Origin: Paucibacter sp. TC2R-5
Lineage (GTDB): Bacteria > Pseudomonadota > Gammaproteobacteria > Burkholderiales > Burkholderiaceae_C
Direction of reading: 5' to 3'
DNA: 64,000 nt
NCBI RefSeq assembly: GCF_025717605.1
Contig: NZ_JAJIRQ010000005.1
Coordinates: 310,001 to 374,000 of the forward strand
Numbering within the stretch: the stretch's first letter is position 1; each line of letters begins with the position of its first letter. The notes beneath the pieces were generated by a model. The model ran no database searches. It saw only the letters and a list, made by a program, of their open reading frames with translations, and was not told the origin of the DNA. This document shows positions 1 to 64,000 of the stretch, piece by piece. The translations under genes and the position numbers were made by a program.

Positions 1-1116
1 CTCACAGACAGCTTGTACGTCTATGGCGGGGCCAGCGTCATCGCCAGCGGCTCGGTCGGGCAAGAGTTGTTTACCGATAAGACGCGCAGCCATGTGGCAC
101 TGGAAGATGCTTTCCTTGGCCTGGTCGGCGGCAGCACTACCGAACAAGGTGACCGTTTGGTCTATAACCTCTCAGCCGGACGGCAACGATTCAGCGTCGG
201 CGAGGGCATGATGCTGGTCAACACCGCCCAGAATGGTTTGAACCGGGCGGCGCTGCAGTCCAACCCGCGCTGGGCGGGCGATCAGGTCGTGTTGGCGCGC
301 CTGGCCTACAACGACTGGAAGCTCGAAGCCTTTCATATCGACCCGGACGAGTTGCCGGAGGTGGACTCCAAGACGCAAATCCAGGGCCTCAATGTCGAGA
401 CCACCGCGCTGAATGATTTCACGCTGGGTGTGATGGCGCTGCGGGTGCCCAAGTCGCAGGCGTCCTACTACACCACCAGCAGCCAGTTGCAGCGCGAAGG
501 GTTGCGGGCGTTGGACTTTCGTGTCCGCTGGCAACCGGCGCCCAGCGGCGGCGCAGGCCCCTTCATTGCCGCTGAATTTGCCCGTCAGACGCACAGCAAA
601 TTCGATATGCAGGCGCAGGGCTATTTCGGCGAATTCGGCTATGTATTTGCCAAGGCCGCCTGGTCGCCCACGCTCAGCTACCGCTATGCGCGCTTCACCG
701 GCGACAAGCCGGGCACAGAGCGTTTCGAGCGTTGGGACCCCTTGCTGTCGGGCGGTAATGGCGAGACCTGGGTGCAGGGCATCAACCATTTCAAGATCTT
801 TCAGGACTCCAATCTGATCGCGCACCGGGTGCAGGCGAGGCTGAGGCCGCAGCAGAACATCGAGCTGGTGCCGCAGTTCTGGCTGTTCCAGGCGGACTCG
901 CTGGCCAATCTGGGTGGCAACCCCGCCCTGTCGATGTTGCAGTCCAAACAAGTCGGCAAGGAGTTGAATTTGACGGCCAAGTATTTCTACTCCAGGAACG
1001 TGATGTTCCAGGGGCATGTGGCCGCGACCTATGCCGGCACAGCGATTGATCAGGGCCTGGGCGCGCATTCCAGCCCATGGCTCAGCACCATGTTCTTTGT
1101 GCGCGTCGGTTATTGA
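1..1116 (+). CDS. Alginate-export-type outer-membrane beta-barrel protein, 5' end outside window
   Basis: The reading frame is open from the first base, so the gene begins upstream and about 371 residues are visible. The protein consists of alternating short polar and aromatic stretches typical of a beta-barrel and ends in FVRVGY, an outer-membrane barrel terminus with a C-terminal aromatic residue. Spacing and composition resemble the alginate export (AlgE-like) porin family, which forms outer-membrane channels for anionic or organic solutes. The substrate cannot be read from the sequence. The SDR gene starts 35 bp downstream on the same strand and may be co-transcribed, so a small organic substrate is more likely than alginate. 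The family call is from pattern recognition only. Confidence 0.7.
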
Positions 1117-1151
1117 AACCATTTTTTTTCCACAGCAAAAGGGAGTCAGCA

Positions 1152-2159
1152 ATGGAACGTCGTGATTTGATGAAGAGCGTGGCGGTGTTGGCGGCTGCGG
1201 GCGCAGCGGCCACTGGGTCCGGCAATGCGGCGGCGCAGTTTCAAGGCAAGCCGCAAGCCGGCGTCGGGGTGAAGGACATCGAGCCGGTGCCAAAGGATCA
1301 GTTCACGCCCGATCGCTTCAAGGGCAAGACCATGCTCATCACCGGCTGCGCCCGTGGCATGGGTGAGGCGGCTGCGATCCGCGCCGCGCGTGAAGGCGCC
1401 AATGTGGTGGGTGTCGACTGGATACCGGAGCTGGGCGCCCAGACGATTGAGCGCATCCGGGCTGCGGGCGGCAAGGCGGTGTTCGTGGCCGGCCATGTCG
1501 GCGAGACCGCGACCTGCGAGCGCATGGTCAAGACGGCTGTCGATACCTTCGGTGGCTTGGATCTGGCCATCAACAATGCCGGCGTGATGGACGGCGTGTA
1601 CTCGGGCGACCCGATTGATTTTGAGAAGCAGAAGTCGCTGATCTTCGCGCCCATCCATGAAGCCTCGGACGAATATTGGGACCGGGTGTTCCTGAGCAAT
1701 TCGGCCGGCGTATTTCGCAGCATGCGGGCGGAACTGAAACAGATGGTGGCGCAGGGGCGCGGAGGTGCGATCGTCAATGTGGGCTCGATCGCTGGGCTCA
1801 CCGGCTTGGCCGGCAACCCCGCTTATGTGGCCAGCAAACATGCGGTGACCGGCCTGACGCGCAATGCGGCGATCGACTATGCGCCCTACGGCATTCGCGT
1901 CAATTCGGTCAATATGGCCGCGACCGATACGCCTATGGTGGCGCGTGCAACCGAGCTGGTGATGGCCGCGAGCAAGGCGGCGAGCCGCCCCGGCATGGGC
2001 AGCATCAAGACGCAAAGCGTTCTGGCCTATGCGGACTCCAAGCGCCGCCCGGCCACGGTCGGTGAGCAGGTCGCGGTGATGCTGTTCATGCTGTCGAACG
2101 AAGCCTCCAACCTGACCGGCGCGGCTTACGCGACCGATGGCGGCTGGACCGCCTATTGA
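1152..2159 (+). CDS. SDR-family oxidoreductase with putative Tat signal
   Basis: A 335-residue short-chain dehydrogenase/reductase. The NAD(P)-binding TGxxxGxG motif is at about residues 64-71, NNAG lies in the middle, the catalytic Ser is in VGSIAG, and YVASK supplies the Tyr-x3-Lys pair, so the catalytic set looks complete. The ATG at 1152 is preceded by AAAGGGAG, which decides the start. The N-terminus has ERRDLMK followed by an Ala-rich hydrophobic stretch, which resembles a twin-arginine export signal and is unusual because most SDRs are cytoplasmic. It follows the outer-membrane barrel gene, suggesting a joint uptake and oxidation function. The substrate is unknown. Confidence 0.85.
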
Positions 2160-2216
2160 CCACGTGGCGTTGGCCTTGCGGCCTCCAAGCTCTTCACTCG
2201 CAACAAAGGCCTCGCC

Positions 2217-2828
2217 ATGATCGAAATCCACCACCTGAACGAATCCCGCTCGCGCCGCATCACCTGGATGCTGGAGGAGCTGGGTCAGCCCTACGAAGTG
2301 ATCAGTTACCAGCGCGACGCCGTGACCCGCTTGGCGCCGCCCGAGCTGATGGCGATTCACCCGTTGGGCAAAGCGCCGGTGCTGCGTGATGGTGGGCTGG
2401 TGATGATCGAGTCGGGCGCCATCATCGAGTATCTGGTGCGCCGCTATGGCAATGGCCGCTTCGCGCCGGTGCTCGGCACACCGGACTACAACCGCTATAG
2501 CCAGTTCTTGCACTATGCCGAGGGCTCGGCGATGTTGCCGCTGATGCTCAAGCTTTATGTCGGGCGCCTGGGCGAAGCCGGCGCACCGCTGCAGCCGCGC
2601 ATCAGCAGCGAGTTGCAAAATCATCTGGGCTATCTGGAGAGTGAGTTGACCGGGCGGGACTACTTTGTCGGCGATCAGCTCAGCGGTGCTGATGTGCAGC
2701 TGTCCTTCGTCGCGCAGATCGCGATCAAAGGCGCGCCGGCCGAGGCTTATCCGAATTTGCGCCGCTTTGTCGCGATGCTGGAGGGGCGGCCCGCTTACAA
2801 AAAGGCGATTTTGCGCAGCGGGGCTTGA
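2217..2828 (+). CDS. Glutathione S-transferase family protein
   Basis: A 203-residue cytosolic GST of normal family length. The N-terminal thioredoxin-like domain (about residues 1-80) contains HHLNESRSRR, the loop that usually carries the glutathione-activating residue, then a KAPVL cis-proline region and an ESGAIIEYL glutathione-binding segment. The C-terminal helical domain contains a GDQLSGADVQLSF motif. The start ATG follows an AAAGG ribosome-binding site. It lies 57 bp after the SDR on the same strand and may belong to the same detoxification or catabolic unit. Substrate specificity cannot be inferred. Confidence 0.88.
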   Translation: MIEIHHLNESRSRRITWMLEELGQPYEVISYQRDAVTRLAPPELMAIHPLGKAPVLRDGGLVMIESGAIIEYLVRRYGNGRFAPVLGTPDYNRYSQFLHYAEGSAMLPLMLKLYVGRLGEAGAPLQPRISSELQNHLGYLESELTGRDYFVGDQLSGADVQLSFVAQIAIKGAPAEAYPNLRRFVAMLEGRPAYKKAILRSGA

Positions 2829-2934
2829 GCGTTCAGATCAACTCAAGCCAAGGAATCGGCAATTCGTCGCACAAGCTTGGCTGCCCGCAGAGGCGGGCGA
2901 CACAATCGCCGGCATTGACCCACTCCCTGACCCT

Positions 2935-3960
2935 ATGCCCATGCAAACTCGAATCCAAGGCCGTTCACGTACCTTCCTGGCTGCACTGACCTTGCTGACG
3001 GCGCTGGGCTCGGCTCAGGCCACCATCTTCAAGGACAAGGAACTCGACGCGCTCTCGGACGCGAACAAGTTTGCCGAGCTTGAGCGTTTGGCGCAGACGC
3101 GGCTGAAGGCCAATCCGGCCGATGCCGAGGCCAGCGCGGCCTTGTCGCTGGCGCTGTCTTCGCTTGATCCAAGCGACAGCAAGCGGGTCGAGGCTGGCGC
3201 AAAGCAGGCCAAGGTCTGTGTCGAGCAGCATCCGACGGTGGCGGTGTGTCAGCTGGTCACGGCACAAAGCCTGAATGTGCAGATGGGCAGCGCCGGCATG
3301 TTCAAGATGGCCTCGATGCTGGGTGACATCAAGGCGGCGCTGATCCGCACGCTGGAGCTGGAGCCAACGCAGGCGATGGCGCGCATCCAACTGGCCAAGC
3401 TCTATTTGTTTGCGCCAGGCATGCTGGGCGGCAGCGTCGCCAAGGCGCGAGAGCTGGAGGCGGCGGTGCGTAACAGCCAGCCCGAGCAGGCTCGGATCAT
3501 CCGCATCTACATTGCCGCCGAGGGCAAGAAATGGGCCGAGATGGAGGCCGAGTTGCTGGCGCTCAAACCCGCCAAAGACGCGACACTGCTGGACGAATCA
3601 CGCAACGCCTATTTGCAGCTGGCCACGCATTACCTGAAGGACGATAAAGACTTCGCCAAGGCCAAGAGCTTGTTCGAGCAACTGCAGCGCGAGCAGCCTG
3701 CTCAGGCGGCCGGCGTCTATGGGCTGGGGCGAGTGCAGGCCGAGATGGGTCAGGCCGACGAGGCGGTGCGGCTGTTCGAACGCGCCAGGACGCTCGAAGG
3801 TGCGGATGATTTGCCTATCGATCACCGCCTGGGTGACGCTTTGCTGGCCAAGGGCGACAAGCCGCAAGCCAAGGCCGCCTATGAGCGCTTCCTCACCAAG
3901 AAGAATGCTAACCCCAATAACGTTGAGGCCGCACGCAAGAGCCTGGCCAAGCTGAGCTGA
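2935..3960 (+). CDS. Exported tetratricopeptide-repeat protein
   Basis: About 341 residues from the ATG at 2935; an ATG two codons later (2941) is equally possible and neither has a strong ribosome-binding site. The N-terminus is a signal peptide ending near GSAQA. The rest is helical and repeat-rich, with TPR-like units such as the stretch around AAGVYGLGRVQAEMGQADEAVRLFERA near the C-terminus, so a periplasmic protein-protein interaction scaffold is likely. The frame is open upstream to 2665 inside the GST gene, but that extension has no coding character. No specific partner can be named. Confidence 0.75.
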   Translation: MPMQTRIQGRSRTFLAALTLLTALGSAQATIFKDKELDALSDANKFAELERLAQTRLKANPADAEASAALSLALSSLDPSDSKRVEAGAKQAKVCVEQHPTVAVCQLVTAQSLNVQMGSAGMFKMASMLGDIKAALIRTLELEPTQAMARIQLAKLYLFAPGMLGGSVAKARELEAAVRNSQPEQARIIRIYIAAEGKKWAEMEAELLALKPAKDATLLDESRNAYLQLATHYLKDDKDFAKAKSLFEQLQREQPAQAAGVYGLGRVQAEMGQADEAVRLFERARTLEGADDLPIDHRLGDALLAKGDKPQAKAAYERFLTKKNANPNNVEAARKSLAKLS

Positions 3961-3974
3961 GCTATGCCTCAGCT
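3955..3974. terminator. Hairpin spanning two convergent stop codons
   Basis: Perfect 7-bp arms AGCTGAG and CTCAGCT with a 6-nt loop lie across the stop codons of the TPR gene (+) and the methyltransferase gene (-). There is no T-run on either side, so this is a transcript-end hairpin rather than a classic intrinsic terminator. Confidence 0.4.
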
Positions 3975-4630
3975 ACTTGCTTGGTGAACTGCAGCCAAAT
4001 TTCGGGCTCCCGGTAGCTGTCAAAGCTGACCTTGAGCAGCTTGAAGCCAGCGCTTTCAAAGTAGCGAATCACGGTGGCCCCTTCGTCTTCGATCGGGGTG
4101 CCGAGCTCGTATTTGGCGCCGTGTGCTTCGTCGTTCCAGTTGCCCGGATCGGGGTAGGGCAGCACGACGAGGAGTGCGCCCTCGGCATGCAAGATGCGGT
4201 GAAACTCGGCCAGCACCTTGGCCGGCTCGTAGGCATGCTCGAGCGAATGGGACGAGTAGACGATGTGGAAGGCCCCGTCCTCAAAGCAGCCGAGATCATG
4301 CATATCGCATTCCATCACCGGGTAGCCGCTTTGCCGTGCCATCTCCAGCTTGGCGGGGTTGAGTTCCACGCCGACTAGATTGGTAAAGCCCATTCTTTTG
4401 AAGTGGCGCAGGCCCACGCCGTCGCCGCAGGCAATGTCGGCAATGCGCAGATCGTGCGGCAGGTCGGCAAAGGTGGCGTTGAGGTAGCGCTGTTGGCCCA
4501 GCTCCCATTTGGGCACCGAGATCTCATGCGAGGCCCATTTGTCCGTCTGGTAGCCCAGATAGGTCTGGTAGTCCGGGACGATGTCCTGGTAGGTTTTGGT
4601 GGCCTGTTGCGGGCCGGACGCTGAGCTCAT
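3962..4630 (-). CDS. Class I SAM-dependent methyltransferase
   Basis: A 222-residue protein with the Rossmann-type SAM-binding core. Motif I is IADIACGDGVGLRHF, followed by an acidic end of strand 2 in VGVELNPAK, then CDMHDLG and YSSHSLEHAYEP, the motif typical of Methyltransf_11/25 families. The ATG is preceded by GGAG in the transcript direction. The acceptor is unknown. It is convergent with the TPR gene, the two stops being almost adjacent. Confidence 0.82.
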   Translation of the reverse strand: MSSASGPQQATKTYQDIVPDYQTYLGYQTDKWASHEISVPKWELGQQRYLNATFADLPHDLRIADIACGDGVGLRHFKRMGFTNLVGVELNPAKLEMARQSGYPVMECDMHDLGCFEDGAFHIVYSSHSLEHAYEPAKVLAEFHRILHAEGALLVVLPYPDPGNWNDEAHGAKYELGTPIEDEGATVIRYFESAGFKLLKVSFDSYREPEIWLQFTKQVAEA

Positions 4631-4725
4631 GCGGGTCTCCGTTTGCCGGGATCACAGAAGTCAATACGGTAGCGACCGCTCCATGACTCGATCGTCGGAA
4701 AAGACGGCAGGCCGCAAGCTATCTG

Positions 4726-5109
4726 TCAAAGACCTAACCAAGGGCTGCGTTTGACCGACACCGCCACCATATAGGCCAAGAGCAGCAGCGAGACGAAATA
4801 GGCCGGCAGGTGGAAACGGTTGCTGCCCATCGCCATATGGGCGCTGAAGGTGTAGGCCGCCAGGGCCAGCAGCTTGGCCAGCAGCCAGCCGTCACGCAAG
4901 AACGGGTTCAGGTAGAGCAGCACCCACAGGCTCAGACCGGTGATGGTCAGCAAAAAGTCGATGCCAAACACCAGCGTGCGCACGCGCTCGTCCATCACCC
5001 AGGGTGCTCCGAACTGAAAGAGCAGACCGCGCACCAAAAACATCACCACGCTGGCCCAGGCCAGCACGGCGTGTATCTGACCCATCTGAAAATCAAAGGA
5101 ATAGCCCAT
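4726..5109 (-). CDS. SirB2-family integral membrane protein
   Basis: A 127-residue protein starting at the ATG at 5109, which follows AGAGGTG; an upstream in-frame extension to 5247 lacks membrane or domain character. Four hydrophobic helices are visible, with IHAVLAWASVVMFLVRGLLF first and WLLAKLLALAAYTFSAHMAMG third. This pattern matches the SirB2 family, named from Salmonella SirB but of unknown biochemical function. It lies downstream of the sigma-factor operon on the same strand, separated by 168 bp. Confidence 0.75.
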   Translation of the reverse strand: MGYSFDFQMGQIHAVLAWASVVMFLVRGLLFQFGAPWVMDERVRTLVFGIDFLLTITGLSLWVLLYLNPFLRDGWLLAKLLALAAYTFSAHMAMGSNRFHLPAYFVSLLLLAYMVAVSVKRSPWLGL

Positions 5110-5277
5110 GGCCTCGCACCTCTCGTTCGGGCGATAGCTTGGGCCAGTGGGCCTCCCGCTGTCAAGCCGGGCTTGCCATGAGTGGCGAAGCTTGATGTGT
5201 TTGGGAGAAGCGCTTGAACAAGCCGCAGCAGCAAGCCGCTGTGCCAAACCGCTCTACCAAACCGCTGTACCAAATCG

Positions 5278-5634
5278 TTAGAGTTGTGATCCTTTGATTT
5301 TCTCGCGCTCGGTCTTGTCGACTTCGAAAGACAGTCGAGCGGGTTTTTGGCAATCGGCAGGCTCTGCGGCCGAGCTCTTGCTCAGGCATTCGCTGCGCGC
5401 TCGGCTTTGCTCGCTTGAATAGACGCTGCTGCTGTGCTTGTCTCCTTTGGCGATAGTTTCAAACAAACCCATCAGCCAGCACATCGGGCAGCCGCGCAGC
5501 AGCAAAAGGGCGCCGACCAGTGCCAAGCCGGAACCGATGGCGCCCAAACCCTTGAGCATCAAGGCGGCGGCGATCAGCGCAAAAGCTGCCGCGCCGCGCA
5601 AGAGGTGAAGAGAAACCGAACTGCTGCAAAACAT
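5278..5634 (-). CDS. Small membrane protein with CPMC motif, DUF2892/YgaP-like
   Basis: A 118-residue protein. One hydrophobic hairpin (about residues 10-50) contains RGCPMCWLMGLFE at its end, resembling the membrane anchor of YgaP-like proteins (DUF2892) where a Cys-Pro-containing turn joins two helices. A hydrophilic tail of about 60 residues contains two more cysteines. Its start lies 2 bp beyond the stop of the ECF sigma gene, so the two are translationally linked. A redox or metal role for the CPxC pair, or sigma sequestration by the polar tail, is inference. Confidence 0.65.
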   Translation of the reverse strand: MFCSSSVSLHLLRGAAAFALIAAALMLKGLGAIGSGLALVGALLLLRGCPMCWLMGLFETIAKGDKHSSSVYSSEQSRARSECLSKSSAAEPADCQKPARLSFEVDKTEREKIKGSQL

Positions 5635-5636
5635 GT

Positions 5637-6218
5637 TTAAGCGTCCTTGTTGACTTCGAAGGAGCGCGGCTCGAGCGCGCCGTCCTTCATCCAATAGCCG
5701 CTGGCCATCAAATGCTCACGCACCTGCGCGCGTGCCCGGTGCAAGCGGCTCTTTACCGCTTCCAGGCTGAGCCCCAGTTGCGCGGCCACTTCCGGCGCGG
5801 TCAGCTCATGCACATCGCGCAGCAACAAGACCTCGCGGTAGGGCGGGGTGAGTCGCTCCATGGCGCGCACCAGGTCGAGCCGCAGATCGGTGGGCACGGC
5901 CGCTGCGGCTGGCATGTCTTGCGGCGCCAACTCGTCCAGATCCTCGGCCTTGCTGCGTAGGCGGAACAGTCGGTAGCACTCGCGCTCGACGATCCGAAAC
6001 ATCCAGGTGGCAAAGGTGGCGGCGGTGCGCAACGCGCCAATCTTGCGGTAGAGCTGCCAAAGCGCGATTTGCACAGCGTCCTCGGCATCCTCGGTGGTGG
6101 AGCAAGTACGCCGGGCGAAGCGTTTCAGGTCCGGCTGGCAGACGCTCAGCAGGCTTGAAACGGCACCTGCTTCGCCCCGCGCAGCGGCTTCAATCAATTG
6201 CGCTTTGGCAGCGATCAT
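5637..6218 (-). CDS. ECF-type RNA polymerase sigma factor
   Basis: A 193-residue sigma-70 family protein of the extracytoplasmic-function class. Region 2 includes DAEDAVQIALWQLYRKI and TWMFRIVERECYRLFR, and region 4 includes the helix-turn-helix ELTAPEVAAQLGLSLEAVKSRLHRAR. The start at 6218 is supported by GGAG upstream. The gene sits between two small CPxC membrane proteins with spacings of 4 bp and 2 bp. No recognisable anti-sigma gene is adjacent, so one membrane protein may serve that role (inference). Confidence 0.92.
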   Translation of the reverse strand: MIAAKAQLIEAAARGEAGAVSSLLSVCQPDLKRFARRTCSTTEDAEDAVQIALWQLYRKIGALRTAATFATWMFRIVERECYRLFRLRSKAEDLDELAPQDMPAAAAVPTDLRLDLVRAMERLTPPYREVLLLRDVHELTAPEVAAQLGLSLEAVKSRLHRARAQVREHLMASGYWMKDGALEPRSFEVNKDA

Positions 6219-6222
6219 CGGT

Positions 6223-6432
6223 CTATTTCTCCAGGTAGCGGCGGCCAACCATCGCACAGGCCGGGCAAAAGCCGACGAAGGCGGTCAGCACCATTGTGGC
6301 GGCGGTGGCGATGGCTAAGTAAGTCACGATGCCTGTCGTAAGGCCGCCGAGTATGGCCGCGGTGATGGCCACACCCATGGCGATGCGTAGGGCGCGTTCC
6401 CAGGTGGGTAGATTGCGTTTGAGGAAGAACAT
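6223..6432 (-). CDS. DUF2892/YgaP-type small membrane protein
   Basis: A 69-residue protein with ERALRIAMGVAITAAIL and a second hydrophobic helix, joined to a GFCPACAMVGR motif near the C-terminus. This matches the DUF2892 family found as the membrane anchor of YgaP rhodaneses or as stand-alone proteins. It is the first gene of the sigma-factor operon, ending 4 bp before the sigma start. No rhodanese domain is present, so enzymatic activity is not expected. The CPAC pair recalls CPMC in the third gene of the operon. Confidence 0.75.
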   Translation of the reverse strand: MFFLKRNLPTWERALRIAMGVAITAAILGGLTTGIVTYLAIATAATMVLTAFVGFCPACAMVGRRYLEK

Positions 6433-6758
6433 GATGAAAGAGTCCTAGGTTCAGGTGGATGACCTAGACCTAGAGGCGCAGTGCTTCGAAAAGGATTCAA
6501 AAGGGAGCGAAAAAGATTGAAAAAGTTTTCGGTAAAGAAAATTCACCAAAGCTGAACCGTTTGGCGCCTCGTCCGCCTCTTGGCCAACGCTCGCGCGATC
6601 TTGGCGGCGCTGCCCATCCAAGGACAAGCTGCGCGAATTCATTCGCACGGCTTTGTAATCGCTTAAGAAGCAAGGCGCTGCTCGGCACCTCAGTTGTCAT
6701 GGCCCTCCGCGAGCCGGGCTAAAGGGTCCGAGAATCCTTGCTCACATCAGGAGAAATC
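6433..6758. other. Divergent intergenic region, 326 bp
   Basis: Lies between the sigma operon (-) and the VOC gene (+). It holds the inverted repeat near 6445-6473, an AT-richer stretch around 6490-6560 likely to include the sigma operon promoter, and the VOC ribosome-binding site. Short open frames here have no family resemblance and I do not call them genes. Confidence 0.5.
6445..6473. promoter_or_regulatory. CTAGGT/ACCTAG inverted and direct repeat upstream of sigma operon
   Basis: CTAGGT at 6445-6450 faces ACCTAG at 6462-6467, which is repeated directly at 6468-6473. The cluster lies 13-41 bp upstream of the first start codon of the DUF2892-sigma operon, so it could be an operator or leader hairpin. 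No regulator is assigned. Confidence 0.35.
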
Positions 6759-7178
6759 ATGCTTCCAGCACTGCAGAGAATTGACCACATCCATGTTTTC
6801 GTCTCCGATCGGGCGGCGGCCGAAGCCTGGTATGGCACCGTCCTGGGCCTCAGCCGGATCAAAGCCCTTGAGTTCTGGGCGGCGGACGGCGGCCCTCTGA
6901 CCCTGTCTGACCGGTCAGGCATGGTTCATCTTGCCTTGTTCGAGCGGCAACCCGAGCGCTGCCGATCGACGATCGCCCTGGCGGCTAATGCCGGCGACTT
7001 TCTGGCCTGGCGGGCGCATTTGGCGGCGGCGCTGCCAGTGCCCGTGAGCTTGGAGGACCACCAAGTCTCATGGTCGCTGTACTTCAACGACCCCGACGGC
7101 AATCCCTTTGAGATCACCAGCTATGACTACGCCGAACTGGCATCGCAGTTGGGGCTGGGGCGCAACGCTCAAGCTTGA
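6759..7178 (+). CDS. VOC-family (glyoxalase/bleomycin resistance-like) protein
   Basis: A 139-residue protein with the paired beta-alpha-beta-beta-beta fold of the vicinal oxygen chelate superfamily. IDHIHVFVSDRAAAEAWYGTVLGL begins the first module, and WSLYFNDPDGNPFEITSYDY ends the second with the usual metal-ligand glutamate. The ATG at 6759 follows AGGAGAAATC, so an upstream TTG at 6738 is not needed. The reaction is unknown; relatives include glyoxalase I, fosfomycin-resistance proteins and extradiol dioxygenases. Confidence 0.82.
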   Translation: MLPALQRIDHIHVFVSDRAAAEAWYGTVLGLSRIKALEFWAADGGPLTLSDRSGMVHLALFERQPERCRSTIALAANAGDFLAWRAHLAAALPVPVSLEDHQVSWSLYFNDPDGNPFEITSYDYAELASQLGLGRNAQA

Positions 7179-7211
7179 TTGAATCAATCGCGAATCATTG
7201 GCAGCAAATTC

Positions 7212-7520
7212 ATGAAGCTCATTTCGATCGCGGTCGAGCAAGACCCAGATAGGCAGACAAGGAACACCGTACAGACAGGACTGTTCGACGCGATGTTTGT
7301 CGCGGCGCGCGATTCGCATGTAAACCTGATCGGCGGCCTTGTGGGCGAAGCCTATGGGGGCTGGATTAGCTTCACCGCAGTTTGGGTGCGCCAACTCAGC
7401 GCCGGTTTGATGATTCTCTTGGCGCCCGAGGCGGGTCGGGTCGGTCTATTGCGTTTGATTGAGCGCCTGCATGCGGGTGAGCCGTTTGAACTCTCCAGGG
7501 CCGGCCCGGCTCTTCGGTAA
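7212..7520 (+). CDS. Unrecognised small protein, doubtful
   Basis: An open frame of 102 residues from the ATG at 7212 (a TTG start at 7179 is also possible), filling the gap between VOC and GNAT genes. The N-terminal MKLISIAVEQDPDRQTRNTVQTGLFDAMF looks moderately protein-like, and a hydrophobic stretch follows. I recognise no family and see no ribosome-binding site. It may be a lineage-specific gene, a decayed gene or chance coding in GC-rich DNA. The opposite strand frame is no better. Confidence 0.3.
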   Translation: MKLISIAVEQDPDRQTRNTVQTGLFDAMFVAARDSHVNLIGGLVGEAYGGWISFTAVWVRQLSAGLMILLAPEAGRVGLLRLIERLHAGEPFELSRAGPALR

Positions 7521-7555
7521 AGTTCGCCGATTCTTCGCGCGAATGCAGCTTAGCC

Positions 7556-7969
7556 ATGACTCAATTCGAACTCTTCAGTGAACTGCCCACGGCCGACGCC
7601 TTCAAGGCGCTCTACGACACCACAGGCTGGGGGCCGGCTTCGCGCGACACTGCGTTTTACCAAGCTGCACTGGCCGGCTCCTGGCGGGCGCGCGCGGCCT
7701 ATGCCGAGGGGCAATTGGTCGGGTTTGTGCGCGCGATCTCCGACGGGCATCTGCACGCCTTCATCACCGAGATGATTGTGCGCCCAGAGTTCCAGGGCCA
7801 AGGCGTCGGCGCGGCCTTGCTGGGCGCCATCATTGCGGATTGCCAGGCTGCCGGGCTGGACGATATCCAGTTGTTTTGCGCCAAGGGAAAGTCGGCGTTC
7901 TACCAGCGCCACGGCTTTGTCAGCCGACCAGATGATGCTCCTGGTATGCAGTTCAAGCCGGCAGGGTAA
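7556..7969 (+). CDS. GNAT-family N-acetyltransferase
   Basis: A 137-residue protein with the GNAT fold. Motif A is EMIVRPEFQGQGVGAALL, the acetyl-CoA pyrophosphate loop Q/RxxGxG/A. The C-terminal FCAKGKSAFYQRHGF is the usual beta-bulge and Tyr-containing acid helix. Length is normal for compact GNAT enzymes. The acceptor, a small molecule amine or protein, cannot be deduced. Confidence 0.88.
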   Translation: MTQFELFSELPTADAFKALYDTTGWGPASRDTAFYQAALAGSWRARAAYAEGQLVGFVRAISDGHLHAFITEMIVRPEFQGQGVGAALLGAIIADCQAAGLDDIQLFCAKGKSAFYQRHGFVSRPDDAPGMQFKPAG

Positions 7970-8056
7970 GCCGCTTTGCCTCTGGGGCTGCGGTCGATAT
8001 AGTCAGCCCGGGCGGGCGAGGCCCGGCCGCTCTACTGATTTGAAAGGCACTGCTCG

Positions 8057-8485
8057 ATGAACGCAAAGACTCTTAAACTACTGGCGGCCGGATTGGCCCT
8101 GCTGGGTTCAAGCGCACTCTTGCTGGCACAAGCGCCGGCCCCCGCCCCCGCTCTAAGTCGCACCGTGGTCGCCACCGCCGATGTGTCGGTGCCGAACCGG
8201 CAGGCGGTGATCGCGCGAGTCGAAGTGGCGCCGGGCGGCGTGGCCGGCTGGCATACCCATCCCGGTGACGAAATGAGTTATGTGATGGAGGGCGAGGCGG
8301 TGCTCTTGATCGCCGGTCAGCCGCCGCGCCATGTGGCGACGGGCCAGGCTTTTGTGGTGCCGGCCGGCGTCGTGCACAGTGCACGCAACGAAGGTGGCGT
8401 AACGGCCAAGCTGGTCGGCGTCTATGTGGTCGAGAAAGGCCAGCCTCTGGCCTCGCCCGCCTCGGCACCATCGGCTGGTCTTTGA
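8057..8485 (+). CDS. Secreted cupin-domain protein
   Basis: A 142-residue protein with a signal peptide (about residues 1-25) followed by a single cupin barrel. The first cupin motif is GWHTHPGDEMSYVMEGE and the second contains FVVPAGVVHSARNEG, giving the usual His/His/Glu/His metal-binding set. Its ATG is preceded by AAAGG. Enzymatic function is not evident; exported single-domain cupins are often annotated only as cupin 2. A GC-rich dyad at 8008-8026 lies just upstream. Confidence 0.85.
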   Translation: MNAKTLKLLAAGLALLGSSALLLAQAPAPAPALSRTVVATADVSVPNRQAVIARVEVAPGGVAGWHTHPGDEMSYVMEGEAVLLIAGQPPRHVATGQAFVVPAGVVHSARNEGGVTAKLVGVYVVEKGQPLASPASAPSAGL

Positions 8486-8534
8486 TCGGCTAACCAAGGC
8501 CAAGCCAATATGGCCCAGACCTTGGCTTCCGACT

Positions 8535-11459
8535 TCAGTACTGCGTCTTTACCTGGACGCCCGAGTAGGCCGTCTTGCCGTAGAGGCTGATGTAGATATA
8601 GCTATTGCCAGGCGGGTTGGTGATGGTGATGGTTTCGGCGTTGCTGGCACCGATGGAGCGATAGTTGTAGGCGGTCGAGGTGGCCCAGGTGCTGGTGTTC
8701 ACGTAAAGGTCCGCGTTACCGCTTCCGCCCGCCGACGAGATGGTGATCGCCGTCGTGCCCGCCGGGATGTACACGTACATGTACTTCAGGCTGCCCGCGC
8801 CGCCCGAGAGATTGCTTTTCACGCAGTTCTTGCCCAAGGCTTCGGCCGCGCCGGTGCATTCGGGCAGCGTGCCGGCTTGCACCACAACAGTGGCCGTGCT
8901 GGAGGCGCTGCCGCCTTTGTTGTCGGTGACGGTGAGCGTGACGCTATAACTGCCGGCTGCCGCGTAGGTCTTCACCGGCGCGGCCAGGGTCGAACTTGTG
9001 CCGTCACCAAAAGTCCAGGTGCGCGAGCTGATGCTGCCGTCACTGTCGGTGGATTGATCGGCAAAGTTGACGCTCAAGCCATTGACGCTGCTGCTGAACT
9101 TGGCGACCGGCAGCGCGTTGCCCGAACTGGCTTGCACAGTCAGCAGCTTGGAGACGGTGGCTTTGCCGCCGCTGTTGTCGGTCACGGTCAGGCTGACGGT
9201 GTAGCTGCCCGCAGCCGCAAAGCTGTGGCTGACCGTGGCGACCGTTGAACTGCTGCCATCGCCGAAATTCCACAAACGAGAGGCAATCGTGCCGTCGCTG
9301 TCTGTGGAGGTGTCGGTGAAGCTGACCTGCAAGTTGGTGATGGCGTTGTTGAAACTGGCCACCGGCAAGACATTGGCCGGCGGCGTGGTGTCCGCGCAAT
9401 TGGGCAGGGCGGCGTCAGCGGCGCATGTCAGCCAGGTGTTGAAGCCGGCGTCCATGCTGGCGCTCATCGCGGCGCCATTCATATAGCTTGTGTAGCCGGC
9501 GTAATTGCCCGGCCGGAAATAGCCCAGAATATTGCCGACCTTGCTGCGTTGCTTCTCGAACATATAACGCACGGCCAAATAGCCCCAGTTATAAACGCGG
9601 GTGGTGCCGGAGTTGTAGTCGTTCTTGAAGATGGTGCTCAAGGCATAGGTTTTCGCTGCGGCTTGATTGCGCGCATCCACATAGTCGAGCTTTCGGTAGG
9701 AGTAGGACATATATTCAGCGAAACCTTCTATCCACCATACCGAATTGACGCCGGTGGCGGCACCGAAGTCCCCATACATATTGAATCGGCCATCGAGGTA
9801 GTGAATGTATTCGTGTGTCAGATTCCAGATCTCAAATTTCGGCAACATCCATTCTGCTTGGTAGGCGATAAAGCGCGCCTGGTTGCCGGCGATTTCTGGG
9901 CTGCCTTCCAAATACATGCCGCCGTTATTGGTATCAATACCAAAAAGCGCACCCGCATAGGCTTTATAGTCCTTGCTGCTGCTGAAGATGACCATTTCCA
10001 GCTGGGTATTGTTGTCGTTTGCGACCGGCACTTTTCCGCTGGCGACTTGGGTGTGGAAGTAACCCTCTTCGGCGCCGACGATGGCGCAAGCCTCGCTCAG
10101 TTGAGCCGCGGTCAGGGATTGCGCCTTCAAGCGCAAGGTACTGCTGCAGCTGTGTTTGATCGGCAAAACATTGCTGTCGATGCGAGCGACAAAGTCACAG
10201 AGGTTGTAATAGCTGCAATTGGCTTTGTCGTAATAGTCCACATTGCCGCCGACCGCAACCCATAGTGCGGCGGTGTTGCCGGTGACATTGCTGCGATCCA
10301 GTATCAGTTTGACTTTGGGCTTGGTGGCATTTTTGAGTGCTGAGCCTTCGGTGTATTTTAAAAAGCGGCTGAGTTCCCGCCCGGCATTGGTAACGAGATA
10401 ATCGGCGCTGCCGCCAAGTGCATTGAAATTGTTATTGATGAAGTTGTACAGCGTGTCTGTGATCGATGTATCTGCTTGCACCAGCGTTGCGAAAGCAGCA
10501 TTGTCATGGCCGCGAAAAAGAATGGTGAAGGTGTTGTTGACAGCGCTTTGCATCCAGAAGTAGTTATTGAAGCTGCTGTTGTAGTTATCCAGCAAGCGTT
10601 TGACTACCGAGCTTAAATAACGGGCATTTTCTGAGCTGCTGTCAATCAAGGTCACAAACTCGGCCAGTATTTCGCCATGCGTGTTATTGACCAAGCTGAA
10701 ATTGCCGTTGTTGACAAAGGCGTCCAGCGCTGCCCGCACTGCGGTTTTCAAGGCCGCGCCGTAAGGCCCGGTGTCGGCGCTGTAATACCAATTGACGTAA
10801 TAGCCGGCGCGCAAGAACAGAATCAGCTGCATCGCGCTGTTGGCGTTGCTGCCGTCATAGCTTGAGGCTACCGTTCGAAACGCGTCCGCAATGCTGACCA
10901 TTTTTGCTTCGTTCAGCGTTTGGCCGGCAGCACTGCCGGTGAGGCTGAACAGTTGTCCGACGCAGTCGGTGCTGCTGGCCTTCACTGCATTCACCAAGCT
11001 GGCGCCGGATGAGGTGGCAAACAATTGCAAATCACAGCTGGCAGCGGCAGCGGCTGCCGCATTTGCGGCGCCTTTTGCGGGCTGAGCTTGTGCCTGCGCC
11101 TGTAGCTGAGCTTTGGACTGGTTTTCTGCCCGCATGGACGGGCGCTGCATCAGCGTTTTGAGGCTCGCTTCTTGGCCGCCGTATTTCATCCTTGCGCTGA
11201 GTTCGCTGGGCGCGTTAGGCCGCAATTCGGCAGCGCTTAAAGGGCGCTTTTGATTGTGGGCGCCACTCAGTTGCGACTCCGTGCTGCCGGCAACAGCAGG
11301 CGGCTTGGATTCACTCTTGCTGCTGCCGAGTTGCTCGTTTGCGGTTTGCGCATGCGCTGCCGTGCCGAATACTGCCGCTGCGACGGACATTGCGCAGACT
11401 GCGTTGATGGCGCTGATTACATTGCGCCAGCCGGCCGATTGTTTGCCATGTGTTTTCAC
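8535..11459 (-). CDS. Secreted M9-family microbial collagenase with two PKD domains and a PPC domain
   Basis: A 974-residue exported zinc metallopeptidase. It starts at GTG (11459) after AGGAG. The signal peptide ends near AHAQ at about residue 37. An alpha-helical M9N activator region precedes the peptidase domain, whose HEYIH motif is at about 549-553, with a third-ligand Glu in WWIEGFAEY about 25-29 residues later. Two PKD domains (about 695-780 and 790-865; SFTDTSTDSDGTI and NFADQSTDSDGSI) and a C-terminal PPC domain (about 870-974) are typical substrate-binding modules. It should cleave native collagen or gelatin outside the cell. Low-complexity Gln/Ala repeats lie at about 116-140. Confidence 0.92.
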   Translation of the reverse strand: MKTHGKQSAGWRNVISAINAVCAMSVAAAVFGTAAHAQTANEQLGSSKSESKPPAVAGSTESQLSGAHNQKRPLSAAELRPNAPSELSARMKYGGQEASLKTLMQRPSMRAENQSKAQLQAQAQAQPAKGAANAAAAAAASCDLQLFATSSGASLVNAVKASSTDCVGQLFSLTGSAAGQTLNEAKMVSIADAFRTVASSYDGSNANSAMQLILFLRAGYYVNWYYSADTGPYGAALKTAVRAALDAFVNNGNFSLVNNTHGEILAEFVTLIDSSSENARYLSSVVKRLLDNYNSSFNNYFWMQSAVNNTFTILFRGHDNAAFATLVQADTSITDTLYNFINNNFNALGGSADYLVTNAGRELSRFLKYTEGSALKNATKPKVKLILDRSNVTGNTAALWVAVGGNVDYYDKANCSYYNLCDFVARIDSNVLPIKHSCSSTLRLKAQSLTAAQLSEACAIVGAEEGYFHTQVASGKVPVANDNNTQLEMVIFSSSKDYKAYAGALFGIDTNNGGMYLEGSPEIAGNQARFIAYQAEWMLPKFEIWNLTHEYIHYLDGRFNMYGDFGAATGVNSVWWIEGFAEYMSYSYRKLDYVDARNQAAAKTYALSTIFKNDYNSGTTRVYNWGYLAVRYMFEKQRSKVGNILGYFRPGNYAGYTSYMNGAAMSASMDAGFNTWLTCAADAALPNCADTTPPANVLPVASFNNAITNLQVSFTDTSTDSDGTIASRLWNFGDGSSSTVATVSHSFAAAGSYTVSLTVTDNSGGKATVSKLLTVQASSGNALPVAKFSSSVNGLSVNFADQSTDSDGSISSRTWTFGDGTSSTLAAPVKTYAAAGSYSVTLTVTDNKGGSASSTATVVVQAGTLPECTGAAEALGKNCVKSNLSGGAGSLKYMYVYIPAGTTAITISSAGGSGNADLYVNTSTWATSTAYNYRSIGASNAETITITNPPGNSYIYISLYGKTAYSGVQVKTQY

Positions 11460-11769
11460 AAAGTCTCCTGCTCACTGAAGGGGAGGGCACCCCGGGGAGG
11501 GGGTGGACTCAGGCGCCTTGTCGCTGCCTGGTTTGCTCAAATGTTTTTCTGATATATCAACACAAGAGCTGCGCCGACTGTAGGAGCGGATGGGCTGGGC
11601 CCACACTGTCAGGTCTTACAGGGGTGGCTTGCCACGAGTGGCCTTGACTTTGTGTCCAGCGCGTGCCAAACCCGTGCCTGGGGGCTGCAGTTTCTGCTCC
11701 ATCGTCGGGTACAGGGACCGAGGAAAAGGCTGGGGGTGGCGATTCACCGTGCTGGCGTGAATCGTCGCC
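11460..11769. other. Intergenic region, 310 bp, with a perfect hairpin
   Basis: Upstream of the collagenase and downstream of the LysR gene, both on the minus strand, so it should contain the collagenase promoter. CGATTCAC at 11740-11747 and GTGAATCG at 11756-11763 form an 8-bp stem with an 8-nt loop just beyond the LysR stop codon. It lacks a T-run, so it may be a 3'-end-stabilising hairpin or an operator. I see no gene. Confidence 0.45.
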
Positions 11770-12684
11770 TTAGACGAGTCCCTTCAAGCGCCGCGCCGAC
11801 TCGTTCATTTCCGCATGCAGCCAGTCGCACAACATGCGCAGCGCCGGCTCCTCACGCAAGGCCGGCGGGTAGACGATGTGATAGCGGCGCTGGCTGGCGC
11901 CTTCCAGCGTCGGGCCGGGCAAGCGCCGCAGGCGACCGTCCAATAGCGCATCGGCACACAGCAGTTCGCGCGCCAAGGCCACGCCCATGCCTTGCTCAGC
12001 GGCTTGCACCAGCAGGCCGCCGTCATTGAAGCTGGCCGCCGGGAAGATGCTGCAGGCCAGGCCTGCTTGGGCGAACCACTGCGTCCATTGCTCGGCGTCT
12101 CCGAGCAGCGCTTGATCGGCCAAGGTCTGCAAGCTGGCGCCTTCCAGTTGCTGCGCCAAGGCCGGCGCGGCCACCACGATCTGGCGCGACTCCATCAGCA
12201 CCTCGTTGACCAAACCCGGCCAAGGCCCCGCGCCCTGACGCAAGGCCAGGTGGAAGCCCTCTGATTCCAGATCAATCACGCGCTGCAGCGTGAACAGTTT
12301 CAGGCTGATGTCTGGATGCGCGGCCCGCCAGCCGCTCAGGCGGGGCATTAGCCAGCGCTGCGCAAACGAGGGTGTGCAGGTGATGTTGAGGCTGCGCATG
12401 GCACTGCCGTCAGCCGCACTGGCGGCGCGCAGGCCCAGATCCAGCTCGGCCCAGGCGCGCTCCACGGCGGCTTGCAAAGCGCTGCCGGCGGCATTGAGCT
12501 GGATGCCGCGGCCGGCCCGCTCGAACAATGCGAAACCCAGCTGCGCCTCCAGCGCGCGGATTTGCTGGCTGACGGCGCTGTGCGTCAGGTGTAGTTGTTC
12601 GGCCGCGGCGCGCACATTTTGCAGGCGCGCGACGGCTCGAAAGGCGGCCAGGTATTGCAGCGGCAGACGGGGTGAATTACTCAT
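11770..12684 (-). CDS. LysR-family transcriptional regulator, GcvA-like
   Basis: A 304-residue regulator of usual LysR length. The winged helix-turn-helix (about residues 6-65) contains LQYLAAFRAVARLQNVRAAAEQLHLTHSAVSQQIRALE, and the substrate-binding domain (about 95-295) follows. The sequence around FERAGRGIQLNAAG resembles the GcvA branch. It is divergent from the alpha/beta hydrolase gene at 12807, the classic arrangement in which a LysR protein controls the neighbour and itself. The inducer is unknown. Confidence 0.9.
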   Translation of the reverse strand: MSNSPRLPLQYLAAFRAVARLQNVRAAAEQLHLTHSAVSQQIRALEAQLGFALFERAGRGIQLNAAGSALQAAVERAWAELDLGLRAASAADGSAMRSLNITCTPSFAQRWLMPRLSGWRAAHPDISLKLFTLQRVIDLESEGFHLALRQGAGPWPGLVNEVLMESRQIVVAAPALAQQLEGASLQTLADQALLGDAEQWTQWFAQAGLACSIFPAASFNDGGLLVQAAEQGMGVALARELLCADALLDGRLRRLPGPTLEGASQRRYHIVYPPALREEPALRMLCDWLHAEMNESARRLKGLV

Positions 12685-12687
12685 TTG

Positions 12688-12750
12688 GTAAGTTTAACTA
12701 CCCATAACGGGTGGAAATTCGCGCTTTTCAGTCGGTTATTGAAAACTTAC
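12688..12750. promoter_or_regulatory. Inverted repeats in LysR/hydrolase divergent promoter
   Basis: GTAAGTTT (12688-12695) and AAACTTAC (12743-12750) are perfect inverted copies separated by 47 bp. Between them lies the small dyad ACCC-ataac-GGGT (12700-12712). This region separates the LysR start from the divergent hydrolase, so it is a plausible LysR operator set or DNA-looping arrangement. Binding is inferred, not shown. Confidence 0.4.
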
Positions 12751-12806
12751 GATGCCCAGCAAGTGATTTGACCTCAGCATTCCCCGCCTTGAAGGAGCCC
12801 CCGCGC

Positions 12807-13934
12807 ATGAGCCCGCACCGCCTGATGATCGCCACCCTCGTGATTGCCGCCTTGGCAGCGAGTACTCAATTGCAAAGGGTCTTTGCCACCGATGCGGCGG
12901 CCTTGCCGCATGCGCAAGTGGACCCGCAGGCGAATGCCGAAATCGGCGCCGCAGCGGCGCGGGCCGGCGAGTTGCTGCGGGTGAGCGCGCTGTCTTCGAC
13001 GCCCAAGTCGGCTGAGCTTGCCCAGCTCGCCGCCTGGAGCGAACACCAAGTGGCCACACCCGACGGCTTGCTGGCCTACACCAGCATTGGCCAGGGCCCA
13101 GTGCTGCTGGTCATCCCGGGTGGGCCGGGCGGCAGCAGTTACGGCCTGCGCAGCCGCTTCCTGCCGCTGGCCAAGGACTTCAACATCGTCCTTGTTGACA
13201 ATATCGGCCGGGGCCGCTCGGCGAGGCTGGCCGACCCCGCTCGCTACACGGTGGAGCGGGATGCGCAAGACATCGAGCATCTGCGCCGCTTTTTGGGCGT
13301 GAAAACGCTGGCGCTGTATGGGCATTCCTATGGCGGCCTGGTGGCTCAGGCTTATGCCGCGCAGTACCCGCAGGCGGTGGACCATTTGATTCTGGGCAAT
13401 ACCTTGCACGGCGAGCGGAGCTGGCAGGCGCAGATAGACGGTTTCAAGGCTTGGTTACAGCGGCATGATCCCGAGCGCTGGCAGCGCTTGTTGGTGCTGC
13501 ACGAGCAGGGTCAGCTGACCGGCAGCGCCCAGGCGCAGGACTTGATCGGCGCTGTGTTTGAACCTTTGTACTGGGCCAATCGTGCGGCGGAGCGCCCCAA
13601 GGCGGTCGCCAGCGGCGACCCGCGTGACGCGATGAACAAGACGGTGTATTTGGCGATGCTGGGCCCTGACCCGGAGTGGCGGGTTGGCGGCACGCTGCAA
13701 GGGGTCGAATTGCTGCCTCGGCTGAAGGCCGTCACCGCGCCGACCCTGTTGCTGACCGGGCGCTTTGATGCGGTGGCGCCGCCCAGTGTGATGATGGAGA
13801 TGAAGCAGGCCCTGGTGGCCAGCGCGGGAGCGAGCGCCGTGGTGTTCGAGCATTCCGGCCATCGGCCATTTGCCGAAGAGCCCTCGGCCTGGGCCAAGGC
13901 CGTCAGCGAATTTATGCAAAGCAGAGCTAACTGA
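12807..13934 (+). CDS. Exported alpha/beta hydrolase, proline-iminopeptidase-like
   Basis: About 375 residues from the ATG at 12807, which follows AAGGAG. A signal-like hydrophobic N-terminus is followed by an alpha/beta hydrolase fold. The oxyanion region is VIPGGPGGSSYG, the nucleophile elbow is YGHSYGG, the acid lies near LLTGRFDAVAPP, and the His is in FEHSGHRPFAEEP. The HGGPG-like segment and length resemble S33 prolyl aminopeptidases and related esterases. It is divergent from the LysR gene and 2 bp upstream of the SnoaL-like gene. Confidence 0.85.
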   Translation: MSPHRLMIATLVIAALAASTQLQRVFATDAAALPHAQVDPQANAEIGAAAARAGELLRVSALSSTPKSAELAQLAAWSEHQVATPDGLLAYTSIGQGPVLLVIPGGPGGSSYGLRSRFLPLAKDFNIVLVDNIGRGRSARLADPARYTVERDAQDIEHLRRFLGVKTLALYGHSYGGLVAQAYAAQYPQAVDHLILGNTLHGERSWQAQIDGFKAWLQRHDPERWQRLLVLHEQGQLTGSAQAQDLIGAVFEPLYWANRAAERPKAVASGDPRDAMNKTVYLAMLGPDPEWRVGGTLQGVELLPRLKAVTAPTLLLTGRFDAVAPPSVMMEMKQALVASAGASAVVFEHSGHRPFAEEPSAWAKAVSEFMQSRAN

Positions 13935-13936
13935 AT

Positions 13937-14335
13937 ATGTCCAATCACCCAGCGCCTGAATTCGTCGTCCAAGCCCAGCTGGATGCTTACAACGCTCGCG
14001 ATATGGATGCTTGGCTCGCGACCTATGCAACGGACGCCAAGCAATATGCTTATCCCGGCGTCTTGCTGGCCAGCGGCCACGCGGAAATCCGCGCCCGCAT
14101 GACCGAGCGATTCACCGAAACCAATCTGCATGCCCGCTTGCTCAGCCGCTCGGTCTTGAAAACCGCCGACGGGGCGACGGTGATCGACCATGAAACCATC
14201 ACCCGCAGCTTCCCCGAGGGGCCGGGCGAGATCGATATGGTGGCCATCTACGAAGTGGGCGGCGGGCTGATTCGTTCTGGGCTGTTCATTGTCGGGGAGG
14301 CCAGGCTCGCTGCTTTGTTTGGCGATCGGGCTTGA
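13937..14335 (+). CDS. SnoaL/NTF2-like domain protein
   Basis: A 132-residue protein with a cone-shaped alpha+beta barrel signature: VQAQLDAYNARDMDAWLATYATDAK at the N-terminus, then a series of beta strands. This is the SnoaL-like/steroid isomerase-like family, a pocket scaffold used in varied reactions. It starts 2 bp after the hydrolase stop and probably shares its transcript, so it may act on a related substrate. No definite function can be assigned. Confidence 0.78.
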   Translation: MSNHPAPEFVVQAQLDAYNARDMDAWLATYATDAKQYAYPGVLLASGHAEIRARMTERFTETNLHARLLSRSVLKTADGATVIDHETITRSFPEGPGEIDMVAIYEVGGGLIRSGLFIVGEARLAALFGDRA

Positions 14336-14342
14336 CGCTTGC

Positions 14343-15554
14343 TCAGCGCAAGCGCCATTCCGCCAAACCTTTCAACCAGACGGCGGCCGATTGCTGCAAC
14401 CAGCTCTGGGCCTGGGGGTCGGCCCGCAGATGCGTGTTCAGGAACGCAATGCTGATGTGCTCAACCACGACGCCGGCTTCCTGGTTGCCCTTGTCCAGCA
14501 AAGTGGGCGGCGGTGCGGCACTCATGATGGCGTTCTGCGGCCCCGAGCCCTTGGCAGGCTGGCTTTGTGGGCGTCGGCTGATGCCCCGACCGGCCGGCTC
14601 CTCCGGTGATTCAGCCATGCCGCTGGCACCCGCCAGCGCGGCATGGCTGGGGTTGTTCAGGAGTAATAGATATTTGTTCGCGTCAGCGGGCAATTGCTCG
14701 AAGAAGCGCGTGCGCTCGGCCGCCGAGTTGAGCAGGCCGGTGAGGTCAGCCGCGCGGCGCGAGTTGATCGCCAGCAGCGGCAGCCTCGGGGGCATGGTGG
14801 CCAGCGCCCGTTCGGCATCAGCATGCGTCACGCCCGAGGGGCTCAGCATGATGACGGCGCGGGCGCCTCGGCCCGGTTCAGCGGCCTGTGGCCCCAGGCT
14901 GGAACCCCAGGCCAGCGCCGTGGCCGCGCCCAGGTCATAACCGACCACTGCGACGCGGCTCAGGTCCACCCGCGACCACAGCGCCTCGCCGGCTGCGGCG
15001 CGCCGGCCGAGCTCGGCAATCGCCCCCTGCAGCGCATGCAGCCTTGCTTGCAGCAGGTGGGGCTGCTGGTGTTGCAAGGCCAGCGCGCTGAAGTCGGCCG
15101 AGCGAGCCAGCGCCGATGACCAGGCCGTCTGGTCGGCCTCCAGGGCTTGAAAGCTCAGTACCGCATAGCCCGCACGTGCCCAGGCATAACGCCAATGTGC
15201 ACCGGCATTGGCCGACTCACCCAGGCCGGGCAAATAGACCAAGAGCGGCAAGCTTTGGCTGCCACCCTGCGGAGCAGCCAGAGTCACGGACAGCGGCTCG
15301 CCATGGACCACCCATTGTTGGCTGGCGACCGCGAGCTCCACCGCTGTCGCCTGCGTGCTGGCCGGCCTGGGGGCGCCGCTATAGCCACGCTCGGCCAAGT
15401 CCAGTGCGCGTTGCTGGGCGGCCGAGGCGTCTTGGCGCGGCGGGCCATAGGGCGTGTGCTTCTGGCTCGGGCTGGAGCAGCCCAAGACAGCCGAGGCGCA
15501 AATGAGAACACAGAGCAGCGAGCAGGCGAATCGGGGGGACCTATTTTTCGGCAT
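14343..15554 (-). CDS. Alpha/beta-hydrolase-like lipoprotein with Asp at nucleophile elbow
   Basis: A 403-residue protein from the ATG at 15554. The N-terminus has a hydrophobic signal with a possible lipobox VLGC (Cys26). The hydrolase core contains LLVYLPGLGESANAG and the elbow VVGYDLGAATAL, where the usual nucleophile Ser is Asp207. A His lies in NNPSHAAL. The Asp nucleophile could mean dehalogenase/epoxide-hydrolase-type chemistry or loss of activity; the surrounding sequence is closer to dienelactone hydrolase/PET-hydrolase relatives. It is convergent with the SnoaL gene. Confidence 0.7.
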   Translation of the reverse strand: MPKNRSPRFACSLLCVLICASAVLGCSSPSQKHTPYGPPRQDASAAQQRALDLAERGYSGAPRPASTQATAVELAVASQQWVVHGEPLSVTLAAPQGGSQSLPLLVYLPGLGESANAGAHWRYAWARAGYAVLSFQALEADQTAWSSALARSADFSALALQHQQPHLLQARLHALQGAIAELGRRAAAGEALWSRVDLSRVAVVGYDLGAATALAWGSSLGPQAAEPGRGARAVIMLSPSGVTHADAERALATMPPRLPLLAINSRRAADLTGLLNSAAERTRFFEQLPADANKYLLLLNNPSHAALAGASGMAESPEEPAGRGISRRPQSQPAKGSGPQNAIMSAAPPPTLLDKGNQEAGVVVEHISIAFLNTHLRADPQAQSWLQQSAAVWLKGLAEWRLR

Positions 15555-15622
15555 GGATCTCAGTCTTGGACGGAAGGCGGTGGGGCGGCGAGCAGCGACA
15601 AAAACCGGCCAAGGATAGCGCC

Positions 15623-16549
15623 TCAATGCAAGGCCGCGTCCAACAGACGGCTGCGCACCAGTGGGTGCCACAGTCGCGCATCGCCTAGCGGTGTGGCGGG
15701 CGGCAGATCGGGGTTGCGCAGAATCAACCAACGCCGTTCGGCCAGTTTGGCGCGCAGCAGTTGCGGGCCCACCCAATGGTCGAACAAGGCCTCAAAGCTG
15801 CCATCGGCCAGCACCAACTCCCAGCCCTTGCGCAAGCGCTCGGCCAGCGCCGGCGACTGCGGGCTGACGAAAAAGTAAAAGGCCGAAGGATAAGCAATCA
15901 ACCATTGGTCCAGCACGGTCAGGCCCGGCAGCGCGTCAACAATGGGGAAGACCTCGATCGCTCCGAGCGCAAACAGATCGATGCGCTCGCGCTTGAGCAT
16001 TTCGGGGAAGGGCGCTAGCTTCGCCATGCGTTCGACCTTCCAGCCATTGGCGCTGAGGATCTTGGCATCGGGCCAATCCGCCACTTGCCCGATGCTCAGC
16101 GCTTGCGCCTGACTCGGGCTGCTGATGGCTTCCATCTGTTCTCGCCGGCTGCTCAGCGCGACAGGCAAGCGAACACCCAGGAGGCCACGGTAAAGGCAGA
16201 CCCGAACCGGGATGCCTTGGGCTTCGCGGGCTTGTGAAGTCATCGAACTCAGCAACTCCAATTCGCCCGCTGCGAGTTGCAAAAAGGCCCGGCTTTGCGA
16301 CACCACCTCGCTGGGCTGCAGCCGGTAAGGGCCGTGGGACGGGATGGTTTTGTCCAGCAAAAGCTTCAGCACTGCTTGCTCATAGGTCAAGACCTTGGCG
16401 TTTTGCTCCTGCGCCAAGGCGTGCCGAATCACCATGACCTCGGCCAAGCAGCTTCCGCCGCAGAGGGCAAGCCACAGGGCCGCAACGACGATCAAGCACC
16501 GCTTGATGGCTGCGGCGTCCCTACTCAACAGTGCTGCGGCCGGCTTCAT
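15623..16549 (-). CDS. Periplasmic solute-binding-like protein
   Basis: A 308-residue protein with an N-terminal signal peptide ending near SCLAEV, after which the sequence resembles the bacterial periplasmic substrate-binding protein 3 (PBP2) fold used in amino-acid uptake or sensing. LFALGAIEVFPIVDALPGLTVLDQ and ELVLADGSFEALFDHWVG match segments of that fold. No permease or ATPase gene is adjacent, so it may be an orphan binding protein. It follows the formate dehydrogenase genes in the same direction by 16 bp. Confidence 0.7.
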   Translation of the reverse strand: MKPAAALLSRDAAAIKRCLIVVAALWLALCGGSCLAEVMVIRHALAQEQNAKVLTYEQAVLKLLLDKTIPSHGPYRLQPSEVVSQSRAFLQLAAGELELLSSMTSQAREAQGIPVRVCLYRGLLGVRLPVALSSRREQMEAISSPSQAQALSIGQVADWPDAKILSANGWKVERMAKLAPFPEMLKRERIDLFALGAIEVFPIVDALPGLTVLDQWLIAYPSAFYFFVSPQSPALAERLRKGWELVLADGSFEALFDHWVGPQLLRAKLAERRWLILRNPDLPPATPLGDARLWHPLVRSRLLDAALH

Positions 16550-16565
16550 CGTCTGGCCATCTTAA

Positions 16566-19343
16566 TCAAAGCGCCTGTACACGCACCGCTGTAACCTTGA
16601 AGCCAGGAATTTTGCCCGCCGGGTCGAGCGCGCTGCCGGTCAAGACATTGGCCGCAGCCTCCCAATAGCAAAACGGCAGAAAGACCTGACCCCGGCGCAC
16701 CTCGGGGCTGATCTGCAAGAGGGCTTGCAGCGTGCCATGACGCGAAGCAATGACGATTGCTTGAGCGTCATCCAAGCGCAGTGCTGCGGCGTCCTCGGCG
16801 TGCATGCTGAGCAGGGGCTGCGGCGACAAAGCGTCCAAGACCTCGGCGCGGCGCGTCATGGCACCCGTATGCCAATGCTCCAGCACGCGGCCGGTGCTGA
16901 GCACGAGCGGATAGTCCTGGTCGGGTTGTTCCGGGCCGGGCATAAAGCTGGCCGGCACCAACTGCGCGCGCCCGCTCGGTGTGGGGAAGCTCTGCTCGAA
17001 GATGATGGCATGGCCGGGTTCGTCTTCAAGAGGCGCGGGCGTGACCACCGCTTCTTCGCGCCTCAATCGAGCCCAGGGCACGCCGGCCAGCGGCGCCATC
17101 GCCGCACGCATTTCCTCGAACACGCGCTCCGTTGGCGCTTCGGCCGCCAGCTGACCATCGCCGTCGGCGGCTTGCCAATAGTGCCAACTCAGGCCAATGC
17201 GGCGCGCCAGTTGCTCGATGATCCACAGGTCTTGGCGTGCCTGGCCCGGTGGCGTCAGGGCCGGCCGGCCCAGCTGTATCAGCCGGTCGGTATTGGTGTA
17301 GCTGCCCCACTTCTCCAAATGCGCCGAGGCCGGCAGGATCACGTCGGCGAGCAGCGCGGTTTCTGTTGCGAAGATGTCTTGCACGACCAGATGCTCCAGC
17401 TTCGCCAAGGCCGCGCGCGCATGGTCGAGATCGGGGTCGGACATGGCCGGGTTCTCGCCCTCGATGAACATGCCCTTGATGCGGCCCTCGTAGGCGGCAT
17501 GGATGATCTCGACCACGGTCAGCCCGGGCTGCGGGTCCAGCGGCGTGGCCCACAGTGCTTCGAAATGCTCGCGTATATCGGGCAAGGCGATGCGCTGGTA
17601 GTTGGGCATCATCATCGGGATCAGGCCGGCGTCCGAGGCGCCCTGCACATTGTTCTGACCACGCAGCGGATGCAGGCCGCAGCCGGGGCGGCCGATCTGC
17701 CCGGTGATCATGGCCAGCGCGATCAGGCAGCGGGCGTTGTCGGTGCCATGCACATTCTGGCTGATGCCCATGCCCCAGAAAATCATCGCGCTCTTGGCGC
17801 TGGCATAACGCCTTGCCACATCGCGCAAGACCTCGGGCGCGATGCCGCAGATCTCGCTCATGCGCTCCGGCGTGCACTCGGCGACCGAGGCCCTCAAGGC
17901 TTCGTAACCATTGACCCGTGCGGCAATGAAGTCCGGATCGGTCAAGCCCTCGGCAATGATCACATGCAGCAGCGCATTGAGCAGCGCCACATCGGTGTCG
18001 GGCCGGAAGGCCAGATGGTGGGTGGCGAAGCGGGCCATCGGTGCGCGCCGAGGGTCGGCGACGATCAGCGTGGCGCCGGCCTTCACCGCGTTCTTGATGA
18101 AGGAGGCGGCGACGGGGTGGTTGGAGCTGGGGTTGGCGCCTATCAGCAGAATCACTTCCGCATCCTTTGCGTCCAGCACTGGGTTGCTGACCGAGCCCGA
18201 GCCCAGGCCTTCGAGCAGTGCAGCAACCGAGCTGGCGTGGCACAGCCGCGTGCAATGGTCGACGTTATTGGTCAAGAAGCCCTGGCGAATCAGCTTCTGG
18301 AACAGATAGGCCTCTTCATTGCTGCCCTTGGCCGAGCCAAAGCCGGCCAGCGGGCTGGCAGAGCCGTTGGCGTGGGCATCGCGCAATTGGCAGAGGCCGG
18401 CGGCGGCAAGGTCCAGCGCTTCGTCCCAAGTCGCTTCGCGGAACAGCGCCGCCAGCGGCACCTCGCCGCGCCGCACGCGGCCAATGTCGGCCGGGTCCTT
18501 GGCCAGGCCTTCGCGCCGGATCAGGGGTGTGGTCAAGCGCTGATCGCTGGACACATAGTCGTAGCCATAGCGGCCTTTGACGCATAGCCGCCCCTGGTTG
18601 GCCGGGCCGTCGCGCCCGATCGCCTCAATCACCTTGTTGTCCTTGACTCGGTAGCTGAGCTGGCAGCCGACGCCGCAATAGGGGCAGACCGAATCGACCA
18701 CTGCGTCGGCGGCCTGCAGCGCGGCGCCATTGGCCGGCGTCAGCGCCCCGGTTGGGCAGGCTTGCACGCATTCACCGCAGGCCACGCAGCTGCTGCTGCC
18801 CAGCGCCTCATCGGCATCGAAGCTGATGCGGGTGTCGGCCCCCCAGCCGGCCACGCCCAGCACATCGTTGACCTGTTCGTCGCGGCAGGCGCGCACACAG
18901 CGCATACATTGGATGCAGGCGTCCAGGTGCACGCTGATGGCCGGGTGGCTGCGGTCGGCGGGCGGGGCCGCTGGCTGCGTAAAGCGTGGCTTGCCGACTT
19001 CGAGCGCCTCGCACCATTGCGTCAGCTCTGAATTAAGGGTGTGGGGCTCGGCGGGCGCCTTGGCGGCCAGCAGTTCCAAGACCATGGACTGGCTGCGCCG
19101 CACGCGAGCGGTTTCCAGCCCGACCGTCATGCCCTCTCGGGGCTGCCGGCAACACGAGGCTGCCAGCGCACGTTCCCCGCCAATCTCGACCACGCAGGCG
19201 CGGCAATTGCCGGCCGGGTTCAGGCCGTCTTGGTGGCACAGCGTCGGGATGCTCAGACCTTGGCGCCGCGCGGCGCTCAAAATCGTCTCGTTCGGCTTGG
19301 CCTGCAGGGCCTGGCCGTCAACGGTGAAGGTGATGTCACTCAT
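16566..19343 (-). CDS. Formate dehydrogenase alpha subunit, NAD-dependent Mo/W enzyme
   Basis: A 925-residue catalytic subunit that oxidises formate to CO2. A 2Fe-2S ferredoxin domain (Cys 36, 47, 50, 64) is followed by a 4Fe-4S ferredoxin domain (Cys 143-153 and 186-196), then a 4Fe-4S site of the molybdopterin domain (Cys 220, 223, 227, 254). HCTRLCHASS has the metal-coordinating Cys368 and adjacent His369; the enzyme is a Cys, not selenocysteine, form. The pterin-binding and C-terminal domains are complete. It overlaps the beta-subunit stop by 4 bp. Related to FdsA and the alpha subunit of methylotroph FDH1; the metal cannot be inferred. Confidence 0.93.
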   Translation of the reverse strand: MSDITFTVDGQALQAKPNETILSAARRQGLSIPTLCHQDGLNPAGNCRACVVEIGGERALAASCCRQPREGMTVGLETARVRRSQSMVLELLAAKAPAEPHTLNSELTQWCEALEVGKPRFTQPAAPPADRSHPAISVHLDACIQCMRCVRACRDEQVNDVLGVAGWGADTRISFDADEALGSSSCVACGECVQACPTGALTPANGAALQAADAVVDSVCPYCGVGCQLSYRVKDNKVIEAIGRDGPANQGRLCVKGRYGYDYVSSDQRLTTPLIRREGLAKDPADIGRVRRGEVPLAALFREATWDEALDLAAAGLCQLRDAHANGSASPLAGFGSAKGSNEEAYLFQKLIRQGFLTNNVDHCTRLCHASSVAALLEGLGSGSVSNPVLDAKDAEVILLIGANPSSNHPVAASFIKNAVKAGATLIVADPRRAPMARFATHHLAFRPDTDVALLNALLHVIIAEGLTDPDFIAARVNGYEALRASVAECTPERMSEICGIAPEVLRDVARRYASAKSAMIFWGMGISQNVHGTDNARCLIALAMITGQIGRPGCGLHPLRGQNNVQGASDAGLIPMMMPNYQRIALPDIREHFEALWATPLDPQPGLTVVEIIHAAYEGRIKGMFIEGENPAMSDPDLDHARAALAKLEHLVVQDIFATETALLADVILPASAHLEKWGSYTNTDRLIQLGRPALTPPGQARQDLWIIEQLARRIGLSWHYWQAADGDGQLAAEAPTERVFEEMRAAMAPLAGVPWARLRREEAVVTPAPLEDEPGHAIIFEQSFPTPSGRAQLVPASFMPGPEQPDQDYPLVLSTGRVLEHWHTGAMTRRAEVLDALSPQPLLSMHAEDAAALRLDDAQAIVIASRHGTLQALLQISPEVRRGQVFLPFCYWEAAANVLTGSALDPAGKIPGFKVTAVRVQAL

Positions 19344-21049
19344 GCTCGTGCCTCGGCGCTGAACTCGTGCGGGAAATAGCGCATCGCGCAGCGCAAGGGA
19401 TTGGGGGCGGCCTGGCCGAGGCCGCAGATCGAGGCGTCGGCCATCACCGAGGCCAGCTCCTCCAGCAGAGGCTGATCCCAGACCGGCTGGCGCATCAACT
19501 CGACGGCACGCTGCGTGCCTTCACGGCAGGGCACGCATTGGCCGCAGCTCTCATGCTCGAAGAACTCCATCGCATTGAGGGCCAAAGCGCGGGCGCTGTC
19601 TTGGTCAGAGAACACGATGACCGCAGCCGAGCCGATAAAGCATTCATGCACCTGCAAGGTGTCGAAGTCCAGCGGCGCATGGGCATGGCTGGCCGGCAGC
19701 ATGCCGCCGGACGCGCCGCCAGGGAAGTAACCGTATAGCTGATGACCCGGCAACATGCCGCCGCCGTATTCGTCGATCAACTCCACGGCGGTGATGCCGG
19801 CCGGCGCCAGATAGACACCAGGCTTGTTGACCCGGCCCGAGAGCGAAAACGAGCGCAGCCCTTTTCGACCGTTGCGGCCTTGACTTGCGAACCAGTCGGA
19901 GCCGCGCTCCAGAATGTGACGCACCCAATGCAGCGATTCGATATTGTGTTGCAGGGTCGGCCGCCCAAACAGACCGCGCTCGGCCACATAGGGCGGGCGT
20001 TGGCGCGGCCAGCCGCGTTTGCCTTCGATCGATTCGATCATCGCCGACTCTTCGCCGCAGATATAGGCGCCGGCGCCGCGCCGCAGCTCGATCACCGGCA
20101 AGCCGCTGCGCGCCGCTTGCAGCGCGGCAATCTCCTCGCTCAGCACCTGGCGCAGTGCGTGGTACTCGTCGCGCAGATAGATGTAGACGGCCTCGGCGCC
20201 TATGCAATGTGCCGCTATCAACATGCCTTCCAAAAATAGCTGCGGCTCGCGCTCCAGGTAATAGCGGTCTTTGAAAGTGCCTGGTTCACCTTCGTCGATA
20301 TTGACGGCCATCAGCCGGGGCGCGGGCTGCGCGCGCACGATGGACCATTTGCGCCCGAGTGGAAAACCGGCGCCGCCCAAGCCCCGCAGGCCCGATTCGC
20401 TGAGCGTGTGAATCGTGGCGTCAATGCTGCGCGTGCCGCTCAGCAACTCGTCGAGCACGCGGTAGCCGCCTTGAGCGAGATAGTCGGCCAGTGGCTGGTG
20501 TGCAGGACGAATATCTTGGATTTGACCTTGTTGCAGCAGCTTGATGGCTTCGCTCGCCGTGGCGTGGCCCAGTGGCCGCTGACCAATGACCGCCACGGGT
20601 GCCTGCTCGCAGCGGCCGACGCAAGGCACATCGATGACGCGCACACCGCTTTGTTCCGCCAGCAAGGCGCGCAGCTCGCGGCTCAAACCGACGCCGCCGG
20701 CCATTGAGCAGCTGAGCGAATTGCAAACGCGTAAGCTCAAGCGTGCCGGTGCTTGCTCACCTTCGTAGACGATGTCGAAGTGGTGATAAAAACTCGCCAC
20801 CTCATGCACCTCAGCTTGAGACAGCTTCATCTCCTCGGCCAATGCGGCCAGCATATCGACGCTCAAGTGCCCCTGCGCGTCCTGAATGCGGTGCAGGTGT
20901 TCGATCAACAAGTCGCGTCGGCGCGGCAGGTCGCTCAGTAAAACGCGCACCGCTTCGATGGCGGCAGGGCTGGCTTGGCGGCCCCGTAGGCCGCCGCCTT
21001 TGGCGGGGCGGCGATAGGCTTCGCTGTGGATGGGGATGACGGCTTTCAT
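19340..21049 (-). CDS. Formate dehydrogenase beta subunit, fused NuoE-NuoF-type
   Basis: About 569 residues from the ATG at 21049. The N-terminal NuoE-like domain (about 25-180) contains the 2Fe-2S Cys pattern with CNSLSCSMAG and CVGRCEQAP. The NuoF-like domain holds RGLGGAGFPLGRKW for NADH/FMN and GEPGTFKDRY, and its terminal 4Fe-4S cluster is ESCGQCVPCREGT with a later Cys in ICGLGQAAPNP. It passes electrons from formate to NAD+. In the Fds type the NuoE part is a separate FdsG; here the two are one chain, as in methylotroph FDH1. No fdsD or fdhD is visible in the window. Confidence 0.92.
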   Translation of the reverse strand: MKAVIPIHSEAYRRPAKGGGLRGRQASPAAIEAVRVLLSDLPRRRDLLIEHLHRIQDAQGHLSVDMLAALAEEMKLSQAEVHEVASFYHHFDIVYEGEQAPARLSLRVCNSLSCSMAGGVGLSRELRALLAEQSGVRVIDVPCVGRCEQAPVAVIGQRPLGHATASEAIKLLQQGQIQDIRPAHQPLADYLAQGGYRVLDELLSGTRSIDATIHTLSESGLRGLGGAGFPLGRKWSIVRAQPAPRLMAVNIDEGEPGTFKDRYYLEREPQLFLEGMLIAAHCIGAEAVYIYLRDEYHALRQVLSEEIAALQAARSGLPVIELRRGAGAYICGEESAMIESIEGKRGWPRQRPPYVAERGLFGRPTLQHNIESLHWVRHILERGSDWFASQGRNGRKGLRSFSLSGRVNKPGVYLAPAGITAVELIDEYGGGMLPGHQLYGYFPGGASGGMLPASHAHAPLDFDTLQVHECFIGSAAVIVFSDQDSARALALNAMEFFEHESCGQCVPCREGTQRAVELMRQPVWDQPLLEELASVMADASICGLGQAAPNPLRCAMRYFPHEFSAEARA

Positions 21050-21120
21050 GACGGGATTGTGCCGGGTGAATTGACAGCGGGAGGGCTGCGATACTGAGCA
21101 GATTACTAGGAGTTTCATGC

Positions 21121-21906
21121 ATGGAGACATTGACGATTGCGGTCGACGCGGGCGGCGTGGCCCACATCACCATGACCAGGCCCGAGGTCTTCAACGCTTT
21201 CAATGAGCTGATGATTTCGGAGCTAAGCCAGGCGGTGGAGCATTGCGTGGCCGACCCCGGCGTGCGCGTGATCGTGCTGGCCGGCGCCGGCAAGGCCTTC
21301 AGTGCCGGTGCCGATATCGAATGGATGCGCCGCGCGGCGGCTGCCTCGGAGCAGGCAAATCTGGAAGACGCACGGCGCTTCGCCGCGATGCTGCAGCGAC
21401 TGGCCGAATGCCCCAAGCCGACGCTGGCGCGCATCCAGGGCCTGGCCCTGGGCGGCGGGGTGGGTTTGGCCTGTGCCTGCGATATAGCGATTGCCAGCAG
21501 CGAGGCCAAGTTCGCCGTCAGCGAGGCGCGCTTTGGCATTTTGCCGGCCGTCATTGGCCCTTATGTCATCAATGCGGTGGGGCCGCGTCAGGCCAAGCGC
21601 TTGGCGCTAACGGCCAGCCGTATCGGCGCGGCCGAGGCGCTGCATATGGGCTTGGTGCATGAGGTGGTGGAGCCGGGTGAGCTGGACGCTGCGCTGGCGC
21701 GCTGGGTGCGTGATTTGCTGCCCAGCGGGCCGCAGGCGCAGGCCGAGATCAAGGCCTTGTTCGCGCAGATCGAGGTCGGCCCTGTCAGCGCCGAAGTACG
21801 CGAGTTGACGGCTCAGACGATAGCGCGTGTGCGCACAGGCGCCGAGGCGCGGGAAGGCTTCGCCGCCTTTTTGGCCAAGCGCGCGGCGCCCTGGGCGCCC
21901 CAGTAA
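21121..21906 (+). CDS. Enoyl-CoA hydratase/isomerase-family protein
   Basis: A 261-residue crotonase-fold enzyme. AFSAGADIEWMRRAA contains the oxyanion/CoA-binding region, and GLALGGGVGLACACDIAIAS the second oxyanion loop. The acid/base region around SEARFGILPAVIGPYV suggests a hydratase. The SAGADxxWMRR form resembles methylglutaconyl-CoA hydratase (LiuC/AtuE-like), but the fatty-acid and phenylacetate paralogs are close. It precedes the 3-hydroxyacyl-CoA dehydrogenase by 23 bp in one operon. The ATG follows AGGAG. Confidence 0.82.
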   Translation: METLTIAVDAGGVAHITMTRPEVFNAFNELMISELSQAVEHCVADPGVRVIVLAGAGKAFSAGADIEWMRRAAAASEQANLEDARRFAAMLQRLAECPKPTLARIQGLALGGGVGLACACDIAIASSEAKFAVSEARFGILPAVIGPYVINAVGPRQAKRLALTASRIGAAEALHMGLVHEVVEPGELDAALARWVRDLLPSGPQAQAEIKALFAQIEVGPVSAEVRELTAQTIARVRTGAEAREGFAAFLAKRAAPWAPQ

Positions 21907-21929
21907 AAAGAAACATTTGGAGCAGAGCG

Positions 21930-23465
21930 ATGAGTGAGACAAAGCAATGGGCGGTGGCCGCGGAGCGGCCGGCGCTGATTGGCGTGGTCGGTGCTGGCGT
22001 CATGGGAGCCGGGATCGCCCAAGTGGCCGCACAGGCGGGCCACGCGGTGCTGCTGCTGGATCTGCGCGAAGGTGCGGCCGCCTCGGCGATCGCGCAGACG
22101 GCCCGGGCCTTGGACGCCTTGGTGGCCAAGGGCCGCATGGAGGCCGTCGAGTGCGCGGCGGTGCTGGCGCGCATTCAACCGGCGCAGAGCATGGCCGAGT
22201 TGAAGGATGCGGCCTTGGTGATCGAAGTCATCGTCGAAAAGCTGGAGCCCAAGCAGACCTTGCTGCGCGAGCTGGATGCCTTGCTGGGCGAAGGCGCCAT
22301 CATCGCGAGCAATACCTCGTCGATCAGCGTGACGGCCCTGGCCAACGGCATGCAAAACCCGGGCCGCCTGGTTGGCATGCATTTCTTCAACCCGGTGCCG
22401 TTGATGAAGTTGGTGGAAGTGGTCTGGGGCGCCGAGACCGAGGCCAGCGTGGCCGAGGTGATCGAGGCCTTGGCGCGGCGCTGGGGCAAGACGCCGGTGC
22501 ATGCGAAGTCGACGCCAGGCTTTATCGTCAACCGCATTGCCCGGCCTTTTTACGCCGAGGCGCTGGCCTTGTTGCAAGAGCAGGCCGCGACACCGGCGCT
22601 GATCGACCGGGCCTTGCGCGCGGCGGGTTTCCGCATGGGGCCTTGCGAGCTGATGGATCTGATTGGGCATGACACCAACTTCTTGGTCACGCAGTCGGTT
22701 TTCGAAGCTAACTTTGGCGATAAGCGGTATATGCCGTCCTTGGTGCAAAAGGCCTTGGTTGACGGCGGACGCCTGGGACGCAAAGTGGGCAAGGGGTTCT
22801 ATATCGGCCTGCCCGAGGCGGCGGGGCCGGTGGAGGCGCCGAAGCAAGCGCTGGCCGCGATCGGCGTGGTCGGGCGCGGGCCTTTGGTCGATACCCTGGC
22901 CGCTTGCTTGGACCTGAAGGGCTTGACTTACACGCGCGGGGAATCTGCCGATTGGAACGGTTTGTCGGTGGGCGATGTTCATGTGCATCTGAGCAGCGGT
23001 GTGACCGCTGCGCAACTGGCCGCCGAATGGCGTCACCCGCAGTTGGCCGTGATGGACTGGCCTTTGGCGCCCGGCCGTGTCGATGCGCTGGCGCTCAGTG
23101 TGGCGCCGCAATTGGACGACGCAGGCTTGGCGGCGATCGAAGATGTCTGGCGTGCCTTGGGCTGGCAGCCGCTGCGCATGCGCGATGTTCCTGGCTTGGC
23201 CGTCGCGCGAACCGTGGCGATGTTGGTCAACGAGGGTTGCGACGCGGTCTGGCAAGGCGTGTGCGACGAGCGCGCGGCAGATCTGGCCTGCAAGCTCGGT
23301 GTCAACTATCCGGCTGGGCCGTTTGAATGGTTGCCGCTGATTGGCGCGCCGGCCTTGGTGGCGACACTGGACGGCCTGTTTGCTGCCTACCGCAGCGAGC
23401 GCTACCGCGTCAGCCCTTTGCTGCAACAGCGGCGCTGGTCAGAGCCCGGGCACAAACCGGCCTGA
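21930..23465 (+). CDS. paaH: 3-Hydroxyacyl-CoA dehydrogenase, PaaH/PaaC-like
   Basis: A 511-residue NAD-dependent dehydrogenase. GVVGAGVMGAGIAQVAAQAG is the Rossmann motif at about residues 17-36, and SNTSSISVTALA and MHFFNPVPLMKLVEVV are family motifs that include the catalytic His. Two C-terminal 3HCDH domains are present, the second less conserved, giving the 500-residue size of phenylacetate-type PaaH rather than the 300-residue FadB-like form. It should oxidise a 3-hydroxyacyl-CoA, plausibly 3-hydroxyadipyl-CoA, to feed the thiolase at 24716-25921. It follows the enoyl-CoA hydratase. Confidence 0.87.
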   Translation: MSETKQWAVAAERPALIGVVGAGVMGAGIAQVAAQAGHAVLLLDLREGAAASAIAQTARALDALVAKGRMEAVECAAVLARIQPAQSMAELKDAALVIEVIVEKLEPKQTLLRELDALLGEGAIIASNTSSISVTALANGMQNPGRLVGMHFFNPVPLMKLVEVVWGAETEASVAEVIEALARRWGKTPVHAKSTPGFIVNRIARPFYAEALALLQEQAATPALIDRALRAAGFRMGPCELMDLIGHDTNFLVTQSVFEANFGDKRYMPSLVQKALVDGGRLGRKVGKGFYIGLPEAAGPVEAPKQALAAIGVVGRGPLVDTLAACLDLKGLTYTRGESADWNGLSVGDVHVHLSSGVTAAQLAAEWRHPQLAVMDWPLAPGRVDALALSVAPQLDDAGLAAIEDVWRALGWQPLRMRDVPGLAVARTVAMLVNEGCDAVWQGVCDERAADLACKLGVNYPAGPFEWLPLIGAPALVATLDGLFAAYRSERYRVSPLLQQRRWSEPGHKPA

Positions 23466-23488
23466 GACCAGTTTGTGCCTGGCGAAGG

Positions 23489-23509
23489 CTTCAGGCCTCC
23501 GGCCTGGAG
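23489..23509. terminator. Hairpin between convergent paaH and IclR genes
   Basis: CTTCAGGCC-tcc-GGCCTGGAG forms a 9-bp stem with one G-T wobble and a 3-nt loop, in the 59-bp gap of two convergent genes. No long T-run follows, so it may stop transcription weakly on both strands. Confidence 0.5.
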
Positions 23510-23524
23510 CTGGACTAGGCTTCA

Positions 23525-24406
23525 CTACAGCAACATGCGCAGATGCGTTTGGGCTTGAAGCAGGGGAGGCAGGCATTGCTCAAGCAACTGCTCCATGCTC
23601 ATGCGGGAGGCGTGGGCGCAGATATTGAGCGAGGCGACGACCTCGCCCCGGTAGTTTTTCAGCGGGACGGCGACGGTACGCAGGCCCAACTCCAGCTCTT
23701 GGTCAATGCAGGCGTAGCCGAGCGAGCCGGCTCTTGCGATTTCTTGGCGCAGGCGCTCAGGCTGTGTGATGGTGTGTGGTGTCAAAGCCGTCAGCTGCTG
23801 GCGAGCCAGCCAAGCGTCTAGCTCGGCCGGGGCCAAGGCGGCCAACATGACGCGCCCATTGCCCGAGCAATGCGCCGGCACGCGCATGCCCGGCTGCAAG
23901 GCGGGCGCCACGAGGCGGCCGGAATTGGTGGCGGCGATGCAGATCACGTCGTCACCGTCCAAGACGCCGGCCGAGCTGGCCTCTTTCAGGGCAAAGGCGA
24001 GCTTGTGCAGCTCGGGCTCGACGATGCGGGGCAGGCGGGCCGAATGCATATAGCTTTGACCCAGGCGCAGAACTCTTGGCGCCAAGGCGAACATCTTGCG
24101 GTCTTGCGTCACAAAGCCCAGATGCGTCAGGGTCAGCAGGTAGCGCCGTGCGGCCGCTCGTGTCAGCCCGGTGCGGATGGCGACCTCGCTGATCGTCAGC
24201 CGAGGCCGCTCCTGATCAAAGGCCTCGATGACGGCCAATCCTTTTTCCAGGCCGGCAACCAAGTCGCGCTTCAGTGGCCCGGCCGGCTTGCTCTCTTGCG
24301 CAGGCAATGCCGCGGGATATTGCTCGGGGCGCTCAAAGGTCGGGGGCGAGGGCGAGCCCAGGGCCTGCTGATACTCAAGGTCATCGAAATTGCGGGCAGC
24401 TGACAT
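23525..24406 (-). CDS. IclR-family transcriptional regulator, PcaR/PcaU-like
   Basis: A 293-residue regulator. The helix-turn-helix with ISEVAIRTGLTRAAARRYLLTL (about residues 75-95) begins the IclR domain, and the C-terminal effector domain contains VARNR-like DQELELGLRTVAVPLKNYRGEVVASLNICAHA. It resembles protocatechuate and beta-ketoadipate regulators such as PcaR/PcaU/PobR. It lies next to the 3-oxoadipyl-CoA thiolase (divided by about 310 bp) and may regulate it. The start ATG (24406) has no strong ribosome-binding site. Confidence 0.88.
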   Translation of the reverse strand: MSAARNFDDLEYQQALGSPSPPTFERPEQYPAALPAQESKPAGPLKRDLVAGLEKGLAVIEAFDQERPRLTISEVAIRTGLTRAAARRYLLTLTHLGFVTQDRKMFALAPRVLRLGQSYMHSARLPRIVEPELHKLAFALKEASSAGVLDGDDVICIAATNSGRLVAPALQPGMRVPAHCSGNGRVMLAALAPAELDAWLARQQLTALTPHTITQPERLRQEIARAGSLGYACIDQELELGLRTVAVPLKNYRGEVVASLNICAHASRMSMEQLLEQCLPPLLQAQTHLRMLL

Positions 24407-24715
24407 GGTCGGAGTGGCGAAAAGGCTCCCCAATCTTGATTGCTTGGTCAAGAGGCGCGGCCATGAGTGAGCCGGGGAAGCTTTTGAATCTGAAAGAAAG
24501 CTCCACCGCGAGGCGGAGTGCTGCCGGACAGGCCTGTGAACAAGTTGGATCGGCAACTTTTCGGGCGAAACTTCCGTTGATATATGTGCGCTGTACGCCA
24601 AGAATCAAATTTAGTATGCCATGTTAAATTTTGTTTCTGGGTACTAATACCTAGGAAGTTCGGGACTAAAACTCATTTTGCTATGAGCTTTAGTCATGGC
24701 AAATGACTGTGCTTC
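24407..24715. other. Low-GC intergenic region, 309 bp, with two dyads
   Basis: Lies upstream of the IclR gene and downstream of the thiolase (both minus). AAATTTA (24607-24613) and TAAATTT (24625-24631) are 11 bp apart in a locally AT-rich patch. A longer hairpin ACTAAA-A-CTCAT (24665-24676) against ATGAG-C-TTTAGT (24683-24694) follows, 22 bp beyond the thiolase stop codon, and may stabilise the transcript end. Promoter elements for the IclR gene are expected here. I see no coding sequence. Confidence 0.45.
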
Positions 24716-25921
24716 TCAGACTCTTTCGATGACGAGGGCGATGCCTTGGCCGACCCCAATACACATGGTGCACAGTGCATAGCGCCCGCCGCTGCGCTGC
24801 AATTGATGGACGGCCGTCATCACCAAGCGTGCGCCGCTGGCGCCCAGCGGATGGCCCAGGGCGATGGCCCCGCCGTTCGGATTGACGCGCGCGTCGTCGT
24901 CGGCCAGGCCCAATTGGCGCAACACGGCCAAACCCTGGGCGGCAAAGGCTTCATTGAGCTCGATCACATCCATCTGATCGAGGCTCAAGCCCGTCTGCGC
25001 CAGCACTCGCTGGCTGGCCGGCGCCGGGCCAATGCCCATGATGCGCGGCGCCACGCCGGCACAGGCCATGCCAAGCACGCGCGCGCGGGGCGTCAGCCCA
25101 TTCTTGGCGGCCGCAGATTCGCTCGCCAGCAGCAGCGCGCAAGCGCCGTCATTGACGCCCGAGGCATTGCCGGCGGTGACGGTGCCGTCGGGGCGCACGA
25201 TGGGCTTAAGCTTGGCCAGCGCCTCCAGGCTGGTTTCACGCGGATGCTCATCGCGATCAACGCAGATCGGCTCGCCCTTTTTTTGTGCAATCGAGACCGG
25301 CGTGATCTCGGCGTCGAAATAGCCGGCCTGCTGGGCGGCGACCGCCCGCAACTGGCTGCGCAAGGCCATTAAATCCTGGTCGGCACGGCTGATGCCAAAG
25401 TCGGTGGCGACGTTTTCGGCCGTCTCGGGCATCGCGTCGACGCCATACTGCTCCTTCATCAGTCGGTTGACAAAGCGCCAGCCTATCGTGGTGTCATAGA
25501 CGGTGTTGCTGCGGGCGAAGGCGGTTTCGGCCTTGGGCATCACGAAGGGCGCGCGGCTCATGCTTTCGACGCCGCCGGCCAACATCAGGCCGGCCTCGCC
25601 GGCGCGAATTGCGCGCGCGGCCGAGCCAACGGCGTCCATGCCCGAACCACACAGGCGGTTGATCGTGGCGCCGGGAACGCCCACCGGCAAGCCGGCCAGC
25701 AGCGCCGACATGCGCGCAACGTTGCGGTTATCTTCGCCGGCCTGATTGGCGCAACCGTAGAGCAGGTCGCTGACCGAGGCCCAGTCCACGCCAGGGTTGC
25801 GGGCCATCAATGCACGCAGCGGAGTGGCGCCCAGATCGTCCGCCCGAACTGAAGACAAAGCACCGCCATAGCGTCCGAAGGGTGTGCGAATAGCGTCACA
25901 AATAAAGGCCTGTTGGGTCAT
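24716..25921 (-). CDS. pcaF: 3-Oxoadipyl-CoA thiolase
   Basis: A 401-residue thiolase that cleaves 3-oxoadipyl-CoA to succinyl-CoA and acetyl-CoA. [11 protein letters not shown] contains the acyl-accepting Cys at about residue 90. The C-terminus has [16 protein letters not shown] with the catalytic His and [12 protein letters not shown] with the second Cys. Length and motifs fit PcaF/PaaJ, the last step of the beta-ketoadipate and phenylacetate pathways; distinguishing them is not possible here. The ATG follows AGGAAG. The adjacent IclR gene is a likely regulator. Confidence 0.9.
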
Positions 25922-25968
25922 GGTTCTTCCTGTTGGGAATAAAAGTGCTGCGTACTGCTGAATTTATG

Positions 25969-26007
25969 CACGCAAACGACTGCCGTGGTCGCAGCAGTTG
26001 ATGCGTG
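25969..26007 (-). promoter_or_regulatory. Imperfect palindrome in thiolase 5' region, possible IclR operator
   Basis: CACGCA-N4-ACTGC (25969-25983) is matched by GCAGT-N3-TGCGTG (25994-26007), a broad dyad about 50-85 bp upstream of the thiolase start. A TATATA-rich segment at 26009-26017 lies just upstream and could be the -10 region. An operator here would suit the adjacent IclR gene. Confidence 0.4.
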
Positions 26008-26159
26008 ACTATATATAGTGGCCTCAGAGATTGAGAGTGCTTGCGCGGGGCTGAGCTGGTCCCCGTTCAAGCCGGTCATTTGGGCCGTGGTGGACGTGAT
26101 AAATCGCACGAGCCTTTCAGGCATTTGAGCAGTGCGCACCAAAGGCGGGACTAAGGACT

Positions 26160-26186
26160 TAAGTTTTAACCATTGCTTGCCGAAGC
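26160..26186 (+). promoter_or_regulatory. Weak sigma-28-like promoter candidate for HD-GYP operon
   Basis: TAAGTTTT (26160-26167), an 11-bp spacer and GCCGAAGC (26179-26186) resemble the flagellar sigma-28 form TAAAGTTT-N11-GCCGATAA but with several mismatches. It lies 41 bp upstream of the HD-GYP start. Flagellar-class control of cyclic-di-GMP genes is plausible, but the match is partial. The rest of the 25922-26226 gap holds the thiolase dyad and no gene. Confidence 0.25.
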
Positions 26187-26226
26187 TTGACCGGAGGGCG
26201 CCTCAAGGAATTGGCGTAGGAAAAAT

Positions 26227-27507
26227 ATGAAGGAAAGTTCGGACTATCCGCTGATCGAAGTCAGCCAGTTGAAGGTGGGAATGTTCATCCACCTGGACCT
26301 GGGCTGGATGGCTCATCCCTTCCCGCTCAGCAGCTTCAAGCTGGCCAGCGAGGAGCAGCTGATGATTTTGCGCCGCTTGGGGCTGAGTCAGGTGCGCTGG
26401 AGTCCGGGCAAGAGCGAGTTGCAACTGGAGGCTACGCCGCTGCCCATCGCGGCGCCGGCGGCCGCTGACCTGTCGGCCGTTTCGAACGAAGATTTGGCCC
26501 GCGAGGCGCATCGGCGCGCGCTGGCAGCGCAGCGTGCGGCGCTGCAACTGTGTGAGCGCCAATATGGAGAAGCGGCTTCGGCGTTCCGGGATGTGATGGA
26601 GTCAGTGCCCAAGGACCCGCGCGGCAGCCGCGAGCAAACCACCGCACTGGCGGCGGCTTTGCTGGACAAAATGCTGATCGAGGGCGATCTGAATATTCGC
26701 CTGCTGAACGAAGGTGCCGGTGATCGCAGCACCGCGCATGCGCTGAATGTGTCCATCATCGCTTTGTTGCTGGGTCGGGCTTTTGGCCTGAACCGGGAGG
26801 AAATGCTTGATCTGGGCGTTGGGGCGCTCTTGCATGATGTGGGCAAACTCGAGGTGCTGGCCCGCTTGCGGCACCGTGAAGATACGTTCACCGGCCCCGA
26901 AATGCAGCTTTATCAACAGCATGTGGCCAAGGGTGTGGCGATCGCGCAAGGCATGGGTTTGACGCCCGGCCCCTTGCTGATCATTGCCCAGCATCATGAG
27001 AACGCCGATGGCAGCGGCTTCCCGCAGCGCATCAATATGGACAAGATGAGTGCCGGCGCACGCATCGTTGCGCTGGTGAATCGCTTCGACGGGCTGTGTA
27101 ATCCCTTGCTGGCCTCCAAGGCGATGACACCGCATGAAGCGCTGTCGCTGATGTTTGCGCAGGGCCGCAACCGCTTCGACGCCACGATGCTGAATGCTTT
27201 CATCCGCATGATGGGTGTCTACCCGCCGGGTTCAGCGGTGCAGTTGACCGATGACCGCTATGCCTTGGTGGTGGCCGTCAATTCTTCCCGGCCGCTCAAG
27301 CCACGCGTGATGGTGCATGACCCGAAAGTACCGCGTGAAGAGGCGCTGGTACTCAATCTTGAGGATCAACCCGATTTGGGCATTCGTCGCAGCATCAAGG
27401 CGCAGCAATTGCCGCGAGCCGCGATGGACTACCTGAGCCCGCGTACGCGGATCGCCTACTTCTTTGAGCCGGTGGGTGCTGGCATGGCGACGGAGTTAGC
27501 GGCGTGA
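26227..27507 (+). CDS. HD-GYP-domain cyclic-di-GMP phosphodiesterase-like protein
   Basis: A 426-residue protein. The N-terminal region (about residues 8-65) with ISVSQLKVGMF-like VSQLKVGMFIHLDLGW matches DUF3391, usual partner of HD-GYP. The HD-GYP part carries LLHDVGK at about 200 and HHENADGSGFP at about 256, where the normal GYP is GFP, so activity is probable but altered. It would degrade cyclic-di-GMP in the cytoplasm. The stop overlaps the GTG start of the GGDEF-EAL gene. The start ATG follows AGGAAAAAT. Confidence 0.9.
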   Translation: MKESSDYPLIEVSQLKVGMFIHLDLGWMAHPFPLSSFKLASEEQLMILRRLGLSQVRWSPGKSELQLEATPLPIAAPAAADLSAVSNEDLAREAHRRALAAQRAALQLCERQYGEAASAFRDVMESVPKDPRGSREQTTALAAALLDKMLIEGDLNIRLLNEGAGDRSTAHALNVSIIALLLGRAFGLNREEMLDLGVGALLHDVGKLEVLARLRHREDTFTGPEMQLYQQHVAKGVAIAQGMGLTPGPLLIIAQHHENADGSGFPQRINMDKMSAGARIVALVNRFDGLCNPLLASKAMTPHEALSLMFAQGRNRFDATMLNAFIRMMGVYPPGSAVQLTDDRYALVVAVNSSRPLKPRVMVHDPKVPREEALVLNLEDQPDLGIRRSIKAQQLPRAAMDYLSPRTRIAYFFEPVGAGMATELAA

Positions 27508-29669
27508 CAGTTCTCAGGCTGCAGCTGGCGCCTCAACCAAGCCCTGTCGAACCTTATGCTGCCCTGCTGGACGGGCTGCTGGATTCGGCATGGTTGGTTG
27601 ACGGCACAAGCCGCTGCATCCTGGCAGTGAACAAAGCTGCGCACCAGATGTTGGGGCTCAAGCCCGAGCAAATGGTCGGCCAAGCGGTTGAAACGCTGGT
27701 CAGCACGCCCGAAGATGCGATGTTCTGGCTGGAAGCGGCCAGCAGCACGGCGGCCAGTTTGAATTCGGACACCTTGATGCGCCATGCCGATGGGCAGATG
27801 CTGTGGGTCACGCGGCGTATCAGCTATGTGGCGCTCAATTCAAAAGCGGCCGGTATGGCCAGCTCAGTTTATGGCGCAGAGCCAGCCGGCTACTGGTTGG
27901 TCGTGATCCGTGATCAAAGTCGGCAGCGCCAAAGCGAAGAAGAGCGTGAGGCCTTGGTGGCCGAGTTGCAGGCCACGCTGGAATCAACCGCCGACGGCAT
28001 TTTGGTCACCGATCTGGCCGGCCGCATGCGTTCCTTCAACAAGCGTTTTGCCTCTTTGTGGGGGATTCCCGCTGATTTGCTGCAGGAACGTAACGACGAG
28101 GCTGTGCAGACCTGGATGCGACGTAGCGTGCTTGACGGCAAGATCTATGCGCAGCGCTTAGATGCGATTGAAGAGGCGCCCTTGCTGCAGAGCAGCGACG
28201 TGATCACGCTGACCGATGGTCGGGTGCTGGAGCGCGTCTCGCTGCCGCAATTCAGCCGCGGTCGGGCGGTCGGGCGGGTGTATTCCTTCCGTGACCTGAG
28301 CGAAAAGCTGGCTGCCAGCCAGCGCATCGACGAACTGGCTCACTCCGACATGTTGACCGGCCTGCCGAACCGGCGCGCTTTGGCCGAACGGGTCGACTAT
28401 GCGCAGGCAATGGCGCGGCGCGAGAGCATTCCTTTTGCGCTGCTCAGCGTCGATCTGGATCGCTTTCAGCAAATCAATGAAACGCTCGGCCACTCCTATG
28501 GCGACCGGGTCCTGAAAGAGGTGGCCGAACGCTTGAAGAGCTGCCTGCGCGAAGTCGACACGGTGGCTCGTCTGAGCGGCGATGAGTTCGCGCTGCTGAT
28601 TCATCAGGCCGATGTGCGCGGCGCCGAGAACGCGGCGCGTCGGGTGCAAGAGGCGATGTCGCGGCCCTTTAGTTTCGATACGCTCAGCTTCACCGTGACC
28701 TGCAGCACCGGCATTGCCCTGTTCCCGGGCGACGGCGGCACGGCAGAGGAATTGATGGCCAGCGCCGAGCGGGCGATGCACTGGGTCAAGGAAAGCGGCC
28801 GCGGCACTTTCCACTTTCATCGGCCGCGCAAGGACGTCGATCTGCTTTCGCGCATGCGCCTCGATCATGCGATGCGCCAGGCCTTGCAAGAGGGGCAGTT
28901 CCGCCTGCATTTTCAGCCGCAAATCGCCTTGGGCAGTGGTCAGGTCATAGGTGCGGAAGCGCTGATTCGTTGGCGCGATCCGCTGCGTGGCGAGATCTCC
29001 CCGGGCGAGTTCATCCCGGTGGCGGAAGAAAGCGGCTTTGTCGTTGCGATTGGCGAATGGGTGCTGCGCCAGGCCGTCGAGCAAGCGGCGACTTGGCTGC
29101 GCCAAGGCCGTACGATGCCGGTGGCGGTCAATGTCTCGGCCATGCAGTTCCAGCAAAGCCAGTTCGTCGACTCGGTGGCTGCGGTTTTGAAATCCTCTGG
29201 CTTGCCGCCCGCCTTGCTCGAGTTGGAATTGACCGAATCGATTTTGTTGCGCGACGCCGAAGAGGCGCTGCTGCGCCTGCAGGCGCTGGCAGAGCTGGGG
29301 GTGACCATGTCGATTGACGACTTTGGCACCGGCTATTCGAGCCTGGGCTATTTGAAGCGCTTCCCGATTCAACGCTTGAAGATAGATCGCAGCTTTGTGC
29401 AGGGCTTGCCAGGCGACAGCAGCGACGCGGCCATCGTCAATGCCATCATCCAAATGGGCCAGGCCTTGCGTCTGCAGGTGATTGCCGAGGGTGTCGAAAC
29501 CGAGGCGCAGCGCGAATTTTTGCTGCGTGCCGGCTGCCACGAATTTCAGGGTTTTCTCTTTGCGCCAGCCTTAGACCCGCGCGCTTTCGAGGAGCGTGTT
29601 TGGCGGCGCAGCCCCGAGACTCCGGTGCGCTCCGTCGGCATGCATTTTCTAGGCGGCTTGCTGGTCTGA
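27504..29669 (+). CDS. PAS-GGDEF-EAL cyclic-di-GMP turnover protein
   Basis: A 721-residue cytoplasmic protein starting at GTG overlapping the HD-GYP stop. PAS-like regions lie at about 15-130 and 150-270. The GGDEF domain (about 280-440) has RLSGDEFALL, so the signature is SGDEF, a variant retained by some active cyclases. The EAL domain (about 455-705) is canonical, with GAEALIRWRDP, the ELTESILL segment and DDFGTGYSSLGYL. It probably degrades, and may also make, cyclic-di-GMP in response to the PAS signal. The HD-GYP partner is upstream in the same operon. Confidence 0.92.
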   Translation: MTVLRLQLAPQPSPVEPYAALLDGLLDSAWLVDGTSRCILAVNKAAHQMLGLKPEQMVGQAVETLVSTPEDAMFWLEAASSTAASLNSDTLMRHADGQMLWVTRRISYVALNSKAAGMASSVYGAEPAGYWLVVIRDQSRQRQSEEEREALVAELQATLESTADGILVTDLAGRMRSFNKRFASLWGIPADLLQERNDEAVQTWMRRSVLDGKIYAQRLDAIEEAPLLQSSDVITLTDGRVLERVSLPQFSRGRAVGRVYSFRDLSEKLAASQRIDELAHSDMLTGLPNRRALAERVDYAQAMARRESIPFALLSVDLDRFQQINETLGHSYGDRVLKEVAERLKSCLREVDTVARLSGDEFALLIHQADVRGAENAARRVQEAMSRPFSFDTLSFTVTCSTGIALFPGDGGTAEELMASAERAMHWVKESGRGTFHFHRPRKDVDLLSRMRLDHAMRQALQEGQFRLHFQPQIALGSGQVIGAEALIRWRDPLRGEISPGEFIPVAEESGFVVAIGEWVLRQAVEQAATWLRQGRTMPVAVNVSAMQFQQSQFVDSVAAVLKSSGLPPALLELELTESILLRDAEEALLRLQALAELGVTMSIDDFGTGYSSLGYLKRFPIQRLKIDRSFVQGLPGDSSDAAIVNAIIQMGQALRLQVIAEGVETEAQREFLLRAGCHEFQGFLFAPALDPRAFEERVWRRSPETPVRSVGMHFLGGLLV

Positions 29670-29728
29670 GGGATGACGGTTCAAGCAGGCAACGCACAAT
29701 AGCGCTCAGTTCCCAAAAGGAGTGAGTG

Positions 29729-30052
29729 ATGATTTACAAATTCAAGTCCAAAGCCGGTGCCGACGTCATCATGATGGGCCCGCAGGGCGATCAAATCTTG
29801 GCGCTATTGGGCCGGGAGCCTTCCAGCCAAGGCCTGCTTGCCCTGGCAAGTCTGAGCGAGGCGATGGCCAGCCTTGAGCGAGCCGCAACAGAAGATGATG
29901 CCGCGTTTGCCGCGCAGCAAGCCGAAGCAATGGCTGCCGGCTTGCCCGCCCCGCGCCGCGAAGGCATCAGCTTGCGTCAGCGTGTTTGGCCGCTGCTTGA
30001 GTTGATGCGCCACAGCGTGCAAGCGGGGGAAGACCTTGTGTGGGGCGTCTGA
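29729..30052 (+). CDS. DUF1840 domain protein
   Basis: A 107-residue protein starting at ATG 29729 after AAAAGGAG. FKSKAGADVIMMGPQGDQILALLGREPSSQG matches the N-terminal conserved region of DUF1840, a short, mostly betaproteobacterial family of unknown function, with the C-terminal RQRVWPLLELMRHS segment. It sits between the GGDEF-EAL gene and the phosphatase on the same strand. No catalytic motif is visible. Confidence 0.8.
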   Translation: MIYKFKSKAGADVIMMGPQGDQILALLGREPSSQGLLALASLSEAMASLERAATEDDAAFAAQQAEAMAAGLPAPRREGISLRQRVWPLLELMRHSVQAGEDLVWGV

Positions 30053-30056
30053 AGCG

Positions 30057-30710
30057 ATGCCTCTGGACAGCAGTACTCAAATCCTGGCGATTCGGCATGG
30101 CGAGACCGAATGGAATCGCGTCAAGCGGATTCAAGGCCACACTGATATTGCACTCAGCGAGATCGGTCTGGCCCAAGCGCGCTTGTTGGGCCTGGCCTTG
30201 CAGGAACAGCCGATCGCTGCGATCTACACCAGCGACCTGCAACGTGCCAGGCAAACCGCCAAAGCGGTGGCCGACCGAGCGTCTCACGCAAGCTTGCACT
30301 TACGGCTGGATGCGCACCTGCGGGAGCGCAACTTTGGTGTTTTCGAAGGCCTGACCTGGGAAGAGATTGCTGCGCGCTGGCCGGAGCAAAGTGAACGCTG
30401 GCGCAAGCGGGATGCCGAGTTCGGCGCGCAAGGCGGTGAAACCTTGGGTGAATTTTACCGACGCAGCATCGCGGCGCTGACCGGCATTGCTTTGCAGCAT
30501 CCGGGGCAAACGATTGTGGTACTGACGCATGGTGGCGTGCTGGACTGCCTGTATCGCGCTGCCACCGGCCTGGATTTGCAGGCGCCGCGCAGTTGGGTAC
30601 TGGGCAATGCGGCCATCAACCGGCTGCTTTTCACGCCAGCGGGTTTCAGCTTGATCGGGTGGAACGACGCCAGTCATTTGGTCGACCTGGGCAAAGAATT
30701 GCTGCCTTGA
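30057..30710 (+). CDS. Histidine phosphatase superfamily protein
   Basis: A 217-residue phosphatase with the N-terminal RHGETEWN motif (phosphohistidine site, about residues 13-20), ALSEIGLAQARLLG, TSDLQRARQTA and LTHGGVLDCLYRA, where the His in the last segment is the second catalytic His. This is the GpmB/CobC-like branch, acting on phosphorylated small molecules or as an alpha-ribazole/phosphoglycerate phosphatase. The ATG at 30057 lies 4 bp after the DUF1840 stop, so the two are likely co-transcribed. Confidence 0.85.
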   Translation: MPLDSSTQILAIRHGETEWNRVKRIQGHTDIALSEIGLAQARLLGLALQEQPIAAIYTSDLQRARQTAKAVADRASHASLHLRLDAHLRERNFGVFEGLTWEEIAARWPEQSERWRKRDAEFGAQGGETLGEFYRRSIAALTGIALQHPGQTIVVLTHGGVLDCLYRAATGLDLQAPRSWVLGNAAINRLLFTPAGFSLIGWNDASHLVDLGKELLP

Positions 30711-30904
30711 AAATCGTTTCAATTTCGATCGCGCGCGCAAGTGCTGAAGCGCATGCTCTTGGGGTTAGCAGGGAAGTGTTGCAATTTCGCGTCGAACCAC
30801 TGGCGCTCAAACGTGGCACTTCTATACTCGCGACACATTGCGCAGAAGTCCGGGCCAATCAGCCTAACTGAGCTCAGCTCAATTTCAACTCACCAAGGAA
30901 AACG

Positions 30905-31864
30905 ATGAAAAAGATCGCTATCGTGGCCGCTATTGCAGCCTTCGCAGCTCCCGCCGCATTCGCACAAAGCTCGGTCACCCTGTGGGGCCGGATCAATACG
31001 TCGGTTGAGAGCCAGTCGACTGACGGCGGCGATCGCGTTGCCGTGGTTCAGAACAACAGCTCGCGTTTGGGCTTCAAGGGTACCGAAGATCTGGGCGGCG
31101 GCCTGAAGGCTCAGTTCCTGCTGGAGCATGGTCTGAATTCGGACACCGGCGCGGCAACGAAAGGTTCCAGCGCGTTCTGGAATCGCGAAGCTGCAGTTCA
31201 GTTGAGCGGCTCTTTCGGTGCCGTCAAGCTGGGTCGTTGGACCAATGGTTCCTACTTCGCCACCGCTGACTACATCAGCATGCACAACCACGACACCGGC
31301 ACTTCGTCGGATGCGCTGTATGCATTTGGCACCGGCTGGAGGGAGGCTAACAAGGTTGGTTACTTCACACCTAACTACGCAGGCTTCACCGCTGAAATTA
31401 CCGCCAGCGCCGGCGAAGGCGCTCCTGGCGTTGAGCGTGCATTCGACCTGTCGGCGAACTATGACATGGGCCCTATCCACTTGGGCGCTGGCTACGGCAA
31501 GGAAGGCGACAACAGCCAATACGCCATCCGTGGCCTGTACGAAATGGGCGCTTTCACTTTCGGCGCCTACTGGCAGTATGAAGATCACGCAAGCAAGGGC
31601 GTGAAGAACAGCACCCGTAACATCGGCCGTGTTTCGGCCATGTACACGATGGGCGCATCTGAATTCCACGTCAACGTCGGTGGCACCGAGTCCGGCGGCA
31701 CTGCGGGCTTCAATAATCATGGCGCCAAGCAGTACACCTTTGGTTATAACTACAACCTGAGCAAGCGCACCAAGGTCTATGGCTTCTACACAGCCATCGA
31801 CGCTAACGACACCAAGAAGGGCGACTTTGACTCCTTCGCAGTGGGCGTGCGCCACAATTTCTGA
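30905..31864 (+). CDS. Gram-negative trimeric porin, Burkholderia type
   Basis: A 319-residue porin. A signal peptide ends at AFAQ, then SSVTLWGRINTSVE starts the first strand and SRLGFKGTEDLGGGLKAQFLLEHG is the conserved porin motif. The C-terminus GVRHNF ends in Phe, the outer-membrane insertion signal. It should form general diffusion channels in the outer membrane. A T-rich hairpin terminator follows 18 bp after the stop. A -10-like TATACT (30823-30828) lies about 77 bp upstream. Confidence 0.92.
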   Translation: MKKIAIVAAIAAFAAPAAFAQSSVTLWGRINTSVESQSTDGGDRVAVVQNNSSRLGFKGTEDLGGGLKAQFLLEHGLNSDTGAATKGSSAFWNREAAVQLSGSFGAVKLGRWTNGSYFATADYISMHNHDTGTSSDALYAFGTGWREANKVGYFTPNYAGFTAEITASAGEGAPGVERAFDLSANYDMGPIHLGAGYGKEGDNSQYAIRGLYEMGAFTFGAYWQYEDHASKGVKNSTRNIGRVSAMYTMGASEFHVNVGGTESGGTAGFNNHGAKQYTFGYNYNLSKRTKVYGFYTAIDANDTKKGDFDSFAVGVRHNF

Positions 31865-31881
31865 TCGTTCACGACAGAATC

Positions 31882-31910
31882 AAAAAAGCGACCTTCGGGT
31901 CGCTTTTTTT
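31882..31910. terminator. Bidirectional intrinsic terminator
   Basis: GCGACC-TTCG-GGTCGC with flanking A-run (31882-31887) and T-run (31904-31910). It ends the porin transcript on the plus strand and ruvB, whose stop is at 31929, on the minus strand. A tetraloop stem with long U-tract is a strong terminator pattern. Confidence 0.9.
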
Positions 31911-31928
31911 ATGGGGCAAGAGCTTCGA

Positions 31929-32984
31929 CTATTCGTCGAACAAAGCCCCCATCGCCTTGGGTGGCGTCACGCCCAGGTGCCTGAATGCCGCCAAGGTCGC
32001 GATACGTCCCCTCGGCGTACGTTGCAAAAAGCCTTGCTGTATCAGATAGGGCTCGATCACGTCTTCGATCGTGCCCGCTTCCTCGCCTATCGCTGCGGCG
32101 ACGTTCTCTAGGCCCACCGGCCCACCGTCAAAGCGATGCACGATCGCCTCCAATAGCTTGCGGTCCATCAGATCGAAGCCGCGCGGATCCACGTCCAGCA
32201 TCGCCAAGGCCTTGTCGGCAATGGTTTTGCCAATGCGGCCATCTCCTTTGACGTCGGCATAGTCACGCACACGCCGAAGTAATCGGTTAGCAATACGCGG
32301 CGTGCCGCGCGAGCGACGCGCTATCTCTAACGCGCCTTCTTCATCCATCGGCGTGTTCAGCAGCGCAGCAGAGCGGGTGACGATGCGCTGCAGTTCCTCG
32401 GCCGTATAGAACTCCAGTCGCGCCACGATGCCGAAACGGTCGCGCAGCGGGTTGGTCAGCATGCCGGCGCGGGTGGTGGCGCCCACCAGCGTGAACGGTT
32501 GCAGATCGAGCTTGATCGAGCGCGCAGCCGGGCCTTCGCCGATCATGATGTCGATCTGATAGTCCTCCAGCGCGGGGTAAAGAATTTCCTCCACCACCGG
32601 CGAGAGACGGTGTATCTCGTCGATGAAGAGCACATCGTTCTTCTCGAGATTGGTCAGGATGGCTGCCAGATCCTTGGGCTTCTCCAGCACCGGCCCGGAG
32701 GTCTGGCGCAAATTGACGCCCAACTCGGCGGCAATGATGTGAGATAGCGTAGTCTTGCCCAGACCCGGCGGGCCAAACAAAAGCACATGATCCATCGCCT
32801 CATCGCGCTTGCGGGCTGCACCGATGAAGATCTCCAACTGCTCGCGGGCCTTGGTCTGGCCCACATACTCGTCTAGCAACTTTGGCCGTAATGCGCGCTC
32901 AATCGCTTCTTCTTTGGGCGAGGAAGGCGCTGCGCTAACGACGCGTATCGGCGCGCTACCGAAATCATCGGTTTGAATGCTCAT
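31929..32984 (-). CDS. ruvB: Holliday junction branch migration ATPase RuvB
   Basis: A 351-residue AAA+ motor that drives branch migration with RuvA during recombinational repair. The Walker A is [10 protein letters not shown], Walker B DEIHR, and sensor/arginine-finger region GATTRAGML; the C-terminal winged helix contains [20 protein letters not shown]. Length matches the family. It starts at 32984 and overlaps the ruvA stop by 4 bp in the usual ruvAB order. Confidence 0.98.
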
Positions 32985-33553
32985 CGTGACAGTGCCCTCA
33001 GAGCCAGCTTGATGCCGTCACTCACGCCGACATCGGCCGGCAAGGGCTTCAGTGCCAGTGCGGCGTCTTTCTCGCTATAACCCAGCGCCACCAGCGCCTG
33101 CAAGATGTCACCTTGGTTGTCGTTGACTATGCTGATTGGCACGGCCAGATCTGGCCCGAGTTTGCCTTTGAGCTCAAGCAGAAGCCGCTCGGCGGTCTTC
33201 TTGCCTACGCCGGGGACCTTGACCAGACGTGCAGCTTCTTGGCGTGCGACGGCTTGAGCCAGTTCGGCCACTGACAAGCCAGACAGCAGCGACAGCGCCA
33301 TGCGGGGGCCGACGCCGCTGATCTTGATCAACTGGCGAAAGGTCGCGCGCTCCTCTGCGCTGAGGAAGCCAAACAGGATTTGAGCGTCTTCGCGAACCAC
33401 AAAATGGGTCAGCAAACTGACCTTGTCGCCCAGGCCGCCCAAGTTGTAGAACGTGCTCATGGGCACATCGACCTCGTAGCCGACGCCCTGCACGTCTATG
33501 AGAACCAGCGGGGGCGATTTCTCCGCAATGACGCCTGTGAGTCTTCCTATCAT
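32981..33553 (-). CDS. ruvA: Holliday junction DNA helicase subunit RuvA
   Basis: A 190-residue protein that binds Holliday junctions as a tetramer and loads Ruv[29 protein letters not shown] is domain I. Two helix-hairpin-helix motifs follow in [16 protein letters not shown] and [16 protein letters not shown]. The C-terminal domain III for RuvB binding is present ([12 protein letters not shown]). It overlaps ruvB by 4 bp. ruvC is not in the window beside it. Confidence 0.97.
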
Positions 33554-33583
33554 CCGGCCATTATCCGGCTGAACGGGTAAGAA

Positions 33584-34237
33584 TCAGCTTCTGCCGAATA
33601 GACCCAGGCGCTGCGCTTCGAGTGCCGCTTCGGCGCGCGAAGAGACATTCAGTTTGCGATAGATCTGCTTCACATAATCGGCAATGGTGTGGCGTGACAA
33701 GCCCAGTTGCACGCCGATCTCCGGCAGGGTGAAGCCTTTGGCTACACGCAGCAAGACTTCGGTTTCACGGTCAGTCAGTGAAACCTCTTGGACGGGGGCG
33801 GCCGCCTGCTGGCGCCTTTGCTTGCCGAAGTAGGAGATCACCTTGCGGGCGATTGACGGCGACAGCGGCGGTTCGCCCTGGCTCATGCGCTGCAACTGCT
33901 CGATCAACAACTCGCGCGATTGCTCCTTCAGCAAATAACCAAAGGCGCCGGCTTGCAAGGCCGGGAAAAGGTGTTCGTCATCATCGTGAATGGTCACGAT
34001 CACCGACTGCGCCTCCGGCTGGCGGTCGCGCAAGGCGGCAATGACGTCCACGCCCGAGCCATCCGGCAGACCCAGATCCAGCAGTGCCAGATCAAAGCGA
34101 TGGCTGTTGACGAAGGCCAGCGCGTCTTGGACGCGCGAGCATTCGGTGATCTGCGCATTGACGAAGACTTGCTTGATCAGCGCCTTCAGCCAGGCGCGGA
34201 TTTCGGGAATATCTTCAAGCAACAGAATATTGTCCAT
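33584..34237 (-). CDS. NarL/LuxR-type response regulator
   Basis: A 217-residue two-component regulator. The receiver domain (about residues 3-120) contains LLEDIPE with acidic residues and FDLALLDLGLPDG with the phosphoacceptor Asp. The output domain (about 150-210) is a LuxR-type helix-turn-helix with LTDRETEVLLRVAKGF and LSRHTIADYVKQIYRKLNV. It follows the sensor kinase at 34378-35820 and is its expected partner. The target genes are unknown. Confidence 0.93.
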   Translation of the reverse strand: MDNILLLEDIPEIRAWLKALIKQVFVNAQITECSRVQDALAFVNSHRFDLALLDLGLPDGSGVDVIAALRDRQPEAQSVIVTIHDDDEHLFPALQAGAFGYLLKEQSRELLIEQLQRMSQGEPPLSPSIARKVISYFGKQRRQQAAAPVQEVSLTDRETEVLLRVAKGFTLPEIGVQLGLSRHTIADYVKQIYRKLNVSSRAEAALEAQRLGLFGRS

Positions 34238-34377
34238 GGTGTTCTCGGTGTTCCGAAGAGGCGGGGCGCGGCATGCGCTCACTTGCATCTCAGTCGATGA
34301 CGGTAAGGCTTTATCGGCTTGAAGCCAAGCGGCCTGAGCTTGATCAACTGACGCAGATGTGCGAGATGCACGTTTAT

Positions 34378-35820
34378 TCAGAGCGGAATCGTCAGGCGGA
34401 TCACCGTGCCCCAGCCTGGCCCCGATTCGACCAGGCATTGCCCATGCATTTGCTTGGCGCGGGATTTCATGCTCGCCATGCCATGCCCCCGGTCCAGCCT
34501 ACCGTCCAGTTCGGCCGGTATGCCCTGACCATTGTCCTGGATCACGACCAGAAAGTCCCCGTCTTGAACCTTGCAGCTGATATTGCAATGTGTGCCGCCG
34601 CTGTGCTTGATGATGTTGCTGACGGCCTCGCGGAAGATCCGTGTGGTTTGCACGTAAGCGCGTGCCGGCAGGGTGTGGACGATGTCCTCCGTCGGTGATT
34701 CCCACTCGGCCAGGATATTGGCCTGGCCCAGCCTGGACACCAGCTCGGCCCGCCAGTCGCCCAGGGCGTCCAGCAACTGCACCGGCTTGCCCGTCAGCCC
34801 CCGCACCGACAAACGCATTTCCTCCAGCGCTTCACGCGCCAGGGTCGAGATGCGGTCAGACTCGCTGGTGTGAACAATCGTCAGCAGCTTGGCGCCCAAG
34901 TCATCGTGCAGATCGGCGGCAATGCGTTTGCGCTCACGTTCGGTCACTTGCTCCAGCTTTTGTTCCACCAAGGCGCCAAAGCTGAGCTCGACTTCGGCCA
35001 CTCTTGCATGCATATCTTGTTCGGCCTGTGCGTGGCGGATCTCGGCCAGCCTGCGGGCGCGTGCTAACGCGGCAATTGCTTGCAGCCCAAGCGCCATCAG
35101 CAGCAACGCCATGGCCCATAAGAGGAGCAAGGAAATACTCGGCGTGTTGGCTGCCAGGGCATCACCGCTTACAGACAAGGCTGGTGCGACCTGCACAAGC
35201 ATCAAGGCCGAGGCCGACAGTGCCAGCAGGCTCAGCAGTGCGCGCAGCCGCAGCGGGTCGCTGAGCTGGGGCAGCAGCGGTTCGACGACGGGCTCTGCGT
35301 CACTGCTGTGCGAGCGCAGGTAATAGACGACGGCCAGCAGCATCTCCAGCGCCAAGGCTGCGAACCAGAACTGCGCCAACCAGGGCAGTTGTGCGTCGCC
35401 CAGCAGCCCGACCGTCAGCGGCGCCAGTACCAACTGCACCCGCAGCGCCGAGGCCAGCCAGGCCGGCAGGCCCAGCAAAGGCCTCAGCACGAAGCGCAGC
35501 GCACAAAAAGTCAGCAGCGCCAGCAAGCCCATCTCCGCGCCCGCTAGGCCGGGTCGGAACTCAAGCAGCAGCGCCCAGGCCACGGCGCTGAGCATCATGC
35601 CGCTGAGGTAGGGCAAACGCCTGTCTGCCGGGCAAAGGCGGGCCAGCAAGCCGGTCGTGACGCCCATCATCATCAGCATGGCCATCAGCCAAGTGCTGAT
35701 GATGGCGCTGAGACCGGAAGGGCCTAGGGCAGGGGCTTGGGTCGGCTGAGCCAGCAGCAAAGCCGGGAGCAAGAGCGTGCCAAGGGCTGCCGCAGCTATC
35801 AATCGAATTGGTTTGACCAT
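34378..35820 (-). CDS. Membrane sensor histidine kinase, HisKA_3 type
   Basis: A 480-residue kinase. The N-terminus has a signal/first helix and about eight hydrophobic segments (residues to about 290) without a large periplasmic domain, so it may sense membrane or intramembrane signals. The H-box is ERKRIAADLHDDLGAK with the phosphorylated His, and the ATPase domain has VSNIIKHSGGTH (N box), QDNGQGI (G1), GHGMASMKSRA (G2) and GWGTVIRLTIP. This is the NarX/DesK-type partner of NarL-like regulators and immediately precedes the regulator gene. The start ATG (35820) has no clear ribosome-binding site. Confidence 0.9.
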   Translation of the reverse strand: MVKPIRLIAAAALGTLLLPALLLAQPTQAPALGPSGLSAIISTWLMAMLMMMGVTTGLLARLCPADRRLPYLSGMMLSAVAWALLLEFRPGLAGAEMGLLALLTFCALRFVLRPLLGLPAWLASALRVQLVLAPLTVGLLGDAQLPWLAQFWFAALALEMLLAVVYYLRSHSSDAEPVVEPLLPQLSDPLRLRALLSLLALSASALMLVQVAPALSVSGDALAANTPSISLLLLWAMALLLMALGLQAIAALARARRLAEIRHAQAEQDMHARVAEVELSFGALVEQKLEQVTERERKRIAADLHDDLGAKLLTIVHTSESDRISTLAREALEEMRLSVRGLTGKPVQLLDALGDWRAELVSRLGQANILAEWESPTEDIVHTLPARAYVQTTRIFREAVSNIIKHSGGTHCNISCKVQDGDFLVVIQDNGQGIPAELDGRLDRGHGMASMKSRAKQMHGQCLVESGPGWGTVIRLTIPL

Positions 35821-35948
35821 GACGGAGTTTCTATCTGTCCAACAAGCTAGGTATGGGCGCGATTGTGCAGGACGCGCGAGCGGCTGCGACCCAGTGCTTG
35901 CACGGGCGACAATGCGAGCCTTGCCCACTGCGCCCAAATACCGCCGCC

Positions 35949-36980
35949 ATGATGCTTCGCCATGATTTTGCCCCGATTGACAACCTGCGCTTGGCGCATT
36001 TGTGCGGCAGCTTGGACGGGCATTTGCGGTTGATTGAAACCAGCATGGGTGTCAGCATCACGCGCCAGCATGCGCATTTCCGCATCGAAGGCGCACGGGC
36101 CGCCGCAGCCCGTACCTTACAGCTCTTGCAAACGCTTTATGAGCGTGGTCAGCGCGCCATCGCGCCCGAGCTTTTGCATTTGGCGCTGGCCGAAGCCGTC
36201 AGTGAACTGGCCCCGGCCAAAAAACGCCGTCAAGCCTCGGCCGTCCCGGCGAAAGCGACAAAATCGGCGGATGCCGCCGCGACAGAGGCGCTGGTCTTGC
36301 GCACGCGCCGTGCCGATCTGGCCGGCCGCACGCCTTTGCAGCATCAATACCTGCGCCAAATCATGGGGCATGACATCACTTTTGGCTTAGGCCCGGCCGG
36401 CACCGGCAAGACCTATCTGGCCGTGGCCTGTGCCGTCGATGCGCTGGAGCGCAACAGCGTGCAGCGCATCATCCTGACGCGGCCGGCGGTCGAGGCCGGG
36501 GAGCGCCTGGGCTTCTTGCCCGGTGACTTGACCCAGAAGGTCGATCCTTATCTGCGCCCCCTGTATGACGCCCTGTATGAGTTGATGGGCTTCGACAAGG
36601 TCACCAAAGCGTTTGAGAAAGGAAGCTTGGAAGTCGCGCCCTTGGCCTTTATGCGCGGCCGCACGCTCAATCATGCTTTTGTGATTCTGGACGAGGCGCA
36701 AAACACCACCCCGGAGCAGATGAAGATGTTCCTGACCCGCATCGGCTTCGGCAGCAAATGCGTGATCACCGGCGACACCAGCCAGGTGGACCTGCCCAAG
36801 GGGGCTACCAGCGGTCTGGTCGACGCCGAGCGGGTGCTGGTCAAGGTGGAGGGCATCGCCATGACGCATTTCACCAGCGCCGATGTGGTGCGCCATCCCT
36901 TGGTGGCGCGGATTGTGGAGGCCTATGAGGCGCGCATCAAGGCCGAGGCCAAGTTGAAGAGCAAAGGAAGTGCAGCATGA
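35949..36980 (+). CDS. PhoH-family ATPase
   Basis: About 343 residues from MMLRHDF at 35949; an upstream extension to 35853 (Cys-rich, in frame) is possible but lacks family homology. The PhoH/YbeZ ATPase has an N-terminal RNA-binding-like region and a P-loop domain with [16 protein letters not shown] (Walker A), [13 protein letters not shown] (Walker B) and [11 protein letters not shown]. It is thought to work with YbeY in RNA metabolism. The stop overlaps ybeY by 4 bp (ATGA). Confidence 0.93.
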
Positions 36981-37423
36981 GCCAGCCCGAACTGAGTTTG
37001 TCCTTGCAGTTTGCCGACCCCCGGCACCGCGCGCTGCTGCCTCGCCACAAGGTGATGCGCTGGATCCGTGCCGCACTGGAGCTGCCGGGCGAGTTGACCG
37101 TGCGCATTGTTGGCGCCGAAGAAGGGCAGGGGCTCAACCGCGAGTTCCGGGGCAAGGACTACGCAACCAATGTGCTGACCTTCGACTACAGCCATGAGCC
37201 TGTGGTGACGGCCGACCTGGTCATTTGTGCCGAGGTGGTTGAGCGCGAAGCCTCGGAGGCGGGCACCGATATCGCTGCCTACTACGCTCATATGTTGGTG
37301 CACGGCACCCTGCATGCGCAGGGTTATGACCACGAAGAAGACGATGAGGCCGCCTGCATGGAGGGCCGCGAGACCCAAATCATGCTGGGCCTGGGTTTCG
37401 CGGACCCCTATCCGGCGACTTGA
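36977..37423 (+). CDS. ybeY: Endoribonuclease YbeY
   Basis: A 148-residue metal-dependent RNase for 16S rRNA 3'-end maturation and ribosome quality control. The metal site is [17 protein letters not shown] near residue 115, with three His ligands. The remaining fold elements [18 protein letters not shown] match the family. It overlaps the phoH stop by 4 bp, the widespread ybeZ-ybeY pairing. It is convergent with corA. Confidence 0.96.
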
Positions 37424-37432
37424 TTTGCGGAA

Positions 37433-38529
37433 CTAGCGTCGAGTGCCCAGGTAGCGCTTGCGCCAGAAGAAGCTGCCCAGCAGGAGGGCGATCATCACCA
37501 TCACGCCCAAGGCGATCCAGACGCCGGTGGCGCGGTGAATCAAGGGCAGGGTGTCGAAGTTCATGCCGAAGATGCCGGTGATCAGGTTCAGGGGCAGAAA
37601 AATCGCCGTCAGCACGGTCAAGGTGCGCATGATGTTGTTGGTGCGGTGCCCAAGTGCCGAGAAGTGCATTTGCACCGCTGACTCTGATGATGATTCCATG
37701 CGCCGCACATGGGTCAACACTCGCTCGATATGTTCCAACACGTCGCGTGAACGCACGCGCAGCAGTTCGCGGTCGCGCAGCACGGCCGCGTCTTGCGAGG
37801 CCGGCCAGTCGTCCAATACGTCGATCCACTCCTGCATCGCGCTGCGTTGATCCTCGCAAGTATCTTCAAGCCTGTGTAGTGCGTCGCGCGACTCCAGCAG
37901 CAGCGGCCACTCATGGAATTCACGCTGCGAATCCATCAAAGCATGTTGCACCGTTTGCATCTGCCGGGTCAGCAAGCGTCGCAAGTCCAGATAGCTGTCC
38001 ACCATATGGTTGACCATGCGCAGCATCAGCTCGGCCGAGCTATTGGGCAGGCGCGAGGCGCCGCGCAGGTCGCGGCCCTCGGTCAGGGCTCCCAGCTTTT
38101 GGGCGAAGTAGTCACGCACCGCGCAGTCGGTCGGGTGCACGCTCAGCAGCACGCGGTCAAACACGGCAAAGCCGACCGGACTGGTGTCGATAGCCCTCAG
38201 CGCTTTTTGTGCGCTTGCCAGCGTGCCATGCTGATCGTCCACGAACAAGTCTTCACTGCCGGGTGCCGCCGCCAACCGGCGGAAGATCAACATGTCGTAC
38301 CAGGAGGTGTAATCGAAATGCGAGGGCAGCTGGTTGTTGATCAGGTCGGCGACATGCAGGTCGACCAGGGCTCCGCAGTTCCAGCGCTGCAGGCCGAGCT
38401 GCACATCCATATAGTGCAACTCGAACTCGCGCCGGCCAAAGGCCAGCCACAAATAGCCACCTTCCGGCGGGTCAGCCGGGAGTTGCCCCAGTTCGGTGAA
38501 CTGATCCCCTCGGATGTGGAAGACCCGCA

Positions 38530-38530
<1 letters not shown>
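37433..38530 (-). CDS. CorA-family divalent cation transporter
   Basis: A 365-residue protein. A large N-terminal cytoplasmic domain (to about residue 295) is followed by two transmembrane helices with GIFGMNFDTLP between them; the GMN motif is the selectivity signature of CorA/Mrs2/ZntB proteins. The fold suggests Mg2+ uptake or Zn2+ efflux. The family cannot be resolved further without the loop. It starts at 38530 and overlaps the hemB stop (TGATG), so the two are co-transcribed. Confidence 0.88.
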
Positions 38531-39564
<1,034 letters not shown>

Positions 39565-39603
39565 TCAAAGTGACGGACTGCGCAATCTAAGCGATAACAA
39601 TTA

Positions 39604-39633
39604 AAGACAGCCGCGTGAAGATTCTGTTAATAT
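39604..39633 (+). promoter_or_regulatory. Extended -10 promoter candidate for small RNA
   Basis: TG-T-TAATAT (39625-39633) is an extended -10 element, and AAGACA (39604-39609) 18 bp upstream is a fair -35. It directs plus-strand transcription from about 39640, with no protein gene between this start and the terminator at 39724-39753. Confidence 0.4.
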
Positions 39634-39639
39634 TCACCT

Positions 39640-39753
39640 CGAATGATAGCCGCAAGGTGGTCGTTCCCTGCTTTTCCTCCCTGAGCAGGAGCCTTTGCGT
39701 GATGACAGCGAAAAGGCTTTCTCGCCCCGGCTTGTGAGCCGGGGCTTTTTTTT
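39640..39753 (+). ncRNA. Candidate three-hairpin small RNA with anti-Shine-Dalgarno loop
   Basis: About 114 nt. Hairpin 1 has CCTGCT (39667-39672) and AGCAGG (39684-39689) with an 11-nt loop containing TTTCCTCCC, complementary to Shine-Dalgarno sequences. Hairpin 2 pairs AGCCTTT (39690-39696) with AAAGGCT (39712-39718), extended by GC pairs. Hairpin 3 is a strong terminator. It lies between divergent hemB and hemJ. It could instead be a leader of hemJ, whose ATG is at 39843, or encode a short peptide of 13 codons from 39643, but no ribosome-binding site is seen. It may belong to a known Rfam family. Confidence 0.5.
39724..39753 (+). terminator. Intrinsic terminator of the candidate sRNA
   Basis: GCCCCGGCT (39724-39732) and AGCCGGGGC (39737-39745) pair perfectly around a TGTG loop, followed by eight T (39746-39753). 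There is no matching A-run on the left, so it acts in the plus direction only. It lies 89 bp before hemJ. Confidence 0.9.
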
Positions 39754-39842
39754 GTCCGCAGCGACAAACTGCCCGCAGCAGTGCCGACAGCGTTTGCGTC
39801 GGCCACTGCGGTCACCGCGGTCGCGCCCCGCATAATGCCGCC

Positions 39843-40265
39843 ATGCTCTGGATCAAAGCCTTTCATATCATCTTCGTGGCCAGCTGGTTCGCCGGCCTGT
39901 TCTACATGCCGCGCATCTTCGTCAATCTGGCCATGGTGCCGACAGAGAGCCACGCCGAGCGTGAGCGCCTGCTCTTGATGGCGCACAAGCTGTACCGCTT
40001 CATGAGCTTGTTGATGATCCCGGCCCTCGGTTTTGGTGCCTGGCTTTGGATGGACAACTTCAGCGGGTTCAACCGCGGCTGGCTGCATCTCAAGCTGGCC
40101 TTGGTGGTCGGCGTGATTGGCTACCATCATTTCTGCAAAAGCATCTTGCGCAGTTTCGAGCTGCTGGCCAACCGGCGCAGCCACCGCTGGTTCCGCATCT
40201 TCAATGAGATGTCGGTGCTGCTGTTTGCTGCCATCGTGATTTTGGTGGTGGTCAAGCCCTTCTAG
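39843..40265 (+). CDS. hemJ: HemJ-type protoporphyrinogen oxidase (CopD-like membrane protein)
   Basis: A 140-residue membrane protein with four predicted helices. KAFHIIFVASWFAGLFYMPRIFVN includes the conserved His of the first helix and PRIF motif seen in HemJ, and KLALVVGVIGYHHF and RWFRIFNEMSVLLF carry later conserved residues. HemJ converts protoporphyrinogen IX to protoporphyrin IX when HemG/HemY are absent. The position next to hemB supports heme biosynthesis, although CopD-like proteins in general may differ. It starts 11 bp before the VanZ stop-start region and is followed by the VanZ gene. Confidence 0.83.
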   Translation: MLWIKAFHIIFVASWFAGLFYMPRIFVNLAMVPTESHAERERLLLMAHKLYRFMSLLMIPALGFGAWLWMDNFSGFNRGWLHLKLALVVGVIGYHHFCKSILRSFELLANRRSHRWFRIFNEMSVLLFAAIVILVVVKPF

Positions 40266-40276
40266 GCCGCGAACCG

Positions 40277-41380
40277 ATGGCACGCCGGCAGAGCTCCGCG
40301 ACCTGGTTGCTGCTGGCCTATGCCTGCTTGATCGTCTATGCCAGCCTCTACCCTTTTGGTCCCTGGGTCTTGCCGCCCGGCGTGCCGCTTGAGAGCCTGT
40401 GGCGCCTGCCCTGGCCCAAGTATTTCGGTGCCTTTGATCAACAGCTCAATCTGATCGGCTATTTGCCCTTGGGCCTCCTGGGCTTGGCGGCCGGCCTGCG
40501 CAGCGGTCTGGGGCTGCGTGGCGCATTGCTACTCGGGCTGCTACCGGCCCCCTTGCTCTCTTATGTGCTCGAGACGGTGCAGTTTTTTCTGCCCTCGCGG
40601 GTGCCCTCTTTGGCCGATTGGTTGTTGAATTCCATCGGCGCTTGGGCGGGGGTGGTGCTCGGCTTGGTACTGCATGCTTTTGGTGGCCTGCGGCGCTGGC
40701 ATGAGTTGCGCGAATACTGGTTTGTGCCGCACAGTGCTTCGGCCTTGGCCTTGCTGGCCATTTGGCCTTTGGGATTGTTGTTCCCCACGTCGGTGCCCTT
40801 GGGGTTGGGCCGCTGGCTGCCCCATCTGCAAGACACCGCGGTCGACTTGCTGGAAAACACGCCCTGGGCCCTGCAATGGAGCGATGAATGGGTCGACGCG
40901 GCGCGCGCTCTGCCGCCGGGCTTGGAGGCGATCGTCATTGCGCTGGGTCTGCTGGCGCCTGCCTTGCTCGTGTTGTCTGTGGCCAAGCCCGGCAAGCGCC
41001 GCGCCTTGCTGGTGCTGGGGCTTGGCGTGTTAGGGGTGCTCATCACGGCCTTGTCCACCGGCTTGAATTTTGGCCCGCACAACGCCTGGGCTTGGTTGAC
41101 GCTGGCCACATGGCCGGGCCTGGCAATCGGGCTGCTGCTGGGCCTGCTGGCGGCCTTCTTGCCTCGGCAGGTTTGCGCGGGGCTGGGGCTTTTGGTGCTG
41201 AGCGCCTTGATCGCTTTGATCAGCCAGACGCCGGCCGATCCCTATCTGGTGCAGCGCCTGCAGACCTGGGAGCAGGGTCGTTTCATCAATCTTTACGGTC
41301 TGGCGGAGTGGATAGGCTGGGTGTGGCCGTTTGCGGCAGCCCTGTGTTTGCTGAACTTAATGGCCCGACGCAAGCTCTGA
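40277..41380 (+). CDS. VanZ-family membrane protein
   Basis: A 367-residue polytopic membrane protein. The N-terminal VanZ-like region (about 1-140) has LYPFGPW, NLIGYLPLGLLGL, and LETVQFFLPSRVPSLADWLLNSIGAWAG, and the remainder is a series of hydrophobic helices unlike the short VanZ. The family includes a teicoplanin-resistance protein in enterococci, but chromosomal homologs have unknown roles. It starts 11 bp after the hemJ stop and is likely co-transcribed. Confidence 0.8.
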   Translation: MARRQSSATWLLLAYACLIVYASLYPFGPWVLPPGVPLESLWRLPWPKYFGAFDQQLNLIGYLPLGLLGLAAGLRSGLGLRGALLLGLLPAPLLSYVLETVQFFLPSRVPSLADWLLNSIGAWAGVVLGLVLHAFGGLRRWHELREYWFVPHSASALALLAIWPLGLLFPTSVPLGLGRWLPHLQDTAVDLLENTPWALQWSDEWVDAARALPPGLEAIVIALGLLAPALLVLSVAKPGKRRALLVLGLGVLGVLITALSTGLNFGPHNAWAWLTLATWPGLAIGLLLGLLAAFLPRQVCAGLGLLVLSALIALISQTPADPYLVQRLQTWEQGRFINLYGLAEWIGWVWPFAAALCLLNLMARRKL

Positions 41381-41407
41381 AACGCGGCCCCTCCCTACAA
41401 TGGCGGC

Positions 41408-41734
41408 ATGAGTTATTTTCAGCGCCATATATTCTTCTGCCTGAACGAGCGCGAGAGCGGCAAGAGCAGCTGCGCTCAAAGCGGCGCCCAAGCAGGTTTC
41501 GATCATTGCAAGTCCAGGGTGCGCGACTTGGGGCTGGCCGAAGTCGGCGGCGTGCGCGTCAACAAGGCCGGCTGCCTGCATCGCTGCGCCGGCGGCCCGG
41601 TGGCGGTGGTCTACCCGGATGCGGTTTGGTACACCTATGTGGACAACAGTGATATCGATGAAATCGTCGACAAACATCTGAAAAATGGCCAAGTCGTCGA
41701 GCGCTTGGTCTTGCCCGACGATGTGGGTTTGTAA
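41408..41734 (+). CDS. Thioredoxin-fold 2Fe-2S ferredoxin-like protein
   Basis: A 108-residue protein resembling the thioredoxin-like ferredoxin (TRX-like 2Fe-2S) family. HIFFCLNER and SCAQSGAQAG supply the first two Cys (about residues 11 and 22), and KAGCLHRCAGGPVAVVYP supplies the last two. It should bind a 2Fe-2S cluster and transfer electrons or act in cluster-related sensing. The hydrolase gene starts 3 bp later, so they form an operon. A partner enzyme is not evident. Confidence 0.83.
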   Translation: MSYFQRHIFFCLNERESGKSSCAQSGAQAGFDHCKSRVRDLGLAEVGGVRVNKAGCLHRCAGGPVAVVYPDAVWYTYVDNSDIDEIVDKHLKNGQVVERLVLPDDVGL

Positions 41735-41737
41735 GCG

Positions 41738-42364
41738 ATGAACTCCCTGACCGAGAAGCGCCTGATAGCCGGTCCGGCCGGCTTGATCGAATGTGCGATT
41801 GATACGCCGGGCGCTGGCTTTGACGGGCGCTTGCGCGGTATGGCGCTGATTTGCCATCCGAACCCGACCCAGGGCGGCACGATGGACAACAAGGTCGTGC
41901 AAACCTTGGCGCGCGCCTTGGTTCAGTTGGGCTACCGTGCGGTGCGTTTTAACTTTCGCGGTATTGGCAAGTCTGAAGGCACATGGGATGCCGGTCAGGG
42001 CGAAGTGGATGATGCCCTGGCCGTGCTGGCTGCATTTCGCGAGTCCGATGAGGCTTTTGTGTTGGCGGGGTTTTCGTTCGGCGCTTTTGTCACATCACAG
42101 GCCGCGCAGCGTTTGCCTGACGGCCAAGTGGCCGAACGTTTGATCTTGGTCGGGCCGGCGACAAGCCGGTTTGATACCGCACCGGTGCCCGCCGAAACGC
42201 TGGTAATCCACGGCGAGGTTGACGATGTGGTCCCACTTGCTTCGGTGCTGGACTGGGCTCGCCCGCAGTCGCTGCCCGTCGTTGTCGTGCCCGGCGTCGG
42301 ACATTTTTTCCATGGCCAGTTGCCTCTGCTGAAGAACATCATTGTTCGCAACTGGCAAATTTGA
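41738..42364 (+). CDS. Alpha/beta hydrolase, YdeN/DUF-like small serine hydrolase
   Basis: A 208-residue hydrolase. GMALICHPNPTQGGTMDNKV is the oxyanion region, AGFSFGAFV the nucleophile elbow with Ser, HGEVDDVVPLA the acid loop and GVGHFFHGQL the catalytic His. This compact form matches the alpha/beta hydrolase often co-occurring with the 2Fe-2S gene in Burkholderiales. The substrate is unknown. It follows the ferredoxin-like gene by 3 bp, probably co-transcribed. Confidence 0.85.
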   Translation: MNSLTEKRLIAGPAGLIECAIDTPGAGFDGRLRGMALICHPNPTQGGTMDNKVVQTLARALVQLGYRAVRFNFRGIGKSEGTWDAGQGEVDDALAVLAAFRESDEAFVLAGFSFGAFVTSQAAQRLPDGQVAERLILVGPATSRFDTAPVPAETLVIHGEVDDVVPLASVLDWARPQSLPVVVVPGVGHFFHGQLPLLKNIIVRNWQI

Positions 42365-42389
42365 TTTCCCCGATTTTCGAGACTCTTTG

Positions 42390-43538
42390 ATGAAACGATT
42401 GATTGCCTTTGTGTTGGCCGCTGCCAGCGCCTTCACTGTTCATGCGCAAGCGCCGCAGCCGCCCGAGATTGCTGCGCGCAGCTTTTTGCTGCTGGACATG
42501 ACTTCCAACAAGGTCTTGTCCGAGCGCGACGCCGACACGCCCAACGACCCGGCCTCACTGACCAAGCTGATGACTGCTTATGTGGTGTTCGGCGCGCTGC
42601 GCGACAAGCGCCTGACGCTGGATCAGACGCTGACCATTTCCAAGCGTGCCTGGGATGAGCGCAAGGGCGACCCGTCCCTGATGTTCATCGATACCACCAT
42701 GACGCCCAAGGTCGACGAGCTGCTGCGCGGCATGATCATCCAGTCCGGCAATGACGCGTCGGTGGCCTTGGCTGAGGGCGTGGGCGGCACGGTGGAGCAG
42801 TTTGTCGCGATGATGAATCGCCAGGCACAGGCTTGGGGCCTGAAGAACACCGAGTTCAAGAACGTCACCGGCATGACCGAGCCGGGCCACCGCAGCAGCG
42901 CACGCGATCTGTCGGTGATCGGCTCCAATCTGATCCGTGACTTCCCCGAGTTCTACGGCTATTACTCACAGCGCGATTTCACTTTCAACAAGATTCGCCA
43001 AGACAACCGCAACCTGCTCTTGCGCCGCGACCCCAGCGTCGACGGCATGAAGACCGGCTACACGGAAGCGGCCGGCTACTGCCTGGTGGCCAGCGCCCAG
43101 CGCGAATTTCCTAACGGCAAGCGCCGACTGCTCAGCGTCGTGATGGGCACGGCGTCCAAAGAAGCGCGCGCCAGCGAGAGCCAGAAGTTGCTGAACTGGG
43201 GCTATTCCGCTTTCGATGCGGTGCGCCTGTTTGACAACGGCCAAGCCATCAGCACCGTGCCGGTGTGGAAGGGCGCCGTGCGCGAGGCCAAGCTGGGTGC
43301 GGCCGGGCCGGTGTTTGTGGCGGTGCCACGCGGCGAGGGCGCCAAGCTGCAGACCAAGGTCGAGCGTACCGACCCCTTGGTGGCGCCGCTGAGCAAGGGT
43401 CAGCGCGTGGGCACACTCAAGGTCACCACGACTGGCGGCGTGGCCGTGGCCGAGGTGCCCTTGGTGGTACAAGAAGAGGTGCCGATGGCCGGCATTTTTG
43501 GCCGCGCCTGGGACGCAATCCGCCTCTGGATCAAATGA
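42390..43538 (+). CDS. dacC: D-alanyl-D-alanine carboxypeptidase (PBP5/6 type)
   Basis: A 382-residue penicillin-binding protein that trims the pentapeptide D-Ala in peptidoglycan. The signal peptide (about 1-19) precedes the catalytic domain with SLTK (SxxK), SGN and KTG motifs in order. The C-terminal beta-domain and an amphipathic anchor (AGIFGRAWDAIRLWIK) place it on the periplasmic face of the inner membrane. The start at 42390 is the first Met before the signal. It precedes dat. Confidence 0.93.
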   Translation: MKRLIAFVLAAASAFTVHAQAPQPPEIAARSFLLLDMTSNKVLSERDADTPNDPASLTKLMTAYVVFGALRDKRLTLDQTLTISKRAWDERKGDPSLMFIDTTMTPKVDELLRGMIIQSGNDASVALAEGVGGTVEQFVAMMNRQAQAWGLKNTEFKNVTGMTEPGHRSSARDLSVIGSNLIRDFPEFYGYYSQRDFTFNKIRQDNRNLLLRRDPSVDGMKTGYTEAAGYCLVASAQREFPNGKRRLLSVVMGTASKEARASESQKLLNWGYSAFDAVRLFDNGQAISTVPVWKGAVREAKLGAAGPVFVAVPRGEGAKLQTKVERTDPLVAPLSKGQRVGTLKVTTTGGVAVAEVPLVVQEEVPMAGIFGRAWDAIRLWIK

Positions 43539-43587
43539 CGAGTCAGCGTGCTTTGGGCGTAAGCTCAAGCCCGATCAGGAGAGCCGC

Positions 43588-44466
43588 ATGAAAAGCACCT
43601 TGCCCGATGTCTTTTGCTATCTGAACGGTGAATACACGCCCTTGGCCGAAGCCAAGATCTCGGTGATGGATCGCGGCTTCATCTTCGGCGATGGCGTCTA
43701 CGAAATGCTGCCGGTCTATGGCCGGCTGCTGTTTCGTTTTGAGAGCCATATGGATCGTTTGGAGCGCAATCTGGCCAAGCTGCGCATCGAAAGCCCGCTG
43801 CTGCGTGCCGAATGGCTGGAGATCGCCCGCAAGCTGATTTCTAAAGTGGACGCCGAAGACCAGGCGGTCTACTTGCAAGTGACGCGCGGTGTTGCACCGC
43901 GCAACCATGTCATGCCGTCGCAGATCAAGCCGACGCTGTTTGCCTACAGCAGCCCGGCCAAGCTGGTCAGTGCGGAGGACAGGCATCACGGCGTGTCCTG
44001 CATCACGGCGCGGGACTTCCGCTGGGAGCGCGGCGATATCAAGAGCACCTCGCTGCTTGGTAATGTGTTGGCGCGGCAAATTTCGGCCGATCAGGGTGCG
44101 ATGGAGACGATTCTCTTGCGTGATGGTTTTCTGACCGAGGCCTCGGCCTCCAATGTCTGGATCGTCAAAGAGGGCGCCTTGCTCGGCCCGCCCAAGAGCG
44201 AGCATGTGTTGGAGGGGATCAGGGTCGAGTTGCTGAAGGAGTTGTGCGAGGAGGTCGGCATTGGCTACAAGCTGCGGCCGATCTCGGAAGCCGATCTGTT
44301 TGCGGCCGATGAAATCATTCTCAGCTCCTCGTCCAAGGAGGTCTTGCCGGTCACCAAGCTGGATCATGAAGCGGTCGGGCATGGGGCGCTGCGCGGCAAG
44401 CCCGGCCCGGTCTATGCGCGGCTGTACGAGGCCTACCAACGCGCCAAGTTATTGCAATCCATTTGA
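43588..44466 (+). CDS. dat: D-amino-acid transaminase (class IV aminotransferase)
   Basis: A 292-residue PLP enzyme of fold type IV. GFIFGDGVYEMLPVYG is the conserved N-terminal region, KSTSLLGNVLA includes the PLP-binding Lys at about residue 150, and EASASNVWIV the cofactor phosphate region. It should interconvert D-Ala and other D-amino acids, supplying D-Glu/D-Ala for the cell wall, consistent with the neighbouring dacC. A branched-chain aminotransferase is less likely. The ATG follows AGGAGAGC. Confidence 0.88.
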   Translation: MKSTLPDVFCYLNGEYTPLAEAKISVMDRGFIFGDGVYEMLPVYGRLLFRFESHMDRLERNLAKLRIESPLLRAEWLEIARKLISKVDAEDQAVYLQVTRGVAPRNHVMPSQIKPTLFAYSSPAKLVSAEDRHHGVSCITARDFRWERGDIKSTSLLGNVLARQISADQGAMETILLRDGFLTEASASNVWIVKEGALLGPPKSEHVLEGIRVELLKELCEEVGIGYKLRPISEADLFAADEIILSSSSKEVLPVTKLDHEAVGHGALRGKPGPVYARLYEAYQRAKLLQSI

Positions 44467-44473
44467 GCCAGCC

Positions 44474-44776
44474 ATGAGTCATTTGCCCCCCATCAATTTG
44501 CCCCCGGACATCCCACCGGAACAGTCGCTGATCGAGTACCCGTCTAAGTTCCCGATCAAGGTGATGGGCACCCATGTGGACGGTTTTGTCGAAGCTATCG
44601 TGATGGTGGCGCGGCAGTTCGACCCCGAGTTTGATGAACAGACCATCGAGCGCCGCCCCAGCAAGGCCGGCAATTACCTGGGCCTGACCATCACCGTGAC
44701 GGCGACCAGCCGCGAGCAACTCGACGAGCTATATCGGACGCTGAGCACGCATCCGATGGTGAAGATAGTCCTTTAA
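44474..44776 (+). CDS. YbeD-family protein (DUF493)
   Basis: A 100-residue protein starting 8 bp after dat. SLIEYPSKFPIKVMG and FVEAIVMVARQFDPEFDEQTIERRPSKAGNYLGLTITVTATS give the YbeD/DUF493 ferredoxin-like fold with HPMVKIVL at the end. It is conserved next to lipB in many proteobacteria and may modulate lipoate assembly, but no activity is known. lipB follows downstream with one gene on the opposite strand in between. Confidence 0.88.
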   Translation: MSHLPPINLPPDIPPEQSLIEYPSKFPIKVMGTHVDGFVEAIVMVARQFDPEFDEQTIERRPSKAGNYLGLTITVTATSREQLDELYRTLSTHPMVKIVL

Positions 44777-44786
44777 GCCAGCATCT

Positions 44787-45455
44787 TTAGGTCGTCGGCT
44801 CCAGCGCCAGTCGCCGGTCGATATCGATCAGCTTGCTCGGCGCGGCCTCGTCGCCATTGCGGGCGGCAATGTCATACCAGTAGCGTGCCAAGCGCAGATC
44901 GGCCGGCAAGCCAAGCCCCGTTTCATACATTGAGGCGAGCAGGTATTGCGCTCCGACATCGCCGCCTATGGCCGCTTCGCGGAACCAGCGCGCCGCTTGC
45001 TTCATGTCCAGTGGCGCCCCGCGACCCAGGTAGTAGGCGGTAGCCAAGGCCACTTGCCCATCGACGCTGCCATGCTCGGCCGCGCGGGCATACCAGACCG
45101 TAGAAGCTGCCAGTTCGGGCTTGCCGAGCACGCCTTGCTCATACAGCTGACCGAGTGCCAGTTCCGCGCGCACCAGCCCCTTGGCTGCAGCGCGCTCCAG
45201 CAGGCGCTTGGCCTCGCGGGGATTAGGCTTGGGCAGCTCGGCGCGCAAATGCATCATGGCCAGGTTGTAGTCACCCAAGGGGTCACGCTTGGCAGATAGC
45301 GCGGTGAAGCTGCGCGCTGCGGTTTTCAAGTCCCCCGACTCATAGGCCTCGACCGCGAGTTCCAATGGCGTCGCAGCAGTCTGCGCGCGGGGGCTGCCGA
45401 CCAGCGCCGCCAGCATCAGGGCTACGGCAAACGAGGACTGAAGACGAGTAGACAT
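44787..45455 (-). CDS. Exported Sel1/TPR-like repeat protein
   Basis: A 222-residue protein starting at ATG 45455 after AAGGAAG, with a signal peptide ending near PRAQ. Sel1-like repeats contain patterns such as GLVRAELALGQLYEQG, GSVDGQVALATAYYLGRG and GDVGAQYLLASMYETG, each followed by an alanine/arginine helix. This type forms curved helical scaffolds. It is the sole minus-strand gene within the dacC-lipA cluster and may be an insertion into that ancestral operon. No partner is known. Confidence 0.85.
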   Translation of the reverse strand: MSTRLQSSFAVALMLAALVGSPRAQTAATPLELAVEAYESGDLKTAARSFTALSAKRDPLGDYNLAMMHLRAELPKPNPREAKRLLERAAAKGLVRAELALGQLYEQGVLGKPELAASTVWYARAAEHGSVDGQVALATAYYLGRGAPLDMKQAARWFREAAIGGDVGAQYLLASMYETGLGLPADLRLARYWYDIAARNGDEAAPSKLIDIDRRLALEPTT

Positions 45456-45545
45456 GGGCTTCCTTGGCAATTGAGGCGTGACCTTAACTGAATCTGTGTC
45501 GGCCCGCAGGACTCAGGCCTTACAGCCCGGCGCTACGATAGCGGC

Positions 45546-46217
45546 ATGATTCTTGTGAAAACCTTGGGCCTGGTGGATTACGAGGCCACCGTCGAAGCGA
45601 TGCGGGCTTTTACCGAAACGCGCGGCCCCGATACCCCCGATGAATTGTGGTTGTGTGAGCATCCGCCCACCTATACCCAAGGCCTGGCCGGCCGCGCCGA
45701 CCATGTGCTTGAAGCGGGCGGCATTCCGGTGGTGCAAACCAACCGTGGCGGCCAGGTCACTTATCACGGCCCAGGTCAGGTCGTCGCCTATCCGCTGCTC
45801 AATCTGCAGAGGCTCGGCTACTTTGTGCGCGAGTATGTATTCAGGCTGGAAACGGCCGTCATCCAAACGCTGGATGGCTACGGCATCACCGGCCACCGCG
45901 TCGCCGGAGCGCCCGGCATCTATGTGCGCCTGGATGATCCGCAAAGCCATGCCGCCTTGACCGGCCCGGTCGATCCGCTGAACCCTTTTGCGGGCTTGGG
46001 TAAGGTGGCGGCACTCGGCATCAAGGTCAGCCGCCACTGCACCTACCACGGCGTGGCGCTGAATGTGGCGATGGATTTGCAGCCCTTTGCTGGTATCAAC
46101 CCATGTGGCTATGCGGGGTTGGCGACGGTGGACCTCGTTACACTTGGGGTTTTTGCGGATTGGCCGACTGTGGCCGCGCGCTTCGGGGAGCGGCTACAAG
46201 CCCAGCTGGAGCGCTGA
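45546..46217 (+). CDS. lipB: Octanoyltransferase LipB
   Basis: A 223-residue enzyme that moves octanoyl from acyl carrier protein to lipoyl domains of 2-oxoacid dehydrogenases. [19 protein letters not shown] is the family signature, [18 protein letters not shown] carries the catalytic Lys and Cys. The start ATG fits the usual N-terminus. It is followed by lipA by 22 bp, completing the lipoate pathway. Confidence 0.96.
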
Positions 46218-46239
46218 ACAAGCATGGAGTTTGGCTGGC

Positions 46240-47226
46240 ATGGCGACCGAGAACATCACTCACGAAGCGAAGACGGGCGAGGCGTATGACGCCAGCGCCA
46301 AACAAAAATCGCAGGCCAAGACCGCCCGAATCCCGATCAAGATCGTGCCGGCCGAAACCCTGAAAAAACCCGACTGGATCCGCGTCAAGGCCGGCTCGCC
46401 GTCAACCCGTTTCTACGAGATCAAGCAGATCCTGCGCGAGCACAAGCTGCACACCGTCTGCGAAGAAGCGTCCTGCCCGAATATTGGCGAATGCTTCGGC
46501 AAAGGCACGGCCACCTTCATGATCATGGGTGATAAGTGCACGCGGCGCTGCCCGTTCTGCGATGTCGGCCATGGTCGGCCCGACCCACTGGACGAAGCCG
46601 AGCCACTGAATCTTGCCAAGACGATTGCCGCCTTGAAGCTCAAATACGTCGTGATCACCAGCGTGGACCGCGATGACTTGCGCGACGGCGGTGCCGGCCA
46701 TTTCGCCGAATGTATACGCCAGGTGCGCGAACACAGCCCGATGACGCAGATTGAAGTGCTGGTACCCGACTTCCGTGGCCGCGCCGACCGCGCGCTGGAC
46801 ATCCTCAAGGCCGCGCCGCCGGACGTGATGAACCACAATCTGGAAACCGCGCCGCGTCTGTATAAGGAAGCCCGGCCCGGCTCAGACTACCAGTTCAGCC
46901 TGGACCTGTTGAAGAACTTCAAGGCGGCGGTGCCCGGCGTGCCGACCAAGAGCGGCATCATGGTGGGCCTGGGCGAAACCGACGAAGAAATCCTGCAGGT
47001 GATGCGCGATATGCGCGCCCACAACATCGATATGTTGACCATCGGGCAATACCTGGCGCCGAGCGGTCACCACCTGCCGGTGCGCCGCTATGTGCACCCG
47101 GATACCTTCAAGATGTTCGAGGAAGAAGCCTACAAAATGGGCTTCAGCCACGCCGCCGTTGGCGCGATGGTGCGCTCCAGCTATCACGCCGATCAGCAGG
47201 CCCATGGGGTGGTTGCGGGCAGCTGA
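46240..47226 (+). CDS. lipA: Lipoyl synthase LipA
   Basis: A 328-residue radical SAM enzyme inserting two sulfurs into octanoyl groups. The auxiliary cluster motif is [12 protein letters not shown] and the radical SAM cluster motif [10 protein letters not shown]; a late R-S-S-Y motif (VRSSYHAD) coordinates the auxiliary cluster. The ATG at 46240 begins a protein of typical length; a longer frame upstream lies within lipB. An intrinsic terminator follows. Confidence 0.96.
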
Positions 47227-47241
47227 TCGCCAAGCCCAGAC

Positions 47242-47275
47242 AAAGAAAAAGGCGCTGAGTTCAGCGCCTTTTTTT
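47242..47275. terminator. Bidirectional intrinsic terminator between lipA and cphA
   Basis: GGCGCTG (47251-47257) and CAGCGCC (47262-47268) pair with a 4-nt loop, flanked by an A-rich run left and seven T right. It ends lipA on the plus strand and cphA, which stops at 47302, on the minus strand. Confidence 0.9.
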
Positions 47276-47301
47276 CATGGGGCCAGCAGCCTGCTCAGCC
47301 C

Positions 47302-49881
47302 TCAGCCCTCAGCGATCCGCTTCGCCAAATGCGCTAAGGCTTCTTCGACCTGGTCGACCAGAACCAGGCATAAGTCACCGGGCTGCAAGCGCGCCAAGGC
47401 CTTATCGATGGCCACAAACTCGCCGCGGATCTCATCGATGAAGGTCGTGCGCTCCGCACCCACCAGGCCTTCGCGCAGCAAGGCCAGCACTTCGCCGTCC
47501 GAGCGGCCGCGCTGGCAGGCGTCTTCGAACAACAGCACATCATCAAAGGCGGCGCCCAAGATAACGGTCTGCTCGCGGATGTCCTCGTCGCGTCTATCTC
47601 CCGCGCCGCTGATCACGACCGAGCGGCGCTTGCCTGGCAGGGCCGCCACGGCGCTGACCAAGGCCCGCATCGCGTCGGCGTTATGGCCGTAGTCGGCGAT
47701 CACGGTGGCACCGCGATAGTCCATCACATTGAAGCGACCGGGCGCGTTGTCGGCGTCATTGGCGAAGCTGGCCAGACCACGGCGCACGGTGTCCCAGTCC
47801 AGGCCAATGCCCCAGGCGGCGGCGACCGAGGCCATCGCGTTTTCGATCTGGAAGCCGATCGCGCCATTGCGGGTGATGGGGATGTCGCGCAGCGCAATGT
47901 TCTCGCGCCATGAGCCTTGCGCGGCCACCAGCATATCGCCGTCGATATAGACACAGCGCTTGCCCTGCGCCCGGTGGGTAGCCATCAGCGGGTGGTGGCG
48001 GTCGGAAGCAAAGAAGATGATCTGGCCCGGGCAGACCTCGGCCATCTTGGCCACCACCGGGTCGGCGGCGTTCAAGACCGCATAACCCGAAGCAGCGACG
48101 TTTTGCACGATCACGCGCTTGACCAGGGCCAACTCGTCCACCGTGTTGAGGAAGTTCATGCCGAGGTGGTCGCCGGCGCCCAGATTAGTGACGACAGCCA
48201 CTTGGCAGCGATCAAAACCCAAGCCTTCACGCAGCACGCCGCCGCGCGCGGTCTCAAACACCGCAGCTTCAACGTCCGGGTGCATCAGCACATTGCGCGC
48301 GCTCTTGGGGCCCGAGCAATCGCCGCTGTCGATCTGGCGGCCGTCCACATAGACGCCGTCGGTATTGGTCATGCCGACCTTGAGCCCGCAGGTCGCGAAC
48401 AAATGGGCGATCAGGCGCGAGGTGGTGGTCTTGCCATTGGTACCGGTGACGGCGACCACTGGGATGCGACCGTCTTCGCTCTTGTGGCCATGGCCATAGA
48501 GGTGGGAGATGATGGCCTCGCCGACATTGCGGCCCTTGCCATAGCTGGGGCTCAGGTGCATGCGCAGCCCCGGTGCGGCGTTGACTTCAACCACGCCGCC
48601 ATTGATTTCTTCCAGCGGCCGCAGCACGCTCTCGGCCACCACATCGACGCCGCAGACATGCAGGCCGACCACTTGTGCGGCCGCGATTGCACGCGCCGCC
48701 ACTTCGGGGTGCACATCATCGGTGACATCGGTGGCGGTGCCGCCGGTGGATAGATTGGCGTTATTGCGCAGGATCACCCGCTGGCCCTTGGGCGGTACCG
48801 ACTCCGGGGTCAGGTCTTGCTGTACCAGGCGTGCGACGGCGATATCGTCGAAGCGAATCTTGGTCAGCGAGGTGGCGTGGCCGTCTCCGCGCTTGGGGTC
48901 GGCGTTGACCTTGTCGACCAATTGCTTGACGGTCAGCTTGCCGTCACCGATGACATGCGGCGGGTCGCGGCGGGCGGCGGCGATCAAGCGGTCACCGACC
49001 ACCAAAAGCCGGTAATCGCTGCCGGGCAGGAACTTCTCCACCATCACCTGGCCGATGTCCTCGGCGGCCTTGTAGGCGATTTCCATATGCTCGCGGGTGA
49101 CAACATTGACCGTCACGCCCTTGCCCTGGTTGCCGTCGAGTGGCTTGACGACCACCGGCAAGCCGATTTCTTCGGCCACGGCCCAGGCTTCATCGACAGA
49201 ATCCACTGGCGCGCCAATCGGCACCGGCACGCCGGCCGACTGCAAGAGCCGCTTGGAGAGGTCCTTGTCCTGCGCGATCGATTCGCTGACGGCGCTGGTC
49301 GCGTCAACCTCGGCCGCCCAGATGCGGCGCTGTTTGGCGCCCCAGCCGAACTGCACCAGGCTGCCCTGCGTCAGGCGGCGAAAGGGCACACCGCGGGCAA
49401 GCGCGGCATTGACGATGGAGCCGGTCGAGGGGCCCAGGCGCACATCCTCGTCCAGCTCGCGCAGCTGCGCCAGTGTCGCGTCGGCGTCGAAGGTGCCGCC
49501 GTCGCGGGCGGCCGCGACCAGCTTGCAGGCCTCATTGAACGCGAGGCGACCAACGTCTTCTTCGCTGTATTCGACCACCACCTGGTAGCTGCCGGCTTCC
49601 GAGGTGATGTGAGTCTGGCTAAAGGTCACCGGGCAGCCGGCTTGGGCTTGCAGGGCTAGCGTTGCCTGCTCCAAGACATGGGCCAGTGAGATTGGCGTGC
49701 GTGTGGCGCTGGCTGGACGCAGGGCGCCGATGCTGGGGAAAAGGGCGCGCAAGCGAGCCTCGAAGTCGGGCATGTCGGCGATCGACTGCTCGGCGGGTGT
49801 GCAATGCACCACAGCTTCGATGGCGGTGTGGCGGCTCCACATATTCGGGCCGCGCAGGGCGCGGGTGCGAGAGACTTCCAT
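47302..49881 (-). CDS. cphA: Cyanophycin synthetase CphA, with intact ATP-grasp and Mur-ligase domains
   Basis: An 859-residue enzyme that makes cyanophycin, a poly-Asp backbone with Arg side chains, by adding Asp then Arg. The N-terminal domain (about 1-150) lacks the canonical HxxEHxxxE: residues 68-76 read HVLEQATLA. The ATP-grasp domain (about 200-460) has VVKPLDGNQGKGV, LSTGGTATDVTDDVHP and VEVNAAPG. The Mur-ligase domain has the P-loop GTNGKTTT (480-487) and the full C-terminal lobe with VIADYGHN. So both polymerising sites seem intact but the N-terminal site does not. It follows cphA' by 44 bp. Start follows GAGGAAGA. Confidence 0.95.
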   Translation of the reverse strand: MEVSRTRALRGPNMWSRHTAIEAVVHCTPAEQSIADMPDFEARLRALFPSIGALRPASATRTPISLAHVLEQATLALQAQAGCPVTFSQTHITSEAGSYQVVVEYSEEDVGRLAFNEACKLVAAARDGGTFDADATLAQLRELDEDVRLGPSTGSIVNAALARGVPFRRLTQGSLVQFGWGAKQRRIWAAEVDATSAVSESIAQDKDLSKRLLQSAGVPVPIGAPVDSVDEAWAVAEEIGLPVVVKPLDGNQGKGVTVNVVTREHMEIAYKAAEDIGQVMVEKFLPGSDYRLLVVGDRLIAAARRDPPHVIGDGKLTVKQLVDKVNADPKRGDGHATSLTKIRFDDIAVARLVQQDLTPESVPPKGQRVILRNNANLSTGGTATDVTDDVHPEVAARAIAAAQVVGLHVCGVDVVAESVLRPLEEINGGVVEVNAAPGLRMHLSPSYGKGRNVGEAIISHLYGHGHKSEDGRIPVVAVTGTNGKTTTSRLIAHLFATCGLKVGMTNTDGVYVDGRQIDSGDCSGPKSARNVLMHPDVEAAVFETARGGVLREGLGFDRCQVAVVTNLGAGDHLGMNFLNTVDELALVKRVIVQNVAASGYAVLNAADPVVAKMAEVCPGQIIFFASDRHHPLMATHRAQGKRCVYIDGDMLVAAQGSWRENIALRDIPITRNGAIGFQIENAMASVAAAWGIGLDWDTVRRGLASFANDADNAPGRFNVMDYRGATVIADYGHNADAMRALVSAVAALPGKRRSVVISGAGDRRDEDIREQTVILGAAFDDVLLFEDACQRGRSDGEVLALLREGLVGAERTTFIDEIRGEFVAIDKALARLQPGDLCLVLVDQVEEALAHLAKRIAEG

Positions 49882-49925
49882 GGATGGTCTTCCTCGAAGA
49901 AATATTGTTTATGAGTAGCGCGTGC

Positions 49926-52115
49926 TCAGGCGGCGAGCTCAGGCACAAAGGTGTCCAGCCCGGCTGAAATCAGTTCGGGCGAGATGTTCATGGCCCAGGC
50001 GGTGGCGACGGCGCCCAGCACGGTGGCGGCATCAATTTCTGCCGCAGCGTCCATGTCGGCAGCTGCGAAGCGCCGCAGCAAGGCGTCAACATTGGCGCCG
50101 ACCGTTTCGGACTGGCCATGCGCCAGCACGGCCGCACCCCCTTGCAAAAAGACCGCCCGCCCGCCTTGTTCGCGGTGCGCGGCCAGGGCCGGCAGCGTGG
50201 CGTCCAGGGCATAGAGCACGACCTCGCCGTCGCACAGATCGCTCATCTCGACCAGCAGCGGCTCAGCCGCATTGAGCACCGCAGCGCCTTCGCCCAAGAC
50301 CACATCGACTTGCGTGCGCAAGACCTTGAAGAGCTGGTCCGGGTTCATCACGTCGAACTCGGCCAAGCCTTCGATGCCGCCCATATCGGTGACCAAGCCA
50401 ACTTGGCAGCGGTCATAGGACAGACCGTCACGCAAAATCGCCTCGGCGTTATTTTCAATCACCACCGCGTCGACGCCGCGATTCATCAGCAAACGGTGGG
50501 CAGCGTCCCAACGCACGCTGCTCTTGCGTTCCACGCGGCGGGTGCCGAGGAACAAACCGTTGCGGCAGGCCAGGCCCACATGGCGGCCGTTCAGATGCAA
50601 GAGCCAGGCCACCAGGCGCGAGATCGTGTGGGTGCCGCGCGAGCCGGCCACGCCGACGATGGGGATGCGGCCGGTTTCGTCTTCGGCAAACAGGTGGTCG
50701 ATGATGGCCTTGCCAACCGGCTGGGGCATGCCCTCGGCGGGCTTCAGATGCATCAGCAGGCCGGGCCCGGCGTTGACCTCCACAATCGCGCCGCCTTGTT
50801 CGGCCAGCGGTCTGCCGATGCTCTCTGCGACCAGGTCAACACCGGCGATGTCCAGGCCGATCACACGCGCAGCCAGGCTGACGGCATGGGCCACATCGGG
50901 GTGGACCTCGTCGGTGCAGTCAATCGAGACATTGCCGTTGCGTTGAATCATCACCTGGCGACCGGCCTCCGGCACGCCGTCGATCTGCAAGCCTTGCCGC
51001 TCCAAGTCGAGGGCGATCACCGAGTCTTCCAGCACATTGATGCGGTTGAGCGGGAACTCTTCGGTCAAGCCGCGGCGCGGGTCGTTATTGATCTGCGAAT
51101 CGATCAGCTGAATGACGGTTTGCACACCGTCACCGGTGACATAGGCCACCTCGCCACGCGCGGCTGCCACGACCCGCCCGCCCACCACCAGCAGGCGATG
51201 CTCATTGCCGGGGATGTAGCGCTCGACCAGCACCTCGCTGCCGTGCTGTTCGGCCAAAGCGAAGGCTGCCATCACATCGGGGCGGGTTTTCAGATCCAGC
51301 GTGACACCGCGGCCGTGGTTGCCATCCGATGGTTTGACGACGACCGGCAGGCCGAGATCCTCGGCCGCTTCCCAGGCTGCTTCGGCGGTTTTGACGGCCA
51401 CGCCTTCCGGCACCGGCACGCCAACGGCCTTCAGCAGCGATTTGGTCAGGTCTTTGTCGCCGGCAATGCCTTCGGCGATCGCGCTGGTCATATCGGTCTC
51501 GGCCGTCCAGATGCGACGTTGGCGCGCACCGTGGCCCAGTTGCACCAGATTGCCGTCGTTCAGGCGGATGTGCGGGATGCGGCGGTCGGTCGCGGCGGCG
51601 ACGATGGCGGCCGTCGAGGGGCCGAGATAGCAGTCGTCGAGCTTGTCGCGCACGCGCGCCACGGCTGCATTGACATCGAAGGCTTCGTCATTGATGGTGG
51701 CCATCAGCAAGGCGTGGCCCTCGGCCAGGGCGCTGCGGGCCACATGTTCGTCGCGGGCCCGGAACACCATGCGGTAGACGCCGCGCTGGCTGGTCGAGCG
51801 GGTCTGGCCGAAGCCGGTCGGCATGCCGGCCAGGTTCAGCAACTCGATCACGATGTGTTCCAAGACATGGCCGCACCAGGTGCCTTCGACCAGGCGCTGC
51901 AAAAAGCCGCCGCGCTCGCCAACGCCGCAGTGATGCTCGATCAGCGCCGGCAAAGCCTTGGTGATGCGGTCGGTGAAGCCGTCCAGCAGATTGGTGGGCC
52001 AGTCTTCCAACTCGCCCAAATCCAGCCAGACTTCCAGCACGGGACGGTAGGTCCACATATTGGGGCCGCGCAAATAATTGATGCGCAGCAGCTTGATGTC
52101 TTCTTTCTTGCTCAT
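49926..52115 (-). CDS. cphA': Second cyanophycin synthetase CphA', truncated Mur-ligase
   Basis: A 729-residue paralog. The N-terminal domain has HVLEHIVIE (residues 83-91), the full HxxEHxxxE pattern, plus ERGGFLQRLVEGTW. The ATP-grasp domain has VVKPSDGNHGRGV and VEVNAGPG, but the equivalent of LSTGGTATD is shortened to VSIDCTDEVHP. The Mur-like domain P-loop is GSRGTHT (491-497), with Thr for the invariant Lys, and the protein ends without the C-terminal lobe. So polymerising activity is doubtful. Betaproteobacteria such as Cupriavidus carry a cphA' beside cphA; its role is not settled. It is first in the operon, divergent from the ABC transporter. Confidence 0.93.
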   Translation of the reverse strand: MSKKEDIKLLRINYLRGPNMWTYRPVLEVWLDLGELEDWPTNLLDGFTDRITKALPALIEHHCGVGERGGFLQRLVEGTWCGHVLEHIVIELLNLAGMPTGFGQTRSTSQRGVYRMVFRARDEHVARSALAEGHALLMATINDEAFDVNAAVARVRDKLDDCYLGPSTAAIVAAATDRRIPHIRLNDGNLVQLGHGARQRRIWTAETDMTSAIAEGIAGDKDLTKSLLKAVGVPVPEGVAVKTAEAAWEAAEDLGLPVVVKPSDGNHGRGVTLDLKTRPDVMAAFALAEQHGSEVLVERYIPGNEHRLLVVGGRVVAAARGEVAYVTGDGVQTVIQLIDSQINNDPRRGLTEEFPLNRINVLEDSVIALDLERQGLQIDGVPEAGRQVMIQRNGNVSIDCTDEVHPDVAHAVSLAARVIGLDIAGVDLVAESIGRPLAEQGGAIVEVNAGPGLLMHLKPAEGMPQPVGKAIIDHLFAEDETGRIPIVGVAGSRGTHTISRLVAWLLHLNGRHVGLACRNGLFLGTRRVERKSSVRWDAAHRLLMNRGVDAVVIENNAEAILRDGLSYDRCQVGLVTDMGGIEGLAEFDVMNPDQLFKVLRTQVDVVLGEGAAVLNAAEPLLVEMSDLCDGEVVLYALDATLPALAAHREQGGRAVFLQGGAAVLAHGQSETVGANVDALLRRFAAADMDAAAEIDAATVLGAVATAWAMNISPELISAGLDTFVPELAA

Positions 52116-52407
52116 GTGTGACGAGGAGGTTGAGGGCTGTTTGGGAGCCTGATGCAGGGAGGCGGATTTCTAAACTGGCGCAATTGTGCGCCCTTTGCGG
52201 CTGGCTTTGAGGCAGGCTTTGAGGTGCAGGGCCGAGCTGTCGCTAATGCAGGGTTTGAGCAACGTTTGAGCAAGGCTTGGCTCGCGCCGTGGCGTCAATG
52301 TGCATGAATTCGGCATTGCCTTGGTGGCGATGAGTGAAAATCCGGACTTGAACCTTGCCGGAGACCCCTTTTGAGGTGGCCGGCCTATAAATAGATTGCG
52401 TCATCAC

Positions 52408-54690
52408 ATGTCAGTTGAAGTGTCTGTGCAGCACCCCCGATGGCCCGAAGTCCAAGCGCGATTGCTGCCGCATGAGAACGTGCTGGCCCCGCTGGAGGTT
52501 GACCTGGACTCGCAATGCCGTTTCGCGCGCGGTCTGCTGGTCTTGACATCGCAGCGTCTGCTGGCCTGGGATCCGGCCAGCGCCCAATGGTCAGACTGGC
52601 CGCTGACGGCCGATTTGCGCATGCAGATCTCGGACCATGCCGGCGTCGGCTCGCTGGAACTGCTCAACGCCGAACGGCGCTTGGGGCTGTGGCGCTTCAC
52701 ATTACAAATGAATCTGCAGGCGCAGCGCTGGCAAGATTTGTTCACTCGGCGTATCGAGTCGGGCGGGGTGCAAGAACAGGCTCAAGTCGAGGAAGCGGAG
52801 TATTGCCCCAGTTGCCAAGCCCCGCTGCCGCCGGAGAGTGAGGAATGCCCGGCCTGCGCGCGCGAACTGCACACGCCGCCGTCGACCTGGGTGCTGCTGC
52901 GCCTGGCGCGTTTTGCCAAACCTTACCAAGGTCAACTCTTGCTGGGCTTTTTGCTGATGCTGGGTTCCACCGGCGCCACGCTGGTGGCACCGTACCTGAG
53001 CATTCCGCTGATGGACAAGGTCTTGATCCCCTTCCAGGCCGGCCACAAGATCGATCCCTATCTGGTGGCGCTGATTCTGAGCGGCTTGTTCGGCGCATCC
53101 CTGGTGTCTTGGTTGCTGGGCTGGGCCAAGACCTATATCTTGGCCTTGGCCTCGGAGCGTATTGCCGCCGACCTGCGCACCGCGACCTTCGAGCATTTGC
53201 TCAGCCTGTCGCTGGAGTATTTCGGCAACAAGCGCACGGGAGACTTGATGTCGCGCATCGGCTCCGAGACCGACCGCATCAGCGTGTTTTTGTCCTTGCA
53301 TGCGCTGGACTTCATCACCGACGTCTTGATGCTCTTGATGACGGCGACGATTTTGTTCTCGATCAACCCCTGGCTGGCGCTGGTCACCTTGGTGCCGCTG
53401 CCGTTCATTTCCTGGATGATTCACTTGGTGCGCGACCGTCTGCGGACCGGCTTCGAGAAGATCGACCGGGTTTGGGGCGAAGTCACCTCGGTGCTGGCCG
53501 ACACCATCCCCGGCGTGCGCGTGGTCAAGGCCTTTGCGCAAGAAAAGCGCGAGGCGCAGCGTTTCCGCGAGGCCAATGCCAATAACCTCAAGATCAATGA
53601 CAAGCTGAACAAGACCTGGAGCTTGTTCGGCCCGACGGTATCGCTGCTGACCGAGTTCGGCTTGCTGGTGGTGTGGGCCTTCGGTATCTATCTGGTGTCC
53701 AAGCAGGAGATCACGGTCGGTATCTTGACCGCCTTCATTGCCTATATCGGCCGCTTTTATGGGCGTATGGATTCGATGAGCCGTATCGTCTCGGTGACGC
53801 AAAAAGCGGCTGCCGGCGCCAAGCGCATCTTCGACATCCTCGATCACCAATCGAATGTGCCCGACCCGGTCAATCCGACGCCGCTGCACAACTGCAAGGG
53901 CGGCATACAGATTCAAGACATCGGCTTCCGCTACGGCAACCGGGCGGTGATTCGCGGCCTGTCCCTGGACATCAAGCCGGGCGAGATGATTGGCTTGGTC
54001 GGCCACAGCGGTTCGGGCAAGAGCACGCTGGTCAACTTGATTTGCCGTTTTTATGACGTCACCGAAGGCGGCATCCGCGTTGACGGGATTGATTTGCGCC
54101 GCATCGGCGTAGCCGATTACCGTCGCCATATCGGCTTGGTTCTGCAGGAGCCGTTTTTGTTTTTCGGCACGATTGCCGAGAACATCGCCTACGGCAAGCC
54201 CGAAGCGTCGCGGGCCGAAATCGTCGCCGCCGCGCGTGCCGCTCATGCGCATGAGTTCATCTTGCGCCTGCCGCAGGGCTATGACTCGCTGGTCGGCGAG
54301 CGGGGTCAGGGCTTGAGCGGCGGTGAGCGCCAGCGCATCTCGATCGCACGCGCTTTGCTGATTGATCCGCGCATCTTGATCCTCGATGAGGCCACGTCCT
54401 CGGTCGACACCGAGACCGAAAAAGAAATCCAAAAGGCGCTGGACAACTTGGTCAAGGGCCGCACGACGATTGCGATCGCCCACCGCTTGTCGACTCTGCG
54501 CAAGGCCGACCGGCTGGTGGTGATGGATCGCGGGCAGGTAGTCGAAGAAGGCCCGCACGACGTTTTGATGGAAAAGCGCGGCGCTTACTGGCGCTTGTAT
54601 GAGGCGCAGGTGCGCAGGGTGGACGCCGATGGTGAGCAAGTGTTGCCGATGCTGCCGCCGAATTTGAATGCACACACGGCGCAGCAATGA
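52408..54690 (+). CDS. Cyanophycin-associated ABC exporter with PH-like and zinc-ribbon N-terminus
   Basis: A 760-residue fused permease-ATPase of exporter type. The N-terminal region (about 1-118) resembles a PH-like domain, then a zinc ribbon CPSCQAPLPPESEECPAC (Cys 133, 136, 147, 150). Six transmembrane helices follow (about 170-460). The ATPase has GHSGSGKST (about 532), LSGGERQR and ILDEATS. The N-terminal additions are unusual for exporters. Such genes beside cphA are annotated as cyanophycin metabolism-associated; substrate unknown. It is divergent from cphA' and followed by DUF1854. The start is ATG 52408 rather than TTG 52396. Confidence 0.9.
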   Translation: MSVEVSVQHPRWPEVQARLLPHENVLAPLEVDLDSQCRFARGLLVLTSQRLLAWDPASAQWSDWPLTADLRMQISDHAGVGSLELLNAERRLGLWRFTLQMNLQAQRWQDLFTRRIESGGVQEQAQVEEAEYCPSCQAPLPPESEECPACARELHTPPSTWVLLRLARFAKPYQGQLLLGFLLMLGSTGATLVAPYLSIPLMDKVLIPFQAGHKIDPYLVALILSGLFGASLVSWLLGWAKTYILALASERIAADLRTATFEHLLSLSLEYFGNKRTGDLMSRIGSETDRISVFLSLHALDFITDVLMLLMTATILFSINPWLALVTLVPLPFISWMIHLVRDRLRTGFEKIDRVWGEVTSVLADTIPGVRVVKAFAQEKREAQRFREANANNLKINDKLNKTWSLFGPTVSLLTEFGLLVVWAFGIYLVSKQEITVGILTAFIAYIGRFYGRMDSMSRIVSVTQKAAAGAKRIFDILDHQSNVPDPVNPTPLHNCKGGIQIQDIGFRYGNRAVIRGLSLDIKPGEMIGLVGHSGSGKSTLVNLICRFYDVTEGGIRVDGIDLRRIGVADYRRHIGLVLQEPFLFFGTIAENIAYGKPEASRAEIVAAARAAHAHEFILRLPQGYDSLVGERGQGLSGGERQRISIARALLIDPRILILDEATSSVDTETEKEIQKALDNLVKGRTTIAIAHRLSTLRKADRLVVMDRGQVVEEGPHDVLMEKRGAYWRLYEAQVRRVDADGEQVLPMLPPNLNAHTAQQ

Positions 54691-54707
54691 GGACGAGCGA
54701 GAAGACC

Positions 54708-55175
54708 ATGAGCAGCAATCTGAACCTGTCACGCAACGCCTTTGGCCGCCTATTGCTGACCGATGCGCAGGGCCGTGAGCATGCCGACATCAGCGTCGTG
54801 CGGGCTCATCCAATTTCGGCGCCGGATGAGGGTGTGTCCTTGATCGGCAGCGATGGCCATGAATTGGCCTGGATCGAAGACCTGGCCGCCTTGCCTGTGG
54901 CCCAGCGCGAGTTGTTGACGGCCGAGTTGGCGAGTCGCGATTTCATGCCGACGATTCAGCACATCACAGCGGTGTCCACCTTCTCCACGCCCAGCCAATG
55001 GACGGTCGCGACCGACCGCGGCGAAACGGTCTTCATCTTGAAGACCGAAGAAGACATTCGCCGCCTGCCGGACGGCCGCTTGTTGATCGCCAGCAGCCAT
55101 GGCCTGCAACTGATGATTCAGGATCGCTTCGCGCTCGACCGGGCTTCGCGCAAGTTCCTGGAGCGCTTTCTCTGA
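54708..55175 (+). CDS. Cyanophycin-associated DUF1854 protein
   Basis: A 155-residue protein (162 if ATG 54687, which overlaps the ABC stop, is used). NAFGRLLLTDAQGREHADISVVRAHPISAPDEGVSL begins DUF1854, and LRFLPTxxxI-like FMPTIQHITAVSTFSTPSQWTVATDRG and FILKTEEDIRRLPDGRLLIAS are family segments. No membrane helix is seen. The family occurs next to a cphA-linked ABC transporter, suggesting that it binds or regulates the transporter. Its last 20 codons recur as a degenerate copy at 57116-57169. Confidence 0.87.
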   Translation: MSSNLNLSRNAFGRLLLTDAQGREHADISVVRAHPISAPDEGVSLIGSDGHELAWIEDLAALPVAQRELLTAELASRDFMPTIQHITAVSTFSTPSQWTVATDRGETVFILKTEEDIRRLPDGRLLIASSHGLQLMIQDRFALDRASRKFLERFL

Positions 55176-55184
55176 TCAAGCGGG
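55131..55184. repeat. Direct repeat copy A, DUF1854 gene 3' end
   Basis: Positions 55131-55184 match 57116-57169 at a constant offset of 1985 bp, with 26 bases identical (55159-55184). Copy A encodes the final residues of DUF1854 ending SRKFLERFL and the stop codon. Confidence 0.8.
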
Positions 55185-55202
55185 CCTGGCGCGCTGCGCT
55201 CG

Positions 55203-56027
55203 TCAGGCCTTGCGTCGGCGTTGCTGCGCTGCACCGGCTACGCAAGTCAAGCCTGCCAGCAGCATCGCCCATGAGGCTGCTTCCGGCACCGGGCTCACAC
55301 CCGGGCTGAAAATGAAGTGGCCGCCCGCCGGAGCCGCGCCGCTGACCGCAAAGCTCGGGTCCAGCACGGACGAAGCCAAACCGATGGCTGTTCCGTTGTT
55401 CGAGAACGCGTTTGCTTCGGCATAGAGCTGCATTTGGACGGTGTAAACCGTGTTTTGCCGCAAATTGACGCTGAAGGGTTGAATCGGCAAAGATGGAGTG
55501 CCGCCGCAGGGTTGGTAGGCGGCCGATGTGCTGGCGCTGCTGCAGTGGTAGCCGGTGTACACCGTATCCGATGCCGGGCCTGTCAGCGACAGCTTGCTCC
55601 AGGTATAGCTGCGGTAATAACCCCCTGATGGTGCGGAGCCTTGCGCGAGCAAATTGTCGAACGCCTGCACGCTGACGTTCAGCCAGTCATGGCTGCCGGT
55701 CGGATTGATGTACGCGAGTTGGTAACTCAGCTTGTTGCTGGCAGACACATAGCCGGTGCTGCCTGTTTGCACCTCGGCGGTGATCGTGGGCGACTGGCCC
55801 AGCACGGTGCTGACGCTGCCCCGGCTGCCGTTGACCGAGGACACGGCAGAAAAAGAGCCGGTGCTGTAGTTCCAAAAGGTGTCGCCATAGGGTTCATCGG
55901 GCCGCACGGACTGAATCAGGCTTGGATCGGCCAAGGTGATGGCGTGGCTTGGGCCTGCTTGACTAAGGGCAAGGCTAGCGGTGAAAGCGGTCGCTAAGGT
56001 GGCGCGCAGCTGTGGATGGCTTGACAT
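55203..56027 (-). CDS. Exported protein with PEP-CTERM-like sorting signal
   Basis: A 274-residue protein. The signal peptide ends near SHAIT, and the C-terminus has VPEAASWAMLLAGLTCVAGA followed by RRRKA, a PEP-CTERM signal with PEA in place of the usual PEP. Exosortase systems use this for processing and export in bacteria that make exopolysaccharide. The middle region is beta-rich and unrecognised, with Gly/Ser/Tyr abundance. The start follows GGAG. It is divergent from the LuxR gene 97 bp away. Confidence 0.8.
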   Translation of the reverse strand: MSSHPQLRATLATAFTASLALSQAGPSHAITLADPSLIQSVRPDEPYGDTFWNYSTGSFSAVSSVNGSRGSVSTVLGQSPTITAEVQTGSTGYVSASNKLSYQLAYINPTGSHDWLNVSVQAFDNLLAQGSAPSGGYYRSYTWSKLSLTGPASDTVYTGYHCSSASTSAAYQPCGGTPSLPIQPFSVNLRQNTVYTVQMQLYAEANAFSNNGTAIGLASSVLDPSFAVSGAAPAGGHFIFSPGVSPVPEAASWAMLLAGLTCVAGAAQQRRRKA

Positions 56028-56124
56028 AGAAAGAAGCTCCCTGTTGTGTAGGTTGAAGCCGTCATCTTCCGGCCGACCCGGCTAAGCCACAATAGTGGGA
56101 ACACCCCAAGGGAAGTGACAAGGC

Positions 56125-57108
56125 ATGAACAGGGCAGGCAATACAAGCTCCGGTCTGGACATCTCCGACGGCATCGCCCAGATGTACCGCGCGGCGCGCG
56201 ACCCGCAGGTGGCAGATTTCCGCGCCTGGGCATTGGCCCATTGCCGGCAGTGGGTGGACTTCCACTCGGCGTCCTGGGTCAGCGGGTGCATGCGGGACGG
56301 CCGTCCTTTGTTTCACGAGGTTTACACCGAGGGGCTCAAGGCCGGCTACTGGGAGTGCTTTCTCACGCTGGCTGATGGCGATCCGCTGGGGCCGCGTATG
56401 TTTGCCAGCCCAGGGCATTCATTTTTGACATCCACTGCAGATTTTCCAGCGCTGATGGTGGAGCGTTGGATGAAGGTGTTTGACGTGGCGTCCGCGATCT
56501 CTGGCATGGCGGCCGACCAAGCCACTGGGGTCTACTCCGTCGTGTGTTGGCATCGTGACGCCGCCATGCCCGCCTTGACGGAGCGCCATCGTCAGCTGCA
56601 TCAGCACTTGCTGCCACATTGGGTCGAGTGTTTGAATATTCATCGGCTGACATCTGCGCTGCGCGAACTGTCGAACCACGCGCTACCCGGCCATCAACTG
56701 GCTCTGGTCGACGCAAGCGGCCAACTGCACTTTGCGCAAAACGGTGTCATGCAGTTGCTTGCCAGGGAGTTCGGCGCTGCGCAGGGGGGTGCTTTTCCCG
56801 ATGCATTGATGTCTGCCTTGCGCAGTGACATCTCCCGGTTCACAGGCAGTCAAATCGTTGCAGCGCGCAAGCTCACGACCTCGGGTTTGTGGTTCGTGCA
56901 GTTGCGTGAAAAGTCTGACATGGACAGCTTGACGCCGCGAGAGCTGGAGATCTGCGGCTTGCTTTGCCAGGGTTTGACTGTGAAAACTGCGGCCCGTCAG
57001 ATTCAAGTGGCGCCCTCTACCGTTGACAATTTACGCAGCCTTGCCTACCGCAAACTCGGCGTGCGCAACCGCACTGAGTTGGCGCGCGCGATGGCGAGCA
57101 AGGCTTGA
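56125..57108 (+). CDS. LuxR-type transcriptional regulator with unrecognised N-terminal domain
   Basis: A 327-residue regulator. The C-terminal LuxR helix-turn-helix (about 265-325) has LTPRELEICGLLCQGLTVKTAARQIQVAPSTVDNLRSLAYRKLGVRNRTELARAM. The N-terminal 250 residues lack a receiver Asp and resemble a ligand- or PAS-like sensor but I recognise no family. The ATG follows GGGAAGTGACAAGG. It is divergent from the PEP-CTERM gene and likely regulates it. Both lie between the two copies of a short direct repeat. Confidence 0.87.
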   Translation: MNRAGNTSSGLDISDGIAQMYRAARDPQVADFRAWALAHCRQWVDFHSASWVSGCMRDGRPLFHEVYTEGLKAGYWECFLTLADGDPLGPRMFASPGHSFLTSTADFPALMVERWMKVFDVASAISGMAADQATGVYSVVCWHRDAAMPALTERHRQLHQHLLPHWVECLNIHRLTSALRELSNHALPGHQLALVDASGQLHFAQNGVMQLLAREFGAAQGGAFPDALMSALRSDISRFTGSQIVAARKLTTSGLWFVQLREKSDMDSLTPRELEICGLLCQGLTVKTAARQIQVAPSTVDNLRSLAYRKLGVRNRTELARAMASKA

Positions 57109-57115
57109 AGTCAAC

Positions 57116-57169
57116 GCGCAGAGCCGGCCTTCGCGCAGGCTCTTGGAGCGCTTTCTCTGATCAAGCGGG
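57116..57169. repeat. Direct repeat copy B, degenerate DUF1854 3' end
   Basis: This copy keeps the same reading frame as copy A and would encode SRRLLERFL then the same stop, with K to R and F to L changes. It lies 8 bp after the LuxR gene and overlaps the last codons of the minus-strand bicarbonate transporter. It looks like a diverged relic of a DUF1854 gene end. Confidence 0.75.
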
Positions 57170-58132
57170 AATCACGCGCTGTGCCACGCCGACGTAAAGC
57201 GGGATGCCCAACAAGATGTTGAAGGGGAATGTCAGCCCCAGCGACATGCCGAAATAAAGGCTTGGGTTGGCCTCCGGGATGGCGTGGCGGATCACGGCGG
57301 GCACGGCGATATAGGAGGCGCTGGCCGCCAACACCATCAGCAGCGCCGCATTACCTTGCGACAGGCCGAAGACCAGGCTCAGCCCTAATGCGATGCTTGC
57401 ATGCACCAGCGGCGCACCCAGGGCATAAGCAATCAGCAGCGGTGGCTGGCGTTTGAGCCCACCCATATTGCGCGCCGCCAGCAGGCCCATGTCCAGCAAA
57501 AAGAAGGCCAACATGCCTTTGAACAAGTCGCCGGCAAAGGGCTTCATCGCGGCTTGGCCCGACACGCCGCTCAAGATGCCCACCACCATCGCGCCGATCA
57601 GCAGCAGTTGCGCGCCATCGGTGAGGGCTTCGTGCAGCACCTTGGATAAAGGTCCGGGGTTCTGGGTTGCTGCCGTACTGCCCTGTTTGCGCCGCACCAG
57701 ATTGGCCAGCAACACGGCCATGATGATGGCGGGCGACTCCATCAGCGCCATGGCCGCAGCCATATGACCGCCGAAGGCGATTTCATGCGTGTCCAGGTAT
57801 TGCACGGCGGTGATGAAAGTCACCGCGCTGACCGAGCCATAGGTGGCCGCTATGGCCGCTGCGTCAAAGCCGGAGAGGAAGCGGCGCAAGACCCAGTAGC
57901 CCATCGCCGGCACCAACACCGCCATCAGCAAGGCCAAGCCCAGGCTGACGCTGACTTCGTGCGTCAGGCCAGATTTAGCGAGGGCAAAGCCACCTTTCAG
58001 GCCCAGGGCCATCAGCAGATAAAGCGATAGAAACTTTGATATCTGCGGCGGTATCTCGAGATTGGATCTGAGTGTGCCGGCAATGATGCCGAACACGAAA
58101 AAGAGGATGGCTGGATCCAGGAAGCTCTGCAT
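57161..58132 (-). CDS. sbtA: Sodium-dependent bicarbonate transporter-type permease (SbtA-like)
   Basis: A 323-residue membrane protein with about ten hydrophobic segments. ILFFVFGIIAGTLRSNLEIP and LALGLKGGFALA-like MALGLKGGFALAKSG match the SbtA family (DUF897), and YGSVSAVTFITAVQYLD and MALMESPAIIMAVLLAN are family blocks. It should take up HCO3- with Na+. A carbonic anhydrase gene lies 5 kb away. No SbtB PII-like gene is adjacent. Other permeases of this family may carry different anions. Confidence 0.85.
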   Translation of the reverse strand: MQSFLDPAILFFVFGIIAGTLRSNLEIPPQISKFLSLYLLMALGLKGGFALAKSGLTHEVSVSLGLALLMAVLVPAMGYWVLRRFLSGFDAAAIAATYGSVSAVTFITAVQYLDTHEIAFGGHMAAAMALMESPAIIMAVLLANLVRRKQGSTAATQNPGPLSKVLHEALTDGAQLLLIGAMVVGILSGVSGQAAMKPFAGDLFKGMLAFFLLDMGLLAARNMGGLKRQPPLLIAYALGAPLVHASIALGLSLVFGLSQGNAALLMVLAASASYIAVPAVIRHAIPEANPSLYFGMSLGLTFPFNILLGIPLYVGVAQRVIPA

Positions 58133-58177
58133 GGTTGAATTTTTCTATTGTTGATGCAGGCCGGCATTGTCCTTTAA

Positions 58178-58813
58178 CTAGAGTTGACGCGCGATCCATG
58201 AGGGTATTTGCTGCGCGAGCGCCAGCGCTTCAAGGCCCCAAAACCAGGTGGCGGCTGCGACGGCGAGGCTGAATAGCAAGGCCAGGGCGGCCATGGCGGC
58301 GCCGGCCAGGACGGCCAAACCGTCGCGGGCCACCAGGCCCACGCCGAGCAACATCAAGGCCAGCGCCGGAAACAAATTGCCCATCGGGATGGGCAAGATG
58401 ATCAGGGCCGCCATCAAGCCAACCTTGGCGCTCAAGCAGCGTTCCAGCGCACCGTCGGTCAGATGCGTTAGGCGCTGCCGGGTCAAGCGGCCCGAGTGCG
58501 CATAAAAGCGTGCCAGCATGTGCAGCACGCGGGTGGCCCAAAGCCTGGACAGGCCGAACTCACCGACTCTTTGAGGCAGAGCGGCAGAGGCTGCCGAAGC
58601 GCCGCGCCAAAAGGTCATCGCCATGGCCAGCAGGCCAAAGCCCAGCACCGAACCAACGCCCGGCAGGGGCATCAGGCAGGGCGCGGCCAAAAGGATCAAC
58701 AAGGTGCCCTGCGCGGCCGGCCCATGGGCGGCGGCCAGCTGTTGCAGGCTGACACCCTCTGCAGGCAGGTCGGCGGCCGCCTGGCGCAGGCGCTCTGACA
58801 AGGCTATGGTCAT
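58178..58813 (-). CDS. ExoD-family membrane protein
   Basis: A 211-residue protein with four to five hydrophobic stretches. GVSLQQLAAAHGPAAQGTLLILLAAPCLMPLPGVGSVLGFGLL is the ExoD signature, named from Sinorhizobium exopolysaccharide synthesis and alkaline-pH tolerance; the biochemical role is unknown. It begins 18 bp before the stop of the TerB-like gene upstream and 45 bp separates it from the transporter downstream. All neighbours to 60.6 kb are on the same strand. Confidence 0.82.
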   Translation of the reverse strand: MTIALSERLRQAAADLPAEGVSLQQLAAAHGPAAQGTLLILLAAPCLMPLPGVGSVLGFGLLAMAMTFWRGASAASAALPQRVGEFGLSRLWATRVLHMLARFYAHSGRLTRQRLTHLTDGALERCLSAKVGLMAALIILPIPMGNLFPALALMLLGVGLVARDGLAVLAGAAMAALALLFSLAVAAATWFWGLEALALAQQIPSWIARQL

Positions 58814-58831
58814 TGCGTGGCCTAGCCGGCC

Positions 58832-59287
58832 TCAGTGCATCGCGGCTTGGGGTGCCAGCGTGAGGCCGCTGTCTCTCGGCAGTGCTTGCGGTTGCAGCAC
58901 GTGGTGCAGATCCCATTGTTCCAGCGCGGTCAACAGCAGCAAGGATTCGCCCGCGTCGATGTGCTGGTCGGCCTCGATCACGGTCACGCAAAGCTGCAGC
59001 AGCGTCATGCGCAGCTGTGGGTCGTCGACTTCGGCCATCAGGGCTGACATCGCGGCCGGCGCGACGCGGCAGACGCCGCCTTCGGTGAGCTCGGCCTGAT
59101 TCAGCAAATCATGGCAAAGCGCCCGCATCACCTCTTGCATTTGCAGGCGGTGCAGACCGAGCTGCGCATAGGCATTCGCCTCTTCCAAGGCTTCGAGTTC
59201 AAGCATCGAGAGGCTGCCGTCGGCGAGTGCCGCCAGCGACAAGATGCGGGCAGCGGCTTCGGGGCTGTTGCGGGGGTAGTGACGCAT
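58832..59287 (-). CDS. TerB-like helical protein
   Basis: A 151-residue protein from the ATG at 59287; an upstream open extension has no family character. AAARILSLAALADGSLSMLELEALEEANAYAQLG and the second block LCVTVIEADQHIDAGESLLL have the acidic metal-binding helix pairs of TerB/TerB-like domains (tellurite resistance family). It is probably cytoplasmic and metal-binding. Linkage with the BI-1 and ExoD genes suggests a membrane-stress role. No ter cluster is present. Confidence 0.7.
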   Translation of the reverse strand: MRHYPRNSPEAAARILSLAALADGSLSMLELEALEEANAYAQLGLHRLQMQEVMRALCHDLLNQAELTEGGVCRVAPAAMSALMAEVDDPQLRMTLLQLCVTVIEADQHIDAGESLLLLTALEQWDLHHVLQPQALPRDSGLTLAPQAAMH

Positions 59288-59309
59288 GGGTAAAACTTTT
59301 GGACAGTGT

Positions 59310-59465
59310 TTAGAGCAAAAAGAGGCCGGCGCCGGCAATGGCACTGGAGGCACCAATGCCGGCCAAGAGGCGGCCATCGCGGTGGTTCTTGGCCTTGAAC
59401 TCGATATAGGCCACATAGAGGACGGTGGCCGCTAACAGTGCGATGGCAATAGCAAGTACGTTCAT
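59310..59465 (-). CDS. 51-residue single-pass/two-pass membrane microprotein
   Basis: Reads MNVLAIAIALLAATVLYVAY at the start, then IEFKAKNHRDGRLLAGIGAS, and ends with a second hydrophobic run SAIAGAGLFLL before TAA. Two hydrophobic helices with a charged loop suggest a membrane hairpin. It begins 4 bp after the BI-1 stop and ends before the TerB-like start, so the frame fits an operon gene. The ribosome-binding site is weak (GACGAG). I recognise no family. It could be chance but coding statistics look good. Confidence 0.6.
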   Translation of the reverse strand: MNVLAIAIALLAATVLYVAYIEFKAKNHRDGRLLAGIGASSAIAGAGLFLL

Positions 59466-59469
59466 TTGA

Positions 59470-60186
59470 TTACTCGTCTGAGCCACCGAAGCCGAACAGG
59501 CTCAAGAGGCTGGTGAACAGATTGAAGATGGACACGAACAGGCCGACGGTGGCGAGCACATAGTTGGTCTCGCCGCCATTGACGATGCGGCTGGTCTCAA
59601 ACAAGATCAAGCCGGCCGACAACAAAGCGACCATCGCCGACACCGCCAGGCCCAAGGCCGGGATCTGCAAAAACACGGCGCCCAAGCCAGCTAACAGCGC
59701 GATCACCATGCCGGCGAACAGAAAGCCGCCCATGAAGGAAAAGTCCTTCTTGGTGGTCAGCACATAGGACGACAGGGCCAAGAAGGTGGCGCCGGTGGCG
59801 GCCAGGGCCAACATGATGGTTTGCGCGCCACCCGGCAAGGCCAGCGACTTGGCCAACACCGGGCCCAGGCTATAGCCCATAAAGCCGGTCAGGGCGAACA
59901 CGGCCGGGATGGCCCAGCCGCTGTTTTGCAGCTTGTGGATGGCGAACAGCAGGCCGAAAGTGGCGCCGAGCGTCAAGATCAGGCCGGGCGCCGGCAGCTT
60001 CATGGCGACCCCTGCGGCTGCGACGGCGGCGCTGAACAGCAGCGTCATCGACAGCAGGGCGTAGGTATTGCGCAAGACGCGGGCGGTGGCCGGGCTGCTG
60101 ACGGCGGATTGGTCTCGGCTGCCGCTGTGTTGTTCGATGCTGTCAATGACGGCAGGGCTGGCGTAGGTTTTGGTGGCGGTTTCCAT
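59470..60186 (-). CDS. Bax inhibitor-1/YccA-family membrane protein
   Basis: A 238-residue protein starting at ATG 60186. Seven hydrophobic segments are visible, including LRNTYALLSMTLLFSAAVAAAG, GWAIPAVFALTGFMGYSLGPVLA and the last segment LATVGLFVSIFNLFTSLLSLFG, a conserved BI-1 C-terminal region. The family comprises Ca2+-leak or membrane-quality proteins such as YccA, an FtsH inhibitor. It is upstream of the microprotein. Precise function is not known here. Confidence 0.9.
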   Translation of the reverse strand: METATKTYASPAVIDSIEQHSGSRDQSAVSSPATARVLRNTYALLSMTLLFSAAVAAAGVAMKLPAPGLILTLGATFGLLFAIHKLQNSGWAIPAVFALTGFMGYSLGPVLAKSLALPGGAQTIMLALAATGATFLALSSYVLTTKKDFSFMGGFLFAGMVIALLAGLGAVFLQIPALGLAVSAMVALLSAGLILFETSRIVNGGETNYVLATVGLFVSIFNLFTSLLSLFGFGGSDE

Positions 60187-60223
60187 GGTGGGGTGTTCTT
60201 TCGCTTGAAAAGGGTTGATCGGA

Positions 60224-60580
60224 TCAGCGCTCGCTGGAGGCGGCAACCACGAACTGCAGCCGCTTGTCGCCACGCGGGTGGCTGCGGCCGCGCTGCCAGG
60301 CTTTCACCAAGGCATGTGCGGCGCGGGTCAGGGCGGCCTCGAAAGCGGCGCGCCAGGCTTTTGCCGTGGCGACGATCACCAGCGTGCCGGCGCCATGCGT
60401 GCGCAACTCCAGGGTGCAGCGCTTGTCGATGCCGCCGCGCGGGCCGTTGACATCACTCATTTGCACGCGGGCAAGGGGTACGTTCAAGGCGACACGGCGC
60501 ATGGCAAAGCGCAGCCGCTCGGTGGCGACCTCGCGCAGTGCCAGCGCGTCTGCGTCTTTGGATTCGAAATGGACTTGCAT
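60224..60580 (-). CDS. HPF/RaiA-like ribosome-associated domain protein
   Basis: A 118-residue protein starting at ATG 60580 after AGGAG. MQVHFESKDADALALREVATERLRFAMRRV and VQMSDVNGPRGGIDKRCTLELRTHGAGTLVIVATAKAWRAAFEAALTRAAHALVKAW match the S30AE/HPF fold, but basic residues at the C-terminus (RSHPRGDKRLQF) differ from usual HPF. A ribosome-hibernation or RNA-binding role is likely. It precedes the BI-1 gene by 37 bp and is divergent from nhaR. Confidence 0.72.
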   Translation of the reverse strand: MQVHFESKDADALALREVATERLRFAMRRVALNVPLARVQMSDVNGPRGGIDKRCTLELRTHGAGTLVIVATAKAWRAAFEAALTRAAHALVKAWQRGRSHPRGDKRLQFVVAASSER

Positions 60581-60697
60581 ATCGGAACTCCTGTGGGCTT
60601 GAAGGTGAACGAAGAATAGGTTGCCGCTGTCAAATGAAAAAGCAGATAATCGCGCAACAATACTTCTGTTTAACATGATGAATGGCAGGGCCAAGCG

Positions 60698-61582
60698 ATG
60701 AGTCTGAGCTACAGCTACAAGCATCTTTATTATTTTTGGGTGGTGGCCAAGGAGGGCGGCGTGTCGCGCGCGGCCGACCGGCTGGGCATGGCCGTGCAGA
60801 CCGTCAGCACGCAGGTGCGGGAGCTGGAGCGCGCGCTGGGCTATGCCTTGCTGAAGCCGGCTGGGCGCGGCTTGGTGCTGACCGAGGCGGGGCAGGTGGC
60901 GCTGCAGCAGGCCGACCAAATCTTTCAGTTGGGTGAGCAACTACCCGCGCTGGTACGCGACGCGGCCAGCACGCCGACCGTGCGCTTGGCGGTGGGCATC
61001 TCCAACGGCCTGCCCAAGCTGGCGGTGCGGCGCCTGCTCTTGCCGGTGATGGACGAGCCGGGCCTGCGCCTGCTCTGCCATGAAGACCAGTTCGAGGGCC
61101 TGCTGAGCGAATTGGCGCTGCACCGCCTGGATGTCGTGCTGGCCGACCGGCCGGCGCCGCCCAATCCGAATCTGAAGGTTTACAGCCATTCGCTCGGCGA
61201 GTCGCCAATGGCCTGGTATGCGCCCGAGGCCTTTTATGAGCAGGCCTTGCTCGACTTCCCGCGTTCGCTGGCCAAGGTACCGGTCTTGCTGCCGACCACG
61301 CATTCGGCGGTACGTGCACGCATTGACCAATGGTTCGAGCGCGTGGGCGTGCAGCCGCGCATCGTCGGTGAGTTCGAGGACAGCGCCTTGCTGGCGACGT
61401 TTGGCGGCGGCGGCATGGGCGTGTTTCCGGCCACCGAGCTGGTGCAAGACAAGCTGATCTCCCGCTATGACTTGCGCCGCGTCGGCGATTGCGAGGGCGT
61501 GCAGGAGAGCTTTTACGCTATCGGCGCGGACAAGAAGGTGGCCCATCCGCTGATTCGGCAGCTGCTGCTGGCCTGGCATTGA
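60698..61582 (+). CDS. nhaR: LysR-family regulator NhaR-like
   Basis: A 294-residue LysR protein with the unusual N-terminus YSYKHLYYFWVVAKEGGVSRAADRLGMAVQTVSTQVRELE typical of NhaR. RGLVLTEAGQVALQQADQIF follows. The C-terminal inducer domain is complete. NhaR activates Na+/H+ antiporter nhaA and, in E. coli, pgaABCD. No antiporter gene is visible nearby. It is divergent from the HPF-like gene and upstream of liuA. The assignment is by resemblance. Confidence 0.85.
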   Translation: MSLSYSYKHLYYFWVVAKEGGVSRAADRLGMAVQTVSTQVRELERALGYALLKPAGRGLVLTEAGQVALQQADQIFQLGEQLPALVRDAASTPTVRLAVGISNGLPKLAVRRLLLPVMDEPGLRLLCHEDQFEGLLSELALHRLDVVLADRPAPPNPNLKVYSHSLGESPMAWYAPEAFYEQALLDFPRSLAKVPVLLPTTHSAVRARIDQWFERVGVQPRIVGEFEDSALLATFGGGGMGVFPATELVQDKLISRYDLRRVGDCEGVQESFYAIGADKKVAHPLIRQLLLAWH

Positions 61583-61596
61583 ACTAGAATTTGCAG

Positions 61597-61620
61597 GTTG
61601 ACGTTTACGTAAGCGTCAAC
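61597..61620. promoter_or_regulatory. LiuR-type operator palindrome
   Basis: GTTGACG-T-TTACGTAA-G-CGTCAAC, a 24-bp palindrome with one mismatched pair, 58 bp before liuA. The core TTACGTAA plus TTGACG arms resembles the operator described for MerR-family LiuR, which controls leucine/isovalerate genes in proteobacteria (from memory of that motif). No merR-type gene is in the window. Confidence 0.7.
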
Positions 61621-61677
61621 CAAAAAAGCGCGCGTACGGCCTTACGATGGCCGGCGCCCAACAATCTTGGAGACGAT

Positions 61678-62856
61678 ATGAACTTGCCCGGCCTGAATTT
61701 CCAACTTGGTGAAGACATCGACGCGCTGCGCGATGCCGTGCGTGACTTTGCACAAGCCGAGATCGCGCCGCGTGCGGCCGAGATCGATCACTCCGACCAG
61801 TTCCCTATGGACCTGTGGCGCAAGATGGGTGACCTGGGCGTGCTGGGCATTACCGTCGGCGAGGAATATGGCGGCGCGAACATGGGTTATCTGGCCCACA
61901 TGATCGCGATGGAAGAAATCAGCCGGGCTTCCGCCTCGGTCGGCCTGAGCTATGGCGCGCACAGCAATCTGTGCGTGAACCAGATCAAGCGCAATGGCAA
62001 TGCGGCGCAAAAAGCCAAATACCTGCCCAAGCTGATCAGCGGCGAGCATGTCGGTGCGCTGGCAATGAGTGAGCCGGGGGCTGGCTCTGATGTCTTGAGC
62101 ATGAAGCTGCGCGCCGAAGACAAGGGCGGTTACTTCTTGCTCAACGGCAGCAAGATGTGGATCACCAACGGGCCCGACGCCGACACCCTGGTCGTCTACG
62201 CCAAGAGCGAGCCCGAGCTGGGCGCACGCGGTGTCACTGCCTTTTTGATCGAAAAAGGCATGCCCGGTTTCAGCGTCGCGCAAAAGCTCGACAAGCTGGG
62301 CATGCGCGGAAGCCACACCGGCGAATTGGTGTTCCAGAACGTCGAGGTGCCGACCGAGAACGTGTTGGGTACGCTCAACGGCGGCGCCAAGGTCTTGATG
62401 TCGGGCCTCGACTACGAGCGCGCGGTGCTGACCGGCGGCCCGCTGGGCATCATGCAAAGCGTGATGGACAACGTGATCCCCTATATCCACGACCGCAAGC
62501 AGTTCGGCCAAAGCATCGGCGAGTTCCAACTGATCCAGGGCAAGGTCGCGGACATGTACACGGTCTTGCAGGCCGGCCGCTCGTTCGCTTACACCGTTGC
62601 CAAGAACCTCGATTTGCTCGGCGCCGAGCATGTGCGCCAGGTTCGTAAGGACTGCGCCTCGGTAATTTTGTGGACGGCAGAGAAAGCCACCTGGATGGCC
62701 GGCGAGGGCGTGCAGATCTTTGGCGGCAACGGCTATATCAATGAGTACCCGCTCGGCCGCTTGTGGCGTGATGCCAAGCTGTATGAGATCGGAGCGGGCA
62801 CCAGCGAGATCCGCCGTATGTTGATTGGCCGGGAACTCTTTGCGGAGACCATGTAA
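61678..62856 (+). CDS. liuA: Isovaleryl-CoA dehydrogenase
   Basis: A 392-residue acyl-CoA dehydrogenase acting in leucine and isovalerate breakdown. The FAD motifs include [25 protein letters not shown] and [16 protein letters not shown]; the catalytic base Glu is in [12 protein letters not shown], the position that distinguishes isovaleryl-CoA dehydrogenase. The C-terminal [14 protein letters not shown] is typical. The ATG follows GGAGACG. The palindrome at 61597-61620 is a plausible regulatory site. Other liu genes are not in the window after it. Confidence 0.92.
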
Positions 62857-63438
62857 TTGGTCGAGGCAGCGGTTCAGATCCCGACGCTGCAACGCCAGCG
62901 TTGTCGTTTGCGCGAGTTGCGGCCGCTTGATGCCGGCTCGCTGCAAAGGCATGCCGATGACGAGGCGGTCTGGCGCAATATGTTTGAAGGCTTTCCGAGC
63001 CCCTATTTACAGGCCGATGCCGAGGCCTGGTGCAGTGGCGGTTGGCGTGATGGTGGGCATGTCTGGGGCATTGAGGTCGACGAACAGATCATCGGCTGCG
63101 TCGGTTTTCAGGCACAGGCCGGTTGGCTGCGCTGCAATGCCGAGATTGGCTATTGGATTGGTCAAGCCTTCTGGCGGCGAGGCATCAGCAGTGAAGCGCT
63201 AGGCCTGGTGACCGAATGGGCTTGGGCTCATCAGCCTGAATTGAGCCGGCTCTGTGCAGGCATCTTTGCCTGGAATGAAGCTTCGCAGGCAGTGGCTCGC
63301 AAAGCCGGCTATCAACTCGAGGCCCGCCTGCCGCAAAGTGCCTTCAAGGCAGGCCGCCTGATCGACCGCGTTGTCTGGGCCAGCTACCGCAATCCCGCAA
63401 GTCCGGTGTCATCCGGCGCCGTGACAATGCCGACATGA
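62857..63438 (+). CDS. RimJ/RimL-type GNAT N-acetyltransferase
   Basis: A 193-residue acetyltransferase with TTG start directly after liuA stop. RCRLRELRPLDAGSLQRHADDEAVWRNMFEGFPSPYLQADAEAW is the N-terminal RimJ/RimL region, and IGYWIGQAFWRRGISSEALGLV the acetyl-CoA-binding motif A. FAWNEASQAVARKAGYQLEARL is the typical C-terminal part. It may acetylate an N-terminal amine or a small molecule. Stop overlaps the carbonic anhydrase start by 4 bp. Confidence 0.85.
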   Translation: MVEAAVQIPTLQRQRCRLRELRPLDAGSLQRHADDEAVWRNMFEGFPSPYLQADAEAWCSGGWRDGGHVWGIEVDEQIIGCVGFQAQAGWLRCNAEIGYWIGQAFWRRGISSEALGLVTEWAWAHQPELSRLCAGIFAWNEASQAVARKAGYQLEARLPQSAFKAGRLIDRVVWASYRNPASPVSSGAVTMPT

Positions 63439-64000
63439 CTACTGAACTCAAAGAACTGCTGGACAGCAACAAGCATTGGGCGGCCGAGACCGAAACGCGG
63501 GAGCCCGGCTTTTTCTCACGCCTGCTGAAGCAGCAAACGCCGCAATATCTGTGGATTGGCTGCGCCGACAGCCGCGTGCCGGCCAACGAGCTGGTCAATC
63601 TCTTGCCGGGCGAGTTGTTCGTGCACCGCAATGTGGCCAATGTGGTCGTGCACTCGGATCTGAATTGCCTGTCGGTGATGCAGTTCGCGGTTGATGCTTT
63701 GAAGGTCAAACATGTGATCGTGGTTGGGCATTCCGGCTGCGGTGGCGTCAAGGCTGCTTTGAACGACACCCGCACCGGCCTCGCCGATAACTGGTTACGT
63801 CATGTGCAGGATGTGCGCAACCACCACCAGGAATGGCTGGACACGGTGCCAGCGGCGCAGCGCGTAGACGCCTTGTGCGAGCTCAATGTGCTGGAGCAAG
63901 CTCGCAATGCCTGCCAGACCACCGTGGTGCAAGACGCCTGGGCGCGCGGCCAGGAAATCGTCGTGCATGGCTGGGTTTATGGCCTGCACAACGGCTTGCT
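63435..64000 (+). CDS. can: Beta-class carbonic anhydrase, 3' end outside window
   Basis: The first 188 residues are visible. Zinc ligands are CADSRVP (Cys and Asp/Arg pair at about residues 43-49) and HSGCGG (His and Cys at about 98-104), the full beta-carbonic-anhydrase set. It interconverts CO2 and bicarbonate. The ATG overlaps the GNAT stop (ATGA). The SbtA-like permease at 57161-58132 could supply its substrate. The remaining C-terminal part is beyond the window. Confidence 0.95.
   Translation, partial: MTTELKELLDSNKHWAAETETREPGFFSRLLKQQTPQYLWIGCADSRVPANELVNLLPGELFVHRNVANVVVHSDLNCLSVMQFAVDALKVKHVIVVGHSGCGGVKAALNDTRTGLADNWLRHVQDVRNHHQEWLDTVPAAQRVDALCELNVLEQARNACQTTVVQDAWARGQEIVVHGWVYGLHNGL

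Follow-up and report, generated by a model that had tools for sequence, protein, structure and literature searches.

Tandem CphA' and CphA with complementary active-site losses look like a three-site cyanophycin synthetase divided between two proteins

The 64,000-nucleotide stretch of Paucibacter sp. TC2R-5 DNA analyzed here (hereafter, the window) encodes two adjacent cyanophycin synthetase homologs, CphA' and CphA, which raises the question of what each of them does. An earlier note on this DNA had suggested that the two proteins lost active-site motifs in a complementary manner, with CphA' either making primers or acting structurally and CphA polymerising, possibly as a hetero-oligomer. A search of the whole assembly yielded no further CphA-family gene of comparable score. 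The features relevant to this question are as follows (window coordinates).

47302..49881, minus strand: cphA, 859 aa, the putative polymerising partner; N-site lost, G and M residues intact save His267 to Gln
49126..49128, minus strand: CphA Gln252, which aligns with His267 in the ATP-grasp P-loop of SuCphA1
49666..49680, minus strand: degenerate CphA N-site HVLEQ, residues 68-72, with the His57, Cys59, Phe67 and Arg70 positions absent (alignment)
49882..49925, minus strand: spacer of 44 nt between cphA' and cphA, both on the same strand with cphA' upstream
49926..52115, minus strand: cphA', CphA1-like, 729 aa; N domain intact, aspartate-binding residues gone from the G domain, M domain without the P-loop Lys and lid
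50304..50306, minus strand: CphA' D604, equivalent to SuCphA1 M-domain E607, a contact to N-site-bound cyanophycin (alignment register)
50625..50645, minus strand: CphA' M-domain P-loop GSRGTHT, residues 491-497, without the catalytic Lys (alignment)
50919..50942, minus strand: five-residue deletion in the CphA' G-omega loop that holds aspartate, the TeCphA1 N394-S396 region (alignment)
51843..51935, minus strand: CphA' N-site, residues 61-91 (alignment to 7LG5)
52396..54690, plus strand: CphA-associated ABC transporter, divergent from cphA'-cphA (NF052233, 1374 bits, cut-off 880)
54687..55175, plus strand: CphA-associated DUF1854 protein (NF052234, 221 bits, cut-off 150)

CphA passes the CphA equivalog profile TIGR02068 (960 bits, cut-off 850), whereas CphA' fails it (691 bits) and passes the NCBIfam profile NF010623 (1012 bits, cut-off 877). 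The motif of the third, primer-making site of CphA1 is given as Cx19HxxEH in the text of PMC9262961. CphA' carries this motif exactly, with C63, 19 intervening residues and H83xxE86H87; the segment HVLEHIVIE at residues 83-91 is present as the earlier note stated, in the correct frame and with correct coordinates. Alignment to the solved structure of SuCphA1 (7LG5) placed the HxxEH at the metal site rather than elsewhere, with CphA' H61, C63, F71, R74, H83, E86, H87 and E91 corresponding to SuCphA1 H57, C59, F67, R70, H79, E82, H83 and E87. An AlphaFold model of CphA', built with 35 CphA' family sequences, had a mean pLDDT of 87.4 (mostly >90 for blocks of the N domain, 75 for the Cys block at residues 61-70, and weakest in the G-domain lid loop) and put H83-E91 on a predicted helix spanning residues 81-95. 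The modeled fold matched CphA1 structures with TM-scores to the query of 0.79-0.88 and CphA2 structures with 0.58-0.64. The predicted fold, the eight N-site residues and the Cx19HxxEH spacing are common to CphA' and SuCphA1 (Synechocystis UTEX2470; 7LG5 and 7TXV).

For comparative analysis, we compiled 80 named loci together with loci drawn from the order, class and phylum. Because CphA' served as the query for the named loci, each of them contains it by construction, and the named and unnamed sets may overlap in genomes. Among the 148 genomes of the order with a CphA match, 131 were examined (G000, 118 from the strong end of the match list, and 12 covering its weak end) and 17 were left out. 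The 523 protein matches reduced to 433 distinct ones, from which fragments shorter than 600 aa and loci that duplicate the window were removed; the alignment and the tree comprise 428 proteins, including both proteins from the window. One CphA' with an internal deletion (from G078) falls outside this length-filtered set of 200 CphA' proteins and is included in the counts made on 210 distinct ones.

Each of the eight N-site residues is invariant in the 210 distinct CphA' proteins, as are the equivalents of Y110, a published substrate contact, and of the nearby R102. The Cx19HxxEH motif is found in 210/210 CphA' and in 0/201 paired CphA, and the equivalent of E607 is Asp in all 210 CphA' and Gln in 157 of the 201 partners. 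All eight residues, chosen beforehand, are among the 22 invariant positions of the 158 in the N domain of 200 CphA' (hypergeometric P = 4e-8). A chance occurrence of the motif was rejected on the basis of this P value and the invariance in 210 proteins, and the possibility that CphA' is a pseudogene was rejected because the N-site is unchanged in 210 distinct copies. Across 147 shared N-domain columns, 18 are invariant in CphA' and none in CphA. The mean pairwise identity of the whole N domain is barely higher in CphA' than in CphA (0.633 vs 0.612; 60 loci sampled from 195), so the signal resides in the N-site itself. On the CphA' tree, Dollo counting, which overcounts losses, gave 0 losses for the four motif residues vs 27 for the M-domain P-loop Lys and 24 for the lid His.

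The other two domains of CphA' present a different picture. The features listed by the earlier note were all recovered: a GSRGTHT P-loop without Lys (residues 491-497), a five-residue gap opposite the NLSTGGTA loop of CphA in the ATP-grasp domain, and the absence of the Mur-ligase C-terminal lobe, with neither Mur_ligase_M nor Mur_ligase_C matched in Pfam. The aspartate contacts R323, S396 and R458 are each kept in 0/200 CphA', the S396 position being gapped in all 200. The G domain nonetheless retains K220, K261, R309 and N452 in 200/200, E450 in 199/200 and His267 in 196/200 proteins; because these ATP-binding residues are kept, the domain is not plainly dead, as far as can be read from sequence. 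We take K220, K261, E450 and N452 to be the usual ATP-grasp positions. The other catalytic residues scored are those linked to catalysis in the texts of PMC9427784 and PMC9262961. In the M domain, the P-loop Lys survives in 38/200 CphA' and the lid His in 13/200, 3 of which are short proteins and probably misaligned. The 11 CphA' longer than 800 aa all have the five M-core residues, and 8 of them have both lid positions. Invariant columns number 37 in CphA' and 40 in CphA among 312 in the G domain, vs 7 and 45 among 226 in the M domain; the mean pairwise identities (60 loci sampled from 195) are 0.688 vs 0.719 and 0.501 vs 0.704, respectively.

The CphA partner is the mirror image of this pattern. 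The motifs reported for it, GTNGKTTT, LSTGGTATDVTDDVHP and HVLEQATLA (starting at residue 68 by hand count), are all present; the protein has no counterpart of the SuCphA1 H57-R70 segment and has Gln at the H83 position. The window CphA has R309, R323, N394, S396 and R458 along with the M-site K, T, E, D and H, and the paired CphA proteins keep R309, R323, N394, S396, E450, N452, R458 and the five tested M residues in 201/201 cases; an HxxEH without the Cys survives in three of them. CphA shares with SuCphA1 the M residues and the G residues except for His267. In SuCphA1, all three sites are located on one chain, whereas in the pair the N-site is on CphA' and the G and M sites are on CphA. The primer-dependent TmCphA1 from Tatumella resembles CphA in that the N-site is gone and the G and M sites are intact; it differs in keeping the ATP-grasp His267, which is Gln in CphA. 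This position is Gln in 197/201 paired CphA but His in SuCphA1, TeCphA1 and all 21 three-site CphA1 proteins in our set. Replacement of His267 by Ala is described as lowering activity in two CphA1s (PMC9427784), so that CphA itself could be a weak enzyme.

In the phylogenetic tree, rooted with distant CphA-like proteins from three genomes (G383, G203 and G013), the 200 CphA' are monophyletic (support 1.0), the 201 paired CphA are monophyletic with weak support (0.579), and the two are sister clades whose union has support 1.0. The next branch outside this union consists of three CphA with degenerate N-sites, which belong to neither clade (two from locus L269 and one from L270). The branch beyond it consists of the 21 three-site CphA1, all with the motif at a spacing of 18-22 residues, 20 with the complete set of eight N-site residues (F67 is Leu in the other one) and all with the examined G and M residues, the last lid position being variable. 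The eight residues are likewise complete in four additional CphA1 drawn from the class and phylum. A single protein, which extends nearly to a contig end in another genome (L316), has all three sites, with Gln at position 267, and is sister to CphA' (support 0.949). Within this lineage, as judged from the sequences, we consider the complementary loss of active sites established. The likely order of events is a duplication, after which CphA lost the N-site and CphA' the aspartate pocket, followed by many separate losses of the M site in CphA'.

The pair is also tightly linked. CphA' is followed by CphA on the same strand in 196/198 loci (80/80 named loci and 116/118 from the order), the other two being cut by contig ends. 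The gap between the two genes in these 196 tandem loci has an approximate median of 42-43 nt, the smallest value being a 4-nt overlap. The divergent upstream ABC transporter and the DUF1854 gene are present in 71/71 named loci of at least 13 kb; the 9 shorter loci were not counted.

The explanation that we favor, with a probability of about 0.7, is that a single CphA1 was duplicated, that the copies lost sites complementarily, and that CphA' primes CphA by acting in trans as an endo-cyanophycinase. The ancestor would have had three sites, N (converting cyanophycin to primers), G (adding Asp) and M (adding Arg), and would have duplicated in tandem; CphA would then have lost N and kept G and M, and CphA' would have retained N but not the aspartate pocket of G and, in most lineages, would subsequently have lost M as well. 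CphA alone would slowly make rare long chains, CphA' would cut these to supply primers, and primed CphA would rapidly accumulate the polymer. Hydrolysis and priming by CphA' we infer from the published work on SuCphA1. There, a SuCphA1 inactivated at both G and M is described as rendering the primer-dependent TmCphA1 primer-independent in trans (PMC9262961). An engineered SuCphA1 heterodimer of N-G+M+ and N+G-M- protomers also works according to the text of that report, where the figure legend gives another mutant combination, and a heterodimer with the sites on separate protomers had somewhat lower primer-free activity than the all-in-one form (PMC9262961). In this heterodimer, the live sites are distributed over two chains, as they appear to be in the natural pair; the difference is that it was made by mutations of one gene, whereas the natural pair came from duplication and loss.

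The earlier proposal that CphA' makes primers and CphA polymerises gains from these comparisons, that is, the residue match to a published site, the invariance in 210 proteins, the reciprocal loss in 201 partners, and the persistence of the N-site beyond the decayed sites. The alternative offered in the same note, a structural role, leaves the invariance of the N-site unexplained. Several observations count against the priming explanation: the conserved G domain of CphA', which a pure N-site function need not keep; the nearly equal N-domain identities; the lower activity of the split heterodimer; the 0.579 support for paired CphA; the Gln at position 267 of CphA; and wild-type R. eutropha, in which cyanophycin has not been observed. 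The Gln in the three-site L316 protein counters the objection that CphA might be weak. The conserved ATP site of the CphA' G domain and the His267Gln replacement in CphA are left unexplained by the priming scheme.

The companion genes bear on an unlikely alternative, namely, that CphA' is mainly an intracellular depolymerase that starts the mobilisation of stored cyanophycin, with priming being secondary. We searched for these genes in 80 genomes, 58 with the pair and 22 with CphA1 but without CphA'; six pair genomes lay outside this sample. DUF1854 is present in 58/58 pair genomes vs 0/22 CphA1-only genomes, strong CphB matches (>200 bits, our own threshold) in 7/58 vs 22/22, and cyanophycinases over the curated cut-off in 11/58, including the window's genome, vs 22/22; the genomes being related, these counts are not independent events. 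The distributions of DUF1854 and CphB suggest two modules, one that combines cphA1 and cphB and another that combines cphA'-cphA, the ABC transporter and DUF1854. Because pair genomes mostly lack CphB, a freed, separately expressed N-site would, on this view, start mobilisation. Consistent with such a role, a recognisable cyanophycinase is reported for 2.8% of the 903 CphA1-encoding betaproteobacterial genomes (PMC10206079), and two adjacent cphA copies, accompanied by an ABC transporter but not by cphB, are described in activated-sludge bacteria as "Group 1" (PMC10687191). However, the published N-site is described as slow, with mainly tetramers rather than dipeptides as products (PMC9262961), two genes of the cyanophycinase family that exceed the cut-off lie elsewhere in the window's genome (C2:94415 and C23:128321), and the location of cphA' directly upstream of the synthetase gene would suit priming. 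Tentatively, and with the odds against it, priming and mobilisation can be combined: the split would yield a dedicated primer-maker and a polymerase, and in bacteria without cyanophycinase the primer-maker would double as a depolymerase, the ratio of the two proteins switching between nitrogen storage and mobilisation.

A quite improbable alternative assigns a function to the G domain of CphA', as a ligase with another amine that would activate the chain end with ATP and add, for example, beta-Asp-Arg, as CphA2 does, or a cap. Such an activity would account for the retention of ATP and chain-end residues alongside the absence of R323, S396 and R458 from all 200 CphA', and CphA2 (7TA5 and 8FXH) is likewise devoid of R458 and of the M P-loop and lid; the absence of the latter two from CphA2 is noted in PMC9427784. 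The G-domain pattern of 7TA5 and 8FXH, with Lys at position 267, R323 and the G-omega loop kept, and an aromatic residue at 458, is not that of CphA'; CphA2 has R323 and the loop but no N-site, and CphA' the reverse. Orthology of CphA' with CphA2 was rejected because of this opposite G-domain pattern and the weaker fold match. The erosion of CphA' in one family outside the order (f81), where 12/36 genomes encode it, also argues against an other-amine ligase. None of these 12 proteins has His267 (Arg in 10, Leu in one and Ala in one) or the M P-loop Lys, while K261 and R309 remain in 12/12, N452 in 11/12 and E450 in 10/12. The G078 protein is missing about 60 G-domain residues and has DLT in place of EVN, which breaks the ATP-grasp core. 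The other-amine activity would accordingly not be needed wherever CphA' persists. All 12 proteins, G078 included, retain the eight N-site residues unchanged, and this erosion shows, at the level of sequence, that the N-site is the longest-kept site of CphA'. Finally, it is highly improbable that CphA' is without catalytic activity and serves CphA as a scaffold or as a subunit anchoring the chain, a role compatible with the retention of the overall CphA1 fold in the model, the conserved G domain and the tandem linkage but not with metal ligands, a general base and substrate contacts that are invariant in 210/210 CphA' vs 0/147 invariant N-domain columns in CphA.

The genes for the two CphA homologues of R. 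eutropha are presumably a cphA'-cphA pair, and we assume that they are the two-copy genes named cphA and cphA' there. Fueser and Steinbuechel 2007 and Adames 2013 reportedly use these names. According to PMC11362209, citing Adames 2013, wild-type R. eutropha has two CphA homologues and cyanophycin has not been observed in it. The Group 1 cluster resembles the pair by description, in the neighbouring cphA genes, the ABC transporter and the lack of cphB; it differs in that both genes are treated as cphA copies, no division of active sites being described in the available portions of PMC10687191, which also state that both copies are evenly expressed in Accumulibacter and term the role of the two-cphA cluster without cphB open. 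The available portions of PMC8050183 contain nothing on the cphA'-cphA pair. In the open-access literature covered (most subscription papers were outside its scope), the two-copy cluster is known, and no statement dividing primer and synthetic sites between two proteins was found. The pair looks like the three-site CphA1 function split over two proteins, in what is presumably this already known cluster.

With synthesis and hydrolysis combined in one CphA1, their balance is described as not settable by protein levels (PMC9262961). If our explanation is correct, the cphA'-cphA pair would remove this single-protein limit, making the starting and the building of chains separately tunable. The pair would also be a case of division of labour for which our set includes relatives with three sites, intermediates (both full-length and truncated) and end states. 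The scheme offers a possible reason why such a CphA expressed alone might seem inactive or primer-dependent, and makes CphA' a candidate cyanophycin-cutting enzyme for bacteria in which CphB is absent, perhaps including wastewater bacteria considered for nitrogen recovery.

Several genomes depart from the common arrangement. One (G397) encodes CphA' without CphA on a contig that stops 566 bases downstream. In G374 and G416, CphA is located at a contig end and each genome has a second match; G577 is represented by fragments only, and a second, partial CphA match is present in G149 and G450.

The ATP-grasp residues of the G domain of CphA' are almost invariant despite the loss of the aspartate pocket, and primer-making does not account for this near-invariance. 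At the ATP-grasp position corresponding to His267 of SuCphA1, Gln was found in 197 of 201 paired CphA proteins and His in all 21 CphA1 proteins that carry the N (primer-cutting), G (Asp-adding), and M (Arg-adding) sites in one chain (three-site CphA1).

CphA' residues about 166-480: G domain
Window 49126-49128: CphA Gln252, at the His267 position
Window 52396-55175, + strand: an ABC transporter plus a DUF1854 protein, both associated with cphA'-cphA

DUF1854 was present in 58 of 58 genomes with the pair vs 0 of 22 genomes encoding CphA1 without CphA'. On the other strand, the protein encoded at window 55203-56027 (-) has a C-terminus that, judged by eye, resembles a PEP-CTERM sorting signal.

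One CphA1 (L316, G863:C9) that retains all three sites, has Gln at 267, and branches as sister to CphA' is encoded near a contig end in a genome with 8% contamination. Loci L269 and L270, from two genomes (G421 and G730, respectively) that also encode the pair, represent a third CphA lineage, in which the N-sites are degenerate; the genes of this lineage share their contig with a strong cyanophycinase (CphB) match (over 200 bits), and L269 includes two of them, on opposite strands. Two further CphA-like proteins (L108 and L283; 638 and 717 aa after trimming) contain ATP-grasp and Mur-like parts, with neither the N-site motif (Cx19HxxEH) nor the lid. Adjoining three-site CphA1 in G950 and G834 (L308 and L309) is a second frame of 550-588 residues, with a Mur-ligase-like P-loop and similarity to the CphA M domain.

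The Paucibacter genome itself (GCF_025717605.1) encodes, distant from cphA, two cyanophycinase-family genes above the cut-off (L314 and L315, on C2 and C23); their frames are 570 and 433 residues long and begin with stretches that, judged by eye, resemble signal peptides.
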